From the NCBI GenBank assembly GCA_019192455.1, contig JAHCML010000003.1, forward strand, positions 995,731 to 1,059,730: a DNA stretch of 64,000 bases, written 5' to 3'. The number at the start of each line of letters is the position of its first letter. Position 1 is the stretch's first letter. The notes below the pieces were generated by a model that saw only the letters and a list, made by a program, of their open reading frames with translations, ran no database searches and was not told the origin of the DNA. Shown here piece after piece: positions 1 to 64,000 of the stretch. The DNA comes from Alphaproteobacteria bacterium SS10. Lineage in GTDB: Bacteria; Pseudomonadota; Alphaproteobacteria; TMED2. The translations under genes and the position numbers were made by a program.

Positions 1-1337
1 GATTGGTGCGAAGCGCCGTTTCCTCGATATGCCGTTCCTTGGTGGCGCGGCCCGAGTTGATATCGATGGAGACCAGTGCCTCGGTCGGGTTGATGACCAG
101 ATAGCCACCCGACTTCAGCTGAACAACGGGCTCATGAATGTCGTTGATCTGGCTCTCCACCTGATAGCGGGAGAAGATCGGCAGATCGTCTTCTTTGTAT
201 TGCTTGATGCGGCGCGCATGGCTCGGCATCAGCATCTTCATGAACTCTTTCGCGCTCTTATGGCCTTCTTCGCCAGCGATCAGCACCTCATCCACGTCGC
301 GGGTGTACATGTCGCGCATGGTGCGTTTGATCAGATCGCCTTCCTCATAAATCAGGGCAGGGGCCTGTGATTTAAGGGTGAGGGCACGGATGTTATCCCA
401 CTGGCGCAGCAGGTAATCGAGGTCACGCTTGATCTCGGCCTTGGTGCGCTCAACACCGGCGGTGCGGAGGATGACAGACATGCCCTCTGGCACGTCGAGG
501 GAGCTGATCAGCTCCTTCATCCGCTTGCGGTCTTTATGGTTGGTGATCTTGCGGCTGACGCCACCGCCGCGCGGGCTGTTTGGCATCAGGACACAATAGC
601 GACCAGCCAGGGAGAGGTAGGTGGTCAAGGCGGCACCCTTTGAGCCGCGCTCTTCCTTCGCAACCTGAACCAGCATGATCTGGCGACGCTTAACGACCTC
701 TTGGATCTTGTACTTCTTCAGGAGGCGCTGGGTACGGCGACGCTTTTGCTCACGATCTTTAATCTCAGGATCATCGTCGCTGGTGTCTTCCTCAGCGTCG
801 TCATCGTCACCGGCGCTGTCGTCTTCCGAAGCTTCCTCTGTTTCTGCTGCGTCGACCTCTTCGCTAACAACGTCATTGGCGTCGGTATCAACGTCGAGGG
901 CTTTGGCCTCAACGGTATCATCGCCTTCAGCCTCTTCTGGCGCGGCTTCTTCTGCGGCGGTGTCGTCAGCGGCCTCTGCTTCATCGGCATCGCTGTCTTC
1001 CGCGCTCTCATCAATGATGATTTCGGCTGGTTCGCCGTCTAGCTCATCATCAAGCTCCTCATCATCGAGCAGAGCCTCGCGGTCGGCGATTGGGATGCGG
1101 TAGTAATCCGGATGGATCTCAGAGAAGGCGAGAAAGCCATGGCGGTTGCCGCCATATTCAACGAAGGCGGCCTGTAGCGATGGCTCAACCCGGGTAATCC
1201 GGGCGAGGTAGATATTACCTTTTAGCTGTTGCCGAGACTGGGCCTCGAAATCGTACTCAACAAGCTTGTTTCCATCGACCAGTGCTACCCGGGTTTCTTC
1301 TTCCTGGGTGGCGTCGATCAGCATGCGTTTGGTCATG
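1..1337 (-). CDS. rne: Ribonuclease E/G, N-terminal part (runs off left edge)
   Basis: Endoribonuclease of the RNase E/G family, the core of the RNA degradosome, acting in mRNA decay and rRNA/tRNA processing. The start is the ATG at 1337, preceded on the minus strand by an AGGAA ribosome site. The protein opens MTKRMLIDATQ, followed by an S1-type segment (around KGNIYLARITRVEPSLQAAF, residues about 40-60). A long, almost purely Asp/Glu/Ala insertion (roughly residues 95-180) interrupts the S1 region, as in alphaproteobacterial RNase E. The RNase domain then begins (REQKRRRTQRLLKKYKIQEV and onward). The visible piece ends in the INSGRATKERHIEETALRTN stretch, which carries a catalytic Asp region (VSIDINSG). 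About 445 codons are visible; the rest of the catalytic domain and the scaffold tail lie outside the window. The acidic insertion produces serine-rich open frames on the opposite strand that are not genes. Confidence 0.96.
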
Positions 1338-2166
1338 CGTGTATTCCTGCGGCGCGGCGGCCAGCCCTTCGCGACGTTGGGCGGCGGCGGATCCGATAAA
1401 GGGGTTGCGTGGGAGTAAAGCTGGATGGGCCACGCGCAGCACAGAGCCGAATGCGCGAGCATTCAGTTTATGTGTTTGGCGATGTGGTGTCGGCAGCATG
1501 GGCCTGAAAACCATCATAACAACGCGCGTGGCATCGAATAAGTTATGCAGGTCTTCTGGTGTGTTGGTCTGAAGCTATGCGGTAGGGGTCGCTTTATTCG
1601 CGGCCAATCTAACCTTCGCTTCAATAACCGGCTGGCATTGGGCCAGTCGCTATCGATCAATTGTCAGGCTCTCAGCGCAGTATCGCACCTATCAGCCGTG
1701 TCAGGCCTGCTACCTGGGTGCCTGGTTCAGGCGCCGTTGGGGCATGGGCCCAATCTTATCTGGTTGCTCTCTAACGGTGGCGGTGGTGTTGCCTCAAACA
1801 CCCCAAAAAGTCTCAACCGCGATCAACAACCTCTACTCAATCAGACGTTCTCTTGAGTGGTCAGCCCCAAAAATGAGGGCCGTTTCCGAGACATCTGCCT
1901 GACCATCGCACCCAAGGCGGCCATTCAGGGCGCCAAATCGGGCGGGTCAGTGCCAAATTCGATAGCGACAAACCTTACCTCGGCTACACACCTGGCAACC
2001 TACAGCAATCAAAGTGTCGCAGCGGCACAATAGCGGGTCGGTCACTGCTTAACAATCGCCTTGATGATATTCCGCACGAAAGCTTGATCAACAAGCCACA
2101 ACCGGCATCATAACGGCAGCGAAACAGCCTGTTTTCAGGCGCTGACACAGGACAACGAAATCAGTT
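1338..2166. other. Long divergent intergenic region (rne / amidase)
   Basis: About 830 bases separate the divergently transcribed rne and amidase genes. Open frames here are short and lack family features or good ribosome sites. I see no tRNA, clear terminator or long repeat. The region should hold both promoters and probably a long rne 5' untranslated leader; RNase E autoregulates through its 5' UTR in Escherichia coli, and a similar role here is inference. Confidence 0.5.
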
Positions 2167-3420
2167 ATGGCCGCTGGGGCCCCTCATCAACCGGCTTTTC
2201 AAAGCTCTGCAGTGCTTTACGCCCTGCTGGCGATGATGCTTGGCCTGTGGTTGGCGGCCAGCGCCTCCATCGCCCTGGCCACCGAGGCTTTGGGAATCGG
2301 TGCCCCCAGATTTGGTGAGCGGGATGGCCAACTTCGCCTGGTTTTGGATTTGCCGAGTGAGCCCAGATACAGCGTCGACATGGCGGATGATCGCCGTGCT
2401 GTGTTGATCGAATTCAGCGACGGTATTGGCGAGCCCGGCCGGTTATCCGGTCCAGGGCAGGGGGCGATTGACCAATATGTTTGGCGACGCCTGCCTGACG
2501 GCACGTGGCAGATGACACTGCAGGCGGTGCGTCCCATGCGCGTTGCGACCGTATTCACGATCCCGGCTGATACAAACAATCCGCCACGCTTTGTCCTTGA
2601 TTTGGCACCCGTTCACGACGCTGCGCCAACGGAACCTGCCGCTCCGATAGTCGAGGCAAGTCTGCCACCGGTACCCCAGGTGAAGCCATTTGTGGCGCCA
2701 CCTGTGCCAATGCCGCCAAGGGCGCTGCCGATGGTCGTATTAGACCCTGGTCATGGCGGTGTGGACCCGGGCGCCGTGGCCGCCAATGGCCTGCTTGAGA
2801 AGAATGTGGTGCTCGAGGTTTCCAAGCTTCTAGCCGAGAAGCTGCGGGCAACTGGTGAGTACCGGGTGAAACTGACCCGTGATCAGGATGAGTTCATTGC
2901 CCTGCGTGAGCGTGTCTCAAGGGCGCGGCAGGCGGGCGGCACCTTCTTCGTCTCCCTCCACGCTGATGCAAACACGGATCAGAGCGTGCGCGGCGCCTCC
3001 GTCTACACCCTGTCTGAGCGGGCATCGGATAAAGAGGCCGCCAGATTGGCGCGGGAAGAGAACCGGTCAGATGCAATCTCTGGCGTTGACCTGAACCAGC
3101 AAAGCGATGATGTGGCGAGCATCCTGATTGATCTCGCCATGCGTGAGACGGTGAATGATAGCCGTGGCATCGCCAATATCATGGTGAAGGAAATGCGGGA
3201 CCGGGATATCCGCGTCCTCCGCCGAACCCACCGATTTGCCGGTTTTGCCGTGCTTAAGGCCGCCGACATGCCGTCAGTTCTTATTGAACTTGGTTATATG
3301 TCCAACTCTAAGGATGTGCAGTTGCTGCAAACCCGGGATTATCGCGATCGGATCACCGATGCATTGGTGGCGGGGATCGATCGTTACTTCGAAACCTTGC
3401 CCCAGGTGGCGGAGAATTGA
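2167..3420 (+). CDS. amiC: N-acetylmuramoyl-L-alanine amidase (AmiC type)
   Basis: Zinc amidase that cleaves the amide bond between MurNAc and the stem peptide during septal peptidoglycan splitting, acting in the periplasm. A hydrophobic segment (about residues 15-38) serves as signal peptide or anchor. An AMIN-type beta domain follows (about 40-150), then a proline-rich linker (about 155-187) and an Amidase_3 domain (190-410). The expected zinc ligands are visible: H196 in DPGHGG, E211 in LLEKN and H265 in SLHAD. The catalytic glutamate is E374 in IELGYMSN. At 417 residues it has the usual AmiC length. The ribosome site is weak. It sits just upstream of mrcA on the same strand, so the two cell-wall genes are likely co-expressed. 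Confidence 0.94.
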   Translation: MAAGAPHQPAFQSSAVLYALLAMMLGLWLAASASIALATEALGIGAPRFGERDGQLRLVLDLPSEPRYSVDMADDRRAVLIEFSDGIGEPGRLSGPGQGAIDQYVWRRLPDGTWQMTLQAVRPMRVATVFTIPADTNNPPRFVLDLAPVHDAAPTEPAAPIVEASLPPVPQVKPFVAPPVPMPPRALPMVVLDPGHGGVDPGAVAANGLLEKNVVLEVSKLLAEKLRATGEYRVKLTRDQDEFIALRERVSRARQAGGTFFVSLHADANTDQSVRGASVYTLSERASDKEAARLAREENRSDAISGVDLNQQSDDVASILIDLAMRETVNDSRGIANIMVKEMRDRDIRVLRRTHRFAGFAVLKAADMPSVLIELGYMSNSKDVQLLQTRDYRDRITDALVAGIDRYFETLPQVAEN

Positions 3421-3561
3421 AGCGTCAGGCCATTGGCGATCCGTCATAATGGACCAAATGCCCACTGCCACATTCATGCTCGATATGCGCATTAAGACGG
3501 GGTATTGGCATCCGCTTTCCGGTTTAATGCCGCGTAGATTGAACAACGCCCGCAAAGAGCG

Positions 3562-6084
3562 ATGAAACTTCTTGGTAAACTGCTGCTGACCTTTTTTGCC
3601 CTTGGCGTTCTCGGCGTCATTGTTGCGGGTGGCATCTTGCTGTTTGCCTTGTACCGCTTTGGCGCCGGTCTGCCAGACTTCAGCCAGCTCGCCAGTTATG
3701 AGCCGCCAGTGGTGACCCGGGTCCACGCCGGTGATGGCCAGTTGTTGGAAGAGTTCGCCCGGCAAAAGCGTGTGTTTGTGCCTGTTGAGGCGATGCCGCC
3801 GCAGTTGGTCAACGCCTTCGTTGCCGCCGAAGACCAGGACTTCTTCAATCATATCGGCATCGATTTCCGCGGCATCCTGCGCGCCGCCATGAACAACGCA
3901 AAATCAATCGGCACTGGCCGCCGGCCAGAGGGTGCCTCGACGATCACCCAGCAGGTGGCGAAAAACTTCCTTCTGACCAATGAGGTTAGCATTGAGCGGA
4001 AGGCAAAAGAGGCCATCCTCGCAATCCGGATTGAGCGGGTGTTCTCAAAGGATCAGATCCTTGAGCTGTATCTAAACGAAATCTATCTGGGCCGTGGCTC
4101 CTATGGTGTCGCCGCCGCCGCGCTTAACTATTTCGATAAAGCGTTAGATGAGTTGAACCTCGCTGAGATTGCGTATCTCGCGGCCCTGCCCAAGGCACCT
4201 AATAACTATCACCCAACCCGGAAGACTGAGGCGGCAATCGCCCGACGGAACTACGTCATCACGCGGATGGAAGAGGATGGTTACGTGAAGGTGGCGGATG
4301 CCATCGGTGCAAAAAACCAGTCACTGGATGTGGTGCCACGCCGGGGTGAGGAATATGTCGAGGCTGGGCACTTCACTGAGGAAGTTCGGCGTCGCTTGTT
4401 CGAACGGTTTGGCGAAGATGCCCTCTATGATGGTGGCCTGTCCGTTCGCACGACGCTCGAGCCCGCTATGCAGCGCATGGCAACTGCGGCCTTGCGCGAT
4501 GGGTTGGAAGCTTATGATCGTCGCCATGGTTGGCGGGGGGCATTAACCCAGTTTGAGGATATGGCCGATTGGGCCAAACAGCTTGATGAGTTGGAGCCGC
4601 ATCTGGGGCGGCCCGAATGGCGCTATGCCGTTGTGCTGACCAGCGGTGAGCAGCAGGCCGAGATCGGTATGACCGGTGGCCAGCGTGCCGTTATCCCATT
4701 CGACGGCATGAGCTGGGCGCGTCCTTGGTTACCCGATCAACGCTTTGGTGACCGGCCAACACGGGTGGATCAGGTGCTGAGCGTTGGCGACGTTGTACTG
4801 GTCGCGCCGTTTGTGCCGGAGGAGGCTGAAAAGCCAATCGCTGGCCAATTTGCCTTGAAACAGATTCCGGATATTGAAGGTGGGCTCGTTGCCCTTGACC
4901 CCCATACCGGTCGGGTCCTGGCCCTTGAGGGCGGCTTCAACTTCGACGATAGCCAGTTTAACCGGGTGACCCAGGCCAATCGGCAGCCAGGCTCCGCGTT
5001 TAAGCCCTTTGTCTATCTCTCAGCGCTAGAGCGGGGGCTAACCCCGGCCACGCTGATTAATGATGCCCCGATCGTGTTTGACCAGGGCCCGGGCTTGGGA
5101 CTGTGGAAGCCACAGAATTACAGCCGTGAGTTCTATGGCCCAACGCCATTGCGGGTGGGAATTGAGAAGTCACGCAATGTGATGACGGTCCGGATTGCCC
5201 AATATGTGGGGCCTGAGCAGATCGATGAGACGGCTAAACGTTTTGGCATCGATCTGGGCATTCAGCCAACCTTGTCCCTATCCCTGGGTGCTGGTGAGGT
5301 GACCTTGATCGAACTGGCCACCGCCTATGGCATGCTGGCCAATGGCGGCAAGTGGATTGAGCCAAGCCTGATCGACCAAGTACAGGACCGCGAGGGCGCA
5401 ACGATTTGGCGTCATGACCCGCGCGCTTGCGATGATTGCGATGGGTTACTTTGGGAAGATGGCCTGGGTGTTCCGACCCTACCGGACGGCCGTCGCCAGG
5501 TCGCCGATACCCGCCGCGTTTATCAAATGGTCCATGTGATGGAGGGCACGATTGAGCGCGGGACAGCCCGGCGCCTTCGCAGCCTAGGTGCACCAATTGC
5601 TGGCAAGACCGGCACCACGAATGAGGGGCGGGATACCTGGTTTATGGGCTTTACCCCTGACTTGGTTGTCGGCGTGTTTGTTGGCTTTGATGAGCCTAAG
5701 CCACTGGGCCGCCGTGAAACCGGCAGTAGCGTTGCCGCCCCGATCTTCAAAGACTTCTTTGAGCGGATGAAAGAGGCCGGGCAGCTGCCTGCCATTCCAT
5801 TCCGTGCCCCGGACGGTGTTCGCCTCACCCGCATTGATGCGAGCACGGGCACCCGTGCTAGTGGCGCTGGCGCAGGCACGCTGTGGGAGGCGTTTATTCC
5901 CGGCACTGAACCCGATGTTGTGCCGATCATCCTGGGTAATGACAACAAGCTGGTAAAGCGTGCGCTGACCAGCAGCGGTGGCGGTACTGGCGGCGTGCCG
6001 GGCACTGTTGTCACTGATCCGTCCGCACCAGCACCGGTGGGCGACCCGGCCACAATCGGCAGCGGGACCGGCGGGCTATACTGA
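3562..6084 (+). CDS. mrcA: Penicillin-binding protein 1A
   Basis: Bifunctional class A peptidoglycan synthase: it polymerises lipid II into glycan strands and cross-links the peptides. It has one N-terminal membrane anchor (residues about 5-30). The GT51 glycosyltransferase domain (about 50-230) carries the catalytic Glu in EDQDFF (E90) and the GASTITQQ motif. An OB-like insertion lies at about 310-425. The transpeptidase domain has the acyl-serine in SAFK (S478), an SRN motif near 535 and KTGTT (682-686). At 840 residues it is the normal proteobacterial size. A Gly/Ser/Pro-rich tail closes the protein. It follows the amidase by 141 bases and precedes prfB, an arrangement common in alphaproteobacteria. 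Confidence 0.97.
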   Translation: MKLLGKLLLTFFALGVLGVIVAGGILLFALYRFGAGLPDFSQLASYEPPVVTRVHAGDGQLLEEFARQKRVFVPVEAMPPQLVNAFVAAEDQDFFNHIGIDFRGILRAAMNNAKSIGTGRRPEGASTITQQVAKNFLLTNEVSIERKAKEAILAIRIERVFSKDQILELYLNEIYLGRGSYGVAAAALNYFDKALDELNLAEIAYLAALPKAPNNYHPTRKTEAAIARRNYVITRMEEDGYVKVADAIGAKNQSLDVVPRRGEEYVEAGHFTEEVRRRLFERFGEDALYDGGLSVRTTLEPAMQRMATAALRDGLEAYDRRHGWRGALTQFEDMADWAKQLDELEPHLGRPEWRYAVVLTSGEQQAEIGMTGGQRAVIPFDGMSWARPWLPDQRFGDRPTRVDQVLSVGDVVLVAPFVPEEAEKPIAGQFALKQIPDIEGGLVALDPHTGRVLALEGGFNFDDSQFNRVTQANRQPGSAFKPFVYLSALERGLTPATLINDAPIVFDQGPGLGLWKPQNYSREFYGPTPLRVGIEKSRNVMTVRIAQYVGPEQIDETAKRFGIDLGIQPTLSLSLGAGEVTLIELATAYGMLANGGKWIEPSLIDQVQDREGATIWRHDPRACDDCDGLLWEDGLGVPTLPDGRRQVADTRRVYQMVHVMEGTIERGTARRLRSLGAPIAGKTGTTNEGRDTWFMGFTPDLVVGVFVGFDEPKPLGRRETGSSVAAPIFKDFFERMKEAGQLPAIPFRAPDGVRLTRIDASTGTRASGAGAGTLWEAFIPGTEPDVVPIILGNDNKLVKRALTSSGGGTGGVPGTVVTDPSAPAPVGDPATIGSGTGGLY

Positions 6085-6179
6085 TCAATCTTGAGGCTTG
6101 GCAACGGTCGGTTGGGTGCTTAAACCCAAGGCCAGATCGATTGCTGGGCAATCCATAATCGCGTTAAGGGAAAACGACT

Positions 6180-7311
6180 ATGCGCGCCGAAATTCAAGCG
6201 GTGGTGGAGGCTGTTGAAGCGTCCATGGCACTGCTGAGGAGGCATCTTTGACTGGGATGTCGCCGTCAAACGCCTTGAGGAGCTAAACGCCCTCGCCGAA
6301 GACCCAGAGCTTTGGAATAATCCCGACAACGCGCAGAAAATCATGCGTGAGCGGACCAGCCTAGAGGACCGCATCAACACCTTCCGCTCGCTTGAGAGTG
6401 ATCTCAACGACAATCGCGACATCTTGGAGCTCGCCGAGGCTGAAGGCGATCAAGATGTGGTCGATGAGGCTGAGAAGGCCCTGCTGGGCCTAGAAGAGCG
6501 GGCGCGCAAACTCGAGCTTGAGAGCCTACTGTCCGGTGAGGCTGACAGCAATGACTGCTATCTGGAGATCAATTCCGGCGCCGGTGGCACCGAGGCGCAG
6601 GATTGGGTGCAGATTATGCTGCGCATGTATCTGCGTTGGGCGGATAGCCGGGGGTTCAAGACCGATGTGCTGGATGAGAGTGCGGGCGAGGAAGCCGGCC
6701 TCAAATCCGTCACCGTCCAGATCAAGGGGCATAATGCCTATGGCTGGATGAAGACCGAGAGCGGCGTGCACCGCCTGGTCCGCATCTCGCCCTTCGACAG
6801 TAACGCCCGCCGACACACCAGCTTTGCCGCCGTTCAGATATCGCCGGTGATTGACGACACGATCGAGATTGAGATCGCCGAGAGTGATTTGAAGATCGAT
6901 ACCTACCGTGCCTCCGGCGCCGGTGGTCAGCACGTTAACACCACAGATAGTGCTGTTCGCATCACCCACGTGCCGACCAACACCGTAGTGGCCTGCCAGC
7001 AGGAACGCTCCCAGCATAAGAACCGCGATAAGGCGATGAAGATGCTGCGCGCGAAAATGTATGAGCAAGAGCTGCAGCGCCGGGAGGATGCCGCCGCTGC
7101 CGAGAACGCCGAGAAGAGCGATATCGGTTGGGGCCACCAAATCCGCTCTTATGTCTTGCAGCCTTATCAGCTGATCAAGGATCTGCGGACCGGGGTGGAG
7201 AAGGGGAATGCCCAGGCAGTGCTCGATGGCGACATCGATGATTATCTGCAGGCGGCATTAGCCTCTCGCATTCACGGCGACAAAGGCGAAGAATCAGCGT
7301 CAAGCGCCTGA
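6180..7311 (+). CDS. prfB: Peptide chain release factor 2, with programmed +1 frameshift
   Basis: RF2 recognises UGA and UAA stop codons and triggers peptide release. The reading frame starts at ATG 6180 and meets an in-frame TGA at 6249-6251. It continues in the +1 frame from GAC at 6250 to the stop at 7309-7311. That gives 23 codons plus 353, about 376 residues (E. coli RF2 is 365). The second frame carries the domain 3 peptidyl-hydrolase motif (GAGGQHVN, coded near 6918-6942) and an SPFDS stretch at about 6790. A homologous start cannot be placed in the second frame alone, because the N-terminal helical domain would be truncated. The interrupted frame is normal autoregulation, not a pseudogene. 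Confidence 0.96.
6237..6252 (+). promoter_or_regulatory. RF2 programmed +1 frameshift site
   Basis: The bases read AGG AGG CAT CTT TGA C. This is an internal Shine-Dalgarno-like AGGAGG followed, at the spacing used in known prfB genes, by the slippery CTT and an in-frame TGA with a C at the next base. When RF2 is scarce the ribosome slips one base forward on CTT and reads GAC. This is the established prfB autoregulatory signal. Confidence 0.96.
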
Positions 7312-7314
7312 TGT

Positions 7315-8124
7315 TTATTGGGCTTTCGGGCCCGGCCCTTCGGGCTTCATCGTGCCGATAACCGATGGGTTGAAGAACTTATCGGCTGCCTTGTTATTGC
7401 GCAGTCGTTCGCCCGTTTCCTCAACATAGAAGCCGCCGCCAAGGGTGCGCAGGATCGCATCCTGGGCTGCAGTGTCCCATTCATATGAGAGGCGGTGGCG
7501 ATAATCGCCTTTAACGCCCCGGATCACATCGACATAGGACATGCAGCCAGTTTTGTACTGGGGCAGGTCGCTGCCATCGGGTGCCGTTTCCAAGCCGGGC
7601 CTCAGAATAATATCGGGGCCGCCTGCCAGTGACAGGACCGGCGTCTCCATATCTGTATTGGCAAAATCATCGCCATTCACAGGTTCATGAACCACACCCA
7701 GAACAGGCTCCCCATCTAAGACCAGGGCGATATTCACGGTGTACCAATTCACACCGCGCTTGCCCTCGACGAAGTTCTTAGTGCCATCGATTGGGTCGGT
7801 GATGAAAAAATTGCCAGAGCTAGTGTCTGGCACATTGCCAGCCTCCACACTCTCTTCACCGACAAAGCCAGTATCGGCGGGGAGTATGTCCTTAAATTCT
7901 TCCATCACGGTCTCCAACCGCTCACGGATAAGCACCTCGGATGCCCTATCGGCAGAGGTCACGACCGAGCCGTCGGATTTTTCAAACACCTCAATCCCGG
8001 TGGCCTTCATCTGCTCAACTAATAGGCCTGCATCCCGGGCAACATCGCGCATGGCGCGTGACAAGGCTTGAAGGCGGGGTTTGGGCAGATTGGTGCTGTT
8101 CGCACGGCTCAAATCGTCCGGCAT
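7315..8124 (-). CDS. Inositol monophosphatase-superfamily phosphatase (CysQ/HisN-like)
   Basis: Magnesium-dependent phosphatase of the IMPase/FBPase superfamily, 269 residues. The metal-site motifs are intact: GEES (residues 89-92), DPIDGT (110-115) and EWDTAA (215-220). EWDTAA also occurs in the CysQ-like gene at 15147-15983, so 3'(2'),5'-bisphosphate nucleotidase activity is plausible. Inositol-phosphate or histidinol-phosphate activity cannot be excluded. The ribosome site AAGAAG lies just upstream of the chosen ATG. It is convergent with prfB (3-base gap) and divergent from the paralogue array. It differs from the 15147 copy by a longer N-terminus and an insertion around residues 150-190, so the two are distant paralogues rather than a recent duplication. 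Confidence 0.85.
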   Translation of the reverse strand: MPDDLSRANSTNLPKPRLQALSRAMRDVARDAGLLVEQMKATGIEVFEKSDGSVVTSADRASEVLIRERLETVMEEFKDILPADTGFVGEESVEAGNVPDTSSGNFFITDPIDGTKNFVEGKRGVNWYTVNIALVLDGEPVLGVVHEPVNGDDFANTDMETPVLSLAGGPDIILRPGLETAPDGSDLPQYKTGCMSYVDVIRGVKGDYRHRLSYEWDTAAQDAILRTLGGGFYVEETGERLRNNKAADKFFNPSVIGTMKPEGPGPKAQ

Positions 8125-8432
8125 TGGTGCTTCTTTCTCTTAAATCGAATGGTGCGATGCAGCAGAAATAGCAGGGTTTTTGCGCCAGAGCGACAGCAAA
8201 CACTAGAAATAGGTCAACAGTGCTGCCCAAAAAACCGTCAAATTTTAAGAAAAATCGATATTGCTAAAAAAATGCGCATTTAGGGCTGGTCTATTTCACG
8301 GAAGAGTCATAAACCGGCCAACGTTAAGCATGGGTGCCATGCATATTTCGCCGGTTGCTCTCCCCAAAAGCTCCGCAACCGGAAGGCAGATCAGACGGGA
8401 AAACCGTTCTGAGAAATAAGGAGTAACTTCCA
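8125..8432. other. Divergent intergenic region upstream of the paralogue array
   Basis: 308 bases between the phosphatase gene (minus) and the first array gene (plus). The part near 8220-8285 is AT-rich. It holds the element at 8294-8325 described separately and a good ribosome site (AAGGAG near 8420) for the gene at 8433. I see no coding potential. Confidence 0.6.
8294..8325 (+). promoter_or_regulatory. Candidate promoter/operator shared with the gene at 12692
   Basis: The 24 bases at 8294-8317 match 12579-12602 at 19 positions, with common blocks TTTCA, AAGA, TCATA and ACCGG. They lie 116 and 90 bases before the first and fifth array genes. At 8300-8325 there is also GGAAG, 17 bases, then CGTT, which is close to the GGAAC-N16/17-CGTT promoter of the alphaproteobacterial general stress sigma factor EcfG. 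The second site lacks the GGAA block. Promoter activity is inference. Confidence 0.4.
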
Positions 8433-9344
8433 ATGGTCGCCAATACCCCCGCGGCTCGCAGTGTCGAGCCGACCGCAGAACGTCGTCCCGATCCCCGCCA
8501 ACGCCGCCGCCTTTCAGGTCCTGCTAGGGCCCTGATGGCTAGCCTTGCAACAGCCCCTGTTGCAGTTGCTGGCGCTGCCAGTGCCCATGAAGCCGCGTTC
8601 CAGGAGTTCACCTCCGGTAACCGTGCTGCGGTTCACCTAGTGCAAGCTGGTCCAAATGATGCAGCCCCACAGGCCACCGCACCAGCGCGTGCCGCTGATC
8701 GTGGTTTTGCCTGCATCACCGTTGCCAGTGAAACTGCCCCACGCGGCGCCATTCTCTTCGCAGCCCCTCAGGGCGCGCAGATGGCACTTGTTCCAACTGA
8801 AGCCCCCGGTACCCATCCCACCGGGCCAGCGCAACTTGATTGCGGCCCAATCGAGGCTTTCGAAGCGCAAGTTCGTACCAACACCGAAGCATTTGTTGCT
8901 GATGTTGCTGCATTTATCCGCGAAACTTCTGACCAGCTGAACATGCCTCAGCTGCAGCAGCTCGCAGATCACCTTGAGAGCGATGGCTTCACCGCCAGTC
9001 TTCCAAGCGCGCATCAGAATACGGCAACCGCCTTCAACCTGACCATGGATGCTGCCCGCGGCGTTTATGGTGAAGACGTTGATAGCCACATCTCGCCAGA
9101 GCGGACCGGCGCCTTGATCCGTGAGTATCAGAAAGTTGGGGTCGAAAATCAGATCCTGGCTGGTGCTTCCGGCCTGGTGAACCGTGTTCAGCGTCAGCTC
9201 GATGCTGCTAGCGCCCCAGCGCCGCAGGGTGATGCCCCAGTTGAGGGTCAAGATATCAACTTCGATCCTGGCTCTATTCAAGAGTGGCGCGGTCGCAATG
9301 TCCGGCCCGTCAATGACGGCCCAGAACGCGGCATGAAGATCTAA
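8433..9344 (+). CDS. Array protein 1: exported, unknown family
   Basis: I do not recognise a described family. The protein has 303 residues. The N-terminus is basic (RQRRRL, residues 22-27) and is followed by an Ala-rich, weakly hydrophobic stretch ending GAASAHEAAF, which looks like a signal peptide cleaved near residue 51. The twin arginines plus weak hydrophobicity would suit a Tat signal, but the motif is not canonical. The conserved domain begins GFACITVASE (C94); the second conserved cysteine is C137, 43 residues later. A helical, Gln/Glu-rich region fills about 140-255. The C-terminus has INFDPGS where the other members have F-E-S-G-P-D. The ribosome site is AAGGAG. First of five paralogues on one strand. 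Confidence 0.75.
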   Translation: MVANTPAARSVEPTAERRPDPRQRRRLSGPARALMASLATAPVAVAGAASAHEAAFQEFTSGNRAAVHLVQAGPNDAAPQATAPARAADRGFACITVASETAPRGAILFAAPQGAQMALVPTEAPGTHPTGPAQLDCGPIEAFEAQVRTNTEAFVADVAAFIRETSDQLNMPQLQQLADHLESDGFTASLPSAHQNTATAFNLTMDAARGVYGEDVDSHISPERTGALIREYQKVGVENQILAGASGLVNRVQRQLDAASAPAPQGDAPVEGQDINFDPGSIQEWRGRNVRPVNDGPERGMKI

Positions 9345-9357
9345 GGCTGATCAAATC

Positions 9358-9395
9358 GTTGGCCCGGGGAGTTTGGGAAAGCTCACCGGGCCAAC
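9358..9395 (+). terminator. Strong hairpin between array genes 1 and 2
   Basis: A perfect 10-bp inverted repeat, GTTGGCCCGG (9358-9367) against CCGGGCCAAC (9386-9395). The 18-base loop can itself pair further (GAGTTT with AAA-G-CTC). No T-run follows, so it may be a partial terminator, an mRNA-stabilising stem that sets different expression of gene 1 and genes 2-4, or a Rho-dependent end. Confidence 0.5.
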
Positions 9396-9499
9396 CCATT
9401 AACAACAATCGATCGGGCCAGTTGGCCCAGGCAGTCTAAGCCCCCGGCTGCATGACCTTCGTCGAACCATTCTCACACGAGTAGAGAGGACGTATCGCC

Positions 9500-10432
9500 A
9501 TGGTTAGCAAACTTGCACCTGCTCATCAGGACGCAACTGGGACGCGTGCCGCCAATTCAAATAGCCGCCGTGCCCGCCGATTGGTTCAGGCATTAGCGGC
9601 AGGTCTAGCCGCAAGCCCGGCCGCTGCATCGCCCGCTGATGTGGTCGAAGCGTTAAATGCCCCCCAGGCGCGGGTGATTCAGGTTCAATCGACTGACGGC
9701 GCAACACCCCCAGCAGCCACTGTACCGGGCGAAGCACAAACACCAGGGCAGGCGGGTATTGCCTGCATCAGCATGACCAGCCCCAGCCATGCGATTGGTG
9801 CCTTTGTCGGTGTGACCCGCGACAGCATCACGGTTCGTCCGATGATCACCGCTGGTCCCGGTGTAGCACCAGAGGCGCCAGAGGGACTTAACTGCACAAG
9901 CTTTGAAGAATTCGAAACCGCAGCCCATGGGCGGCTGACCTCCTTCGTTAATGATACCGCCGACTTCATTGAAGGGATTGAGCGGCAGCTTGGTCTGCCA
10001 AGTGGGCCGACCGCGCCGATGCGTGACCCAAACTTTGTTGCCGATCCTGAGAATGCCTACGTCCAAACAACGGCCGTGTTTCGGTATGTGCTGAGCTATG
10101 TGATGCAGCGGGTTGGTGAGCAGAATTTCAATTCTGTGGTCAGCCGGAGCGCCCATGAGGCCCTTGCTGCTCGCCATGTAGAAACTGGCAACGAGCTGCT
10201 GATGCTACAGCAGCTTCGTGGCGCCATGCCCCAGCTTCAGGAACAGCTGGATAGTGGCACCCTGGACGCCAATGACGGGCGCCGACCGGTCATCATCCCC
10301 GATGCCAACGCTATTCCAATTCGGTTCGAGTCCGGTCCCGACAGCGCCCGGGTGAAAGCCGCCCGTGATGCATCGCTTCGGGTTGAGGCACCGCGCCCAG
10401 AGCGCGACCGCACCGCCGTTTTTCAAATTTAG
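9500..10432 (+). CDS. Array protein 2: exported, unknown family
   Basis: 310 residues, unrecognised family, paralogous to its neighbours. It opens MVSKLAP; the array proteins at 8433, 10475 and 11512 also begin M-V-S/A. A basic stretch with SRRARRL (22-28) precedes an Ala-rich segment ending near residue 45 (PAAASPAD), a probable signal peptide. The two conserved cysteines are C89 (GIACISM) and C132 (LNCTSFEEFE), again 43 apart. A mostly helical middle follows. The C-terminal signature IPIRFESGPDS lies near residues 277-287, followed by a charged tail. The ribosome site is AGAGAGGA. It follows the hairpin at 9358-9395 by about 100 bases and precedes gene 3 by 42, so genes 2-4 are probably co-transcribed. 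Confidence 0.75.
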   Translation: MVSKLAPAHQDATGTRAANSNSRRARRLVQALAAGLAASPAAASPADVVEALNAPQARVIQVQSTDGATPPAATVPGEAQTPGQAGIACISMTSPSHAIGAFVGVTRDSITVRPMITAGPGVAPEAPEGLNCTSFEEFETAAHGRLTSFVNDTADFIEGIERQLGLPSGPTAPMRDPNFVADPENAYVQTTAVFRYVLSYVMQRVGEQNFNSVVSRSAHEALAARHVETGNELLMLQQLRGAMPQLQEQLDSGTLDANDGRRPVIIPDANAIPIRFESGPDSARVKAARDASLRVEAPRPERDRTAVFQI

Positions 10433-10474
10433 TCAGTCAAATCATTCAGTCGATTAGCCCTCAAGGATTTCATG

Positions 10475-11467
10475 ATGGTCAGCAACACCCCAGCCCACGC
10501 AAAGATCGAACCGCTGCCGGGGGGGTCTGACGATCAGCGCAGCCGACGTATGCGCCAAGGCGCACAGGGAATCATGGCCGCGGTGGCGGCAGCACCAGTC
10601 GGCGGTGCCGTATCGGCAGAAGAAGCAGCATTCGAGATTTTCACTGGTCCGCAAGCTACCGCGGCCCAGTTTGAGCCAATCCTGGTTCAGGCCCAAACCA
10701 CGGGGCCGGGTGCGGTGGCCGCGGCCGAGGAGCCTGAAGAGGTTGAACGTCCGTCCGTTGGTGCAACCGGATCGGCCTATATTACCATCGCCCGCAACAA
10801 CACGGGCAGCATGTCGAATGATGAAGAGCTGGTTGGCGCAGTTATGGTGCTGCTGCCCGATGATGCCCATGCCGTTGCCGTCGATGTGCCGCGTCCTGGC
10901 GCTCTGCCAGAATGCCCAGATGATGCCCAGTGCTTCACCCCGCTTGGATACGTTCAACACGTTCAAGCCCGGGTCGCTGAGCTGGGGCAAATGACGGCCG
11001 CGTTCATGCGCCCGATCGAGGCAGCACTCGGCCAGACTGAGGGGCCGTCTGCACTGCTTGAGCGGGATAAGTTCGGTGAGAACTCCATCGCTGATTTTGG
11101 GACCGCGCGACGTTGGTTTGAACAGACCATGATCAATGCCGAGCGCGGCCTGGAAGCGGAGGCGTTTGCAGCGTCGGTGGATGCCTCACAGCTTCAAGCT
11201 ATTCAGCAGATGCAGGAAGAGATTGGTGTTGAGCTACAGATGCTGGGCGTCCTGCGCGGCGGCATTCACCAACTTCAGTTCCAGCTGGACGCCGGGATGC
11301 TGGTCCCGGAAGGCCGCATGCCAGCGCCTCAGCCTGAGGGCGATCCAATCCGCCTTGAATCCGGTCCAGAGAGTGAGCATGCGACGCAGGTTCGAGAGGC
11401 ATCACTGCGGGAAGAGCCAGCTGCCCCAGCCCCGGTTGCAACCCACCGACGGACAATGGCCGCGTAA
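10475..11467 (+). CDS. Array protein 3: exported, unknown family, first Cys lost
   Basis: 330 residues, unrecognised family, closest to array protein 4. I chose ATG 10475 over the ATG at 10472 because the context AGGATTTCAT(G)ATGGT is nearly identical to that of gene 4 and gives the shared MVS start. The basic RSRRMRQ is followed by an Ala-rich segment ending VSAEEAAFEIF, a probable signal peptide (cleavage near 48). The first conserved cysteine of the family is replaced by Tyr102 (SAYITIA). The second is kept as C153, and an extra C147 lies six residues before it, so any disulfide must be rewired. The tail carries DPIRLESGPES, then a charged region. The nearby frame at 10605-10994 is an overlap artefact. 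Confidence 0.75.
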   Translation: MVSNTPAHAKIEPLPGGSDDQRSRRMRQGAQGIMAAVAAAPVGGAVSAEEAAFEIFTGPQATAAQFEPILVQAQTTGPGAVAAAEEPEEVERPSVGATGSAYITIARNNTGSMSNDEELVGAVMVLLPDDAHAVAVDVPRPGALPECPDDAQCFTPLGYVQHVQARVAELGQMTAAFMRPIEAALGQTEGPSALLERDKFGENSIADFGTARRWFEQTMINAERGLEAEAFAASVDASQLQAIQQMQEEIGVELQMLGVLRGGIHQLQFQLDAGMLVPEGRMPAPQPEGDPIRLESGPESEHATQVREASLREEPAAPAPVATHRRTMAA

Positions 11468-11511
11468 CTCTTAGCCTTTCAATGGGCCTGAACGCTCAAG
11501 AGGATTTCATT

Positions 11512-12495
11512 ATGGTTTCTACCCATTCCCCAGCCGCCCATGACGACGCAAAACAGCGCCGGATGAGCCAAGGCGCCCGCGCAATCATGGCGGCCGTCGC
11601 GGCAATGCCAGCCGCTGGTTCCGTCAGCGCGCAAGAGGCTGCGTTTCAGGTATTCACGGGCCCACAAACCCATATTGCGCAGGCTGATGGTGCGACGGGT
11701 TCAACTGGTCCTGATGCTGTCGTGCCAGTTGTGGATGCCAGCGGTGCAGAAGCCGAGGCAGTAACCAGCATACCAACACCGGGTGAACAACGCGGCGTCT
11801 GCATTACCGTGCCCAGCAGCGAAAACGCCGTTGGCGGCATCATGACCGTCACCCTGCGTCAGAGCTTTACCCGCGTCGTCGAAACCTCAGCCCCGGGTGT
11901 GTTGCCTGAGGGGAATGACGATGAGAATTGCATGACCGCGGATGAGTTCCGCATGGCGGTTGATGAGCGGACCAACCAGTTTGTTCAAGACACCACTGAT
12001 TTTCTGATCGATGTCACGAAAAAGGTTGGTTGGGACAGCTCCAGCCTCGAGCCCATGAAGACGCCTGCCTTTATGGAGCAGCAGGGCCTTGTGGGCGCAC
12101 ATGAATTCGTTGGTCAGGTGTTTAACCGCGTCATGGGTGCGGTTCAGCGAAGCGCCGGCCAGGTCATGTTCTCCTTCATCGTTGATGATCAAGAGAGCGA
12201 TGCGCTGATCCAGCGCTATCTGAACCTCGATGCAGAGTTGAAGGTCCTCGGCACAATGGAAGCGGCGCTGCCACGGGTTCAACAGGGGCTAGATGATGGC
12301 AGTATGGTCCCTCTGTTCACCGGCCCGGGAGTTGAGGTTCCAAACCCAGGTGATCGGGTACGCTTCGAATCTGGCCCAGATGCACGTCAGCCGGTGGCAG
12401 AGACCGCTGCTGCCAACGCTGCGGTCGATGACCGGCGTCAGCCCGCCGCGGCCTTGGATGAGCGCCGACCAGCCTGGCCAGGGGCACGGGTTTAA
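11512..12495 (+). CDS. Array protein 4: exported, unknown family
   Basis: 327 residues, unrecognised family. ATG 11512 is preferred over 11482 because a GAGGA ribosome site lies just before it and the context repeats that of gene 3. The signal region (QRRMSQ, then Ala-rich to VSAQEAAFQVF) matches gene 3 at about 70 percent of positions, indicating recent duplication. Cysteines C97 (RGVCITV) and C140 (ENCMTADEF) are 43 apart. A helical region follows, then the signature VRFESGPDA near residue 285 and a Pro/Arg-rich tail. The gap to gene 3 is 44 bases. A 196-base gap separates it from gene 5, which has its own copy of the upstream element. Confidence 0.75.
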   Translation: MVSTHSPAAHDDAKQRRMSQGARAIMAAVAAMPAAGSVSAQEAAFQVFTGPQTHIAQADGATGSTGPDAVVPVVDASGAEAEAVTSIPTPGEQRGVCITVPSSENAVGGIMTVTLRQSFTRVVETSAPGVLPEGNDDENCMTADEFRMAVDERTNQFVQDTTDFLIDVTKKVGWDSSSLEPMKTPAFMEQQGLVGAHEFVGQVFNRVMGAVQRSAGQVMFSFIVDDQESDALIQRYLNLDAELKVLGTMEAALPRVQQGLDDGSMVPLFTGPGVEVPNPGDRVRFESGPDARQPVAETAAANAAVDDRRQPAAALDERRPAWPGARV

Positions 12496-12578
12496 TCCGA
12501 AAGTCCCCCTGAAATTATCTAACGCAAAGGCGTAACGATCTTGCGAATGCCCAGGGCATTGGGGTTTCGGATCGGCGC

Positions 12579-12602
12579 TTTCATAAAAGATTCATAGACC
12601 GG
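12579..12602 (+). promoter_or_regulatory. Second copy of the array upstream element
   Basis: 24 bases sharing 19 with 8294-8317 (TTTCA, AAGA, TCATA, ACCGG in the same spacing), 90 bases before the start chosen for the fifth array gene. A short palindrome (CGAGC/GCTCG) follows at about 12608-12621. It may be the promoter or operator of a separate transcript for gene 5. Confidence 0.35.
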
Positions 12603-12691
12603 ATTGAGCGAGCAAGCGCTCGTATCAAGAATATCTTCCACAGTCATTGAGCATGGCTGCTGAGGAGCGTGAGCGGAAAAGGACCGTCGCC

Positions 12692-14266
12692 ATGGCTGAC
12701 AATAACAAAGCAACCCAAGCACCAGCCCAAACCGGACAGAGCCGCTTTAGTCGCCTTCGCCAGAGTGCACTGTTAGCTTCCGCAATGGCAGTGCCGCTGC
12801 CTGCGGTCGGGCAAGAGGCTGTGCTTAATGAAGTCCGCCAACCGGTCGCCCCGGTTGTGACCCTGGCCCAGGCAACCATTCCGCGCGCAGATTTGGACAT
12901 TGGCTCGGCTGGTAAGGCCTGCGTGACCTATGCCTCACCAGAGGTGCCACGTGGCGCGCTGATCATGTTCGACGTGAATAGCGGTCCCAATCGTCCTGAA
13001 ATCGTTCCAATGATGCTGACCGAGATCGGTCTGCTGCCATCCATGGGGCAGGAGCGGTATTGCGACACGATCCAGAACTTCCGCGCCGATGCTGAGCAAC
13101 GCTCAATCGAGCTAGGCCGCGATATCGCCCAGCTGGTTCGGCAAGCTGCCGAGGCGACTGGCAAGCCAGAACTCGCCCAAGGTGTTGAGATCCTTGAGGA
13201 TCAAGACTTTGCCAGAAACTTGTTCCCCCTGACCAATACGGCGGAATCCATGTTCCTGCGCGCAGCACGGGCCCATCCGGCGATTTGGCAGGATCCAGTC
13301 GGTCAGACGATCAAGGATCGCGGCATCGCCAGCAAGAAGGCTGCCTTCATTATTGAGAGCACCGAAAACCTGCTGCCTGTTCTGGAAGCGCATTTTGTCG
13401 ACCCAGAGGCCAATCCATTCCCAGGCCTGCCAGCACCACAACCGCAGGGCATCCCGATCAATTTCAACATGGATGTTGATGATAAGCCTGGTGTATGGGC
13501 CGCCCAGAACGCCGTGTTTGATGCCAGTGTTCAGGCACCTCTAACCTTGGCGCAAGTGACAGAGCCGGCGCCAAAGACCCCGGGTGAGCGCGGCTATGTT
13601 TGCGCAACCTATGCATCCAGTATTCATCCGGTTGGCGGCATCATCGTTGCCAATGTCGGTATGAGTGCACATGGCCTTCGCAATGTGGAGAGCCCAGGCC
13701 AGCACCCCGTTACTGAAGGTGACGTGCTAGCGGGCGAACTTGAATGTGAAACCATTGATGATTTCCTAGCTGGTGTTGAAGCGCGCGCGGAACAGTTTGG
13801 CCGCGACATGGCGTCGTTAGCCCGACGGGTTGCTGAGGGTGTTGGGCAGCCCGACGTTGCCGCTGGTGTTGAGCGTTTGGAAGCTGAAGGCTTTGGATCT
13901 GATCTCTCAGAGGCTAGTCGCCTAACCCGTGAGTACTTTGATCGTATCGTTGCGGCAGCTGAGGGCGTTGATCCGTCTCGCTTGCAGGAAATTGTTCCGC
14001 CAGAAGAGATGCAGGCGATCATGCAGCGCGGTCAGCAGGGCGATACAGAGTTGAACCTGGCCCGCAATGCGCGTGCCCAGCTTGCCAATTTGGAAGCACA
14101 GTTTGGACCACGTGTTCAGGGCGTGCCAGCGGGTGTGCCAATTCGTTGGCAGTCAGGCCCGGATGCCGTGATTGAGCGTGAGGCACGGGTTGAGCCGCAG
14201 GGGGTGGACCGGACTACCACCGCATCCAACGATCAAGGCTACCGCCCGCGCAGCCTGACCGCTTAA
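12692..14266 (+). CDS. Array protein 5: exported, two copies of the array domain
   Basis: 524 residues, unrecognised family. ATG 12692 is chosen because AAAAGGA lies eight bases upstream and the protein then begins with a normal signal peptide (basic RFSRLRQ, hydrophobic core, AVGQEA near 41). Starts at 12647 (TTG) or 12653 would add a charged extension. The array domain occurs twice. Copy A has C77 (KACVTYASPEVPRGA) and C124, with INFN near 256. Copy B has C304 (YVCATYASSIHPVGG) and C352, ending IRWQSGPDA near 485-495. The cysteine spacings are 47 and 48. The A-B junction (QAPLTLAQVTEPAP, about 281-294) echoes the post-signal region TLAQATIP (about 57-64), consistent with internal duplication. 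Confidence 0.78.
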   Translation: MADNNKATQAPAQTGQSRFSRLRQSALLASAMAVPLPAVGQEAVLNEVRQPVAPVVTLAQATIPRADLDIGSAGKACVTYASPEVPRGALIMFDVNSGPNRPEIVPMMLTEIGLLPSMGQERYCDTIQNFRADAEQRSIELGRDIAQLVRQAAEATGKPELAQGVEILEDQDFARNLFPLTNTAESMFLRAARAHPAIWQDPVGQTIKDRGIASKKAAFIIESTENLLPVLEAHFVDPEANPFPGLPAPQPQGIPINFNMDVDDKPGVWAAQNAVFDASVQAPLTLAQVTEPAPKTPGERGYVCATYASSIHPVGGIIVANVGMSAHGLRNVESPGQHPVTEGDVLAGELECETIDDFLAGVEARAEQFGRDMASLARRVAEGVGQPDVAAGVERLEAEGFGSDLSEASRLTREYFDRIVAAAEGVDPSRLQEIVPPEEMQAIMQRGQQGDTELNLARNARAQLANLEAQFGPRVQGVPAGVPIRWQSGPDAVIEREARVEPQGVDRTTTASNDQGYRPRSLTA

Positions 14267-14274
14267 GCTTGAGG

Positions 14275-15147
14275 TTAGGCGACATTTGTCTTCTTCGGCT
14301 CGTCGGCCAGGGGCTCGTACATTTCAGGGGCCATGCCAGCCTTTAACCGCGAGAGCGTATTGAATGGCCGCTTGATCTGGCCTCGGAAATACTTCCGCAC
14401 CAGGGTTTGCCAGGTAGGGATCGTCTCGTCCCCCCGTTGTGCGCAGACGTAATCAAACCAACGCCAGCCAATCGCCACATGATTGATCTCATCATCATGG
14501 ACGATCTGCAGCAGCCGCGCGCTATCAGCGTCATCATGGCGGTGCAGGCTATCGATCATGCTTGGCGTGACGTCTAGGCCGCGTGCCTCCAGCACCATTG
14601 GCACGATGGCGAGCCGTGCGGCGATATCGTGGGCCGTATCCATGCTGCTTTCCCACAAGCCGTCATGGGCAGGCAAATCACCGTAAGCAGTTCCCAGATC
14701 CTTTAACCTGGTTTGCAGTAGGCGGTGGTGCCGCGCTTCATCCGCCGCGACCATCACCCAATCATTAAAGAAGGCGCGGGTGAGGGGGAGTTCATCGGCG
14801 GCCTCGCCCCGCTCTTGGCCTGGTACATCGCGGTGCGGGGAAAAACGGGCGATTACATCCCACGCAAGGTCGATGGCGTTCAGCTCAATATGGGCGAGGG
14901 CGTGAAGCAGAGCGGCGCGGCCAGCGACGCTGTTCGCCTTACTACGCTTTGGCATCGCTGATGGGGCGCGCAGCTCTGGTTTAACTAGCCGCGCTGGCCG
15001 ATCCGGTGGCGCGGCCTCTCCAATCAGGGTAATCTCACCATCCCGCCAGGCGGTGGCGGCTGCCTGGCTAATCGCGATCTTGTCCATTGGATCGGCTGCG
15101 TTAAGCGCCGCCATGGCCGCATCGCAAAGTGTTTCGTAGGCTGCCAT
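14275..15147 (-). CDS. DUF455 ferritin-like protein
   Basis: Ferritin-like four-helix protein of the DUF455 family, 290 residues; the biochemical role is not established. The di-iron-type ligands are visible: H86-E88 (AHIELNA), E137 and H140 (DEARHH), E187 (LEARG), and E220 and H223 (DDEINH). The start ATG at 15147 overlaps the TGA of the upstream CysQ gene in a TGATG arrangement, so the two are translationally coupled. An upstream in-frame ATG (15186) would lie inside cysQ and is less likely. It is convergent with array gene 5, with an 8-base gap. Confidence 0.88.
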   Translation of the reverse strand: MAAYETLCDAAMAALNAADPMDKIAISQAAATAWRDGEITLIGEAAPPDRPARLVKPELRAPSAMPKRSKANSVAGRAALLHALAHIELNAIDLAWDVIARFSPHRDVPGQERGEAADELPLTRAFFNDWVMVAADEARHHRLLQTRLKDLGTAYGDLPAHDGLWESSMDTAHDIAARLAIVPMVLEARGLDVTPSMIDSLHRHDDADSARLLQIVHDDEINHVAIGWRWFDYVCAQRGDETIPTWQTLVRKYFRGQIKRPFNTLSRLKAGMAPEMYEPLADEPKKTNVA

Positions 15148-15983
15148 CAGCCGCCTAGCCATTCGGCTGGGCCAACACCGCCCCAAGCGATGAAGCCATC
15201 GTTCAGGAACTTGCGATCCGCCTTGGCATAGGGGAATAGGCCGCCATCGGTGCTGGTTACGACACCGCCAGCGCCCTCAAGGATCGCTTGACCAGCAGCG
15301 GTATCCCATTCGCAGGTATTGCCGAAGCGTGGATAGATATCGGCGCGCCCGGCGGCCACTTCACAGAATTTCAGCGACGAACTGCGGGCGACAAAGCTGC
15401 CAACCTCACGGCCATTCATGAACTTCTCCAGCGCTTCTGGATTCCCGTGATTTCGACTGCCCAGGATGCGGAGTTTGCCGAGATCTGGCGTCACCACCTC
15501 AATCGGTGTGTCAGCGCCATTGCCCCGACGCTCAAACGCCGTACCAACACCGCAGGCTCCATATTCTTCATCAATCGCCGGGGCATAAATGACGCCCATC
15601 ACCGGACGGCCATCAAGCACAAGGGCGATGTTCACGGTGAACTCACCCAGCCCTTTGATGAAATCCTTGGTGCCATCCAGCGGGTCAACCAGCCAGAACT
15701 GGCCGCCACTGATGTCTGGCAGGCTGCCACCATCGCTCGCTTCCTCGCCAATCACTGGCACATCCGGCGTCAGTTGGCGAAGCAGGGGGGTGATCAGCGC
15801 TTCGGCTTCCCGATCCGCAATGGTGACCGGACTACCATCACCCTTAGCGATCACCTCATCCATGCCGTCCGGTTGGTAATATTCCATGATCACCTCGCCC
15901 GCCTGTTTGGCGATCTCCCGGATTGGGGAGAGCATGTCATCAAGCGGGGGAAGGCCAATCGGCGCGATGGGTTGGGTTGTCAT
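15147..15983 (-). CDS. cysQ: 3'(2'),5'-bisphosphate nucleotidase
   Basis: Phosphatase that removes the 3' phosphate of PAP or PAPS, a by-product of sulfate assimilation; IMPase superfamily, 278 residues, usual CysQ length. The metal-binding motifs are GEEAS (79-83), DPLDGT (100-105, followed by KDF as in CysQ) and EWDTAA (225-230). It is the leading gene of a two-gene unit with the DUF455 gene, and the second IMPase-family gene within 9 kb. Confidence 0.92.
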   Translation of the reverse strand: MTTQPIAPIGLPPLDDMLSPIREIAKQAGEVIMEYYQPDGMDEVIAKGDGSPVTIADREAEALITPLLRQLTPDVPVIGEEASDGGSLPDISGGQFWLVDPLDGTKDFIKGLGEFTVNIALVLDGRPVMGVIYAPAIDEEYGACGVGTAFERRGNGADTPIEVVTPDLGKLRILGSRNHGNPEALEKFMNGREVGSFVARSSSLKFCEVAAGRADIYPRFGNTCEWDTAAGQAILEGAGGVVTSTDGGLFPYAKADRKFLNDGFIAWGGVGPAEWLGG

Positions 15984-16354
15984 GGTGATTTGCCGGGGTT
16001 AGGGCGGTGTTGAATTGGCGGCACCCTCGCGCATTCGCCCGGTCGGCTCAAGCAGCCATTTGTCCAAGTCTGGAAATTCTTCAAGAAGCGCAGTTTTCCT
16101 GGCTTCTAGGCGGCATCTTATTGCTGCCTAAATTCTGTGTTTCCCTTGCCACACTTGATTGTTGCGGCGTTTTGGATCAAAAGCACCGCCAACAACGTAG
16201 TGGAAGAAAGAGTGCTGACGGGCGGTCCAATAATGATTGGCCTGCCGGACCGATAAAACCCGCTGAATTTGTTGCTTTCATCTGTTCAGTGGAAAAACAC
16301 CACCAAGTAGGCAGTGCTGAGACGCACCGCCATTGATGACGAAGCGAGACGACG
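15984..16354. other. Divergent intergenic region upstream of the small acidic gene
   Basis: 371 bases between cysQ (minus) and the small gene at 16355 (plus). Short open frames here lack ribosome sites and family features. I see no RNA gene or strong hairpin. It presumably carries both promoters. Confidence 0.5.
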
Positions 16355-16579
16355 ATGAACTTTAGTGCTTTGACCGGGGTCAGCAACCTCGACGATCGCC
16401 GCCGCCAAATGGCTGAGCGCGATTTTGATAAGGCTGCCGAAGAAGTCCTCAACCGTGACAACCTCACGGCTGAGCAGATGATTGAGCTGTTCGATGAGGA
16501 TGGCTACCTCGGCACCGCCATGAGGCAGATGCTGCTGTCACCGAAAATGTCCGGTGATGATTTGGATGAGGCCGCGTAA
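16355..16579 (+). CDS. Small acidic protein of unknown function
   Basis: 74 residues (MNFSALTGVSNLDDRRRQMA start), strongly acidic, no signal peptide or membrane segment, predicted mostly helical. I do not recognise it. A clean intrinsic terminator follows 23 bases after the stop, and the reading frame shows normal codon use for the window, so it looks like a real single-gene transcript. The ribosome site (around ACGACG) is weak. Confidence 0.6.
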   Translation: MNFSALTGVSNLDDRRRQMAERDFDKAAEEVLNRDNLTAEQMIELFDEDGYLGTAMRQMLLSPKMSGDDLDEAA

Positions 16580-16602
16580 GCGCCACTTAAAGATTTACGG
16601 TG

Positions 16603-16632
16603 AAAGCCGGTCCTTATGGGCCGGCTTTTTTT
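16603..16632 (+). terminator. Intrinsic terminator of the small acidic gene
   Basis: AAAGCCGG (16603-16610) pairs with CCGGCTTT (16621-16628) across a 10-base loop, followed by a run of seven Ts. A textbook Rho-independent terminator that isolates the gene at 16355 from the ABC transporter. Confidence 0.9.
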
Positions 16633-16690
16633 CGTTTTGGCCCCTCGCTTGCCCCGTGGACCTGTGGATCAGTTGGAAAGATGTGATGAG

Positions 16691-16739
16691 CCGTGACCAT
16701 GGCCATACTTGCCCCGGCGGACATGAGGCCATATCACGG
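16691..16739 (+). promoter_or_regulatory. Structured leader upstream of ynjB-like gene
   Basis: CCGTGA (16691-16696) pairs with TCACGG (16734-16739), and ATGGCC (16699-16704) pairs with GGCCAT (16727-16732). That gives a 12-bp two-part stem with a CC/A internal loop and a 22-base apical loop rich in C and G. It lies 38 bases before the ATG at 16778. It may be a cis-regulatory RNA or an operator palindrome. It does not match the thiamine riboswitch. Confidence 0.4.
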
Positions 16740-16777
16740 AACGCTCGTTTGCTACTGCTTGCCTTAAGGAAGCCCCT

Positions 16778-18001
16778 ATGCGCCTTTCGCACCTGCTTGC
16801 GGCACTCCCGCTGTTCTTTGTTACGTCGTTTTCTGCTCCAGCCCTGGCTGATGAACCCCAGCCCAGTGACTGGCCAGCTGTAGAGGCGGCTGCGGAAGGT
16901 CAGACGGTTTACTGGAATGCATGGGGCGGTGAGGGGCGCATCAATGACTACATCGCCTGGGTTGGTGAGCAGGTTAAGGCGCGTTATGGCGTCACCCTTG
17001 AGCATGTGAAGCTGTCTGACACCGCAGAGGCGGTAAGCCGTGTCCTGGCAGAGAAGCAGGCCGGTCGCGATACCGGCGGTGCCGTCGACCTTATCTGGAT
17101 CAATGGCGAGAACTTTGCTGCGATGAAGCGCCAGGATCTGCTGTTCGGCCCATGGTCGGAAGAGATGCCAAACTACACCCTGGTTGATACCGAGGGGAAA
17201 CCAACAACCCGCACCGATTTCACCGTGCCGGTTGATGGGTTGGAGGCGCCCTGGGGTATGGCCCAGATCGTCTTCTACTACGATACCGAGCGCCTGCCAG
17301 AGCCGCCAACCACGGTTGATGCGCTGCTCACATTTGCAGCTCAGAATCCCGGTCGCTTCACCTATCCACAGCCACCGGATTTCCTGGGCTCAACCTTCTT
17401 GAAGCAAGTGCTCTACGCCACCATTGATGACACGGATCGGTTGCTTCAACCGGTGGATGAGGCACGCCTCGACGCTGATCTTGAGGGTATGTGGCAATAC
17501 CTGAACAAGCTGCACCCGGTGATGTGGCGTGAGGGTAAGGTCTTCCCACAGGGTGGCCCGGCGCAACGCCAGCTTATGGCCGATGGGGAGATTGATGTGG
17601 CGGTGTCCTTCAGCCCCTCTGAAGCCAGCACGGCCATCGCCAATTTCGAACTGCCCGACACGGTGCGGACTTTCGTTTTTGACCGGGGCACGATTGGTAA
17701 CACCCACTTTGTTGCGATTCCATACAACGCTGCCCATAAGGCCGGCGCCATGGTTGTTGCCAACTTCCTGATGTCGCCAGAGGCCCAACTGCGTAAGCAG
17801 GACCCGGAGGTTTGGGGCGATGGCACGGTCCTGAACATGGACGCAATCAGCGTTGAGCAACGCGCCGGTTTCGATGCGCTTGAGCTTGGCATTGCGACCC
17901 TTGGCCCAGCCGAGCTCGGCACCCCATTACTTGAGCCACATCCAAGCTGGATGGAGCGGATTGAGGATGAATGGGTCCGCCGCTATGGAACTGGCCAGTA
18001 G
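16778..18001 (+). CDS. ynjB: ABC transporter substrate-binding protein, YnjB type
   Basis: Periplasmic solute-binding protein of the YnjB family, 407 residues. The signal peptide is MRLSHLLAALPLFFVTSFSA to about residue 24 (ALADEP). The mature part shows the YnjB pattern: VYWNAWGGEGRINDYI near 45-60, DLIWINGENF near 107-116 and PWGMAQIVFYYD near 158-170. The substrate of YnjBCD is not established even in E. coli; iron- or thiamine-importer-like folds are related. The permease gene follows after 13 bases and the ATPase after that, making a complete importer. A terminator upstream and a structured leader suggest dedicated regulation. Confidence 0.88.
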   Translation: MRLSHLLAALPLFFVTSFSAPALADEPQPSDWPAVEAAAEGQTVYWNAWGGEGRINDYIAWVGEQVKARYGVTLEHVKLSDTAEAVSRVLAEKQAGRDTGGAVDLIWINGENFAAMKRQDLLFGPWSEEMPNYTLVDTEGKPTTRTDFTVPVDGLEAPWGMAQIVFYYDTERLPEPPTTVDALLTFAAQNPGRFTYPQPPDFLGSTFLKQVLYATIDDTDRLLQPVDEARLDADLEGMWQYLNKLHPVMWREGKVFPQGGPAQRQLMADGEIDVAVSFSPSEASTAIANFELPDTVRTFVFDRGTIGNTHFVAIPYNAAHKAGAMVVANFLMSPEAQLRKQDPEVWGDGTVLNMDAISVEQRAGFDALELGIATLGPAELGTPLLEPHPSWMERIEDEWVRRYGTGQ

Positions 18002-18014
18002 GCGGTAACGCCCC

Positions 18015-19757
18015 GTGCCCACAATCACCGCCAGCGCTTCTAGGCAGTGTCTAAGACTGTTTCCCGTACTGACCCTGATCCTGATGATCGGGCCGCTGGT
18101 GGCCGGTCTAATTGGTACCGTTTTGCCAGCCTTTGGCTATCTCCCGGCCTTGGGTGGTGACAGTGTCTCTCTGGCGCCCTGGCGGGAGTTGTTGGGCAGC
18201 CCTGGTATCGGTCGATCGGTCTGGTTATCGGTCAGCACCGGGTTCGGCGCGACTGTTATCTCGCTGACCATCGTCACATTGTTCTGTGCCGCCTGGCACG
18301 GCACGCATTGGTTCAGCCGCATGCAGCGGCTGCTGTCACCGTTACTATCGGTGCCACATGTTTCTGTCGCCTTTGGTATTGCGTTTCTGATCGCACCCAG
18401 CGGTTGGTTGATGCGGGCCATCTCGCCAGAACTGACGGGCCTAACCAGGCCACCGGATATCACCATCATCAATGACCCCTATGGCCTATCCTTGATGCTG
18501 GGCCTGGTGGTGAAGGAGGTGCCGTTTCTCCTGCTGATGACCATTGCTGCCTTAGGCCAGGTGCAGGCCGATCAAACCAGACTAGTAACCGCCACCTTCG
18601 GCTATGGCCGAATGACCGGTTGGCTAAAGGGAACCTTCCCGCGCATCTATGCCCAGATAAGGCTGCCGGTGCTGGCGGTTCTGGCCTTTTCAATGTCCGT
18701 GGTTGATGTCGCCTTGGTTCTGGGACCAACAACGCCGCCGACACTGTCGGTCCAGTTGCTGCGCTGGATGAATGATGCCGATTTAGAGATGCGGTTCCTG
18801 GCCTCGGCGGGCGCCATTTTACAGCTAGCATTGGTAGCGGCTGGGCTTGCCCTTTGGGTGTTGGGTGAGCGTCTGGTCGCTTGGCTTGGTCAGTATTGGC
18901 TTAGCTGTGGCGCCAGGGGGCTTGGTGATATGCCTATGCGCCTGTTCATTGGTGGCACCATGGTTGTTGTCTCGGGGGCCGTGATCTTTGGCTTGGTTGG
19001 CATGGCCGTTTGGTCCTTTGCTGGGCTCTGGCGTTTTCCCGATTTTCTGCCCGATAGCTGGAGCCTTCGAATTTGGATGCGGCAGAGCGACGGCCTGTTT
19101 GAACTCACCCTCGACACGGCAATCCTGGCCATCGCGGCAACGCTAATTGCGGTGGTTATGGTGATGGGTTGCTTGGAGCGGGAAGGGGCAGGCAAGGGAC
19201 AGCAGCCACGGGGTACAGATGCAAGAGCCCAGGCTAAGGTGATGTGGTTGATCTATCTGCCGCTTCTCGTGCCACAGATTGCATTTCTGTTCGGGCTACA
19301 GGTACTGCTGATTTCCATTGGGCTGGATCAGTTATGGATCGCCCTGGTTTGGGCCCATCTGGTGTTTGTCTTGCCCTATCTGTTTCTCTCGCTTGGCGAT
19401 GCCTACCGCAGCTGGGACGAACGCTATGCGCGTACCGGCCTGTGCCTGGGCAAATCCGCCTTTGCAATCTGGCTGCGGGTAAAGGTGCCGATGTTGCTGC
19501 CACCCATCCTGATCGCGATGGCGGTTGGCTTCGCTGTCAGTATCGGTCAGTACCTGCCGACATTTCTGGTTGGTGGTGGGCGCTTCGCAACCCTTACGAC
19601 AGAGGCCGTGACGCTGGCCGCTGGTGGTGATCGGCGCGTCATTGGTGCCGTCACATTGTTGCAGATGATCTTGCCCACGATTGGCTTCATCCTGGCCATG
19701 TTGATCCCGGCTGTATTGTTCCGCCGTCGCCTCGGCATGACGGTCAATCGGATCTAG
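18015..19757 (+). CDS. ynjC: ABC transporter permease, YnjC type (two fused domains)
   Basis: Inner-membrane permease, 580 residues, about twelve membrane helices, formed of two fused BPD-type halves (about 1-290 and 320-575) as in YnjC, ThiP and FbpB. The EAA-like cytoplasmic loops, which contact the ATPase, can be seen near residues 195-210 (ATFGYGRMTGWLKGTFP) and 475-490 (CLGKSAFAIWLRVKVP). The start is a GTG 13 bases after the ynjB-like stop. It is one unit with the genes either side. Confidence 0.87.
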   Translation: MPTITASASRQCLRLFPVLTLILMIGPLVAGLIGTVLPAFGYLPALGGDSVSLAPWRELLGSPGIGRSVWLSVSTGFGATVISLTIVTLFCAAWHGTHWFSRMQRLLSPLLSVPHVSVAFGIAFLIAPSGWLMRAISPELTGLTRPPDITIINDPYGLSLMLGLVVKEVPFLLLMTIAALGQVQADQTRLVTATFGYGRMTGWLKGTFPRIYAQIRLPVLAVLAFSMSVVDVALVLGPTTPPTLSVQLLRWMNDADLEMRFLASAGAILQLALVAAGLALWVLGERLVAWLGQYWLSCGARGLGDMPMRLFIGGTMVVVSGAVIFGLVGMAVWSFAGLWRFPDFLPDSWSLRIWMRQSDGLFELTLDTAILAIAATLIAVVMVMGCLEREGAGKGQQPRGTDARAQAKVMWLIYLPLLVPQIAFLFGLQVLLISIGLDQLWIALVWAHLVFVLPYLFLSLGDAYRSWDERYARTGLCLGKSAFAIWLRVKVPMLLPPILIAMAVGFAVSIGQYLPTFLVGGGRFATLTTEAVTLAAGGDRRVIGAVTLLQMILPTIGFILAMLIPAVLFRRRLGMTVNRI

Positions 19758-19769
19758 GTGGGGCAGTCG

Positions 19770-20417
19770 ATGGTTAAGGTAACAACAGAAGACGGGCTGG
19801 TATTGGATGCGGTTAAAATCTGGCTGCAGGACAAGGCAATCGTCGACTTATCCCTGACCGTACCGGCGGGGGAGGTAACCACGGTGATGGGGCCGAGTGG
19901 GGCGGGTAAATCCACCTTGCTGCATCTAATTTGCGGCACGCTGGGGGCGCCATTCCGGTTTGATGGTCGGGTCTATCTGAACGGTCGCCATCTGTGCCCA
20001 TTGCCACCGCAGCGCCGGCAGGTTGGCATCCTGTTTCAGGATGATTTGCTGTTCCCGCATATGTCCGTTGGCGGCAATCTGGCCTTTGCTTTACCCACTG
20101 GGGTCCGGGGGCGGCAGGCCCGTCGGCAACGTATTGAGGATGCTTTGGAAGCGGCTGGCCTTGCCGGTATGGCAAACCGTGACCCGGCGACCCTGTCCGG
20201 TGGTCAGCGGGCGCGGGTGGCCGTGATGCGCGTGCTGCTCTCGGCGCCTCAAATTCTGCTGCTTGATGAGCCTTTCTCTAAGCTGGACAGCGAAACCCGA
20301 GGCCTGTTCCGTGACTTTGTCTTCACCCAAGCGAGAGAGCAGGGGCTGCCGACCCTTATGGTCACCCATGATCGCACTGATGCCGATGCGGCCGGTGGCC
20401 CGGTGGTTGAGATTTAG
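19770..20417 (+). CDS. ynjD: ABC transporter ATP-binding protein, YnjD type
   Basis: Nucleotide-binding subunit of the YnjBCD-type importer, 215 residues. Walker A is GPSGAGKST (about 40-48), the Q-loop lies in FQDDLLFPHM, the signature is LSGGQRARVAVMR (about 139-151), Walker B with the catalytic Glu is ILLLDEP, and the H-loop is in MVTHDRTDAD. ATG 19770 has GGTGGGG six bases upstream and is preferred over the GTG at 19758, which abuts the permease stop. The reading frame ends 16 bases from the convergent phytochrome gene. Confidence 0.88.
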   Translation: MVKVTTEDGLVLDAVKIWLQDKAIVDLSLTVPAGEVTTVMGPSGAGKSTLLHLICGTLGAPFRFDGRVYLNGRHLCPLPPQRRQVGILFQDDLLFPHMSVGGNLAFALPTGVRGRQARRQRIEDALEAAGLAGMANRDPATLSGGQRARVAVMRVLLSAPQILLLDEPFSKLDSETRGLFRDFVFTQAREQGLPTLMVTHDRTDADAAGGPVVEI

Positions 20418-20433
20418 GCGCTTAACCGCGCCG

Positions 20434-23091
20434 CTATTGTGCGGCCAGGTTCTTTGACCGAAAGTCGAGTATCAACTCATTAATCCCATCCACCAGCTCC
20501 TCCATGCCGTAGGGCTTGGTGATGACCGGTACGTCTGGAAACTCGTCATTAAACGCATCGGCGGAACCATATCCGGTTGCGAGAACGAAGGGGATATCCG
20601 CCGCTATCAACGCATCGGAAATCGGGGTGCTGATCTCGCCATCCAGGTTGATATCCAGGATGCATAGGGTGGGCGCCTCCTTCTCCACGAGGCGAATGGC
20701 ATCCTTACAATTCGCGGCCAAGAAGACTTGTTGAGCGCCCAGCTTTTGGAGGTGCTTCTCCGTTCCCATCGCGATCAACATCGTGTCTTCGACCAGTAGA
20801 ACACGCTCAAACAGCTTCTGGCGTTCCTGTTTGATGTCCGTGCTTTTGCTTTGTGATGTCTTAGCTTCTGCCTTGCCTGTCTGCTCGCTGCCGCCGTTAA
20901 CCTCGATATAGTCGGCGGGGATAAGGAACCTGGCTCTAACGCCGGATGGCGGGAACTGAATCTCAGCCTCACCTTTTAATTCAAAGGGGATCGAGCGTTC
21001 GATGATGGTGGTTCCAAAGCTTAGCAGCTCAGGCGCCTTGACCTTTGGTCCGCCGCTTTCCCGCCAATTCAGGCGCAGGGCGCCATTGGGCTCAACCTCG
21101 CTTCTGATTAGGACATGCCCACGCTTGTCACAGAGCGCGCCATACTTACTGGCATTGGTGATTAGCTCATGCAGAACCAGGGCGATGGTGGTGAAGGCCT
21201 TAGGGCTGATCATCACATCAACGCCCTCGATGCTTACCCGGTCGGCTTTGGTGCCGAGATAGGCACGGGTTTCAACCTGTATCAGCTCCTGTAGGCTTGC
21301 CGCATTCCAGTTCCGCTTGGTGATCAAGTCATGGGCATGGGCCAGCGCATGGATCCGGCCGCCGACAATCTCGGTGAAGTCATGGATGCTGTCTGCCCCG
21401 GTTTGGCTTTGTGAGATCAGATTGCGGATCAAGTTTAGGATGTTGCGAACCCGGTGGTTAAGTTCGGCGATTAATACCTCTTGCTGCGCCTGTGCCTTCT
21501 GCCGCTCGGCCAGGTTTACATCCGACATGCGCAAGACGATCTCTATCCACGTGGCCCTAAGGCCCGCAGCCAAGCCTTCCTCCGCCCGTGACCAAGGTTT
21601 GGAATACAGGCGTCTGGTCTCCTGCCAGGCGGCAAAACTTGCGCGGGGTGTTAAGGCAGAGGTACCGGGATTTGATTGAACTGGCTTCGATGGATTGCCG
21701 CCCCAGTAGAGGTCTGTAACTTCTTCCCGCCGGCAGAACACCAGATAGTCGCGTGGCTGCCTTGAGACCGGGATGGCGACAATCCCTGCAACTCTATCGG
21801 CATAGGCAGCCGCACTGGCGTGAAGGCCGGATAGGTTATTGGTGACAAAGTGCCGTCCGTTGGCTGCTTGGTTGAGGAGTGGTAGAAGATCATCGAACTC
21901 TGCCTCCGTAAGCACTGAGCCTGTGGCTTTGAACTTGCCATTGGCCCACATCATGGCCCCATCAAACTCGATAGCATCCTGGCTGGCTGAGACTAGCGTT
22001 TCAAAGTGATCGGCGATATCTGAGTCTTGGCTGAACTGGATGGCGACACTGTCATGCACCAGTTTGGCTTTGTCTCGCGCCTCTTGATCTTCCTTGGTCT
22101 CCAGCTCATCGATGGCAAGGGCGAAGAAATGGCCTACCACCTCAGCCGCGGCGCGCAGTTTGGGGTGGGGTAGGTGCGGTGAGTTGTGGTGACAGGCGAT
22201 TAGACCCCATAGGCGTCCCTGGACGATGATTGAAATCGACATCGAGGCGGCGACGCCCATGTTCTGCAGATAGATTAGGTGAATTGGGGAGACTGATCGA
22301 ACACTGGATAGACTTAAGTCGAGTATCGATCCCTCTACGCTTCTCTGCGGCACAATTGGATGCCCAGCGTCATGGACATCTGCAATGACCCGAATAAGGC
22401 TGCGCTTATAGAGTTCTCGCGCCTGCTTTGGGATATCAGAGGCCGGGTAGCGCAGACCCAGATATGGCTCCATATCCGGTTGCTTAACCTCGGCAATTAC
22501 TTGCCCATCATCACCCTCTACGAACTTATAGATCATCACCCGATCAAAGCTGGTCAGCCTCTGAACCAGGTTTGCTGTGTTGTTGGCTCTCTGCACCAAA
22601 TCTGGCTCACGGCGAAGGTCGTCCAAACTGGTTTGAAGCATCAGTAGAGAGTCGAACGCCTCTGCGTCCGGGGATGGATCGGGCTCAATATCGATTAAGA
22701 TATGCTCGCCGCTGCGATGCAGGCTTAAGGCGAATGGATAGGGGGCGGTTTGGGCCAGCTTGATGCCAAACAGACGCTCAATTTGATCTGGCTCCGTTAG
22801 GCGGCTGGCAGCGGATTTTAGCTGGGCCATAACCTCTGCTGAAAACAGCTCCTGAAGCGGTGAGCCGAGCTTGGGGTGGTCCTCTAAGTCAATGATATCA
22901 AGAAGATTTTCTGAGTGGTGGGTAATGCGCCAATCTATTGAGGCGGCGATAACTGCGCCGAAGCTTTGCGCCAAACCCAGCTTGTGTATCGGCTCCCGGT
23001 CGCAGGTGGTTAAAGCCTCATTCAGGCCAGCAGCGCTAGGATCGAATAGTTGTGTCACGCAGCAACACTCCCCGGATAAACGGTCGGACAC
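20434..23091 (-). CDS. Bacteriophytochrome, HWE histidine kinase with C-terminal receiver
   Basis: Red/far-red light sensor, 885 residues. The order is PAS (about 25-120), GAF (about 135-315), PHY (about 325-515), HWE-type kinase (about 530-710), a Ser/Lys/Gln linker, then a receiver (about 755-880). The biliverdin-attaching cysteine is present in the N-terminal extension (C30 in TTCDREPIH). The GAF motif PASDIP and the PHY tongue motif PRASF followed by WQE are intact, so a functional chromophore pocket is likely. The kinase has the HRVRN H-box near 540 and the HELITNASKYGAL N-box. The receiver keeps the acidic pair VEDT, the phospho-Asp (CILDINLDG), Thr (ATGYG) and Lys (TKPYG). No heme oxygenase or partner regulator lies nearby, so the phosphorelay output is unknown. 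Confidence 0.95.
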   Translation of the reverse strand: MSDRLSGECCCVTQLFDPSAAGLNEALTTCDREPIHKLGLAQSFGAVIAASIDWRITHHSENLLDIIDLEDHPKLGSPLQELFSAEVMAQLKSAASRLTEPDQIERLFGIKLAQTAPYPFALSLHRSGEHILIDIEPDPSPDAEAFDSLLMLQTSLDDLRREPDLVQRANNTANLVQRLTSFDRVMIYKFVEGDDGQVIAEVKQPDMEPYLGLRYPASDIPKQARELYKRSLIRVIADVHDAGHPIVPQRSVEGSILDLSLSSVRSVSPIHLIYLQNMGVAASMSISIIVQGRLWGLIACHHNSPHLPHPKLRAAAEVVGHFFALAIDELETKEDQEARDKAKLVHDSVAIQFSQDSDIADHFETLVSASQDAIEFDGAMMWANGKFKATGSVLTEAEFDDLLPLLNQAANGRHFVTNNLSGLHASAAAYADRVAGIVAIPVSRQPRDYLVFCRREEVTDLYWGGNPSKPVQSNPGTSALTPRASFAAWQETRRLYSKPWSRAEEGLAAGLRATWIEIVLRMSDVNLAERQKAQAQQEVLIAELNHRVRNILNLIRNLISQSQTGADSIHDFTEIVGGRIHALAHAHDLITKRNWNAASLQELIQVETRAYLGTKADRVSIEGVDVMISPKAFTTIALVLHELITNASKYGALCDKRGHVLIRSEVEPNGALRLNWRESGGPKVKAPELLSFGTTIIERSIPFELKGEAEIQFPPSGVRARFLIPADYIEVNGGSEQTGKAEAKTSQSKSTDIKQERQKLFERVLLVEDTMLIAMGTEKHLQKLGAQQVFLAANCKDAIRLVEKEAPTLCILDINLDGEISTPISDALIAADIPFVLATGYGSADAFNDEFPDVPVITKPYGMEELVDGINELILDFRSKNLAAQ

Positions 23092-23554
23092 CAGCGGGCA
23101 TTCTGCTGGTGGTCATGCTGTCGGGGGGAGAGTTTGCCGACACTGAATTGTTATCGAGCACCAGGATCTGGTGATGGTATTTTTAGGTGTTTGGCAGTAC
23201 CCCCGAAGACTTGGAAGCTTTGCATAGTTATCCCAAATTGCAGCATGCAAATTGCGATGTTTTTCATCCTTGCGGGGTGTTTTTATTTGCCTCTATGTGT
23301 CCTGCTAAGAGCATACATATTTGTTCAGAGTAAAGTGCTAATGATTTTCTTGATCTTGCTGGCTTTTATTTCTTTTTGCGGCATCAAAATTCATTGTTAT
23401 GGGCTCGACTTAACCGGGTAACGGTTTTGGCGGTGAGGACGTTGCTGGCACGCACAAGGCTTGCAATCACCTGTCTCTAGATGGCAGGTGACCATTAACT
23501 TGTTTCCAGGCCTCTCTTGCAGGCCGGTAATCCTGTCAGTCTTTTGTCCTTACA
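23092..23554. other. AT-rich intergenic region between phytochrome and glycosyltransferase genes
   Basis: 463 bases with visibly lower GC than the flanks, especially 23220-23420. A frame at 23134-23421 would encode 95 residues with a hydrophobic stretch but has no ribosome site and no family I recognise, so I do not call it a gene. A 7-bp inverted repeat (TCACCTG at about 23467-23473, CAGGTGA at about 23485-23491) lies near the 3' end. Both divergent promoters must be here. Confidence 0.5.
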
Positions 23555-24634
23555 ATGCCCGCCACCCCCAAAATCGATGTCTGCATTCCGATGTGGAATG
23601 AGGAGAAGCGGATCGGCCGTGTGCTTGACGGTTTGGTGGCGCAAAGTTTTCAGGACTTCACCGTCTCAATCTACGATAACGCCTCAACTGATGGCTCAAT
23701 GGCTATCTGTGATGGCTATCGCGACCGGCTCGATATCACCGTTCATCAGAAGGCGCTGAATATTGGCCAGAACGCCAATATCAACCGCAGCTTCCTGAAC
23801 GCGCGCGGCGACTATGTTGCGATCTGTAGCGCCAATGACGTGCTGGCGCCTGATTATCTTGAGAAGCTGGCGCATGCCCTTGATGGCGACCCGGATGCGT
23901 CCATGGCTTACGCCAAGGCCTTGCGGGTTGATCAGGACTACCAACCAATCGCCGACCAGCCGGTTAAATGGACGTTCTACTCAGCGGATCATGATGACCC
24001 AGTTGAGCGTGCCTGTGCTGTCATTGCCGAGTATCGCCAACCCTCAAATTTCTTTGCCCTTTACCGGCGCAGCATTCTCGATCAGATGATGCCGCAGCCA
24101 TTTCGGTTTGGCGGCGATAACGTCTTCGTTTGTGAGGCGGCAACCTATGGCAAGATTCACTGTGTTCAAGATGCGCTGGTGTACCAGAGCGTGTCGCCGG
24201 GTCTGACGACCATGAACGAACGCATGCAGCACTTAATGCGTATGTTCTCCATGGATCATGAGCGCGGGCTTGACGTGCATTCATCCCTGGCGGCGTTAGA
24301 GCAGCTGTGCCCAATCGTCGATATGTACCATGCCCATATCAACATGTTCCGCCTGGCCAAGGTACCGGCCAAGCTACGCATGGATTTGATTGAACGTGGT
24401 AGTGCCGCCTTCATGAAACGGCGCGGCGAAGACGTTTCTAAGAATGTGCAGCGGGTGATTAATGTGGCCGGTGAGAACCTGCCAAAGCTATCGGGGGAGA
24501 GCTTCTTCCATCGCCTATTCATAGGACAGACGCTGCGCAAGATTGATGAGTGCCTACTGCTAGAACAGCCAGAGGCGCTGATGGAACTGCGCTCGGCCTA
24601 TGCTGATCTATACGCGAAGCGGCCGGATCAATGA
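23555..24634 (+). CDS. Family 2 glycosyltransferase
   Basis: GT-A fold glycosyltransferase, 359 residues. The N-terminal IDVCIPMWNEEKRIG, then YDNASTDGS (nucleotide-sugar binding Asp) and GDYVAICSANDVLAPDY (metal site, DXD-like as N-D) are the family 2 pattern; no membrane segments. The sugar and acceptor are unknown. Its TGA overlaps the ATG of the cytidylyltransferase-like gene (ATGA), so it leads a coupled four-gene unit that makes and transfers a modified sugar, probably for a surface glycan. Confidence 0.88.
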   Translation: MPATPKIDVCIPMWNEEKRIGRVLDGLVAQSFQDFTVSIYDNASTDGSMAICDGYRDRLDITVHQKALNIGQNANINRSFLNARGDYVAICSANDVLAPDYLEKLAHALDGDPDASMAYAKALRVDQDYQPIADQPVKWTFYSADHDDPVERACAVIAEYRQPSNFFALYRRSILDQMMPQPFRFGGDNVFVCEAATYGKIHCVQDALVYQSVSPGLTTMNERMQHLMRMFSMDHERGLDVHSSLAALEQLCPIVDMYHAHINMFRLAKVPAKLRMDLIERGSAAFMKRRGEDVSKNVQRVINVAGENLPKLSGESFFHRLFIGQTLRKIDECLLLEQPEALMELRSAYADLYAKRPDQ

Positions 24635-25362
24635 TTGAGCAGGTGAAGGCCGTCATTCTCGCCGGTGGTAAGGGCGCACGACTTGGTAATGCCCCGGTGC
24701 CAAAGCCACTGACCCCTATCGATGGGCGACCGATCATTGAGCACGTCATGGCAATCTTTGGGCGTCAGGGCGTGACCGACTTCACCATCGCCACGGGGCA
24801 CAATGCGGCGGCCATTGATGAGTATCTTGCCGACGGGGCAGTTGAGCGCAGCCTGCGCCAAGATGATTGGCGGGTGAGGGGTGTTGATACCGGGGCAGAG
24901 ACGGCGACCGGTGGCCGGCTCCTGCGGTTGCGCGATCAGCTCGGCTCCACGCCATTTTTCCTGACCTGGACCGATGGGTTGGCCGATATTGACTTGAGGG
25001 CGCTGTATCAGTTTCACCAGGATCATGGGAAGCTTGTTACCGTGACTGCCGTTTATCCGCCGCCACGCTTTGGCCATTTGTCACTCGATGGCGACCGGGT
25101 TACCAGCTTTGCCGAGAAACCCACCAAATCTGAGGGGCGGATCAATGGCGCCTTCTTTGTTATGGATCCGAAAGCTCTCGATTACATCGCCGATGATCAG
25201 ACCATGCTTGAAGATGCGCCAATGCAGGCCTTGATCGCCGATGATCAGTTGCGGGCCTATCGCCATAATAGCTTCTGGCAGTGCATGGATACACCGGCGG
25301 AGGCTGAGCGGTTAGATCAGCTGGCCAGGTCAGGCGCCGCGCCTTGGTTGGTGATACCGTGA
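24631..25362 (+). CDS. Sugar-1-phosphate nucleotidyltransferase (RfbF-like, probably CTP)
   Basis: Activates a sugar-1-phosphate to a nucleotide-sugar, 243 residues. It shows [13 protein letters not shown] (nucleotide binding), [35 protein letters not shown] (metal Asp), [21 protein letters not shown] and FWQCMDT. This series follows glucose-1-phosphate cytidylyltransferase (RfbF) closely, so CDP-sugar is the best guess. It is slightly shorter than RfbF and lacks an adjacent CDP-glucose 4,6-dehydratase, so the product may differ. Overlaps both neighbours by a few bases. Confidence 0.85.
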
Positions 25363-26390
25363 AGCGCGTTCTTGTTACCGGTGAGAAGGGCTATATCGGC
25401 CAGGTTCTGCTACCCATGCTGCGCAGCAACGGGTGCAGCATTGTTGGCCTGGATCAGGGCTACTACCAAGATTGTAGCTTTGGTGATCCACTATCGGCAG
25501 ACATCAGCCTTGCGAAAGATATCCGAACCGTTGAGGCCGGCGATCTGGAGGGCATAGATACTGTCATTCATCTGGCTGGCCTATCCAATGATCCATTAGG
25601 CGACCTCGATGCCCACACCACGCTGGACATCAATCACAAAGCCAGTGTTCGCCTAGCTGAACTGGCCAAGACGGCTGGTGTTTCACGGTTCGTCTTCGCC
25701 TCGAGCTGCAGCGTCTATGGTGCCGCTGGTGAGGAATGGATTGATGAGGGGAGCGCACTTAACCCGGTCACCCCCTATGGCCAGTCCAAGATACTCTCAG
25801 AGCGAGATATTGCCCCGCTGGCCGATGATGATTTCTGCCCTGTGTTTTTGAGGTTCGCCACCGTCTACGGCGCATCACCAATGCTGCGCTTTGATTTAGT
25901 GGTGAACAATCTGATGGCCTACACCGTGGCCAATAAGCAGGTGTTCCTGAAAAGCGATGGGCAGTCCTGGCGGCCATTGGTTCATGTGGCGGATGTTGCA
26001 CAGAGCATTATTGCCGCCGCTGCCGCACCTGCCATGGATGTGACCGGACAGGTGTTCAACATCGGCCGAACGGACCAGAATTTCCGTGTGGTTGAGATTG
26101 CGGAACGCATTGCGGCGGCCGTGCCCGGTGCGAATGTGGTGTTCTCAGATCGTGCGAGTGCCGATCGACGATCCTACCGCGTCACCTTTGATAAGGCAGC
26201 GAGTGGCCTTCCCGGGTTCGAACCCGAATGGACTGTTGAGCGGGGTATTGGCGATTTGTTTGATCGTCTGTCCAACCATGCGGCCTCCGTTGATGAGTTT
26301 GAGGGACCACGCTATAGCCGAGTGGCTAAAATTCGCGCCCTGATCGCCGCTGGCGAGCTCGACGCCGCTTTGAATTGGACAAGCACCTGA
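25359..26390 (+). CDS. NAD-dependent epimerase/dehydratase
   Basis: Extended short-chain dehydrogenase acting on a nucleotide-sugar, about 343 residues. The Rossmann motif is TGEKGYIG (residues about 7-14; a variant of TGxxGxxG). The catalytic serine run is ASSCSVYG and the YxxxK is YGQSK. The C-terminal half binds the sugar. The GTG at 25359 overlaps the preceding TGA (GTGA) and gives the expected MKRVLVTG start; a TTG at 25344 is less likely. The exact reaction (epimerase, dehydratase or reductase) cannot be told from sequence alone. Third gene of the sugar unit. Confidence 0.87.
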
Positions 26391-26395
26391 CGCGC

Positions 26396-27640
26396 ATGGC
26401 GCCATCAGTTTACCCGCTAGATCTGCCAACGATCACCTGCTGTCGGTCCTGCCAGTCCCGTAACCTGTTCGCGGTTCTCGACTTCGGCATGACGCCGCTT
26501 GCTGATCGTTTGGTTCCAGAAGCACAGCAGGGTGAAGCCGACCCGGTCGCACCGCTTGCCCTGGTGGCATGCGCTGATTGCGGGCTGGCGCAACTCAGTG
26601 TGACCGTCCCGCCGGACACCTTGTTCCGGCATGATTACCCTTACTATTCATCCGTTTCCACGACACTGGCAGCACATTTCAAGGCCAGCGCTGACCGCTT
26701 GATCTCAGAGCTGCCGAAAGGGCCGTCGACTAAGGTTTTGGAGGCAGCGAGCAATGATGGCTATCTGCTGAAGCATTTCAAAGCGGCGGGGATGAGCGTG
26801 CAGGGCGTCGATCCAGCCCAAGGGCCAGCCGATGCCGCGAGGCAAGTGGGTATCGAGACGATTGATGGCTTCTTTAGCGACGAGCTCGTGGAGCAGCACC
26901 AGCTTGAGGCTGACCTGTTCCTTGCCAATAACGTCCTAGCCCATGTGCCCGACATTAATGGCTTCGCCGGCGGTATCGCCAAGTGTCTAAAGCCGGATGG
27001 GCGCGCGGTAATTGAGACGCCGTACTTGGCTGATCTAATTCAGAACCTCGCCTTCGATACCATCTATCATCAGCATGTCTTCCATTACTCCATGACGGCA
27101 CTACGCCATCTGTTTGGGCGGCATGGGTTGGCCATCAATGATTGTGAGCGTTTGGACGTTCATGGTGGCTCACTCCGCCTATTCATCAGCAGGCAAGGTG
27201 CAGAGAGTGATCGGGTTTTGGCCTTGGTTGAGGAAGAGGCCACTGCTGAAATTCTAACGCCCGCTTACTACGCTGGGTTCAATCAGCGGATTGAGGGTCT
27301 TAAGGACCAGCTGTTGCAAACCCTGGCGGGTTGTAAGCAGCGCGAGGAGCGGGTGGTTGGATATGGTGCGGCGGCCAAGGCGGTAACGCTGCTCGCCCAT
27401 TTTGGTCTGGGCTCCTCTGACCTGGCTTATATCGTGGATAAGAACCCGGTGAAGCATGGTTGGTATATGCCAGGGACCCGTATTCCAATCCAACCGGTCG
27501 AGGCCTTAGCTGATGACCGGCCAGATTACCTGTTGCTGTTAGCCTGGAACTTTGCTGACGAGATCATGGCGCAAGAAGCCGAGTTTCATCGGGCAGGGGG
27601 ACGCTTCATCATTCCGATCCCAGAGTTTCGGATCGCCTGA
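26396..27640 (+). CDS. Sugar C-methyltransferase-like SAM enzyme
   Basis: SAM-dependent methyltransferase, about 414 residues, of the type acting on NDP-hexoses. It has an N-terminal zinc-binding segment (CCRSC near 15-19, CADCG near 60-64), a methyltransferase core (VLEAASNDGYLLKHF near 115-129) and a C-terminal Methyltransf_14-type domain (VGYGAAAKAVTLL near 320-332), the layout of sugar C-3 methyltransferases such as TylCIII. The catalytic His/Tyr region YHQHVFHYS is present. ATG 26396 lies 5 bases after the epimerase stop. With the nucleotidyltransferase and epimerase it suggests a branched-chain deoxysugar. Confidence 0.84.
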   Translation: MAPSVYPLDLPTITCCRSCQSRNLFAVLDFGMTPLADRLVPEAQQGEADPVAPLALVACADCGLAQLSVTVPPDTLFRHDYPYYSSVSTTLAAHFKASADRLISELPKGPSTKVLEAASNDGYLLKHFKAAGMSVQGVDPAQGPADAARQVGIETIDGFFSDELVEQHQLEADLFLANNVLAHVPDINGFAGGIAKCLKPDGRAVIETPYLADLIQNLAFDTIYHQHVFHYSMTALRHLFGRHGLAINDCERLDVHGGSLRLFISRQGAESDRVLALVEEEATAEILTPAYYAGFNQRIEGLKDQLLQTLAGCKQREERVVGYGAAAKAVTLLAHFGLGSSDLAYIVDKNPVKHGWYMPGTRIPIQPVEALADDRPDYLLLLAWNFADEIMAQEAEFHRAGGRFIIPIPEFRIA

Positions 27641-27643
27641 CCT

Positions 27644-28792
27644 TTAGTCGAAGGTCTTGAGCGTAGCCGTCACGCCGAGGCGTTTGAGGTCCGCTGCCAC
27701 CTCATCCCGGTAGATGCCGTTCATCAATAAGACCTCGTCGAACTCGAGTTCTTTAAGCTGCTCTGGCCCGATAACGGGATGTCCGGTGACGGGTAGGTAG
27801 CAGCCCTGTTTGTGGGGGTTGATATCAACGGCGGCGAGCACCCGGTCCTGGCTATCGATGCTGGTTAGAAGCGCCACGGCTTTAGAACCGCCACCCCACA
27901 GCACAACCTTTCGATCTTGGTCACGCAGGGTCTGGAAGTAGGTTTGCCAGGCCTGCCGCTGGCTCAAGATCGCCGTCATATCGATCTCAGAGACGGCCCG
28001 GTCTACTGCCTTGGCGCTAGAGGCGCGCGCACGAAGGTCTAGATACTGGCCGCCGAAGGTCATGCTGCACTGGTCTACCGTGAAGCCACAGCCCTCAAAC
28101 AGCCCGCTGAGGCTCTGTTGTGAGAAATAGGAGCAATGCTCGTAATAGATGTCCCAGAACGCACCCTCGGCCCCAACGCGGTCCCAGGAGGGGATTTGAA
28201 TGAACACCGGCGTCTCTGGCTGGTTTTCTAGGGCTTGGCGGATGCCGGCGACGAACACGGCGACATCGGGTACATGCTCTAGCGTATTGCGGCAGATGAT
28301 CAGCGCGGCTTGTTGAAGCGTGGTCTCGGGCCCTACGGCCTCCTGGATTATGGTGAGCTCACCCTGGGCGATTTGTGGCCGTCGCTCAACCAGGGCTGCG
28401 GGGTCGTAGCCGATGCCATGGCCAACACCGGCGTTACAGAGGGCGGCCAGGAACTCGCCATGGCCGCACCCAATCTCAATCACTGTTTTGCCTTTGAGAT
28501 TGTAAGCCTCAACCAACTCGACTGCTTGCTGGTCCAGGAACTTACGATAGGTGCCAGAGTAGCTTTGGGTGCTCTCATACCCTGATGAATAGTCGATCAG
28601 CCCTGCATCGAACTCAGCGTTCCAGACGAAGCCACAGCGCACGCAGCCATAAAGCGATAGATCGCCTCTGGCGGCCGCACGCGCCGATGCCTCATCATGG
28701 TGTAGACGAACGGAGTTGACCGGAATTTGCGACACCGCATAGCCCAGCCTTTGGCCGGAATGGTTGCAGGCTGGGCAAGTGGTGTTGGTCAT
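27644..28792 (-). CDS. SAM-dependent methyltransferase with C-terminal Methyltransf_14 domain
   Basis: 382 residues, convergent with the preceding methyltransferase (3-base gap). An N-terminal zinc-type CPAC (residues 6-9) pairs with CVRC (about 50-53). The core motif is VIEIGCGHGEFLAAL near 105-119, and LEHVPDV follows. The C-terminal domain begins VLWGGGSKAVALL (about 300-312). It has the same domain order as the C-methyltransferase at 26396 but is clearly diverged, so it probably acts in the same or a related glycan pathway. No ribosome site decides between starts; the ATG at 28792 gives MTNTTCPAC. Confidence 0.82.
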   Translation of the reverse strand: MTNTTCPACNHSGQRLGYAVSQIPVNSVRLHHDEASARAAARGDLSLYGCVRCGFVWNAEFDAGLIDYSSGYESTQSYSGTYRKFLDQQAVELVEAYNLKGKTVIEIGCGHGEFLAALCNAGVGHGIGYDPAALVERRPQIAQGELTIIQEAVGPETTLQQAALIICRNTLEHVPDVAVFVAGIRQALENQPETPVFIQIPSWDRVGAEGAFWDIYYEHCSYFSQQSLSGLFEGCGFTVDQCSMTFGGQYLDLRARASSAKAVDRAVSEIDMTAILSQRQAWQTYFQTLRDQDRKVVLWGGGSKAVALLTSIDSQDRVLAAVDINPHKQGCYLPVTGHPVIGPEQLKELEFDEVLLMNGIYRDEVAADLKRLGVTATLKTFD

Positions 28793-28827
28793 GTAGTCCG
28801 GTACTGGTTGGGGCCTAAGCTGATCGC

Positions 28828-30210
28828 TTAGAGGCCGTAATACAGCACCATGTAGACATGAGCCATGGCGATCGTCAGCATCATGAGCGGGAAGCCGGTT
28901 TTCAGGAATTTCAGGAACGAAATCCGCTGATTGGCACGCTCAGCGAAGCTGGCAACCATCACATTGGCCGACGCCCCAACGAGAGAGCCATTGCCGCCCA
29001 GGCAAGCACCAAGGGACAGGGCCCACCAGATTGGCATCACGGCCTCACGACCACCCATATCAGCCTCAACCGACGCGATCAGCGGGATCATGGTGGCAAC
29101 GAACGGAATGTTGTCGACAATGGCTGAGAAGACAGCCGAGACCCAAAGGATCAGCAGCGCGGTAATCGCGATGTCACCACCGGTGGCGGCAAGAAGCTTC
29201 TGACCGAGAAGTGACAGCAGGCCCGCTTCCTCGACGCCATAGACCAGCATGAATAGGCCGATGAAGAAGAAGATCGTGTCCCACTCAACAGTGCTGAGGG
29301 CAGCGTGAACCTTCTCAGATTGTGCCTCCGGCTTCAGGCCAAAGGTGTCGATCATCATCAGTAGCGCAGCACCGGTTAGGGCGACCGTGCCTGGCTCAAT
29401 TCCATGGCCGTGGCCATAGACGAAGCCGAAGATGACCAGGGCCATAACACCAAGTGACTGCACCAATAGCTTCTTGTCGGTGAGCGCCTCGCTCGGTTCA
29501 AAGTGCATAAGGCGGGCACGCAGGCGCATGCTCACATTGAAGTTCCGACCCCAGATCAGGTGGAACAGCACCATCATGACGATCAGGATGATCACCGAGG
29601 CTGGGCCGGTATTGTAGATGAAGTCCATGAAGGACAGGCCGAGGGCAGAGCCGATCAGGATGTTTGGTGGATCACCGATTAGGGTCGCCATGCCGCCAAT
29701 GTTCGAGGCAAAGATCTGCGAGAACAGAAACGGGTAGGCGGGTAGCTTTAGTTGGTCGGTAAGCAGCAGCGTAACCGGCACGATCAGCATCACGGTCGTG
29801 ACGTTGTCGAGCAGGGCGGAGAACACCGCCGTGATAATCGCCAGACCGGCGAGCAACGAGGCGGGATTACCTTTCACCTGCTTGGCGGTCAGGATCGCTA
29901 CATACTGAAAAACACCGGATCTCTTGGTGATACCGACAATCGCCATCATCCCAACCAGCAGGAAGATGGTGTTGAAGTCGATACCCTCGACCGCCGTGTG
30001 TTGGTTCATCACGCCCAGCATGATCATCACACCGGCACCGATGAGGGAGATCACCGTGCGGTGGATGCGTTCGGAGATAATGAAGATATAGGCGATGCAA
30101 AGAACGATCGTTGCGGTGATCATTGGGTCCCAACCGAAAACAACGGTTGAGGCAGCATCGAGTGCGCCATGGCCGTGATGGCCAGCGCCGTGGGTGTTGA
30201 GCGTGCTCAT
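28828..30210 (-). CDS. Ion transporter of the ArsB/NhaD permease superfamily
   Basis: Inner-membrane transporter, 460 residues, about eleven to twelve membrane helices, resembling NhaD-type sodium/proton antiporters. The paired re-entrant motifs are visible: ALLDNVTTVM (about 132-141) and AIVDNIPFVATM (about 360-372), plus the GDPPNILIG motif (about 178-186) and GNGSLVGASANVM (about 401-413). The short N-terminus is His-rich (HGAGHHGHG), unusual for the family and possibly pH- or metal-sensing (inference). A CBS-pair gene lies 33 bases upstream on the same strand, so both are probably one unit. Confidence 0.85.
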   Translation of the reverse strand: MSTLNTHGAGHHGHGALDAASTVVFGWDPMITATIVLCIAYIFIISERIHRTVISLIGAGVMIMLGVMNQHTAVEGIDFNTIFLLVGMMAIVGITKRSGVFQYVAILTAKQVKGNPASLLAGLAIITAVFSALLDNVTTVMLIVPVTLLLTDQLKLPAYPFLFSQIFASNIGGMATLIGDPPNILIGSALGLSFMDFIYNTGPASVIILIVMMVLFHLIWGRNFNVSMRLRARLMHFEPSEALTDKKLLVQSLGVMALVIFGFVYGHGHGIEPGTVALTGAALLMMIDTFGLKPEAQSEKVHAALSTVEWDTIFFFIGLFMLVYGVEEAGLLSLLGQKLLAATGGDIAITALLILWVSAVFSAIVDNIPFVATMIPLIASVEADMGGREAVMPIWWALSLGACLGGNGSLVGASANVMVASFAERANQRISFLKFLKTGFPLMMLTIAMAHVYMVLYYGL

Positions 30211-30243
30211 ATCGAATTACTCAAATGTCGGGAGAGGGGGCGC

Positions 30244-30735
30244 TTACTCTTGGTCGAGCTCAGCGTCGTCGGCTTCCATCTTCAGCAGGGCATCAATCGC
30301 CGATTGCTCTGAGATGAGGCCCATAAGTTTGCCATCATGGCGGTCCACCACCGGAAGTGGGGAGCCGTACTTCACCAACATGCGAAGTGCTTCCCAGGTT
30401 CGGGTGTGGGTCGTGATCTTGATGCTGTCCTCGGCGGAGACGTGATCGCCAACCTTGGACGGGAATTGGTGACGCAACCGGCTGGCCAACACGGTGCTGG
30501 CGCCAGCGGCGAAATCGAGGGAGGCCATGCCATCGGTCATGTAAGACGGCACCAGGCTGCGGATCACCTCATGGGTTGAGAACATGCCGTGAAAGACATT
30601 CTCTTTATCGACGACAGGCGCTGCGCGCAGGCCATTATCATCCAGAATGTGCAACGCCTGTTCGACGGTGGCGTCCAAGGGCACGGTGATCACATTGGTG
30701 ATGCCGAGCAGGGTCAAAATGCGGGCGGGGGCCAT
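30244..30735 (-). CDS. CBS-pair protein
   Basis: 163 residues, two CBS motifs (about 12-75 and 95-155) forming one Bateman module, a fold that binds adenine nucleotides or other ligands to regulate partners. The first motif shows VEQALHILDDNGLRAAPVVD and the second WEALRMLVKYGSPLPVVDR. It is the upstream gene of the pair with the NhaD-like transporter, so a regulatory link to ion transport is a fair inference. The start MAPARIL at 30735 has AGCAACC upstream, not a strong ribosome site. Confidence 0.85.
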   Translation of the reverse strand: MAPARILTLLGITNVITVPLDATVEQALHILDDNGLRAAPVVDKENVFHGMFSTHEVIRSLVPSYMTDGMASLDFAAGASTVLASRLRHQFPSKVGDHVSAEDSIKITTHTRTWEALRMLVKYGSPLPVVDRHDGKLMGLISEQSAIDALLKMEADDAELDQE

Positions 30736-30891
30736 AATGGTTGCTTCCCAAAAATCTAGTCATATCGCAGTAAGGTGGCGGTCGGATAAAACACCGGCTG
30801 CCCGTTCGGCGTGTTGATGTGCATCAATTATCCGAATGAGATCAGTGTTTTAACGGCATGGCAGATATGCCGTTCTGGGAATTGTTGCACT

Positions 30892-30926
30892 GCAAGAAAA
30901 AGAGCCCCGGCAAATTACCGGGGCTC
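30892..30926 (-). terminator. Intrinsic terminator of the SYLF gene
   Basis: GAGCCCCGG (30902-30910) and CCGGGGCTC (30918-30926) form a perfect 9-bp stem with a 7-base loop. Read on the minus strand, it is followed by TCTTTTTCTTGC, the T-rich tail expected of an intrinsic terminator, 53 bases after the SYLF stop. Confidence 0.85.
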
Positions 30927-30978
30927 GTTAACCAGGAATAATCAGTGGATGTTGCCTACTTCTGGTCAATTGCTGGGA

Positions 30979-31527
30979 TCAGGGATCAATCTCGGTAATT
31001 TTTGAGCCCTGAATGCTGCCGCCACCCATCAGGCCGCTCTGTCCAAAGAAGACGGGTGCGATGTCGCCTTGCAGGTTGTTGGTGCCAAGTGACTTGGACC
31101 AACCCTCATCACCACCGACGAGGGTAGGGCCAACGCCAAGTTCCCAACCGCTGCTGTCGCGCAGGTATTGCAGCCCGTTGTCGGTTAGGAAGAACATTGC
31201 ATAGCTAAAGGTCTGACCGCCAAGCTGTAGGCCAATTGAAGCTGAAGCGATGTTGTAAAACTCGGTTGGTTTGCCATCGACAATCAGCGCGCCTTCGCCA
31301 AACTGTCCACCAATGATGACGCCGCCCTTAACGATCTCTGGGAAGACCAGGATCGCAACCGACTTCTCACCGAGCGCTTTGGTGTCTGGCTCGCTTTGAT
31401 ACAGCTCCTCCAGCGCGGCGAGGGCCTTATCACCCAGTTCTTTGGCTGGATCAGCGAAGGCGGATAAAGGGCTAGTCGTGGCGAGGATAGCGGCCATCAG
31501 GGTGGCCAGGAGGAAACGTGGGATCAT
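30979..31527 (-). CDS. SYLF (YSC84-like) exported protein
   Basis: 182 residues. A signal peptide (MIPRFLLATLMAAILATTSP to about residue 25, SAFADP) is followed by an SYLF domain (about 40-180), a lipid-binding fold also found in eukaryotic YSC84/SH3YL1. The segment ASASIGLQLGGQTFSYAMFF and the LGTNNLQGDIAPVFF region are typical. Function in bacteria is not settled. It is divergent from the small lipoprotein gene at 31702 and has its own terminator. Confidence 0.87.
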   Translation of the reverse strand: MIPRFLLATLMAAILATTSPLSAFADPAKELGDKALAALEELYQSEPDTKALGEKSVAILVFPEIVKGGVIIGGQFGEGALIVDGKPTEFYNIASASIGLQLGGQTFSYAMFFLTDNGLQYLRDSSGWELGVGPTLVGGDEGWSKSLGTNNLQGDIAPVFFGQSGLMGGGSIQGSKITEIDP

Positions 31528-31701
31528 GGGGAAATGCGCTCCAAATCGGCGGGAAGTTGGCGCGCATGGAAGCGGTATTGGTGATCCAACGCAAGGTCAT
31601 ACATATCCACTAAGCGATTAAAACTGTTGAAACATTGAGCTTCTCTCAACCTTGGGGATGCTGTAAGCAGCCAAACATCGTGATTTTTCAGGAGGCGAAC
31701 C

Positions 31702-31935
31702 GTGCGATCCCTAATCAAGCTTATTCCCGTTCTTTGTTTAACCGTGTTTCTGGCTGCCTGCGGCGGTGGTGAAGACAAGGCCGAACCAACCGCTAGTGCC
31801 AGCGCAACGGTGAGCCCAAGCACCACCATGGGCCAGGAGCTGACCGACCTTAAGGCTGCGTTTGATCAGGGTTTGCTGACCGACGAAGAGTATGAGACGG
31901 CCAAGCAGAACATCATCAAGCGGTATGAGAACTAA
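31702..31935 (+). CDS. Small lipoprotein with SHOCT-like C-terminus
   Basis: 77 residues. A lipoprotein signal is clear: positively charged start, hydrophobic core and the lipobox LAAC (C20). A Ser/Thr/Ala-rich spacer precedes a C-terminal helical hairpin (LTDLKAAFDQGLLTDEEYETAK), which resembles the SHOCT (short C-terminal) domain that follows diverse exported proteins. Precise function unknown. Its ribosome site is AGGAGGCG, well placed before the ATG, and an intrinsic terminator follows, so it is a single-gene transcript. Confidence 0.85.
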   Translation: MRSLIKLIPVLCLTVFLAACGGGEDKAEPTASASATVSPSTTMGQELTDLKAAFDQGLLTDEEYETAKQNIIKRYEN

Positions 31936-31959
31936 GGCCTGTTGCGTCTGTTCTTTGGG

Positions 31960-31994
31960 TGGCCCGGTGTCCTAGATGCCGGGCCATTTCTTTT
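31960..31994 (+). terminator. Intrinsic terminator of the small lipoprotein gene
   Basis: TGGCCCGG (31960-31967) pairs with CCGGGCCA (31979-31986), loop of 11, followed by TTTCTTTT. The convergent DUF389 gene ends at 32004. Confidence 0.82.
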
Positions 31995-32003
31995 GGGCGA
32001 CAC

Positions 32004-33044
32004 CTAGTCCGAGGGGGAGGCGGTGTGGCTGACGATGTTGAGCGGCATGACCGTCAGCTTCAGCACAATCTCTTCACCCAGATCATTTGAAATCAGCTGA
32101 CGAAACTTCTCTGCCAGCACCTCGATATCGTCCAAATGTTTACCTTGGCTGATGAACAGCATTGAGATTTCAATTTGGTCATTGACCCGCCGCGCCCCAA
32201 CTCGGCGGACATAAAGCTCTTTGGTGGCGAAGTTCTCACTGTTCTCAACCGCCTTGGCGTAAAGGCGCTTAACCCGATCCTCGGCATAGATCAGCTCAAG
32301 CTGCTTATCCAGCTGTCCGGTGATAAAGCCGATTGAAAATAGCAGGGCGAGGGAGACACCGATCGCACGCCGCCAATGGCCATACCCAAGCGCGGCAAAC
32401 ACGGCGAGTGCGGCCGCCACAATGGCGATCATATTGGTGATGAAGAGCAGGAACGCACCCGCTGCCATCAGATTGCCATGACCGCCAAATCCAAGATTAA
32501 GGTCGGCGAACTCAAGCCCCTCATCGGTCACGGCCGCTTCACCCACGGCAAGGCCAATGCCACAGACCGCCAGGGGTGGGACCAAGGCAACGGCAATGGC
32601 CACCCCAGCGATTGAGTTCACAATGTTCAGCCGCGCATGGGCAAAGGCGGCGGCCCCGCCGGCACAGATCGCGATAACGAGATCTAAGGTGGAGGGCAGG
32701 GTTCGTGCCGATATCTCAGGCCCGACGACCCGCAAGCCGAAAATCTCTGCAATTCCGAAGGCAATCGCGACGACAAAAACGGCGCCAGTGCAGACCGCGA
32801 GTAGTGAGGTCAGGGCGAGTTGCCTGTTGCCCGCTAAGGTACCGATGGCGAGGCCAATGATCGGGGCCATCAGTGGGGCAACGATCATCGCGCCGATAAT
32901 CGCGGGCGCGCTGTCTTGGATTAACCCAATCGACGCAATCGCCGCTGCCATCAGCAGCATGAAATAATAGCCAAGGGTGGGGTGCGAAGAAGTTTTGGCC
33001 TGCTCGACCAGGGCTTCTTCCGTTATGGCGTTTTGAGGATTCAC
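32004..33044 (-). CDS. DUF389 membrane protein
   Basis: 346 residues with about six to seven membrane helices (about 25-230) and a cytoplasmic alpha/beta tail (about 250-340), matching the DUF389/TIGR00341 family. The pattern GLIQDSAPAIIGAMIVAPLMAPI is a family hallmark. Function is not established. The gene begins 17 bases downstream of the tRNA-Val gene on the same strand, so its promoter either overlaps the tRNA gene or it is read through from the tRNA promoter. Confidence 0.85.
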   Translation of the reverse strand: MNPQNAITEEALVEQAKTSSHPTLGYYFMLLMAAAIASIGLIQDSAPAIIGAMIVAPLMAPIIGLAIGTLAGNRQLALTSLLAVCTGAVFVVAIAFGIAEIFGLRVVGPEISARTLPSTLDLVIAICAGGAAAFAHARLNIVNSIAGVAIAVALVPPLAVCGIGLAVGEAAVTDEGLEFADLNLGFGGHGNLMAAGAFLLFITNMIAIVAAALAVFAALGYGHWRRAIGVSLALLFSIGFITGQLDKQLELIYAEDRVKRLYAKAVENSENFATKELYVRRVGARRVNDQIEISMLFISQGKHLDDIEVLAEKFRQLISNDLGEEIVLKLTVMPLNIVSHTASPSD

Positions 33045-33060
33045 GGTGTTTTCTATTCGA

Positions 33061-33135
33061 TGGTGGGCGCGACTGGGATTGAACCAGTGACCCCTGCCGT
33101 GTGAAGGCAGTGCTCTCCCGCTGAGCTACGCGCCC
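33061..33135 (-). tRNA. tRNA-Val (anticodon CAC)
   Basis: 75 bases including an encoded CCA end. The acceptor stem GGGCGCG pairs with CGCGCCC. The D-arm is GCTCAGCGGGAGAGC and the T-arm GTTCAATCC-type loop is present. The anticodon stem CTGCC/GGCAG encloses TTCACAC, so the anticodon is CAC (33101-33103), reading GTG (valine). Confidence 0.97.
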
Positions 33136-33322
33136 GTAACCGGCATGCATATGCGGATTACTTGGGCGTGGGTGTAAGTCGCCGGATGCACGGTGTCAAG
33201 CCGTGGCCTATCCCCCAACTCTTAGCAGTAAAGCATCAGGAATACCGCCGGATTGGCTTGAGTATCGCGGCGGGTCCCGATACATCAGGGCCACCTCGAA
33301 CAATCATAGGTTGAGCGCCGCA

Positions 33323-34342
33323 ATGGATTTGCTGGCTGATTTTTTCCTGCGCTTCCTGACCCAACTGCAGAGCCCGACATTGGGCTTTCTGATTGGGGGC
33401 ATTCTGCTGGGTGCTTCCGGCAGTAAGCTGCAGGTGCCTGACGCAATCTATCAGTTTGCTGTCTTTATGCTGCTGATGCGGGTTGGTCTGAACGGCGGCA
33501 TGGAAATCCGTGAGGCCGATTTAAGCACCATGGCGCTACCGGCCTTCATGGCGGTGCTGGTCGGCTTAATCATCGTCTTCCTCGGCCGCTTTACGCTCGC
33601 AAGACTGCCTGGCGTGAAGGTTGAGGATGGCATTGCCACCGCCGGGTTGTTTGGCGCCGTCTCTGCGTCAACCCTCGCTGCCGCAATGGTGGTGATGGAG
33701 CAGGAGAGCCTGACCTATGAAGCTTGGGCGCCGGCGCTCTATCCGTTCATGGATATTCCCGCGCTGATCCTCGCGATTGTCCTGGCCAAGATCTATCTCG
33801 CCAAGGGTGAAGCGGGCGAAGACGGTGAGGGTGAGGGCAAGCGGGTTGCCGTTTGGCCAATCATCCGCGACAGCCTGCGTGGCTCTGCCCTGTCGGCGTT
33901 GATCCTGGGCCTGATCCTGGGGCTGGTAACAAACCCAGAGCGGGTGTTCGACAGCTTCTATGACCCGCTATTCCGCGGCCTGCTCTCAATCCTGATGCTG
34001 ATTATGGGCATGGAGGCCTGGACCCGCCTGGCTGAACTGCGCCGGGTTGCCCATTGGTACGCGGTTTACGCTGCCCTGGCGCCGATTGTTCACGGCCTGA
34101 TTGCCTTTGGCCTCGGCTACATCGCCCATGTCGCTGTTGGGTTTAGCCCAGGCGGTGTGGTGATCCTGGCCGTATTGGCGGCCTCAAGTTCGGATATTTC
34201 GGGCCCGCCGACGCTGCGTGGCGCGATCCCGACGGCCAACCCGTCATCCTATATCGGTGCGTCTACTAGTGTTGGTACGCCGGTGGCCGTGGCGATTTGC
34301 ATCCCACTCTTCATCGCGATGGCTGATGCCATCTTTAAGTAG
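33323..34342 (+). CDS. Sodium-dependent bicarbonate transporter family (SbtA-like)
   Basis: 339 residues, about ten membrane helices, SbtA family, which in cyanobacteria takes up bicarbonate with sodium. The inverted-repeat halves show LMRVGLNGGMEIRE (about 49-62) and ISGPPTLRGAIPTANPSSYI (about 292-311). An acidic cytoplasmic loop, GEAGEDGEGEGKR (about 170-182), lies between the halves. The ATG at 33323 is chosen because the 40 residues encoded upstream in frame are hydrophilic and unlike the family. It faces an SbtB/PII-like gene on the opposite strand with an 11-base gap between stops. Bicarbonate as substrate is inference from the family. Confidence 0.85.
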   Translation: MDLLADFFLRFLTQLQSPTLGFLIGGILLGASGSKLQVPDAIYQFAVFMLLMRVGLNGGMEIREADLSTMALPAFMAVLVGLIIVFLGRFTLARLPGVKVEDGIATAGLFGAVSASTLAAAMVVMEQESLTYEAWAPALYPFMDIPALILAIVLAKIYLAKGEAGEDGEGEGKRVAVWPIIRDSLRGSALSALILGLILGLVTNPERVFDSFYDPLFRGLLSILMLIMGMEAWTRLAELRRVAHWYAVYAALAPIVHGLIAFGLGYIAHVAVGFSPGGVVILAVLAASSSDISGPPTLRGAIPTANPSSYIGASTSVGTPVAVAICIPLFIAMADAIFK

Positions 34343-34353
34343 GTGATGGGGGC

Positions 34354-34692
34354 CTATTCTTCGCCTTCAGCTTCTGGCTGAAATTTGTGTGGGCGCAGGA
34401 TCTCTACATTCTCAATGTAGGTGATGCCTGAATAGTTCTCAAAGAATGTGTCAGCCGTCTTGGTGGCAATGGCCTCTGCCACTTCCTGGCTATCGGTGAT
34501 TACCTCGAACTTCACATTGGCAAAGTCGCCAATGACGTTGGCGCGGTCGGCGCGACGAATGCCACGGCTGCCCTTACCGCCAGCGGCCACAACGGTATGA
34601 CCACTGCCGCCGCATTCTTCGATCAGTTTGGAAACCTGCTCGGCGATAATCTTTTCGGTGATGATCACCACCTTTTTGGCCTTATGGATCAT
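34354..34692 (-). CDS. PII-like signalling protein (SbtB type)
   Basis: 112 residues, ferredoxin-like PII superfamily. The T-loop region GGKGSRGIRRADRANVIG (about 39-56) and the beta core KFEVITDS and YIENVEILRP are present. There is no glnB uridylylation motif, so this is a PII-like protein, and its partner is most likely the SbtA-like transporter facing it. In cyanobacteria SbtB binds adenine nucleotides and inhibits SbtA. The C-terminus lacks a CGPxGC-type redox loop. An unknown gene at 34734 lies 41 bases upstream on the same strand and probably shares its transcript. Confidence 0.85.
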   Translation of the reverse strand: MIHKAKKVVIITEKIIAEQVSKLIEECGGSGHTVVAAGGKGSRGIRRADRANVIGDFANVKFEVITDSQEVAEAIATKTADTFFENYSGITYIENVEILRPHKFQPEAEGEE

Positions 34693-34733
34693 TGGGCTGA
34701 ACTTCTTCTCTAATGGGCCTGGTCGCGTGTTGC

Positions 34734-35333
34734 TTAACCGTCTTTTACCGGGAAGGTGATGGAGGCCTCAATCGCTTTATCACGTTCAATATCCCGGACC
34801 TTGGCTTCAACCTTGCGCACCATCTCTTCCTGGATCGGTGGGATTAGAGTCTCAAGATCATCCTCAATATCGCTCAGGATATCCTTCACCGTGTTGACGA
34901 CTTCCCAGGCCTGGTCATTGGTTTGCTCGTGATAGCCAATGACAAACAACAGATCGGGCCCTTCCTTAATGATCTCAATTGGTGGCCGGCGCCCGCTGGT
35001 TGGTCGGCAAGCCAGTAAACCAACATCGCCTGAAGCCTTAATCGTTATGGAGAGATGGGTGACGCTTTTGGTCGAGGATTGCTTGTACTCCTCTACCTTC
35101 TGGGCCGTGCTCTTCTTGGTGCCAACAATGCTGCCTTCATCAATCTCTGGGGTCTTCAACTTAAAGCCAGCCGCAATCCCCTCGGCGCCACCAGCCACCT
35201 GAAGGCGCAGGGCAAACTCACTTTCAGAGAGGCTTAGAACTGGATTGATGTAATTGCGGGCCAGCCGCTCGATCTCTGAATTGATCGGTGTTGAGAATGC
35301 TTGGGTCACAGGCGGGTCTAAGTTGCAAGTCAC
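34734..35333 (-). CDS. Hypothetical protein upstream of the SbtB-like gene
   Basis: 199 residues, no family I recognise. No signal peptide or membrane helix. A beta-rich N-terminal half (SEFALRLQVAGG and SVTHLSITIKASGDVG) is followed by a helical, charged C-terminus (about 145-190, IEDDLETLIPPIQEEM). Co-directional with the PII-like gene (41-base gap) and divergent from the PP2C-like gene. It might belong to the same signalling set, but nothing in the sequence proves it. Confidence 0.65.
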   Translation of the reverse strand: MTCNLDPPVTQAFSTPINSEIERLARNYINPVLSLSESEFALRLQVAGGAEGIAAGFKLKTPEIDEGSIVGTKKSTAQKVEEYKQSSTKSVTHLSITIKASGDVGLLACRPTSGRRPPIEIIKEGPDLLFVIGYHEQTNDQAWEVVNTVKDILSDIEDDLETLIPPIQEEMVRKVEAKVRDIERDKAIEASITFPVKDG

Positions 35334-35449
35334 GAACCGTTGCCAGGCACCATATCAGCGATCCGCTCAAACGCCCACAAACGCAATGTCCGGACGCGTG
35401 TATCAGCGAATGACAATTTACGCTATAGTAGTGGTGAAGGTGCTTGCCT

Positions 35450-36490
35450 ATGGCAGCATCGATCGGGGTCTATGGGGATGGTTTGGCTGTAGAAGCGAAT
35501 GCATTAACCGGTGCTGTGAGTGCCAGCGCACATGCCGGAATTAAGAACGGGACGCGGCGCTATCTGGGCCACCCAGAGTTCGGATCGCACCAGCAAGACC
35601 GTCATGTTGCGTTCGCGGCATCTGAGATGCCTGACGGGGATAAGCCTGTCGACCAACTCACCAACATGCTGGATCAGTTGGGTGAAAAGCATGCGGACGC
35701 TGATTCATCAGCGGCCGCGTCTTTAGTTCGGGTTTCGACAGAAGATGGACCGAACGGTCGGTCCCTGAAGTTGGAAGCATCATCAATTGGCGATTGCGAT
35801 GTTTTTGTTGCTGTCACACCCGGCGATGGTGGACCAACCCGCGTGCAACGTCTGTTCGATGATGAGTGTTTCCCTGCAGAGTTTGGCCGGGAAACGCCAG
35901 CTCTCCGCAAACTAGTAAATGGCATCGGTCTCGATGTTTTGCCGGAGACAATGTCGCAGACGGTCAAGTTTGATTTGCAGCCTGGTGATACCGCGACGGT
36001 GATTACGGCGAGCGATGGCTATTGGGATGGCTATTGCGATGCCTGTAAGTTTATCGATCAGGGCATGGAAGTGGAGGATGCTAATCGAGCGATACGCGAG
36101 TTGATCGGTGAATCTATTGACCGTGGGTTAGCTGATCCCTCTTCGCCCATGGCTGACCGGCTGGTTGATGACATCATCGAGAGGGCAGAAGCCGCCGCGC
36201 GGAGAAACACCGACAACATTTCGACCACCGCATTGGTGATTGAGGGGGATAAGCCTGCGCCATCTCCAATTGTTATCGGATCGATTGATGGCTCGGGTAA
36301 GGTTGGTCCCACGGAAGAGATGGTGGACAGCATGGTTGCTGACATCCATGAACGGTTTGGGCCCAGCATTGTCGCGGCAAATGACAGTCAGCTGAACACT
36401 GAGGCTGCTTCCCGACTGGGGAGTTGGCGAGCCGATCGAGCCCCCAAAGGCCCAACAACAGGCCCGGAGCCAAAGGCTCTTAAGCGCTAG
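35450..36490 (+). CDS. Divergent PP2C-type (PPM) phosphatase-like protein
   Basis: 346 residues. I infer a PPM/PP2C fold from motifs in the right order: HQQDR (47-51, in place of N-E-D-R), PDGD (61-64, weak match to DGxGG), IGDCDVFV (113-120, as in the GDSR strand), ASDGYWD (187-193, the SDG metal site) and NTDNIST (253-259, the final DN metal site). Metal-binding Asp candidates are D50, D62, D189 and D255. The second motif is degenerate, so activity is uncertain. The C-terminal 85 residues are Ser/Pro/Lys-rich and unassigned. ATG 35450 has GAAGGTG upstream. Confidence 0.6.
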   Translation: MAASIGVYGDGLAVEANALTGAVSASAHAGIKNGTRRYLGHPEFGSHQQDRHVAFAASEMPDGDKPVDQLTNMLDQLGEKHADADSSAAASLVRVSTEDGPNGRSLKLEASSIGDCDVFVAVTPGDGGPTRVQRLFDDECFPAEFGRETPALRKLVNGIGLDVLPETMSQTVKFDLQPGDTATVITASDGYWDGYCDACKFIDQGMEVEDANRAIRELIGESIDRGLADPSSPMADRLVDDIIERAEAAARRNTDNISTTALVIEGDKPAPSPIVIGSIDGSGKVGPTEEMVDSMVADIHERFGPSIVAANDSQLNTEAASRLGSWRADRAPKGPTTGPEPKALKR

Positions 36491-36667
36491 CCAAGTCCCT
36501 GGCTTTGAAGGGTAATCAGGCCGCAGTCGTTTGCCCTGTAAAGCGCTGCAACAGTTTTTGATTTTCGCACCGCACAATGCTGTGGCAGGAAACAGTCCTG
36601 TTGATTGACGAGGCCAAGGCCCGTCCATGCCCCCGCAGCTGCGCCCAGGATGGCGCGCCCGTAACCC

Positions 36668-38029
36668 ATGACCGATCTTCATATCATTGTGCTCGCCGCC
36701 GGGCAGGGTACGCGGATGAAGTCCGCCACGCCGAAGGTGCTGCACCACGTCGCCCATCAGCCAATGCTGGCCCATGTGTTGGCTGTTGCCAGTGATTGTG
36801 GCGCGGCCTCTGTCACCGGGGTGGTCAGCCCAAACATGCCAGCGCTTGAAACTGCTTTTACTGGCCATAGCATCGCGGTCCAACAAGTGGCTCAGGGAAC
36901 GGGTGATGCCGTTAAGGCCGCATTGTCAGCAATTCCCGCCGATGCAACAGGCATTGCCGTGGTGGTCTACGCCGACACGCCCTTGGTCCGGCAAGAAACA
37001 ATCGAAGCGCTGGTCGCCCCCATTCGTGAGGGGAATGCAGCCGTTACCTTCTTCGCCATGCGGGTGGCAGAGCCGGGTGCATATGGCCGGATGGTGACTA
37101 ATGGTGCCGGTGAACTGCTGCGTATTGTTGAGGCGAAGGAGGCTGATGCCGAGACTCTGGCAATTGATCTCTGCAATGGCGGGTTCTGCGCTTTCGATCT
37201 CGCCAAGGGCCGGGCATTGGTTGCGCAGATCGATAATCAGAACACCAAGGGCGAGTACTACCTGACCGATCTGGTGGAGATTGCCCGGGACGCTGGCCAT
37301 GGGGCCATGGCGGTTGAGGGACATCCCACCGATGCCATGGGGGTCAACGACCGTGCTGACCTCGCCAAGGTTGAGGCGGTGATGCAGGACCGCCTGCGGG
37401 CCCGGCATTTGGTCAATGGTGTCACCATAACAGCGCCAGAGACGGTGTTTCTGGCGACGGATACATCGCTTGCGCCCGATACAATCGTTGAGCCGCATGT
37501 GGTGTTCGGCCCTGGCGTTAATGTGACGGGTGCTGCCACCATCCGCGCCTTTTCGCATCTCGAGGGCTGTGAGATCGGCGCTGGCGCCACCATCGGCCCC
37601 TATGCGCGTATCCGACCAGGCAGTAGCATTGGTGCCCAGGCGCGGGTCGGCAACTTTGTTGAGACCAAGAATGTTGAGATGGGTGAGGGGGCGAAGGCCA
37701 ATCACCTAACCTATCTGGGCGATGCCACAATTGGGCCAGATGCCAATGTTGGTGCGGGCACAATTACCTGCAACTATGACGGATTTTCCAAATCACGGAC
37801 TGAGATTGGCCGCAATGCCTTCATAGGCTCCAACTCAGCGCTGGTCGCCCCGGTCAAGGTGGGTGACGGCGCCATCATCGGTGCGGGCAGCACCATCACA
37901 AACGACGTAGACGCCGACGCTATTGCGGTAGCGCGCGGAATCCAGGTTGATAACCCGGGCCGTGCCGCCACGTTCCGCGAGATGCGTGCGGCGGAGAAGG
38001 CCAAGAAGGCCGCTAAGAAGGATAGCTAA
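36668..38029 (+). CDS. glmU: Bifunctional UDP-GlcNAc pyrophosphorylase / GlcN-1-P acetyltransferase
   Basis: Makes UDP-GlcNAc for peptidoglycan and lipid A. 453 residues, normal length. The N-terminal uridylyltransferase has LAAGQGTRMKS (about 9-19) and VYADTPL. The C-terminal left-handed beta-helix acetyltransferase shows hexapeptide repeats from about 255 onward and the active-site region HLTYLGD (about 340-346) and NYDG. It is followed two bases after its stop by glmS, which supplies glucosamine-6-phosphate, so the pathway genes form one unit. Confidence 0.97.
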   Translation: MTDLHIIVLAAGQGTRMKSATPKVLHHVAHQPMLAHVLAVASDCGAASVTGVVSPNMPALETAFTGHSIAVQQVAQGTGDAVKAALSAIPADATGIAVVVYADTPLVRQETIEALVAPIREGNAAVTFFAMRVAEPGAYGRMVTNGAGELLRIVEAKEADAETLAIDLCNGGFCAFDLAKGRALVAQIDNQNTKGEYYLTDLVEIARDAGHGAMAVEGHPTDAMGVNDRADLAKVEAVMQDRLRARHLVNGVTITAPETVFLATDTSLAPDTIVEPHVVFGPGVNVTGAATIRAFSHLEGCEIGAGATIGPYARIRPGSSIGAQARVGNFVETKNVEMGEGAKANHLTYLGDATIGPDANVGAGTITCNYDGFSKSRTEIGRNAFIGSNSALVAPVKVGDGAIIGAGSTITNDVDADAIAVARGIQVDNPGRAATFREMRAAEKAKKAAKKDS

Positions 38030-38031
38030 CC

Positions 38032-39879
38032 ATGTGCGGTATTATCGGGATTCTGGGCGATGGTGATGTGGCCCCAGCTGTGCTTGAGGGGCTGAAGCGC
38101 CTAGAGTATCGGGGTTATGACAGTGCCGGTATTGCCACCCTCTCCAACGGCCATATTCAGCGCTGCCGGGCCGAGGGCAAGATCGTCAACCTGGCTGGCA
38201 AGCTGGACGAGATGCCTTTGGAGGGTGATGTTGGTATTGGCCATACCCGCTGGGCGACCCATGGCGCGCCGACCGAGAACAATGCCCACCCCCATGCCAC
38301 AGAGCGGGTGGCCATTGTCCATAACGGCATCATCGAAAACTACCAGGAGCTGAAGGCGGAGCTGAAGGAGAAGCAGCACCGCTTTGAGACCGAGACGGAT
38401 ACCGAGATCGTCGCCCATCTGGTGACCGATTACCTGCAGCAGGGTTTGGAGCCGGTTGAGGCTGCCAAGGCCAGCTTTGCCCGGTTGGAAGGGGCCTACG
38501 CCCTGGTGCTGATCTTTGCGGGAGAGCATGACCTGATGGTCGGTGCCCGCCAGGGGACACCGATGACCATTGGGTATGGTGAGAGGGACCGCGAGGGGCA
38601 GATGTTCCTCGCCTCCGATGCCGTGGCGCTGGCCGCTTACACCAACCGTGTTTGCTATCTTGAGGATGGTGATTGGACCGTCATTCGGCGCGGTAAGGCA
38701 GAGATCTTCCGCCGTGATGGCAGCACAGTTGAGCGCCCAATCCGTCAAAGCTCAGTCACCGGCGCCATGACCGGCAAGGGTGACTACCGTCACTTTATGC
38801 TCAAAGAGATCCACGAGCAGCCAGAGGTGATCGGTAACACTGTGAATGCGCACCTGCATCCGGCAACGGGCGAGGCCGCGTTTGAGAGTTTTGATTTCGA
38901 CTTCGCCAATCTGAACCGACTGCACATCACGGCCTGCGGTACGGCATTCTATGCTGGCCTGGTCGCGCGCTATTGGTTTGAGGAAATTGCCGGACTGCCA
39001 ACTGAGGTCGATATCGCGTCGGAGTATCGCTATCGCAACCTGCCAGCCTCGGAAGGTTCAGCAACCCTCGTGATCTCCCAATCTGGTGAGACGCTGGATA
39101 CGTTGGAGGCATTGCGCTTTGCCAAGAACCAGGGACAGAAGACCCTGGCCGTGGTCAATGTGCCGGAGAGCACCATGGCGCGGGAGGCAGACCAAACCGT
39201 CTACACCCTTGCCGGCCCTGAGATTGGCGTTGCCTCAACCAAGGCGTTTACCACCCAGCTCTCAACCCTAGCCTGTCTTGCCATGTATGCCGCACGTAAG
39301 CGTGGCCATGTTGATGAGGTGAAGGAACGCGCGTTGTCTGCCGCCCTTCGTGAGGTGCCAGCCCGGATTGCTGAGGTTCTAAACCATGATGAGGCGATCA
39401 AGGAGATCGCGGCCGATATCACCAGTGCCCATTCGGTGCTCTATCTCGGTCGTGGCCGTTCCTATCCAATTGCGATGGAGGGCGCGCTAAAGCTGAAGGA
39501 AATCTCTTACATCCATGCTGAGGGTTATGCGGCGGGGGAGATGAAGCACGGGCCAATCGCCCTAATCGATGAAACCATGCCCGTCGTGGTGGTAGCGCCA
39601 TCGGACCGTTGGCTTGAGAAGACGCTATCCAATGTTCGTGAGGCAACCGCCCGTGGCGCGCGCCTGCTGCTAATTGGCGATGAGACATCGGTGAAGGCGT
39701 TAGAGGACGTCACGACCTGGTCAATCCCAATGCCAAGCATACCGTCAGAGGCTGCATCTTATATGGCGCCGATCCTCTACACCGTGCCGGTCCAGCTGCT
39801 CGCCTATCATGCAGCCGTCCTGAAAGGCACCGATGTTGACCAACCACGTAACCTCGCCAAGGCGGTAACAGTGGAGTAG
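38032..39879 (+). CDS. glmS: Glutamine--fructose-6-phosphate aminotransferase (isomerizing)
   Basis: Converts fructose-6-phosphate and glutamine to glucosamine-6-phosphate, first step to UDP-GlcNAc. 615 residues. The N-terminal glutaminase begins MCGIIGILG; Cys2 becomes the nucleophile after removal of Met. It also shows HTRWATHG and the GxxxDxxx-type substrate loop. Two SIS isomerase domains follow (about 290-430 and 460-600), with ISQSGETLDTLEAL and SKAFTTQ. No glmS ribozyme is expected in this phylum, and none can be fitted in the 2-base gap. Confidence 0.97.
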   Translation: MCGIIGILGDGDVAPAVLEGLKRLEYRGYDSAGIATLSNGHIQRCRAEGKIVNLAGKLDEMPLEGDVGIGHTRWATHGAPTENNAHPHATERVAIVHNGIIENYQELKAELKEKQHRFETETDTEIVAHLVTDYLQQGLEPVEAAKASFARLEGAYALVLIFAGEHDLMVGARQGTPMTIGYGERDREGQMFLASDAVALAAYTNRVCYLEDGDWTVIRRGKAEIFRRDGSTVERPIRQSSVTGAMTGKGDYRHFMLKEIHEQPEVIGNTVNAHLHPATGEAAFESFDFDFANLNRLHITACGTAFYAGLVARYWFEEIAGLPTEVDIASEYRYRNLPASEGSATLVISQSGETLDTLEALRFAKNQGQKTLAVVNVPESTMAREADQTVYTLAGPEIGVASTKAFTTQLSTLACLAMYAARKRGHVDEVKERALSAALREVPARIAEVLNHDEAIKEIAADITSAHSVLYLGRGRSYPIAMEGALKLKEISYIHAEGYAAGEMKHGPIALIDETMPVVVVAPSDRWLEKTLSNVREATARGARLLLIGDETSVKALEDVTTWSIPMPSIPSEAASYMAPILYTVPVQLLAYHAAVLKGTDVDQPRNLAKAVTVE

Positions 39880-39953
39880 GGGGCAACCTCTCCCTTTGCT
39901 TTTGCCCGCCGGTCTACCTATCTGTACGGCAACGAATTACGGAGGGCCGCCCC

Positions 39954-41444
39954 ATGGATACCATCGACACCACTAGCCTGCGTTTGAAGCTCAACGATCC
40001 AGAGCTGTTCCGCAGCCAAGCCTATGTCGACGGCGCGTGGATTGATGCCGATAGCGGCGCAACCTTTGAGGTGACCAACCCCTCAACCGGTGAGGTCATC
40101 GGCACGGTACCCAATCTGGGTAAGGCCGAGACTGATCGTGCCATTGCCGCGGCCAATGCCGCCTGGCCTGCCTGGAAGGCGAAGCCAGCAAAAGAGCGCG
40201 GTGCCATCCTGAAAAACTGGCTGGGCCTACTGATGGAGCATCAGGAGGACCTGGCCCGCCTCATGACGCTGGAGCAGGGTAAGCCACTGGCTGAGGCCAA
40301 GGGTGAGATTGCCTATGCCGCCAGCTTTGTTGAGTGGTTTGCAGAAGAGGCGAAGCGTACCTATGGCGAGGTGATCCCGACCCATATGGCTGATCGTCGG
40401 ATCATGGTGACGAAGGAACCAATTGGCGTCACCGCCGCCATCACGCCCTGGAATTTCCCAACCGCGATGATCACCCGTAAGGCAGCGCCAGCACTGGCCG
40501 CTGGTTGTCCGATGGTGGTGAAACCGGCTGAGGCGACGCCATACTCTGCGCTTGCCATGGCGGTTCTGGCCGAGCGGGCCGGTCTGCCGAAGGGCCTGTT
40601 ATCGATTGTTACCGGCAGCGCGAGCGGCTCGATTGAGATTGGTAAGGCGCTCTGCGATAACCCGATCGTCCGCAAGCTTTCCTTCACCGGTTCCACCGAG
40701 GTTGGTCGCATTCTGATGCGCCAATGTTCGGATACGGTGAAGAAGGTGTCGTTTGAGCTGGGCGGCAATGCACCCTTCATCGTCTTTGATGACGCCGATC
40801 TTGATGCGGCGGTTGAGGGGGCGCTGGTCTGTAAGTACCGGAATGCCGGTCAGACCTGTGTCTGTGCCAATCGCATCTATGTTCAGGACGGTGTCTATGA
40901 TGCCTTCGCGGCCAAGTTTGCCGAGGCGGTTAAGGGCCTCAAAGTCGGTGATGGCTTTACCGAGGGCGTTGATGTTGGCCCGCTGATTGAGATGGCGGCG
41001 GTTGAGAAGGTTGAGGATCACCTAGCTGATGCCACTTCCAAGGGCGCTGAGATCATGGCCGGTGGCGCGCGGGATGAGCATGGAGAGTTATTCTTCCAGC
41101 CAACCCTGCTGTCCGGTGTGACCCAGGAGATGAAGGTTGCCCGTGAGGAGACCTTTGGCCCGCTGGCGCCGATGTTCCGGTTCAAGACCGAGGATGAGGT
41201 GATCAGCTATGCAAATGATACCGAGTTTGGGCTGGCCGCGTATTTCTACGCCCGCGATATCGGTCGGATCACCAAGGTTTCTGAGGCTTTGGAGTATGGC
41301 ATGGTGGCGGTGAATACCGGCATTCTGTCCACCGAGGTGGCGCCATTTGGCGGTGTTAAACAATCCGGCATCGGTCGTGAGGGTTCACATCACGGCATCG
41401 ATGAATATCTAGAGATTAAGTACACGCTGATTGCCGGCCTCTGA
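39954..41444 (+). CDS. gabD: Succinate-semialdehyde dehydrogenase
   Basis: NAD(P)-dependent aldehyde dehydrogenase that oxidises succinate semialdehyde to succinate, the last step of the GABA shunt. 496 residues. Catalytic Cys302 (AGQTCVCANR) and general base Glu268 (FELGG) are in place, along with the ITPWNFPTAMITRKAAPALAAG pattern of the GabD branch, split here as ITPWNFP and KAAPALAAG. The assignment to SSADH over other ALDHs rests on overall pattern. A good GGAGG ribosome site precedes the ATG. Confidence 0.9.
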   Translation: MDTIDTTSLRLKLNDPELFRSQAYVDGAWIDADSGATFEVTNPSTGEVIGTVPNLGKAETDRAIAAANAAWPAWKAKPAKERGAILKNWLGLLMEHQEDLARLMTLEQGKPLAEAKGEIAYAASFVEWFAEEAKRTYGEVIPTHMADRRIMVTKEPIGVTAAITPWNFPTAMITRKAAPALAAGCPMVVKPAEATPYSALAMAVLAERAGLPKGLLSIVTGSASGSIEIGKALCDNPIVRKLSFTGSTEVGRILMRQCSDTVKKVSFELGGNAPFIVFDDADLDAAVEGALVCKYRNAGQTCVCANRIYVQDGVYDAFAAKFAEAVKGLKVGDGFTEGVDVGPLIEMAAVEKVEDHLADATSKGAEIMAGGARDEHGELFFQPTLLSGVTQEMKVAREETFGPLAPMFRFKTEDEVISYANDTEFGLAAYFYARDIGRITKVSEALEYGMVAVNTGILSTEVAPFGGVKQSGIGREGSHHGIDEYLEIKYTLIAGL

Positions 41445-41504
41445 TCTGATCTCTGCGCTGACGATCCAAAACAAAGCACCCAACAAGGGTGGGGAGTGCC
41501 GGAG

Positions 41505-42911
41505 ATGGCTGATAACGCCCGCAAGTTTGATTTCGACTACTTTGTCATCGGTGGTGGCTCTGGCGGTGTCCGCTCCGCCCGCATCGCTGCCCAGCATGGC
41601 GCCAAAGTCGTGGTGGCAGAGGACCGCGATATGGGCGGTACCTGCGTCAATCGCGGCTGCGTACCAAAGAAGTACATGGTTTTCGCTGGTCAGCACGCCC
41701 GCGCGTTCCAAGACGCCGTTGATTACGGCTGGGAGCATGAGGGCGGTAAACCAGCGTTCAACTGGCCAAAGCTGCGCGATGCCGTAAACGGTACGACCGA
41801 TGTTATCAGCGGTAAGTATCAATCCGGCTTGGACGGTGTGAAGGCGACAACCTTCAATGCCCATGCCCGGGTCACTGGCCCTAACGAAGTGACAGTCGGC
41901 AATCAAACCGTCACGGCTGAGCATATCCTGATTGCTACTGGTGGCGTCCCCTCCATGCCGGATATGCCGGGTGTTGAGTATGCCATCAGCTCTGATGAGA
42001 TCTTCCACTTACCGGAGTTTCCGAAGCGGCTTGTGGTTGCTGGTGGTGGTTATATTGCCCTAGAGTTCGCCAGCATATTCAATGCATTAGGCAGCGACGT
42101 GACAGTGATTTATCGGGGTCCTGAGATCCTGAAAAATTTCGACCATGACCTGCGCCAGCAGCTGACTGAGGACTTCCTCGCCAGTGGCATCAAAATCCAC
42201 TTCAACACCACCATCCCGAAGATTGAGAAGGAAGGCGACACGCTGAAAGTCCATCTCACCGATGGTGATGTGTTAGATGCTGATCAGATGCTGTTTGCCA
42301 TTGGCCGCCGCCCACGTATCGCAGGCCTTGGCCTCGATGAGGTTGGAATTGAGACCAATGAGGCTGGCGCCATTAAGGTTGATGAGCATTACCGAACCAA
42401 TATCCCGTCAATCTATGCGGTTGGGGATGTGACGGACCGTGTAAACCTAACGCCGGTGGCGATTAGGGAAGGGCACTGGCTTGCCGATCAGCTGTTTGGA
42501 CCAGAGGGTCGAAACAAAATCGACTATGCCATGGTCACGACCGCCGTCTTTACCACGCCTGAGTTAGCCTCGGTTGGCTTGAGCGAGCAGGAAGCTGTTG
42601 ATGCTGGCTTTGATGTAGAGGTGTTCCGCACACGGTTCCGTGCCATGCGCTACACCCTTGGTGGCAACCAGCCTTGGTCCATGATGAAGCTGGTCGTGGA
42701 CCGGGATAGCGATCGTGTGCTGGGCGTTCATATGTTGGGCGAGAATGCCGCTGAAATTATTCAGGGTCTGGCGGTTGCCGTTACCCTAGGCGCCACCAAG
42801 GCGCAGTTTGATGCGACGGTGGCCCTGCATCCGACGGTGGCGGAGGAGTTCGTCACCATGCGTGAGCCCGCGGCGTCCACCTTGAAAGAACGCCGCCAGG
42901 CAGCCGAATAA
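41505..42911 (+). CDS. gor: Glutathione-disulfide reductase
   Basis: FAD-dependent NADPH:glutathione reductase, 468 residues. It has the N-terminal FAD-binding GGGSGGVRSAR (about 16-26), the redox disulfide C47-V-N-R-G-C52, NADPH Rossmann VVAGGGYIALEFA near 175-187 and the C-terminal interface with LHPTVAEEFV, which holds the His/Glu active-site pair. ATG 41505 follows a GGGGAG ribosome site at good spacing; an in-frame GTG at 41496 would sit against it. The lack of an adjacent partner gene is normal. Confidence 0.94.
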   Translation: MADNARKFDFDYFVIGGGSGGVRSARIAAQHGAKVVVAEDRDMGGTCVNRGCVPKKYMVFAGQHARAFQDAVDYGWEHEGGKPAFNWPKLRDAVNGTTDVISGKYQSGLDGVKATTFNAHARVTGPNEVTVGNQTVTAEHILIATGGVPSMPDMPGVEYAISSDEIFHLPEFPKRLVVAGGGYIALEFASIFNALGSDVTVIYRGPEILKNFDHDLRQQLTEDFLASGIKIHFNTTIPKIEKEGDTLKVHLTDGDVLDADQMLFAIGRRPRIAGLGLDEVGIETNEAGAIKVDEHYRTNIPSIYAVGDVTDRVNLTPVAIREGHWLADQLFGPEGRNKIDYAMVTTAVFTTPELASVGLSEQEAVDAGFDVEVFRTRFRAMRYTLGGNQPWSMMKLVVDRDSDRVLGVHMLGENAAEIIQGLAVAVTLGATKAQFDATVALHPTVAEEFVTMREPAASTLKERRQAAE

Positions 42912-42950
42912 CGATCTGGATTTACTGATGCGATAGCGCAGCGGGGGTGA

Positions 42951-43145
42951 TTAATGAATCACGCCCGGATTGTGGAGCACGTTGACAATGCCGAGGTAAG
43001 CAGTCTCGAGCTGACGCAATCTGTGCTGCTCAATTCGGTTCATCCGCTCCTTACGTTCGTCGAGATCGACGAGGACGCGTGATGCTTTGGTCAGGTCACC
43101 CTCGACGAGGGCTTGCTCTAATTCACTAAAATGGTTGCCGTACAT
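42951..43145 (-). CDS. Small charged helical protein of unknown function
   Basis: 64 residues (MYGNHFSELEQALVEGDLTK start), predicted all-helical with heptad-like spacing (LVEGDLTKASRVLVDLDERK), no signal. I do not recognise it. The ATG has a GGGAG-like ribosome site about 11 bases upstream. It lies at the edge of a long non-coding region with DnaA-like boxes. Confidence is moderate because short frames occur by chance. Confidence 0.5.
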   Translation of the reverse strand: MYGNHFSELEQALVEGDLTKASRVLVDLDERKERMNRIEQHRLRQLETAYLGIVNVLHNPGVIH

Positions 43146-43666
43146 GGGGTTAGCCGCTCCCTAAACGTTCTGTTTCCAACAAACTTATCCCCAATTGAGA
43201 CCGGTCGAATCAGCGCTATTTCTTAGCCCTGGAATCACTGACTTCGCCGCAAGTTTTACGGCGAAGTCAGAATAACACCAATTAAGCTGTTGAAATAGCG
43301 TGCTTATTCGGCCCGCCTCAAAGCCTCTCTCCAAGTACCTGCGTAAGACTATGAATCAAACGGCGAATCGGGGATAGCCTTGGCGAATCGACATGGAAAA
43401 CTTATCCACATCGCCATGGCATTCGAGCAACAGAGCCGATAGGGTAAGGGCGAAGTATCCCGGATTTTGGCCACCTTCCTGGTGGACTCAGGGCCGCCGA
43501 TGCTTAAACTGCCGCGCCTTTCGCCATGGGGGGTATGCGGGGTTGTTGGTGGTTATCGCGTGAACAAATCACCAAATGCTGAACAACCATGGCACCGAGC
43601 TTTGAGAAAACATCTAAGAACGCGCGACCCGGATAGGCCGGGCCAGCCAAGTTGAGCGAACCGAAC
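43146..43666. other. Long non-coding region with DnaA-like boxes and GANTC sites
   Basis: About 520 bases without a supported gene. TTATCCCCA (43185-43193) and a perfect TTATCCACA (43402-43410) resemble DnaA boxes. GANTC sites, the CcrM methylation target, occur at 43207, 43232, 43353, 43365, 43385 and 43485. GGCGAATCG is repeated at 43362-43370 and 43382-43390, 20 bases apart. A 12-bp inverted repeat is annotated separately. It may be a regulatory or replication-linked region; it lacks the usual alphaproteobacterial oriC neighbours. Confidence 0.45.
43238..43270. repeat. Perfect 12-bp inverted repeat
   Basis: CTGACTTCGCCG (43238-43249) and CGGCGAAGTCAG (43259-43270) with a 9-base spacer. 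No T-run follows on either strand, so an intrinsic terminator is unlikely; a protein-binding palindrome or structured RNA is more plausible. Confidence 0.75.
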
Positions 43667-45052
43667 ATGACCGTTGAAAACTGGAACCCAAAAACCTGGC
43701 GCAACCATAAGGCGATGCAGATGCCGGACTATCCGGATCCAGCCGCCTTGCAAGCTGCTACCGACACCCTGGCCCAGCAGCCGCCACTGGTCTTTGCCGG
43801 TGAGGCCCGAAGCCTGAAGCGTGACCTTGCCCGCGTGGCGATGGGGGAGGCGTTCCTGCTTCAGGGCGGTGATTGTGCTGAGAGCTTTGCTGAGTTCAGC
43901 GCCGACAACATCCGCGACACCTTTAAGGTGCTGCTGCAGATGGCGGTTGTGCTGACCTTTGCCGGTTCCATGCCGGTTGTGAAGGTTGGGCGCCTTGCGG
44001 GTCAGTTTGCAAAGCCGCGTTCGTCTGACAATGAGACCATCGGTGATGAGACGCTGCCCAGCTATCGCGGCGACATCATCAATGCACTGCCGTTTGATGA
44101 GGCATCCCGCGTTCCCGATCCAAACCGGATGGTAAAGGCCTACCACCAGGCATCCGCCACGCTGAACCTGCTGCGTGCCTTTGCTCAGGGTGGTTTCGCC
44201 GACCTACATAAGGTTCACCAATGGAACCTGGGATTCGTCTCTGACAGCCCTGCCGGTGATCGTTATCGTGATCTCGCCAACCGTCTGGATGAGACCCTTC
44301 GCTTCATGGAAGCCTGCGGGATTACCTCAAAGACAACCCAGTCGATCCGTGAGACTGACTTCTACACCTCCCATGAAGCGCTGCTGCTGCCTTATGAGGA
44401 AGCGCTGACCCGTGTCGATAGCACCACCGGCGATTGGTACGATGTCTCCTCACACTTCCTCTGGATTGGTGAGCGGACCCGTCAGCTCGACGGTGCCCAT
44501 GTTGAGTTCCTGCGCGGGGTGAAGAACCCAATCGGCCTGAAGGTCGGCCCTACCATGACACCGGATGATCTAATGCGCATGATCCATGTGCTGAACCCGG
44601 ACAATGAGCCTGGCCGCCTAACCCTCATCACCCGTATGGGCCATGAGAAGCTGGCTGATGAGCTGCCGAAACTGGTTGAGCGTGTGCGTGATGATGGCCG
44701 CCTGGTTGTCTGGTCCTGTGACCCGATGCATGGCAACACGATTAAGGCTGAGTCTGGTTACAAAACCCGCCCGTTTGAGCGGATTATGACTGAGATTAAG
44801 GCTTTCTTTGCCGTGCACCGTGAGCTTGGTACCCATCCGGGCGGTATCCATATTGAGCTGACTGGCCAAGATGTGACCGAGTGCACCGGCGGTGCTGAGG
44901 AAATCACCGATGCCGCACTGGCCAGCCGCTATCGCACCCATTGCGATCCGCGCCTGAATGCCAATCAAGCATTGGAGATTGCGTTCCAGGTGGCTGAAGA
45001 GCTGGTGCAGGTACGTCGTCCGCAAGCCACGCCTGAGGTCGCTGCGCAATAA
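43667..45052 (+). CDS. 3-deoxy-7-phosphoheptulonate synthase, class II
   Basis: Condenses phosphoenolpyruvate and erythrose-4-phosphate, entry to the shikimate pathway. About 461 residues. The class II pattern is clear: [18 protein letters not shown], then GGDCAESF (metal Cys), PRSSDNETI-type arginine region and [11 protein letters not shown] (about 350). Class II (AroA-II, plant-like) enzymes are common in alphaproteobacteria. ATG 43667 is chosen over TTG 43652 because the residues [13 protein letters not shown] start where family members do; neither start has a strong ribosome site. Confidence 0.93.
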
Positions 45053-45094
45053 GCCACCCGGTAAAAAGGGGTAGGCATCCATTGGGAGAGGCCC

Positions 45095-46276
45095 ATGGCC
45101 GATGATGGTGCAGTAAAGCCCGAGGCAGTTGCCAATTTGAGCGCTGGCCTCGGCCACCATGACGAGGATGGTATCGGCCAATGGGCGGATACCTATTTCC
45201 GTCGCACCCGCGCGGTGATTGAGAAGTTTGGCGACCAACAGGTCACCTATGCCGTGTTCATGCGCCGTCCGGTTGTGTGTGCACCCCGCTTGGCCATCAA
45301 TTGGCTTGAGGCGGCAATGCAAGCCCGCGGCGCCAAGGTGGACGTTCAACTTCGCTATGAAGAGGGGCGTTGGGTCGGTGCCGGTGACCCGATCCTTTAT
45401 CTCACCGGTTCATTCAAGCATCTGGTCGATTGCGAAACCCAGTTCCTGATGCAGCTTGGCCCACCTTGTGTGGCGGCGGCCAACGCCTTCACCATGTGTG
45501 CCGACCTGCCAGAGGTTGCCTTCCTGGCCATGGATGCCCGCCACTGCGCAGGAACTGAGATGGCTGAGTTGATGGCCTATGCCGCCAGTGTTGGCTCAGC
45601 CCGGGCGAAGCGGAAGGCTGGCGCCAAGGGCTTTATCGGCAATGCATCAGACGCCACCGCGCATTACTTCGGTCAGGAGCATGGGCTCGGCACCATGCCG
45701 CACGCCCTGATTGGCTATGCCGGTTCCACCGTGCGTGCCGCTGAAATGTTCCACGAAACCCACCCAGAGCAGCCGCTTACCGTGCTGGTCGATTACTTCG
45801 GCCAAGAGGTGACAGACGGCCTCGAGGTTTGTCGTCGGTTCCCAGAGCTGGCTGCTGAGGGCAAGCTGGGCCTTCGCCTCGATACCTTAGGTGGCCGCTT
45901 TGTTGAGGGGCTTGACCCGCCGGCATCCTATGCCGTGTTGGAGCGCAATGCGCCGGCCGCACTCCGTGGTTATCACCCGGAGAGTGAGATTAAGCATCTG
46001 ATTGGTACTGGCGTTAGCGCCGCTGCCATCTGGCATATGCGTGAGCGCTTGAATGAGGCCGGGTTTGATCAGGTGAAGATCGTTGCCTCCTCAGGCTTCA
46101 GCCCGGAGAAATGCCGGATTATGAAGGAAGCCAACGCGCCGATTGATGTGATTGGGACCGGTTCCTTCCTACCGTCGAAATGGTCTGAGACCTACGCCAC
46201 CGCCGATATCATCGAATATGATGGCGAGCGGCGGGTTAAGACGGGCCGTGAGTTCTTGTTCCCACGCCAGGGTTGA
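45095..46276 (+). CDS. pncB: Nicotinate phosphoribosyltransferase
   Basis: Converts nicotinate and PRPP to nicotinate mononucleotide, first step of the Preiss-Handler NAD salvage route. 393 residues. YFRRTRAVIEKFGDQQVTY near the start and the ASSGFSPEKCR and GTGSFLP motifs near the end match the family. The gene is followed after 8 bases by nadE, so the pair spans salvage and final amidation. GGGAGAGG ribosome site before the ATG. Confidence 0.93.
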   Translation: MADDGAVKPEAVANLSAGLGHHDEDGIGQWADTYFRRTRAVIEKFGDQQVTYAVFMRRPVVCAPRLAINWLEAAMQARGAKVDVQLRYEEGRWVGAGDPILYLTGSFKHLVDCETQFLMQLGPPCVAAANAFTMCADLPEVAFLAMDARHCAGTEMAELMAYAASVGSARAKRKAGAKGFIGNASDATAHYFGQEHGLGTMPHALIGYAGSTVRAAEMFHETHPEQPLTVLVDYFGQEVTDGLEVCRRFPELAAEGKLGLRLDTLGGRFVEGLDPPASYAVLERNAPAALRGYHPESEIKHLIGTGVSAAAIWHMRERLNEAGFDQVKIVASSGFSPEKCRIMKEANAPIDVIGTGSFLPSKWSETYATADIIEYDGERRVKTGREFLFPRQG

Positions 46277-46284
46277 GAGGGATA

Positions 46285-47985
46285 ATGGCGGCGGTTGATC
46301 AGCTTCGCATTGGCTTGGCCCAGATAAACCCCACCGTTGGGGATCTGCCGGGTAACCTGACCCTGTTGCGGGAGGCTCGATCCGCCCTGCGTGATGCTGA
46401 TCTGGTGATCACGCCTGAGCTCTCCGTCGCGGGCTATTTCCCAGAAGACCTTATCGATCGCCCCGGCTTTACCGCTGACTGTATGGCCGCGGTTGAAGAA
46501 TTAGCGGGTGAAACCGCCGATGGTGGCCCGGCGATTGTCGTTGGCAGCCCCTGGCATGAGGGGGATCAGACCTATAATGCCGTGCTGCTATTGGATGCGG
46601 GACGAATTGCCGGGAAGCGGTTTAAGCACCACCTGCCAAATTATGGCGTCTTTGATGATCAGCGGAACTTCGTGCCCGGCGACATGCAGGGACCAGTTAA
46701 CTTCCGCGGCGTGCCGCTGGGTCTCACCGTCTGTGAGGATATCTGGTTTGAAGATCTCGTCGAGACGCTGGAAGAGAGCGGCGCCGAGATCATAATCGCC
46801 ACCAATGGCAGCCCCTATGAGGATGGCCGAACCGGCCACCGGATTGAGCGGGTTGCCGTGCCACGGGTGTCCGAAAGCGGCTTGCCACTGGTTTATGTGA
46901 ACCAAGTGGGTGGTCAGGATGAGGTTGTCTATGACGGAGCTTCATTCGTCCTGAACGCTGATTGTCGCCCGGTTCACCAATTACCATCGTTTGAGACGAG
47001 CTTCCGGGTAACCGAGTGGCGTCGCGATGATGCGGGCAAATGGCAATGCAGCCCTGGCGAGATTGTGAAACCGCCAGAAGGGGTGGCAGCGACCTATCAG
47101 GCCGTGACCTTAGGCTTACGTGATTACATCACTAAAAATGGCTTCCCCGGTGTGGTGCTTGGCCTGTCCGGCGGGATCGACAGTGCGTTAAGTGCGGCCA
47201 TCGCAGTCGACGCGCTGGGCGCGGAGCGGGTGCACGGTATCCTCATGCCATCGCCATATTCCTCCGATGGTAGCATCGATGATTCCAAATCATTGGCTGA
47301 GGCCCTGGGCATTCGCCATGACATGGTCGCCATCGGCCCAGGCATGGATGCGGTTGATACCATGCTGGGTGAGTTATTTGCCGGGACCGAGGCCGGGGTA
47401 ACGGAAGAGAACATCCAATCCCGCCTGCGTGGCCTGACCCTGATGGCCATATCAAACAAGTTCGGCGCCATGGTGCTGACCACCGGGAATAAGTCAGAAA
47501 TGGCGGTAGGGTATGCCACGCTCTACGGTGATATGTCCGGTGGTTTCAATGCCTTAAAGGATGTCTATAAGACCCGAGTTTACGAAATGGCGCGTTGGCG
47601 TAATGCGGCTAAACCCGCCGATGCCATGGGGCCTGAAGGGATCGTTATACCGGTCGCCACCATTGAAAAGCCTCCGAGTGCAGAGCTGCGCCCGGATCAA
47701 ACTGATCAGGACAGCCTCCCGGATTACGACGTCCTGGATGCCATCCTGATGGGCATCATTGAGGGGCAGCAGACCATCGAGGAACTCACTGCCGCCGGTC
47801 ATGACCGGGAGACGGTTATCCGGGTTTGGCAGCTGCTTGAACGCTCAGAATACAAGCGCCGACAATCTGCACCTGGGGTGAAGGTATCGCCCCGTGCCTT
47901 TGGTCGTGAGCGGCGGTATCCGATCACCAATGGCTACCGTGCCGACATGCTCGCCAAGCGTGGGCAGGAGACTGCAGCGGAGTAG
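46285..47985 (+). CDS. nadE: NAD+ synthetase, glutamine-dependent
   Basis: Amidates nicotinate adenine dinucleotide to NAD+. 566 residues, two domains: an N-terminal nitrilase-type glutaminase (about 1-260) with catalytic Glu (PELSVAGY), Lys region and Cys (TVCEDIWFED), and a C-terminal synthetase with the ATP-pyrophosphatase loop LGLSGGIDSAL (about 292-302) and TTGNKSEMAVGYATLYGD. ATG 46285 follows AGAGGGAT and is preferred to the TTG at 46273. Co-transcribed with pncB. Confidence 0.95.
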   Translation: MAAVDQLRIGLAQINPTVGDLPGNLTLLREARSALRDADLVITPELSVAGYFPEDLIDRPGFTADCMAAVEELAGETADGGPAIVVGSPWHEGDQTYNAVLLLDAGRIAGKRFKHHLPNYGVFDDQRNFVPGDMQGPVNFRGVPLGLTVCEDIWFEDLVETLEESGAEIIIATNGSPYEDGRTGHRIERVAVPRVSESGLPLVYVNQVGGQDEVVYDGASFVLNADCRPVHQLPSFETSFRVTEWRRDDAGKWQCSPGEIVKPPEGVAATYQAVTLGLRDYITKNGFPGVVLGLSGGIDSALSAAIAVDALGAERVHGILMPSPYSSDGSIDDSKSLAEALGIRHDMVAIGPGMDAVDTMLGELFAGTEAGVTEENIQSRLRGLTLMAISNKFGAMVLTTGNKSEMAVGYATLYGDMSGGFNALKDVYKTRVYEMARWRNAAKPADAMGPEGIVIPVATIEKPPSAELRPDQTDQDSLPDYDVLDAILMGIIEGQQTIEELTAAGHDRETVIRVWQLLERSEYKRRQSAPGVKVSPRAFGRERRYPITNGYRADMLAKRGQETAAE

Positions 47986-48098
47986 GGGCAGCAATGCCTA
48001 CCTTTACCCCATCTTTCCCTTGCGAAATTTGGCTATCGGCGTAGTCTGCGCGGCCTATCCATAATTCAAGTTTTCTGCTGTTTTGAAGGACGCGGTTC

Positions 48099-49463
48099 AT
48101 GTCCAGCAATGTGCGTGTGCGCTTCGCCCCCAGCCCCACGGGTAACATCCATGTGGGGAATGTGCGGCCAGCCCTAATCAATTGGCTCTTCGCCCGGAAA
48201 GCCGGTGGCGAATTCCTATTCCGTTTGGACGACACCGATGACGAGCGGTCCAAGCAGGAATATGCCGACAACATCGCCCGCGACCTGGAATGGCTGGGCC
48301 TGACCTGGGACAGCTTTGCCAAACAAAGCGACCGCATGGATCGGTACGAGCTGGCAAAGCAGTATCTGATCGAAGCTGGACGCCTATATCCCTGTTACGA
48401 AACACCGGATGAGCTCTCGCTTAAGCGGAAGAGCTTGCTGTCCCGTGGCAAGCCGCCAATCTACGACCGTGCTGCGCTACGCCTAACCGATGAGGATAAG
48501 GCAGCGTATGAAGCTGAGGGCCGTAAGCCGCATTGGCGCTTCAAGCTAGAGCATGCGCCGATTGAGTGGCATGACCTCGGTCATGGCGATCTGCGCTTTA
48601 AAGGCGAGGATCTGACCGATCCCGTGCTTTTCCGTGAGGATGGCCGCCCAATCTATACCATCAGCTCGGTCGTTGATGATCTGGAGCTAGAGGTCACCCA
48701 TGTGATCCGTGGCGATGACCACATCGCTAACACGGCTGTGCAGAAGCAACTGATGGAAGCGCTGATCCCCCATTGTGGTGGGGCGGTGCCGGAGTTTGCG
48801 CATCTGCCGCTCTTGGTTGCAGCCAATGGTGAGAAGCTATCGAAACGTACCGGTGCCCTCAGTGTCGCCGATATGCGTGCCGATGCTGGTATTGAGCCGA
48901 TGGCGGTCCTAAGCCTGCTGGCCAAGCTTGGCACCTCTGACCCAATTGAGGCGCGGGCGACCATGGACCAGCTAATTGAGGAGTTCGACATCTCGAAATT
49001 CTCAAAAGCGACCCCACGTTTTGATCCAGAGGAAGTCAAACGGCTAACCATTAAGCTGATCCAGGATATGCCGTTTGAGGCGGTGAAGGAGAAGTTGGCC
49101 GGTCGTGATGGGTTCCCTGAGTTTGACCAAGGGTTCTGGGAGGCTGTGCGCCCGAACTTGGAAAGCTTGGACGACATCACCGAATGGCACCGGGTTGCTA
49201 ATGGCCCGGTTGAGCCGGTGATTGAAGATGCCGAGTTTGCCAAGCAAGCGGCAGATTTAGCACCCGATGGCCCATGGTCTGAGGCAACCTGGCCGGAATG
49301 GATCGGCAAGGTCAAAGAGGCAAGCGGCCGAAAGGGCAAGGCGCTCTTTATGCCGCTGCGTAAGGCATTGACGGGCATGGAACATGGCCCAGAACTGCAA
49401 GTCTTGTTACCCTTGATCGGACGCGACCGTGCGTTGGCCCGATTGAAAGGTGAAGCGAGCTAA
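48099..49463 (+). CDS. gltX: Glutamyl-tRNA synthetase
   Basis: Charges tRNA-Glu (in alphaproteobacteria often also tRNA-Gln for later amidation). 454 residues. The HIGH-type motif appears as HVGN within PSPTGNIHVGN (about residues 10-20) and the KMSKS-type loop as KLSKRTG. Alphaproteobacteria usually carry two gltX genes, so this may be one of a pair. It heads a closely spaced set with cysS, cimA and trmJ. AAGGACG ribosome site. Confidence 0.95.
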   Translation: MSSNVRVRFAPSPTGNIHVGNVRPALINWLFARKAGGEFLFRLDDTDDERSKQEYADNIARDLEWLGLTWDSFAKQSDRMDRYELAKQYLIEAGRLYPCYETPDELSLKRKSLLSRGKPPIYDRAALRLTDEDKAAYEAEGRKPHWRFKLEHAPIEWHDLGHGDLRFKGEDLTDPVLFREDGRPIYTISSVVDDLELEVTHVIRGDDHIANTAVQKQLMEALIPHCGGAVPEFAHLPLLVAANGEKLSKRTGALSVADMRADAGIEPMAVLSLLAKLGTSDPIEARATMDQLIEEFDISKFSKATPRFDPEEVKRLTIKLIQDMPFEAVKEKLAGRDGFPEFDQGFWEAVRPNLESLDDITEWHRVANGPVEPVIEDAEFAKQAADLAPDGPWSEATWPEWIGKVKEASGRKGKALFMPLRKALTGMEHGPELQVLLPLIGRDRALARLKGEAS

Positions 49464-49474
49464 AACGAGTGAAG

Positions 49475-50866
49475 ATGATGGATATTCAGTTCCACAACAC
49501 AATGACCCGCCAGAAAGAACGGTTTGAGCCGTTCGACCCTAAGAATGTGCGGATGTATGTGTGTGGGCCGACGGTCTATGACTTCGCTCATATTGGCAAT
49601 GCGCGGCCGGTGGTCGTGTTTGACGTGGTGTTCCGCCTGCTTCAGCAGGTGTTCTCCGGCGTTACCTATGTTCGGAACATTACCGACATCGATGACAAAA
49701 TCATGGATGCGGCCAAAACCACGGGTGAGAGCATTGATGAGCTGACCACCCGGACGGCTGACCAGTTCCATGAAGATATGGCGGCACTCGGCACCTTACT
49801 GCCATCCCATGAACCGCGGGCGACCGAGTATGTTGATAAGATGCTCACCATCATCGATCAGCTGATGAAGGATGGGCATGCCTATGAAGCAGAGGGTCAC
49901 GTGCTGTTCCACGTGCCGTCCATGCCGAATTATGGCCGCCTATCGAAGCTGGATCGCGATGGCCAGATTGCTGGTGCACGGGTTGAGGTCGCCCCTTACA
50001 AGCGCGACCCGGCTGACTTCGTGATGTGGAAGCCATCAACCGACGAGCAGCCCGGCTGGGATAGCCCCTATGGCCGTGGTCGCCCCGGTTGGCATATTGA
50101 GTGCTCTGCCATGTCGGAGGCCTTGCTCGGCCTGCCATTTGATATCCATGCCGGCGGGCAGGACCTGATCTTCCCGCACCATGAGAACGAGATTGCGCAG
50201 ACCACCTGCTCGGCAAAGATCGACACTATGGCGCGCTACTGGATGCACAATGGCTATCTGCAGGTGAATGGCGAGAAGATGTCCAAGTCGCTTGGCAACT
50301 TCTACACCGTTCGTGAGCTGCTGGATGATTTCCGGGGTGAGGAGATCCGCTTCACGCTGCTCTCAACCCATTATCGCTCACCGCTCGACTTCACCAAGGA
50401 TGGTTTGCGTCAGTCTCGTGCCGCGCTTGATCGCCTGTACAGCGCTCTGCGCGATGCTAGCGATGTGGCCGTTGACGAGCTGCCAGCACCGCCATCGGAT
50501 GTGATGGAAGCACTAGCCGATGATCTGAACACGCCCTTGGCAATAAGTCGTTTGCACGCATTGGCTGCGACCTTGAACAAGGCGGAAGATGATGCGGCTA
50601 AGCTGAAGGCGAAGGGCGAGTTGTTGGCAGCAGCGGATGTCATGGGCCTCCTGCAGAGCGATGCAGAAGCCTGGGCGAAATGGCAGCCAAGAACTCGGAC
50701 TGGTGGTCTGGACGATCAGGCGATTGAGCAGATGATTGCGGACCGTCTGGCGGCACGCGATGCCCGTGATTTTGCCAAGGCTGATGAAATTCGCGACAGC
50801 CTAACCAATCAAGGCATCGTTCTGGAGGATGGCCCTGAAGGTACCCGCTGGAAGCGTGCCGGCTAA
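49475..50866 (+). CDS. cysS: Cysteinyl-tRNA synthetase
   Basis: Charges tRNA-Cys. About 463 residues. The HIGH motif is in YDFAHIGNARP, the zinc ligand Cys in MYVCGPTVYD, and KMSKS in EKMSKSLGN (about 265-273). It begins 11 bases after the gltX stop. ATGs at 49475 and 49478 are both possible (MMDIQ or MDIQ), with little to choose between them; a GTG at 49469 is less likely. Confidence 0.95.
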   Translation: MMDIQFHNTMTRQKERFEPFDPKNVRMYVCGPTVYDFAHIGNARPVVVFDVVFRLLQQVFSGVTYVRNITDIDDKIMDAAKTTGESIDELTTRTADQFHEDMAALGTLLPSHEPRATEYVDKMLTIIDQLMKDGHAYEAEGHVLFHVPSMPNYGRLSKLDRDGQIAGARVEVAPYKRDPADFVMWKPSTDEQPGWDSPYGRGRPGWHIECSAMSEALLGLPFDIHAGGQDLIFPHHENEIAQTTCSAKIDTMARYWMHNGYLQVNGEKMSKSLGNFYTVRELLDDFRGEEIRFTLLSTHYRSPLDFTKDGLRQSRAALDRLYSALRDASDVAVDELPAPPSDVMEALADDLNTPLAISRLHALAATLNKAEDDAAKLKAKGELLAAADVMGLLQSDAEAWAKWQPRTRTGGLDDQAIEQMIADRLAARDARDFAKADEIRDSLTNQGIVLEDGPEGTRWKRAG

Positions 50867-50881
50867 AGGTAAGCGGTTTTG

Positions 50882-52528
50882 ATGAGTACCGGCGATTACA
50901 TCACGCTGTATGACACCACGCTGCGCGATGGTGCGCAGACGCAGGGCGTTGATTTCAGCGTGGCCGATAAGCAGGCCATCGCGGAGGCGTTGGACAGCTT
51001 GCGCATCGATTACGTTGAAGGCGGTTGGCCCGGCGCCAACCCCACTGACGATGCCTTCTTCGCTAACCCGCCAGCGTTAAAGCACGCAACCTTCCTACCG
51101 TTTGGGATGACCCGGCGGGATGGTCGCTCCGCTTCCAACGACCCTGGCCTGAACGCCGTGCTGGATGCGGCGGGTAAGGCGGCGTGTCTGGTCGGCAAGA
51201 CCTGGGATTTCCACGTCGATGTGGCGCTGGGGATTGAACGGGATGACAACCTCCGCCTGATCCGTGAGAGCTTTGAAGAGATCAAGGGCAGGGGGCTTGC
51301 AGGTATCTTCGACGCCGAGCATTTCTTCGATGGCTATAAGGCCAATCGGGATTATGCCTTGGCGTGTTTGCAGGCGGCCGCTGATGGCGGGGCCGAATGG
51401 CTTGTCCTCTGTGACACCAATGGCGGCACATTGCCGGATGAGGTTGAGCGGATCGTTGGTGAGGTGCGCGAGGCGCTGCCGGATGCCAAGCTCGGGATTC
51501 ATGCCCATGATGATACTGACAATGCAGTTGCCAACTCGCTAGCTGCGGTGCGTGCCGGCGCCCGGATGATCCAGGGAACCCTGAATGGCCTGGGTGAGCG
51601 CTGCGGTAATGCCAATCTGATCTCATTGATACCAACCCTGACGATGAAGATGGGCTATCGCTGCGGGGTTGAGGCTGAGCAGATGGGCGAACTGGTTAAG
51701 GTCAGCCGCATGCTGGATGAACGGCTCAACCGCGCATCCCAACGCAACGCTGCCTATGTCGGGGAGAGCGCCTTTGCCCATAAGGGTGGCTTGCACGTCT
51801 CCGCCATTGCGAAGGACCCATCATCTTACGAGCACATTGACCCAGCGTTGGTCGGTAACGCGCGCACCGTGGTCATGTCCGACCAGGCTGGCCGCGCCAA
51901 TGTGCTGGAACGCCTCGCGCGTTTAGGCATTGAGGTTGATCGCAAAGACCCCGCCATTGCCAAGCTGGTGGATCAAGTTAAGGAAAATGAGTTCAGCGGC
52001 TACGCTTATGACACCGCTGAGGCGAGCTTTGAATTGCTCGCCCGCCGTGCCTTGGGTGAGGTGCCAGAGTATTTCGCCCTCAGCTCTTTCCGGGTGATTG
52101 ATGAGCGGCGCTATAACGCGAAGGGTGAGCTGGTCACCATGTCAGAGGCGACCATTAAGGTTGTGGTCAATGATGAAGACCATGCCGTGGTGGCCGAGGG
52201 TAATGGTCCGGTAAACGCGTTGGATCAGGCACTGCGCAAGGCGCTGATCCATGATTATCCTGTGCTTGAGGGTGTTGAGCTGATTGATTACCGCGTGCGG
52301 ATCATCGACCCAACCGATCATGGCGCCAAAAGCGGTACCGATGCGGTCACCCGCGTGTTGATTGAGAGTGCGGATAATCACGGCCACAAATGGCGGACCG
52401 TTGGGGTGTCAGGCAATATCATCGATGCCTCCTACAATGCCCTTTACGATGGCCTCTGCTACTATATGTTCCGCCGGGACCAACAATCCAAGAACCAACA
52501 AAACCCGGCGAAGACCGAGGCTATATGA
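50882..52528 (+). CDS. cimA: (R)-citramalate synthase
   Basis: Condenses pyruvate and acetyl-CoA to citramalate, a threonine-independent route to isoleucine. 548 residues. LYDTTLRDGAQTQG and GGWPGANPTDDAFF (rather than the LeuA pattern) and the HAHDDTDNAVANS metal site point to CimA. The C-terminal LeuA-type regulatory dimer domain (about 395-520) suggests end-product feedback. Isopropylmalate or homocitrate synthase is less likely. Its TGA overlaps the trmJ ATG (ATGA). Confidence 0.88.
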   Translation: MSTGDYITLYDTTLRDGAQTQGVDFSVADKQAIAEALDSLRIDYVEGGWPGANPTDDAFFANPPALKHATFLPFGMTRRDGRSASNDPGLNAVLDAAGKAACLVGKTWDFHVDVALGIERDDNLRLIRESFEEIKGRGLAGIFDAEHFFDGYKANRDYALACLQAAADGGAEWLVLCDTNGGTLPDEVERIVGEVREALPDAKLGIHAHDDTDNAVANSLAAVRAGARMIQGTLNGLGERCGNANLISLIPTLTMKMGYRCGVEAEQMGELVKVSRMLDERLNRASQRNAAYVGESAFAHKGGLHVSAIAKDPSSYEHIDPALVGNARTVVMSDQAGRANVLERLARLGIEVDRKDPAIAKLVDQVKENEFSGYAYDTAEASFELLARRALGEVPEYFALSSFRVIDERRYNAKGELVTMSEATIKVVVNDEDHAVVAEGNGPVNALDQALRKALIHDYPVLEGVELIDYRVRIIDPTDHGAKSGTDAVTRVLIESADNHGHKWRTVGVSGNIIDASYNALYDGLCYYMFRRDQQSKNQQNPAKTEAI

Positions 52529-53325
52529 CCGACGAACAGGCGGGCCCCTCCCAACCGCCACTAATTGCCCCTGTTATCATTCTGGTTGGCCCACAGATGG
52601 GCGAGAATATCGGCGCCTGCGCCCGCGCGATGAAGAACTGCGCCGTGCGTGAGCTTCGGCTGGTGAACCCACGCGATGGCTGGCCCAACCCCGCGGCGGA
52701 TGCCATCTCGGCTGGTGCCGACGATATTCTCAAGAAGGCAAAGGTGTTCAGCTCGACGAGAGAGGCGCTTGCTGATTTGCAGCGGGTCTACGCCACCACG
52801 GCCCGTATTCGGCACATGACGAAGCCAGTGGTGACGCCACGCCGCGCCGCTCTAGAGAGTGCAGCGTCCTCCGGTCGGGGGGAGTTGGTGGGCATTCTGT
52901 TCGGACCAGAGAACTCAGGCCTCGATAATGAGGATGTGGCACTGGCAGATGCGCTGGTGAATGTGCCGTTAAACCCGGATTTTAGCTCACTGAACCTGGC
53001 TCAGGCCGTCTTAATCATGTGCTATGAATGGTTCCAGGCCACGGCGGAAACCCCATCCCGTTACATTCAGCGCAAGCGGGACGAGCAAGATAATCCGCCG
53101 CGTCGCGAAAGCCTGGATATGCTGTTCGATAAGCTTATCGCCTTGCTCGATGATCGTGGCTATTTCCGGAGCCCAGACATGCGGGAAACCCTGGTTATCA
53201 GCATCCGAAACATGATCCAGCGGATGGAGCCAACCGAGCAGGATATCAGTAGTTTGCACGGTTTCATCGTCGGGCTGTCACGCCCGCCGATTTCGGCAGA
53301 AGAAACCAGCGCGTCTGATAATTGA
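52525..53325 (+). CDS. trmJ: tRNA (cytidine/uridine-2'-O-)-methyltransferase TrmJ
   Basis: SPOUT methyltransferase that modifies the 2'-OH at position 32 of tRNAs. 266 residues. ATG 52525 overlaps the cimA stop and is preferred to the in-frame GTG/ATG codons upstream in cimA. The knot motifs are VGPQMGENIGACARAMKNC (about 23-41), FGPENSGLDNEDV (about 129-141) and NPDFSSLNLAQAV (about 152-164). The C-terminal helical tail is as in TrmJ. Last of the gltX-cysS-cimA-trmJ series. Confidence 0.9.
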   Translation: MTDEQAGPSQPPLIAPVIILVGPQMGENIGACARAMKNCAVRELRLVNPRDGWPNPAADAISAGADDILKKAKVFSSTREALADLQRVYATTARIRHMTKPVVTPRRAALESAASSGRGELVGILFGPENSGLDNEDVALADALVNVPLNPDFSSLNLAQAVLIMCYEWFQATAETPSRYIQRKRDEQDNPPRRESLDMLFDKLIALLDDRGYFRSPDMRETLVISIRNMIQRMEPTEQDISSLHGFIVGLSRPPISAEETSASDN

Positions 53326-53513
53326 CTTTATGGCCGCAATGGCTATATTCCGCGGCATTCCTGAGAATGTGGATGTGGTTATCACCGGTGCTTGACGGTC
53401 CGGCTCGCCATGTCACGCCGCCGGGCCGAGTTGTTTCGGAGCGGGTCGGACTAATCGGGACCACCAAAGGCTGGATAGTTTGAAACTCTAGCCTGTTATC
53501 GAGAGTACATGAA

Positions 53514-54128
53514 ATGAACCGTCGTCAGACACCTAAGCATAAGATTGACCGCCGCCTTGGCGTGAACCTCTGGGGTCGCCCGAAGAGCCCAGTAAACCGC
53601 CGCGAATACGGTCCTGGCCAACACGGCCAACGTCGTAAGAAGCCTTCGGACTTCGGCATTCAGCTGATGGCCAAGCAGAAGCTGAAGGGCTACTACGGCA
53701 ATGTTGGTGAGAAGCAATTCCGCAAATACTATCAGGACGCGACCCGCCGCCGCGGTGATACCGCTGAGAACCTGATTGAGATCCTAGAGCGTCGCCTCGA
53801 CATGGTCGTTTATCGCATGAAATTCGTGCCGACCATCTTCGCTGCACGCCAGTTCGTGAACCACGGCCACATCCGTGTGAACGGTCAAAAGGTCAACATC
53901 CCGTCCTACATGGTTAAAGACGGCGATGTGATTGAGATCAAAGAAAAGTCACGTGAGCTGCCGCTGGTGCTCGATGCCCAGGCCCTGCAAGAGCGTGACG
54001 TTCCTGAGTATCTGGAAATGGACAGCAAGGGTGTCAAAGGCACCTTCGTTCGCGGCCCACAAATGGCTGACGTTCCATACCCAGTTCAAATGGAACCAAA
54101 CCTGGTCATTGAGTACTACTCACGTTAA
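53514..54128 (+). CDS. rpsD: 30S ribosomal protein S4
   Basis: Primary-binding protein of the small subunit, 204 residues. It shows the alphaproteobacterial N-terminus ([20 protein letters not shown]) and the S4 RNA-binding domain with [17 protein letters not shown] (about 117-133). It stands alone, outside a ribosomal operon, as is usual in alphaproteobacteria. A strong terminator follows. The 188-base leader may hold its own promoter and an autoregulatory structure, but I cannot define one. Confidence 0.97.
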
Positions 54129-54155
54129 TCCAGGCTCTTCATTGAGATACGCAAG

Positions 54156-54190
54156 AAGGCCGGTGGCAAATGCCCCGGCCTTTTTCTTTG
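54156..54190 (+). terminator. Intrinsic terminator of rpsD
   Basis: AAGGCCGG (54156-54163) pairs with CCGGCCTT (54175-54182). The inner GGC/GCC extends the stem and TTTTTCTTTG follows. Confidence 0.9.
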
Positions 54191-54206
54191 CTTTGTCGTT
54201 GTCTTG

Positions 54207-55112
54207 TTAACTTTGCGCTGGTGCCTGCTTCCGGGCTCTGAAGGCGTCAAAGCTATAAAGGCCAAGCGCCATCCAGATCAGGGCAAAGGTGATCTGGGTG
54301 TCGGTGCTGAATGGCTCGCCATAAAGCATCACACCGATTACCAGCTGAAGGCTAGGCGCCAGGTAGGACAGCAGCCCCGTGGTCTTAAGCGGCAGGTACT
54401 TGGCCCCCTCCATGTAACAGATGAGGGGGACGGCCGTGACCACACCGGCGGCGGCCAGCAATAAGTGGATGGTCCAATCCTGTTGGGTTAGGGCACCCCC
54501 GGTGGTGGCTTCCATAAACCCGATATAGATAAGGGCTACCGGCAGGATCATCAGCGTCTCAACGAACAGGCCGATGAATGGGTCCATGCCCTCCTTCTTC
54601 CGGATCACCGCATAGGTTGAGAAGCTTAGGGCCAGGGCAATCGTAACCATTGGCACGCTGCCAGCCTGCCAAACGCTGTACCCAACCCCGATAACCGCCA
54701 AGCCGACGGCTATCGCTTGTAGGCGCCTTAGTCGTTCGCCGAGGACAATCATGGCGAGGGCCACAACCACCAGCGGGTTGATGTAGTAGCCTAAGCTGAC
54801 CTCAACGATCCTCTCTGCATTGATAGCCCAGATGAACACGCCCCAATTGGTGGCGATTAGGACCGTTGTGACGCTGTAGGCGATGATCTTACGGATGCCC
54901 CTAATTTCGGCCCGCACCTTGGGCCACAGGCGCCATAGGTGGAACAGCATGCCCAGCAGAACAACCGTCCAAACAATCCGGTAGGCGACAACCTCAATCG
55001 GGTCGACGGCTGTCAGCAGTTTGAAGAAGATTGGCGATAGCCCCCAGATCAAGAACGCACCCAGGGCATTCATCAAGCCACGCAGGCTGCGGTCTTCGGT
55101 TCCGGTCGTCAT
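54207..55112 (-). CDS. rarD: EamA-family permease, RarD type
   Basis: Drug/metabolite-exporter superfamily membrane protein, 301 residues, about ten helices. The RarD hallmark NWGVFIWAINAERIVEVSLGYYINPLV (about 91-117, split here as NWGVFIWAIN and SLGYYINPLV) is present. Physiological substrate unknown. It is separated from the preceding grxD gene by a terminator at 55141-55175. Confidence 0.88.
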   Translation of the reverse strand: MTTGTEDRSLRGLMNALGAFLIWGLSPIFFKLLTAVDPIEVVAYRIVWTVVLLGMLFHLWRLWPKVRAEIRGIRKIIAYSVTTVLIATNWGVFIWAINAERIVEVSLGYYINPLVVVALAMIVLGERLRRLQAIAVGLAVIGVGYSVWQAGSVPMVTIALALSFSTYAVIRKKEGMDPFIGLFVETLMILPVALIYIGFMEATTGGALTQQDWTIHLLLAAAGVVTAVPLICYMEGAKYLPLKTTGLLSYLAPSLQLVIGVMLYGEPFSTDTQITFALIWMALGLYSFDAFRARKQAPAQS

Positions 55113-55138
55113 GGGGGTGTGCTTTGGGTGTAGTAGGG

Positions 55139-55175
55139 GCAGAAAACAAAGGCCGGTGCGAATGGCACCGGCCTT
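55139..55175 (-). terminator. Intrinsic terminator of the grxD/bolA transcript
   Basis: AAGGCCGGTGC (55149-55159) and GCACCGGCCTT (55165-55175) form an 11-bp stem with a 5-base loop. On the minus strand it is followed by TTTGTTTTCTG, 28 bases after the grxD stop. Confidence 0.88.
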
Positions 55176-55202
55176 GAAAAGGCTTCGCTAGGTGGCGCTT
55201 GG

Positions 55203-55544
55203 TTACGCGCTCGGTACCTGAACGTTGATGCCGTGGGTGTTGAACATCTCCATCAGCTCGCCGGTCTCAAACATCTCGCGGACGATATCGCAGCCGCCGA
55301 CGAACTCACCCTTCACATAAAGCTGTGGGATGGTTGGCCAGTCGCTGAACTCTTTAATGCCCTCGCGGACGCCAGGGTCTTCCAACACATTGATAGCGTG
55401 ATAATCGAGGCCGAGATGGTTCATCACCTGCACCACGGTCGCGGAGAAACCGCATTGTGGGAAGGTTGGGGTGCCCTTCATAAACAGCACCACATCATTG
55501 TCGGTCACTTCGCGCTTAATCTGCTCTTGGACAGGGTTTTCCAT
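55203..55544 (-). CDS. grxD: Monothiol glutaredoxin (CGFS), Grx4 family
   Basis: Iron-sulfur cluster carrier, 113 residues. The CGFS active site lies in PQCGFSATV (about 30-38), with TIPQLYV and GGCDI glutathione-binding segments. It is downstream of bolA in the same direction (120-base gap); Grx4 and BolA form [2Fe-2S] complexes in many bacteria. Confidence 0.95.
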   Translation of the reverse strand: MENPVQEQIKREVTDNDVVLFMKGTPTFPQCGFSATVVQVMNHLGLDYHAINVLEDPGVREGIKEFSDWPTIPQLYVKGEFVGGCDIVREMFETGELMEMFNTHGINVQVPSA

Positions 55545-55664
55545 CTGGTCTCACCAATTGCTCGTTGAACGGGTTAGTGAAGAATTGGGACCGGTTAGGT
55601 CCGCAATCAAGCTTTGCCTTGAAAATAAAGCGGTTAGCACCGGCTTTATTCTGATCGGGCTGGT

Positions 55665-55898
55665 CTATTCCGGCACGCTGGTCTGCAGTGCCAGGGCGTG
55701 TAGTTCGTTGCCCATACGGCCTTTAAGGGCCTTGTAGACCATCTGATGCTGCTGAACCCGGGACTTACCCTCAAAGGCCGCGCTCGTCACATGGGCGGCA
55801 TAGTGGTCCCCATCACCACGCAGATCATCAATCTTGATCGTCGCGTCTGGGAAAGCCTCTTTGATCATGGCTTCGATGGTGGCGGCGTCCATTGGCAT
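55665..55898 (-). CDS. bolA: BolA family protein
   Basis: 77 residues, small BolA/IbaG-type fold. The conserved helix with VQQHQMVYKALKGRMG (about 47-62) and the His in ELHALALQT (about 65-73) fit the family's cluster ligands. It follows purL by 47 bases and precedes grxD, the conserved alphaproteobacterial order purL-bolA-grxD. Confidence 0.93.
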   Translation of the reverse strand: MPMDAATIEAMIKEAFPDATIKIDDLRGDGDHYAAHVTSAAFEGKSRVQQHQMVYKALKGRMGNELHALALQTSVPE

Positions 55899-55945
55899 GG
55901 CAGGCGTCTCGCTTCTAGGTTGTGCGCTAAGCGCGCGTCTTTGAC

Positions 55946-58191
<2,246 letters not shown>

Positions 58192-58195
<4 letters not shown>

Positions 58196-58884
58196 GCGGC
58201 CAGGCTTTCTGCGATTGAGGTGAACATCGGCAGGCCATCAATGCCGCCATGGAGGAGGTCGGTTGCATTCTCAGGGTGGGGCATCATGCCCAGAACCCGG
58301 CGATTGGGGCTCAAGATGCCAGCGATATTCCGGGCCGCACCATTTGGGTTGCCAGCAGCGGTCGCGGCGCCATCGGCATCCACATAGCGGAAGGCAACGC
58401 GCCCTTCGCCCTCAAGCTCATCAAGGGTTTTATCATCCGCGAAATAGGCGCCCTCATTATGGGCAACCGGGACCTGAATGACTTGATGGCCCTGGAAGTG
58501 ATTGGTGAAGGGGCTGTCTGGTTGATCGATCCGCAGCCGCACCTTCTTCGCGATAAATTTCAGGCTGCCATTCTGGAGCATGACACCAGGTAGCAGGCCG
58601 CTTTCGGTTAGGATTTGGAAGCCGTTACAAATGCCCAGAACGGCACCGCCCTTTGCGGCGAAGGCCTTAACCGCCTGCATGATCGGTGATTGCGAGGCCA
58701 TGGAGCCGCAGCGGAGATAGTCGCCGTAGGAGAAGCCACCTGGCAGAACCACCAGGTCGCAAGCTGGCAATTCGGTGTCCCGGTGCCAAAGCATGATTGG
58801 TTTTTTACCGTTGGCGCGCTCGAGCGCGAGAGCCACATCTCGCTCCCGGTTGGAGCCGGGGAATACCACGATGGCGGATTGCAT
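58192..58884 (-). CDS. purQ: Phosphoribosylformylglycinamidine synthase, glutaminase subunit PurQ
   Basis: Class I glutamine amidotransferase that feeds ammonia to PurL. 230 residues. The nucleophile Cys is in LGICNGFQ (about 84-91) and the His/Glu pair in MPHPENATD near the C-terminus. First gene of the minus-strand purQ-purL-bolA-grxD run; its partner purS is on the opposite strand at 62511. Confidence 0.95.
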
Positions 58885-59042
58885 AAGGTGCGGTCCTTCT
58901 ATGCGATGGCCGATGGGGCGGCGAGGGCGGCTCTAGCCATTGCTAGGCCGTTCATTTGCGCGGGAAATTAAGCGGTGACGCGTCGCAACACAAGCCCGGT
59001 TCGTGTCGCACTTGTTATAAGTTGTGGCGGGTTGGGCTTTTG

Positions 59043-60071
59043 TTAGCTGACGCGGCGCGGTGGCGCGCTGAACAGTGGCACGCCTTGGGCCAATCGAGCG
59101 GCCTGCTGGTCCATCTCCGTCGACAGCATGTGGATCTTCTGCTCCCGGATATGGGAGCGGATGCCATCGCCACTTCGCCGTGGGTTGGTGAACAGCGTCT
59201 TCATCTGGGGGCCGGTTGCGCCAAGGGTCTGGTGAATGACGCAGGACAGGCCATCGCCCAGCAGTTGGGCAGCCCGATCACCAAGCGCTTGTGAGGAGAT
59301 CTGGATCATGCCGTGCAGTGTCTTCTCAACAGAGCCGGCATGGACGGTCGTAATGACCAAGTGGCCAGACGTGGCTGCCCGCAAAACCTGTGCGGCGGCA
59401 TCTGGTGACCGGATCTCACCCACCAGAATGTATTTGGGGTGCCAGCGCAGTGCGCTTTTCAGGGCGTCGGCCCAGCCATGCTCGTCATCAACCTCAGTCT
59501 GGAAGCAGTAGCCATTATCGCCATGCTTACCGTGGAGGTTGTATTCAGCCGGGTCTTCAACCGTGTAGGCGACCTTGCCGTATTGCTTGAGGTAGTGGCT
59601 CAACAGGCAGTTTGCGGTTGTTGTCTTACCGTGGCCGGTTGCACCAGCGATAAGGATCAGCCCATCTCTCGCGCCCATCTTCGAGAAGTAGGGGATCAGA
59701 TTAGGATCAAACTTCAGCGATTCCATGCTGAGGTCGGAATCCGCGACCCGGCGCATGGCGGCCCATTGTTCACCATTCGCCATACGCCGACGGGCGACCC
59801 TTAGGCGCATTTCTTCAAAGGTTAGGCTGTAATCATCCTTGGTCGTTTCCCGCAGCATTTCGCGGAGGATCTCAACCTCCTCGCCAAAACACTCTGGCAC
59901 AGCCAAGTTTTCCAGGCGTCCATTAGCCGGATTGGTCATGTTTACCCGTGCCTCATCCTTTTGGTCGAGGCGGATATACATGTCGATGAACTGCAGTTCT
60001 TTCAGCAGCTGACCGCAGCGTTTCAGCTGCTGGTTCATGGCTTGCCGATCGAATTTGGCAATCTGGCTCAT
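59043..60071 (-). CDS. Orphan PilT/VirB11-superfamily ATPase (DotB-like)
   Basis: 342 residues, hexameric secretion-ATPase family. Walker A is GATGHGKT (143-150), Walker B ILVGEIR (215-221, family Asp replaced by Gly-Glu as in PilT/DotB), and the His box TTVHAGS (about 241-247). The N-terminal domain (about 1-120) lacks pilus-retraction landmarks and overall resembles DotB of type IVB secretion more than PilT. No other secretion or pilus gene is in the window. It sits between purQ and the DUF1476 gene. Confidence 0.82.
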   Translation of the reverse strand: MSQIAKFDRQAMNQQLKRCGQLLKELQFIDMYIRLDQKDEARVNMTNPANGRLENLAVPECFGEEVEILREMLRETTKDDYSLTFEEMRLRVARRRMANGEQWAAMRRVADSDLSMESLKFDPNLIPYFSKMGARDGLILIAGATGHGKTTTANCLLSHYLKQYGKVAYTVEDPAEYNLHGKHGDNGYCFQTEVDDEHGWADALKSALRWHPKYILVGEIRSPDAAAQVLRAATSGHLVITTVHAGSVEKTLHGMIQISSQALGDRAAQLLGDGLSCVIHQTLGATGPQMKTLFTNPRRSGDGIRSHIREQKIHMLSTEMDQQAARLAQGVPLFSAPPRRVS

Positions 60072-60177
60072 AAAGTCCCCTGATCGATTTCCACGATCAT
60101 AGGTTTAACGCAGCCAAACACCAAGCGTTGGCTGTGTTTCACAGGCGGGAACAGCTGTAGGGATTTGGGCGTGCCGC

Positions 60178-60504
60178 TTAGTTGGCTTCGTCCATCACCT
60201 GATCGCGGGCAACGGCCCAAAGCTCTTCGATCTTGGTGCGTTGGCGGTGATCGCTCACCTCAACACCCTTGGCATCGAAGTCAGCCTGAACCTTACGGAG
60301 GATGTCCTCGTAACCAGGCTCATCCATATCGGCCAGCACGACCTCTTTCGCATAAGCCTCAGCATCGGCGCCGCTTAGGCCCAGCTCTTCAGCAGCCCAA
60401 AGGCCGAACAGCTTGCCGCGACGTGCATTGATCTTGAAGTTCGTCTGCTCGTCATGGGCGTATTTAGCGTCGTCATTTGGGTTTTTACGATCGAAACCGC
60501 TCAT
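60178..60504 (-). CDS. F1-ATPase inhibitor zeta subunit (DUF1476)
   Basis: 108 residues of the DUF1476 family, known in Paracoccus denitrificans as the zeta subunit that inhibits F1Fo-ATP synthase hydrolysis; it is typical of alphaproteobacteria. The N-terminal FDRKNPNDDAKYAHDEQTNF and the RRGKLFGLWAAEELGL helix match. In relatives this gene is often beside purC/purS; here it is near them but on the opposite strand. Confidence 0.9.
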   Translation of the reverse strand: MSGFDRKNPNDDAKYAHDEQTNFKINARRGKLFGLWAAEELGLSGADAEAYAKEVVLADMDEPGYEDILRKVQADFDAKGVEVSDHRQRTKIEELWAVARDQVMDEAN

Positions 60505-60704
60505 TTGTTCCTCATATTGCTGAATAGGGCTGGCGCCGTGAGCACCTTATATGGTCGCTTTGGGCGTAAAGCCTAGATGCCGAAGGGCATTAATGGACCG
60601 TGGTCGCCACTGTTTGTACGGTATCGGTTTAACGCTGCCAAGCTGAACCGACCGGTAACAGTGTTTGATTTTGCGGCATCCGTCAGAGGGAAAACCCAAA
60701 CGCC

Positions 60705-61505
60705 ATGTGCAGCGTCATCATTGCCCGAAATATGGATGATAAATGGCCCGTCATGCTGGCCGCCAATCGGGATGAGATGATTGATCGTCCCTGGTTGCCA
60801 CCGGCCCGGCATTGGTCGGATCGGGAAGAGGTGATTGGCGGCCTTGATGAACTGGGCGGCGGTACCTGGCTTGGTCTGAATGACAGCGGTGTTGTCGCAA
60901 CGATTCTTAACCGCAAGCACACGCTGGGCCCTGCAGATGGCAAACGCTCACGTGGTGAATTGGTCTTGGAGGCGCTGGATCATCCAGATGCCAATGCGGC
61001 AGCAGAGGCATTGTCAGAGCTGAATGGCGAGGCCTATCGCCCGTTTAACCTGCTAATCGCCGATAACCGGGATGCGTATATCGTGACCGGGTTGGATCAG
61101 CCCGTGGTGCGGATCGCGCCCGTGCCTGAGGGTTTGTCCATGATTACCCATGCCGATCGCAACGACACGGATTCGAGCCGGATTGGCCATTATCTGCCGT
61201 TGTTTGAGGGGGCGCCTCTGCCTGACCCATCGGCGGATGATTGGTCCGCCTGGTCCAATCTGCTGGCTGACCGGCGGGTGGGTGGCGTGGCCGATGATCC
61301 TAGGGCGGCAATGAATATCGGCACCGATATCGGCTTTGGTACGAGCTCTAGCGTCCTACTTGCCCTGCCAGCCATGGATCAGCTTGATGTATTGCCGGTA
61401 TTCCGGTTTTCCCCTGGGCGCCCGGATGAGGTAGAGTTCAGCGCTGTGGGCGATCTTCGCTCGGCAAAAGACGCTGCGTTGCAGCAGGTTATCGCTAGCG
61501 AGTGA
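60705..61505 (+). CDS. NRDE/TANGO2-family protein
   Basis: 266 residues, family defined by the N-terminal NRDE (AANRDEMIDRP, about 17-27); Cys2 (MCSVIIARN) would become an N-terminal nucleophile, as in Ntn-type hydrolases. GGGTWLGLND and FNLLIADNRDAY follow. In eukaryotes TANGO2 affects Golgi organisation and heme handling; bacterial function is unclear. Divergent from DUF1476. Confidence 0.88.
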   Translation: MCSVIIARNMDDKWPVMLAANRDEMIDRPWLPPARHWSDREEVIGGLDELGGGTWLGLNDSGVVATILNRKHTLGPADGKRSRGELVLEALDHPDANAAAEALSELNGEAYRPFNLLIADNRDAYIVTGLDQPVVRIAPVPEGLSMITHADRNDTDSSRIGHYLPLFEGAPLPDPSADDWSAWSNLLADRRVGGVADDPRAAMNIGTDIGFGTSSSVLLALPAMDQLDVLPVFRFSPGRPDEVEFSAVGDLRSAKDAALQQVIASE

Positions 61506-61708
61506 TTGTTTGAAATCGAGGACATTGCTATAGGGAGCGCCAGAGGGATTATCCCGGGGTTTCCACCCGCCGATGCACCATCAGGGGACCGGTGCTCGAT
61601 TTTGGGGGCAATTGGTGATTCCGCTATGTTGAGGCAAGGGCTGTTAAGGCCATGGATGGCCCATCCATCCAGGTTCACCGGTCCAAAGAATGCCATGGGG
61701 CACGTTTT

Positions 61709-62521
61709 ATGAGCAGACGCCGCGTTATTTATGAAGGCAAGGCCAAGGTTCTTTTCGAAGGGCCAGAGCCAGGGCTGCTGATCCAGTACTTCAAGGACGA
61801 CGCCACCGCGTTTAACGCCAAGAAGCTTGAGGTGTTGAACGGCAAGGGCGTGCTGAACAACCGCATCAGCGCCTATCTGATGACCCGGTTGAGCGAGATC
61901 GGGGTGCCAAACCACTTCGTTCGCCCGCTTAACATGCGCGAGCAGCTGATCCGGGAAGTTGAGATCATTCCGGTTGAGGTGGTGGTCCGTAACGTGGCGG
62001 CCGGCAGCTTTGCTGAGCGATTCTCGGTACCAGAGGGCACGGTACTGCCGCGCTCGATCATTGAGCACTTCTACAAGAGTGATCAGCTCAACGATCCAAT
62101 GGTCTCAGAAGAGCACATCACCGCCTTTGGTTGGGCGTCACCGCAAGAGCTGGACGACATGCTGTCGCTGACCCTGCGGGTGAATGACTACCTGAGTGGT
62201 CTGTTCCTTGGCGTTGGCCTGAAGCTCGTGGACTTCAAGATTGAGTTTGGTCGCCTATACGGCGCTGACGACATGCGGATTGTCCTGGCTGATGAGATTA
62301 GCCCGGATAACTGCCGCCTCTGGGATGTCAAAACAGATGAGAAGCTTGATAAGGATCGGTTCCGCCGCGATATGGGCGGGGTGATTGAGGCCTATCAAGA
62401 AGTGGCGCAACGCCTCGGCATTATGCCAGAAGGTGCAGCCGGTGAGGGCGGTGGCCCAGCCGAGGCCAAGATGGTTCCATTCCCAACGCCTAAGAAGGAC
62501 GGCACAAACAATGAAAGCTAA
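61709..62521 (+). CDS. purC: SAICAR synthetase
   Basis: Joins CAIR and aspartate (purine synthesis). 270 residues. ATG 61709 gives the usual [18 protein letters not shown] start ([14 protein letters not shown]-binding); an in-frame start upstream is less likely. [26 protein letters not shown] are intact. The C-terminus has a short Gly/Ala/Pro-rich extension (about 238-270). Its stop lies inside purS (11-base overlap). Confidence 0.95.
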
Positions 62522-62756
62522 GGTCCACGTTACCCTGAAAAACGGTGTTCTCGACCCGCAGGGCAAGGCTATTGCCCAAGCGCTGCACGGCCTTGGCTTT
62601 GATGACGTTGGTGATGTCCGTCAGGGCAAATTCATTGAGGTGGATTTGCCAAGCGCCAGCGATGCTGCCTCCGCCGAGGCAAGCGTGAAGGCGATGTGCG
62701 AGAAGCTGCTCGCCAACCCGGTTATTGAAGATTACCAGATCGAGCTTTCTGAATAA
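62511..62756 (+). CDS. purS: Phosphoribosylformylglycinamidine synthase subunit PurS
   Basis: 81-residue scaffold that joins PurL and PurQ. It has the [18 protein letters not shown] start and [21 protein letters not shown] 62511 lies before the purC stop (11 bases overlap), so translation is coupled. Its partners purQ and purL are on the minus strand at 55946-58884. Confidence 0.94.
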
Positions 62757-62773
62757 GAAGCCGATCTAACCCA

Positions 62774-63412
62774 ATGACATCATTGCATGATTCGGCTGCG
62801 CTTGCGGCTTCGGTGTCGCGTGTCTGCGCCATAGAACCTGCGCTTCAATTGCAGCCTGGTGAGGGGGGCGTCGACGACATGTTCGCGGCCCGGGAGCCAG
62901 GTTTTGCGGGCCTGATCCAAATTATCTTGGAGCAGCAAGTGTCAGTGCGGGCTGGCCAAGCTATGTGGGCCAAGCTGCATGCCATCTGCCCAGAATTTGG
63001 GCCTGAACCCTTCCTTAAGCTCGATGATGACACGCTAAAGACCTGCGGCTTCAGTCGGCAGAAGGTCAGATACGCCCGTGGAGCGGCAGAAGCCATCTTG
63101 AACGGTGAGCTCGATTTGCCCGGGCTCGCTGACCTCGCCGAGGCTGAGGCAATGAAGCAGCTAACAGCCTTGAAGGGGATTGGCCGCTGGACGGCGGAGG
63201 TTTATCTGCTCAGCTGCCTAGGATGGATGGATATCTGGCCCGCCGGCGATCTGGCTCTAGTCTTGGCGGTTGAGCATCTGGCGGGCATGGACCGACGCCC
63301 GAATATCAAGCAGATGGACGCCTATGGTGAACGCTTCGCCGGTGACCGCAGCGCGGCCTCACTACTGCTCTGGCATTATTACCGGCGCCATCTCCGACCA
63401 AACGCGTTTTGA
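62774..63412 (+). CDS. DNA-3-methyladenine glycosylase II (AlkA-like)
   Basis: Base-excision repair glycosylase for alkylated purines. 212 residues, short AlkA form lacking the N-terminal domain. The helix-hairpin-helix LTALKGIGRWTAEVYLL (about 129-145) and catalytic Asp (PAGDLAL, about 157) follow the HhH-GPD pattern. It begins 17 bases after purS and is probably in the same unit; next to radC on the opposite strand. Confidence 0.88.
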   Translation: MTSLHDSAALAASVSRVCAIEPALQLQPGEGGVDDMFAAREPGFAGLIQIILEQQVSVRAGQAMWAKLHAICPEFGPEPFLKLDDDTLKTCGFSRQKVRYARGAAEAILNGELDLPGLADLAEAEAMKQLTALKGIGRWTAEVYLLSCLGWMDIWPAGDLALVLAVEHLAGMDRRPNIKQMDAYGERFAGDRSAASLLLWHYYRRHLRPNAF

Positions 63413-63419
63413 AGCTTGG

Positions 63420-64000
63420 TCAGAGGAGACCAAGTGACCGGAAGCTGGAGTGACCGGCGCGTGAGATGATCACGTGGTCATGGACAACAATGCCTAGGGG
63501 GCGGGCCGCGTCGACGATTTGGCGGGTCATGTCCTTGTCCGCCTGGCTTGGCTCTGGATCGCCTGAGGGGTGGTTGTGGACCAGAATCAGGGCTGTTGAG
63601 CCAATTTCCAGTGCCCGTTTCACAATCTCGCGCGGGTAGGCGGGCGTATGGTCTACTGTGCCCTCCTGCTGAACCTCATCAGCAATCAGCCGGTTCTTTT
63701 TATCTAGAAACAGAATGCGGAACTGCTCCCGCGGTTCCCGCGCCATGAGGGCATGGCAATAGTCCAGCAATTGGCGCCACGCGGTGATCACCGGACGGTC
63801 CAGGACTTCTTCACGGGTGAGGTGGAGGCCTGCTGTCCGAACCGCGCGCAGGAAGACAGCCGTGTTCTGGCTGACCCCGTTCTGCCGTGTCAGCTGATCA
63901 ATTGGCGCTGACAGAACCGCGCCGAGGGAGCCGAACTGCGCGATCAGATCTTTGGCCAGTGGCTTAACATCCTTACGCGGGATCGCCGAGAACAGCAGCA
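63420..64000 (-). CDS. radC: RadC/YeeS-family protein, C-terminal part (runs off right edge)
   Basis: About 190 codons are visible, ending at the TGA at 63420. The MPN+/JAB1-type segment is complete: HNHPSGDPEPSQAD (metal His-His-Asp) with an upstream glutamate near EVQQEGTVDHTPAYPRE, and the HhH-type N-terminal part (QFGSLGAVLSAPIDQL) is at the right edge. The start lies beyond 64000. DNA-repair role is only suggested historically. The internal ATG at 63791 is not the true start because the frame stays open and homologous to the window edge. Confidence 0.92.
   Translation of the reverse strand, partial: LLFSAIPRKDVKPLAKDLIAQFGSLGAVLSAPIDQLTRQNGVSQNTAVFLRAVRTAGLHLTREEVLDRPVITAWRQLLDYCHALMAREPREQFRILFLDKKNRLIADEVQQEGTVDHTPAYPREIVKRALEIGSTALILVHNHPSGDPEPSQADKDMTRQIVDAARPLGIVVHDHVIISRAGHSSFRSLGLL

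Follow-up and report, generated by a model that had tools for sequence, protein, structure and literature searches.

Five genes on the forward strand of Alphaproteobacteria bacterium SS10 DNA (8433-14266) encode six copies of one homologous domain, the fifth gene carrying two fused copies, within the 64-kb stretch that was analysed (the window). Judged from its sequences, the family looks genuine and undescribed, with no detectable kin within the searches run. Our tentative interpretation is that the array is an old tandem family, confined to one lineage, whose exported products reside in the periplasm or envelope and have a putative binding or scaffold role.

Layout of the array and its neighborhood

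The genes and domain copies are as follows, with cysteines numbered by residue.

8125-8432 (no strand): intergenic region 5' of the array; sigma-70-like matches not above chance
8433-9344 (+): gene 1, 303 aa, one domain copy, core 8685-9284; C94 and C137
9500-10432 (+): gene 2, 310 aa, one domain copy, core 9737-10351; C89 and C132; PIRFESGPD at 10316-10342
10475-11467 (+): gene 3, 330 aa from the MVSN start, one domain copy, core 10751-11380; PIRLESGPE at 11345-11371
11512-12495 (+): gene 4, 327 aa from the MVST start, one domain copy, core 11773-12390; C97 and C140; RVRFESGPD at 12355-12381
12692-14266 (+): gene 5, 524 aa from the MADN start, two fused copies; C77/C124 and C304/C352
12890-13489 (+): gene 5 domain a, the most diverged copy; SGP motif lost
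13571-14173 (+): gene 5 domain b; PIRWQSGPD at 14138-14164

The starts given in the open reading frame list for gene 4 (11482) and gene 5 (12647) are probably too early, and 11512 and 12692 are the likely ones because of the MVS/MAD starts and the ribosome-site context common to the array. The intergenic gaps are 155, 42, 44, and 196 nt; such short gaps (42-196 nt) on a single strand fit an operon, and no promoter or terminator excess was seen at the array. Codon usage of the array genes is in line with that of the neighboring genes. The array products are lysine-poor, with K/(K+R) values of 0.07-0.20 compared with mostly 0.3-0.4 in the neighbors. On the 5' side lies an inositol-monophosphatase-family gene, downstream of PBP1A and of prfB, the latter named by sequence reading; on the 3' side (14275-15983, -) are a DUF455 gene and a second inositol-monophosphatase-family gene. 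The two members of this family that bracket the array lie at 7315-8124 (-) and 15147-15983 (-), and the product of the former matches just the N-terminal half of the inositol-monophosphatase Pfam profile. The PBP1A sequence does not place the organism, since many families are tied at 54-59% identity. All of these flanking genes are of the housekeeping kind, and no toxin, immunity, secretion, or defense partner adjoining the array was found in the Pfam, NCBIfam, and PADLOC scans or among the neighbors. The proposal of an undescribed system, made from the letters before any search, is therefore not sustained at this locus, where no functional partner is linked.

Homology and divergence of the six copies

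Profile HMMs built from five cores each recovered every sixth core with E values of 1.3e-18 to 4.3e-38, and with 2000 shuffled decoys in the same hmmsearch none was reported, the held-out copy being retrieved alone. This bears out the claim of the sequence-only reading that five same-strand genes hold six related domain copies. In pairwise blastp comparisons the strongest relationships were between genes 2 and 4 (E 3e-33), genes 3 and 4 (E 4e-26), and domains 5a and 5b (E 5e-18), and the weakest was between gene 4 and domain 5a (E 0.004). The only grouping resolved in the paralogue tree is that of 5a with 5b, itself a joining of long branches. Pairwise core identity among the copies is 18-31%, and the sequences therefore indicate duplications that are old or fast-evolving. 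Similarity at the DNA level is confined to genes 3 and 4, in the stretch that covers their starts and signal regions, where 70.3% identity extends over 111 nt (E 1.6e-9); the match of about 70% noted earlier in this region, together with the shared ribosome-site context, is thereby confirmed. Of the earlier view that the family diversifies by duplication, the single duplicated domain stands, but recent diversification does not, given the low core identity and the restriction of DNA similarity to one pair of N-termini.

The N-terminus of an exported protein is usually less conserved than its folded core. This pattern is reversed in genes 1, 3, and 4, where the N-terminal blocks are 51-62% identical compared with 24-26% for the cores, a hint that export or docking imposes a specific requirement. 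High N-terminal conservation is not seen in genes 2 and 5 (28-33% identity). Mismatches in the N-terminal block of genes 3 and 4 fall 14/16/32 at the first, second, and third codon positions. Because third positions predominate, the sequences indicate protein-level constraint on this N-terminus, not merely recent sequence exchange.

Searches for relatives

No match to the array was obtained in Pfam, NCBIfam, PHROGs, or PADLOC at the curated cut-off or E <= 0.001, nor among PDB sequences, where the best E value was 0.1, to designed helical proteins. The absence of any recognized family, claimed from the letters alone, thus holds in these libraries, and the Pfam match that had been named as the outcome that would overturn it did not occur. 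Profile searches of the SS10 genome itself returned exactly six domain copies, even at E 10, and those of 875 other genomes (58 and 385 of the class and 398 of the phylum, which overlap, and the orders of G107, G210, G334, and G208) returned no credible copy. These searches sample the class and do not exhaust it, and SS10 is the sole member of its order in the genome collection searched. A pattern scan of 85k genomes with gene 5 found no relatives, although the scan is insensitive and also missed relatives of DUF455; scans of viral contigs (IMG/VR) with gene 4 and gene 5 patterns, of low sensitivity, likewise found none, and tblastn at E 1 gave no match in plasmids (genes 1, 4, and 5) or phages (gene 5). 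The best reading is that the family is restricted to one deep alphaproteobacterial lineage within what was searched, and to that extent the lineage specificity proposed earlier is upheld.

Four weak profile matches were inspected and rejected, the genes concerned being named from sequence reading and not from a family scan. L008 is located at genes for pyruvate dehydrogenase, no open reading frame at L009 gives a convincing match, and the L010 match falls in the signal region of a CpaC/RcpA-like secretin. L060 (1540-2157, -; E 7e-5), found in one genome of the 875, corresponds to the C-terminal helices of a PhaR-like open reading frame and is best read as a chance similarity of amphipathic helices.

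N-termini and probable export

Each protein is composed of a signal-like N-terminus, an Ala/Pro-rich linker of 35-45 residues, a core of roughly 175 residues, and a tail, the linker and the tail both being modeled with low confidence. The N-termini run from a basic stretch through an Ala-rich, weakly hydrophobic stretch to an AxA-type site (a slash marks cleavage).

8433-8585 (+): signal-like N-terminus of gene 1, site ASA/HEA
9500-9637 (+): signal-like N-terminus of gene 2, cleavage site uncertain, partly judged by eye
10475-10618 (+): signal-like N-terminus of gene 3, site VSA/EEA
11512-11631 (+): signal-like N-terminus of gene 4, site VSA/QEA by analogy with genes 1 and 3; the first rule-permitted site is four residues earlier
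12692-12811 (+): signal-like N-terminus of gene 5, site AVG/QEA

A signal-peptide rule requiring a basic n-region, a hydrophobic h-region, and small residues at -3 and -1 was passed by all five array proteins, compared with 2 of the 37 other proteins of the window and 0.3-4.3% of shuffles; as the rule is ad hoc and was made after the sequences had been seen, this result is supporting, not independent, evidence for export. The h-regions are weak, with a best 15-residue Kyte-Doolittle mean of 1.46-1.80. The basic n-region, the weakly hydrophobic Ala-rich h-region, the AxA-type site, and the RR pair present in four of the five N-termini (gene 5 has none) resemble Tat and Sec signal peptides (PMC5539426), from which the array differs in the unusual conservation of the n-region and first mature residues between some paralogues. 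The context S-R-R-x-F-L-K that marks Tat signals (PMC5539426) is absent around the RR pairs in all of them, and these N-termini are thus not those of recognizable Tat substrates. Elsewhere in the SS10 genome no N-terminal signal of this kind was found above chance (best E 0.067, match inspected).

Every domain copy holds exactly two cysteines, and there are none elsewhere in the five proteins. Their positions are common to five of the six copies; gene 3 differs, with Tyr replacing the first conserved Cys (AYIT in the CIT block) and a Cys gained six residues ahead of the other conserved one, giving a local pair at C147 and C153 from the MVSN start (C148 and C154 in an alternative numbering). 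This pattern favors a disulfide and export. Taken together, the sequence features make it likely that the array proteins are exported, in agreement with the secreted or periplasmic location suggested before. The C-terminal motif R-[FLW]-[EQ]-SGP-[DE] is clear in four of the six copies (genes 2, 3, 4, and 5b); gene 1 and domain 5a carry degenerate forms. The motif lies outside the folded core, in the region modeled with low confidence. Of the features that the sequence-only reading had listed as shared, the starts, signal region, second cysteine, and helical Gln/Glu-rich part hold, but the CIT block does not extend to gene 3 and the SGP motif is not clear in every copy.

Predicted structure of the core

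AlphaFold2 was run on the six-row alignment, and the gene 4 and gene 5b cores were modeled; the two models were built from the same six sequences and are not fully independent. In the gene 4 model the folded core spans approximately residues 90-265, with 156 residues at pLDDT >= 90, and comprises strands 95-101, 107-114, and 118-124 and helices 143-172, 177-183, 185-223, and 226-262. The gene 5b core model (mean pLDDT 84.3, pTM 0.78) has strands 9-15, 21-28, and 32-38 and helices 62-91, 112-131, and 144-177. The order of elements is the same in both, a three-stranded β-meander followed by a long helix and further helices, so that among the two of six copies modeled the unrelated folds that had been named as counterevidence did not appear. 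Foldseek comparison of the core models with PDB and BFVD (viral) returned nothing at E <= 0.001; the structural check proposed earlier thus found no similar structure, and the core has a confidently predicted shape without a match in either collection. An RNase H/actin-like fold (Hsp70, RuvC, YeaZ), which shares a three-stranded meander and following helix, was rejected: TM-scores are about 0.1 (0.10-0.15), overlaps with YeaZ chains are short and local (approximately 30 residues, rmsd ~3 Å), and the array core has no further sheet and no nucleotide or metal motif. The only invariant core columns are G, G, P, C, F, and F, and no invariant polar or charged catalytic set is present in the core alignment of the six copies.

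Interpretation and alternatives

In the tentatively preferred reading, an Arg-rich signal peptide of low hydrophobicity (Sec, or Tat-like) would take the chains across the inner membrane, and the cysteine pair would form a disulfide between meander strand 1 and the beginning of helix 1. The linker, rich in Ala and Pro, may allow the core to extend away from its site and to serve, in the periplasm or at the envelope, as a module for ligand binding or scaffolding; through the SGP tail motif, members may dock to one another or to a partner common to all of them. After duplication the cores would have diverged to bind different partners, with the export N-terminus kept under constraint. The binding or scaffold role is speculative, as the default reading of a small, disulfide-tied helical domain with no recognized active site. 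A variant in which a new fold family self-assembles through the SGP motif, for example with the tail as an edge strand donated to the three-stranded sheet of a neighbor, and so builds a structure in the envelope or outside the cell that no other lineage than this order-level one has, is a long shot.

Extracellular effectors, adhesins, or toxins, with each diverged core acting on a different target or competitor, would also combine export features and conserved export N-termini with strongly diverged cores, and signal peptides occur in 23.7% of the 404,085 novel families (FESNov) of one catalogue (PMC10849945). This explanation is unlikely, since no toxin, immunity, pore-forming, protease, or nuclease family was matched, the locus lies amid housekeeping genes with no linked secretion system, and the C-terminal domains are not swapped as in polymorphic toxins; the toxin domain, immunity gene, and linked secretion system that define such arrays were not found at the locus. 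Cytoplasmic phasin-like proteins, whose basic, Ala-rich N-terminus would be an amphipathic anchor and whose helices would coat a granule or form a scaffold, are improbable. The amphipathic Gln/Glu-rich helices of the core are indeed like those of PhaR and phasins (PHB_acc, Phasin_2), as the chance-level match of L060 also reflects, but neither a Phasin nor a PHB_acc Pfam match was found, and the array differs in its β-meander, its AxA-type sites after a hydrophobic stretch, and its two cysteines per domain, which, with the replacement Cys of gene 3, argue for an oxidizing compartment.

A confident predicted fold with no known analogue could also belong to an enzyme or carrier of an unfamiliar kind exported to the periplasm; the lack of invariant polar or charged residues among the conserved columns argues against this, and we consider it quite improbable. 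Spurious open reading frames or a composition artifact might be suspected from overlapping long antisense frames and similar reverse-frame codon scores, but this is already contradicted by six-copy protein homology with little DNA similarity and by the third-position excess in genes 3 and 4, and can be practically dismissed.

Among known systems, the array comes close to FESNov-type families (PMC10849945), which resemble it in having no reference-library match, a restricted distribution, a signal-like N-terminus, and often an unmatched fold. FESNov families show conservation between several genomes from uncultivated taxa; in the array, conservation is seen only among the paralogues of a single genome, whose order is not otherwise sampled. 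Orphan exported families are common and the array alone is one of very many; the features worth pursuing are its conserved N-terminus and tail motif, and a six-copy, confidently predicted, unmatched domain is a useful target for fold discovery and for questions of orphan-family origin.

Other features of the window

The Rfam scan of the 64-kb window gave one tRNA only. A lone T2SSE/PilT-like ATPase gene lies by purL/purQ (59043-60071, -), with no other pilus or secretion genes among the neighbors scanned. A 182-aa protein with a signal-like N-terminus and no Pfam family is encoded near a CitMHS transporter and a CBS protein (30979-31527, -) and is Lys-rich to a degree unusual for the window (K 8, R 2). 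The window also contains a bacteriophytochrome with an HWE histidine kinase and a receiver domain (20434-23091, -) and a gene of the Sbt-type Na+-dependent bicarbonate transporter family (33203-34342, +).
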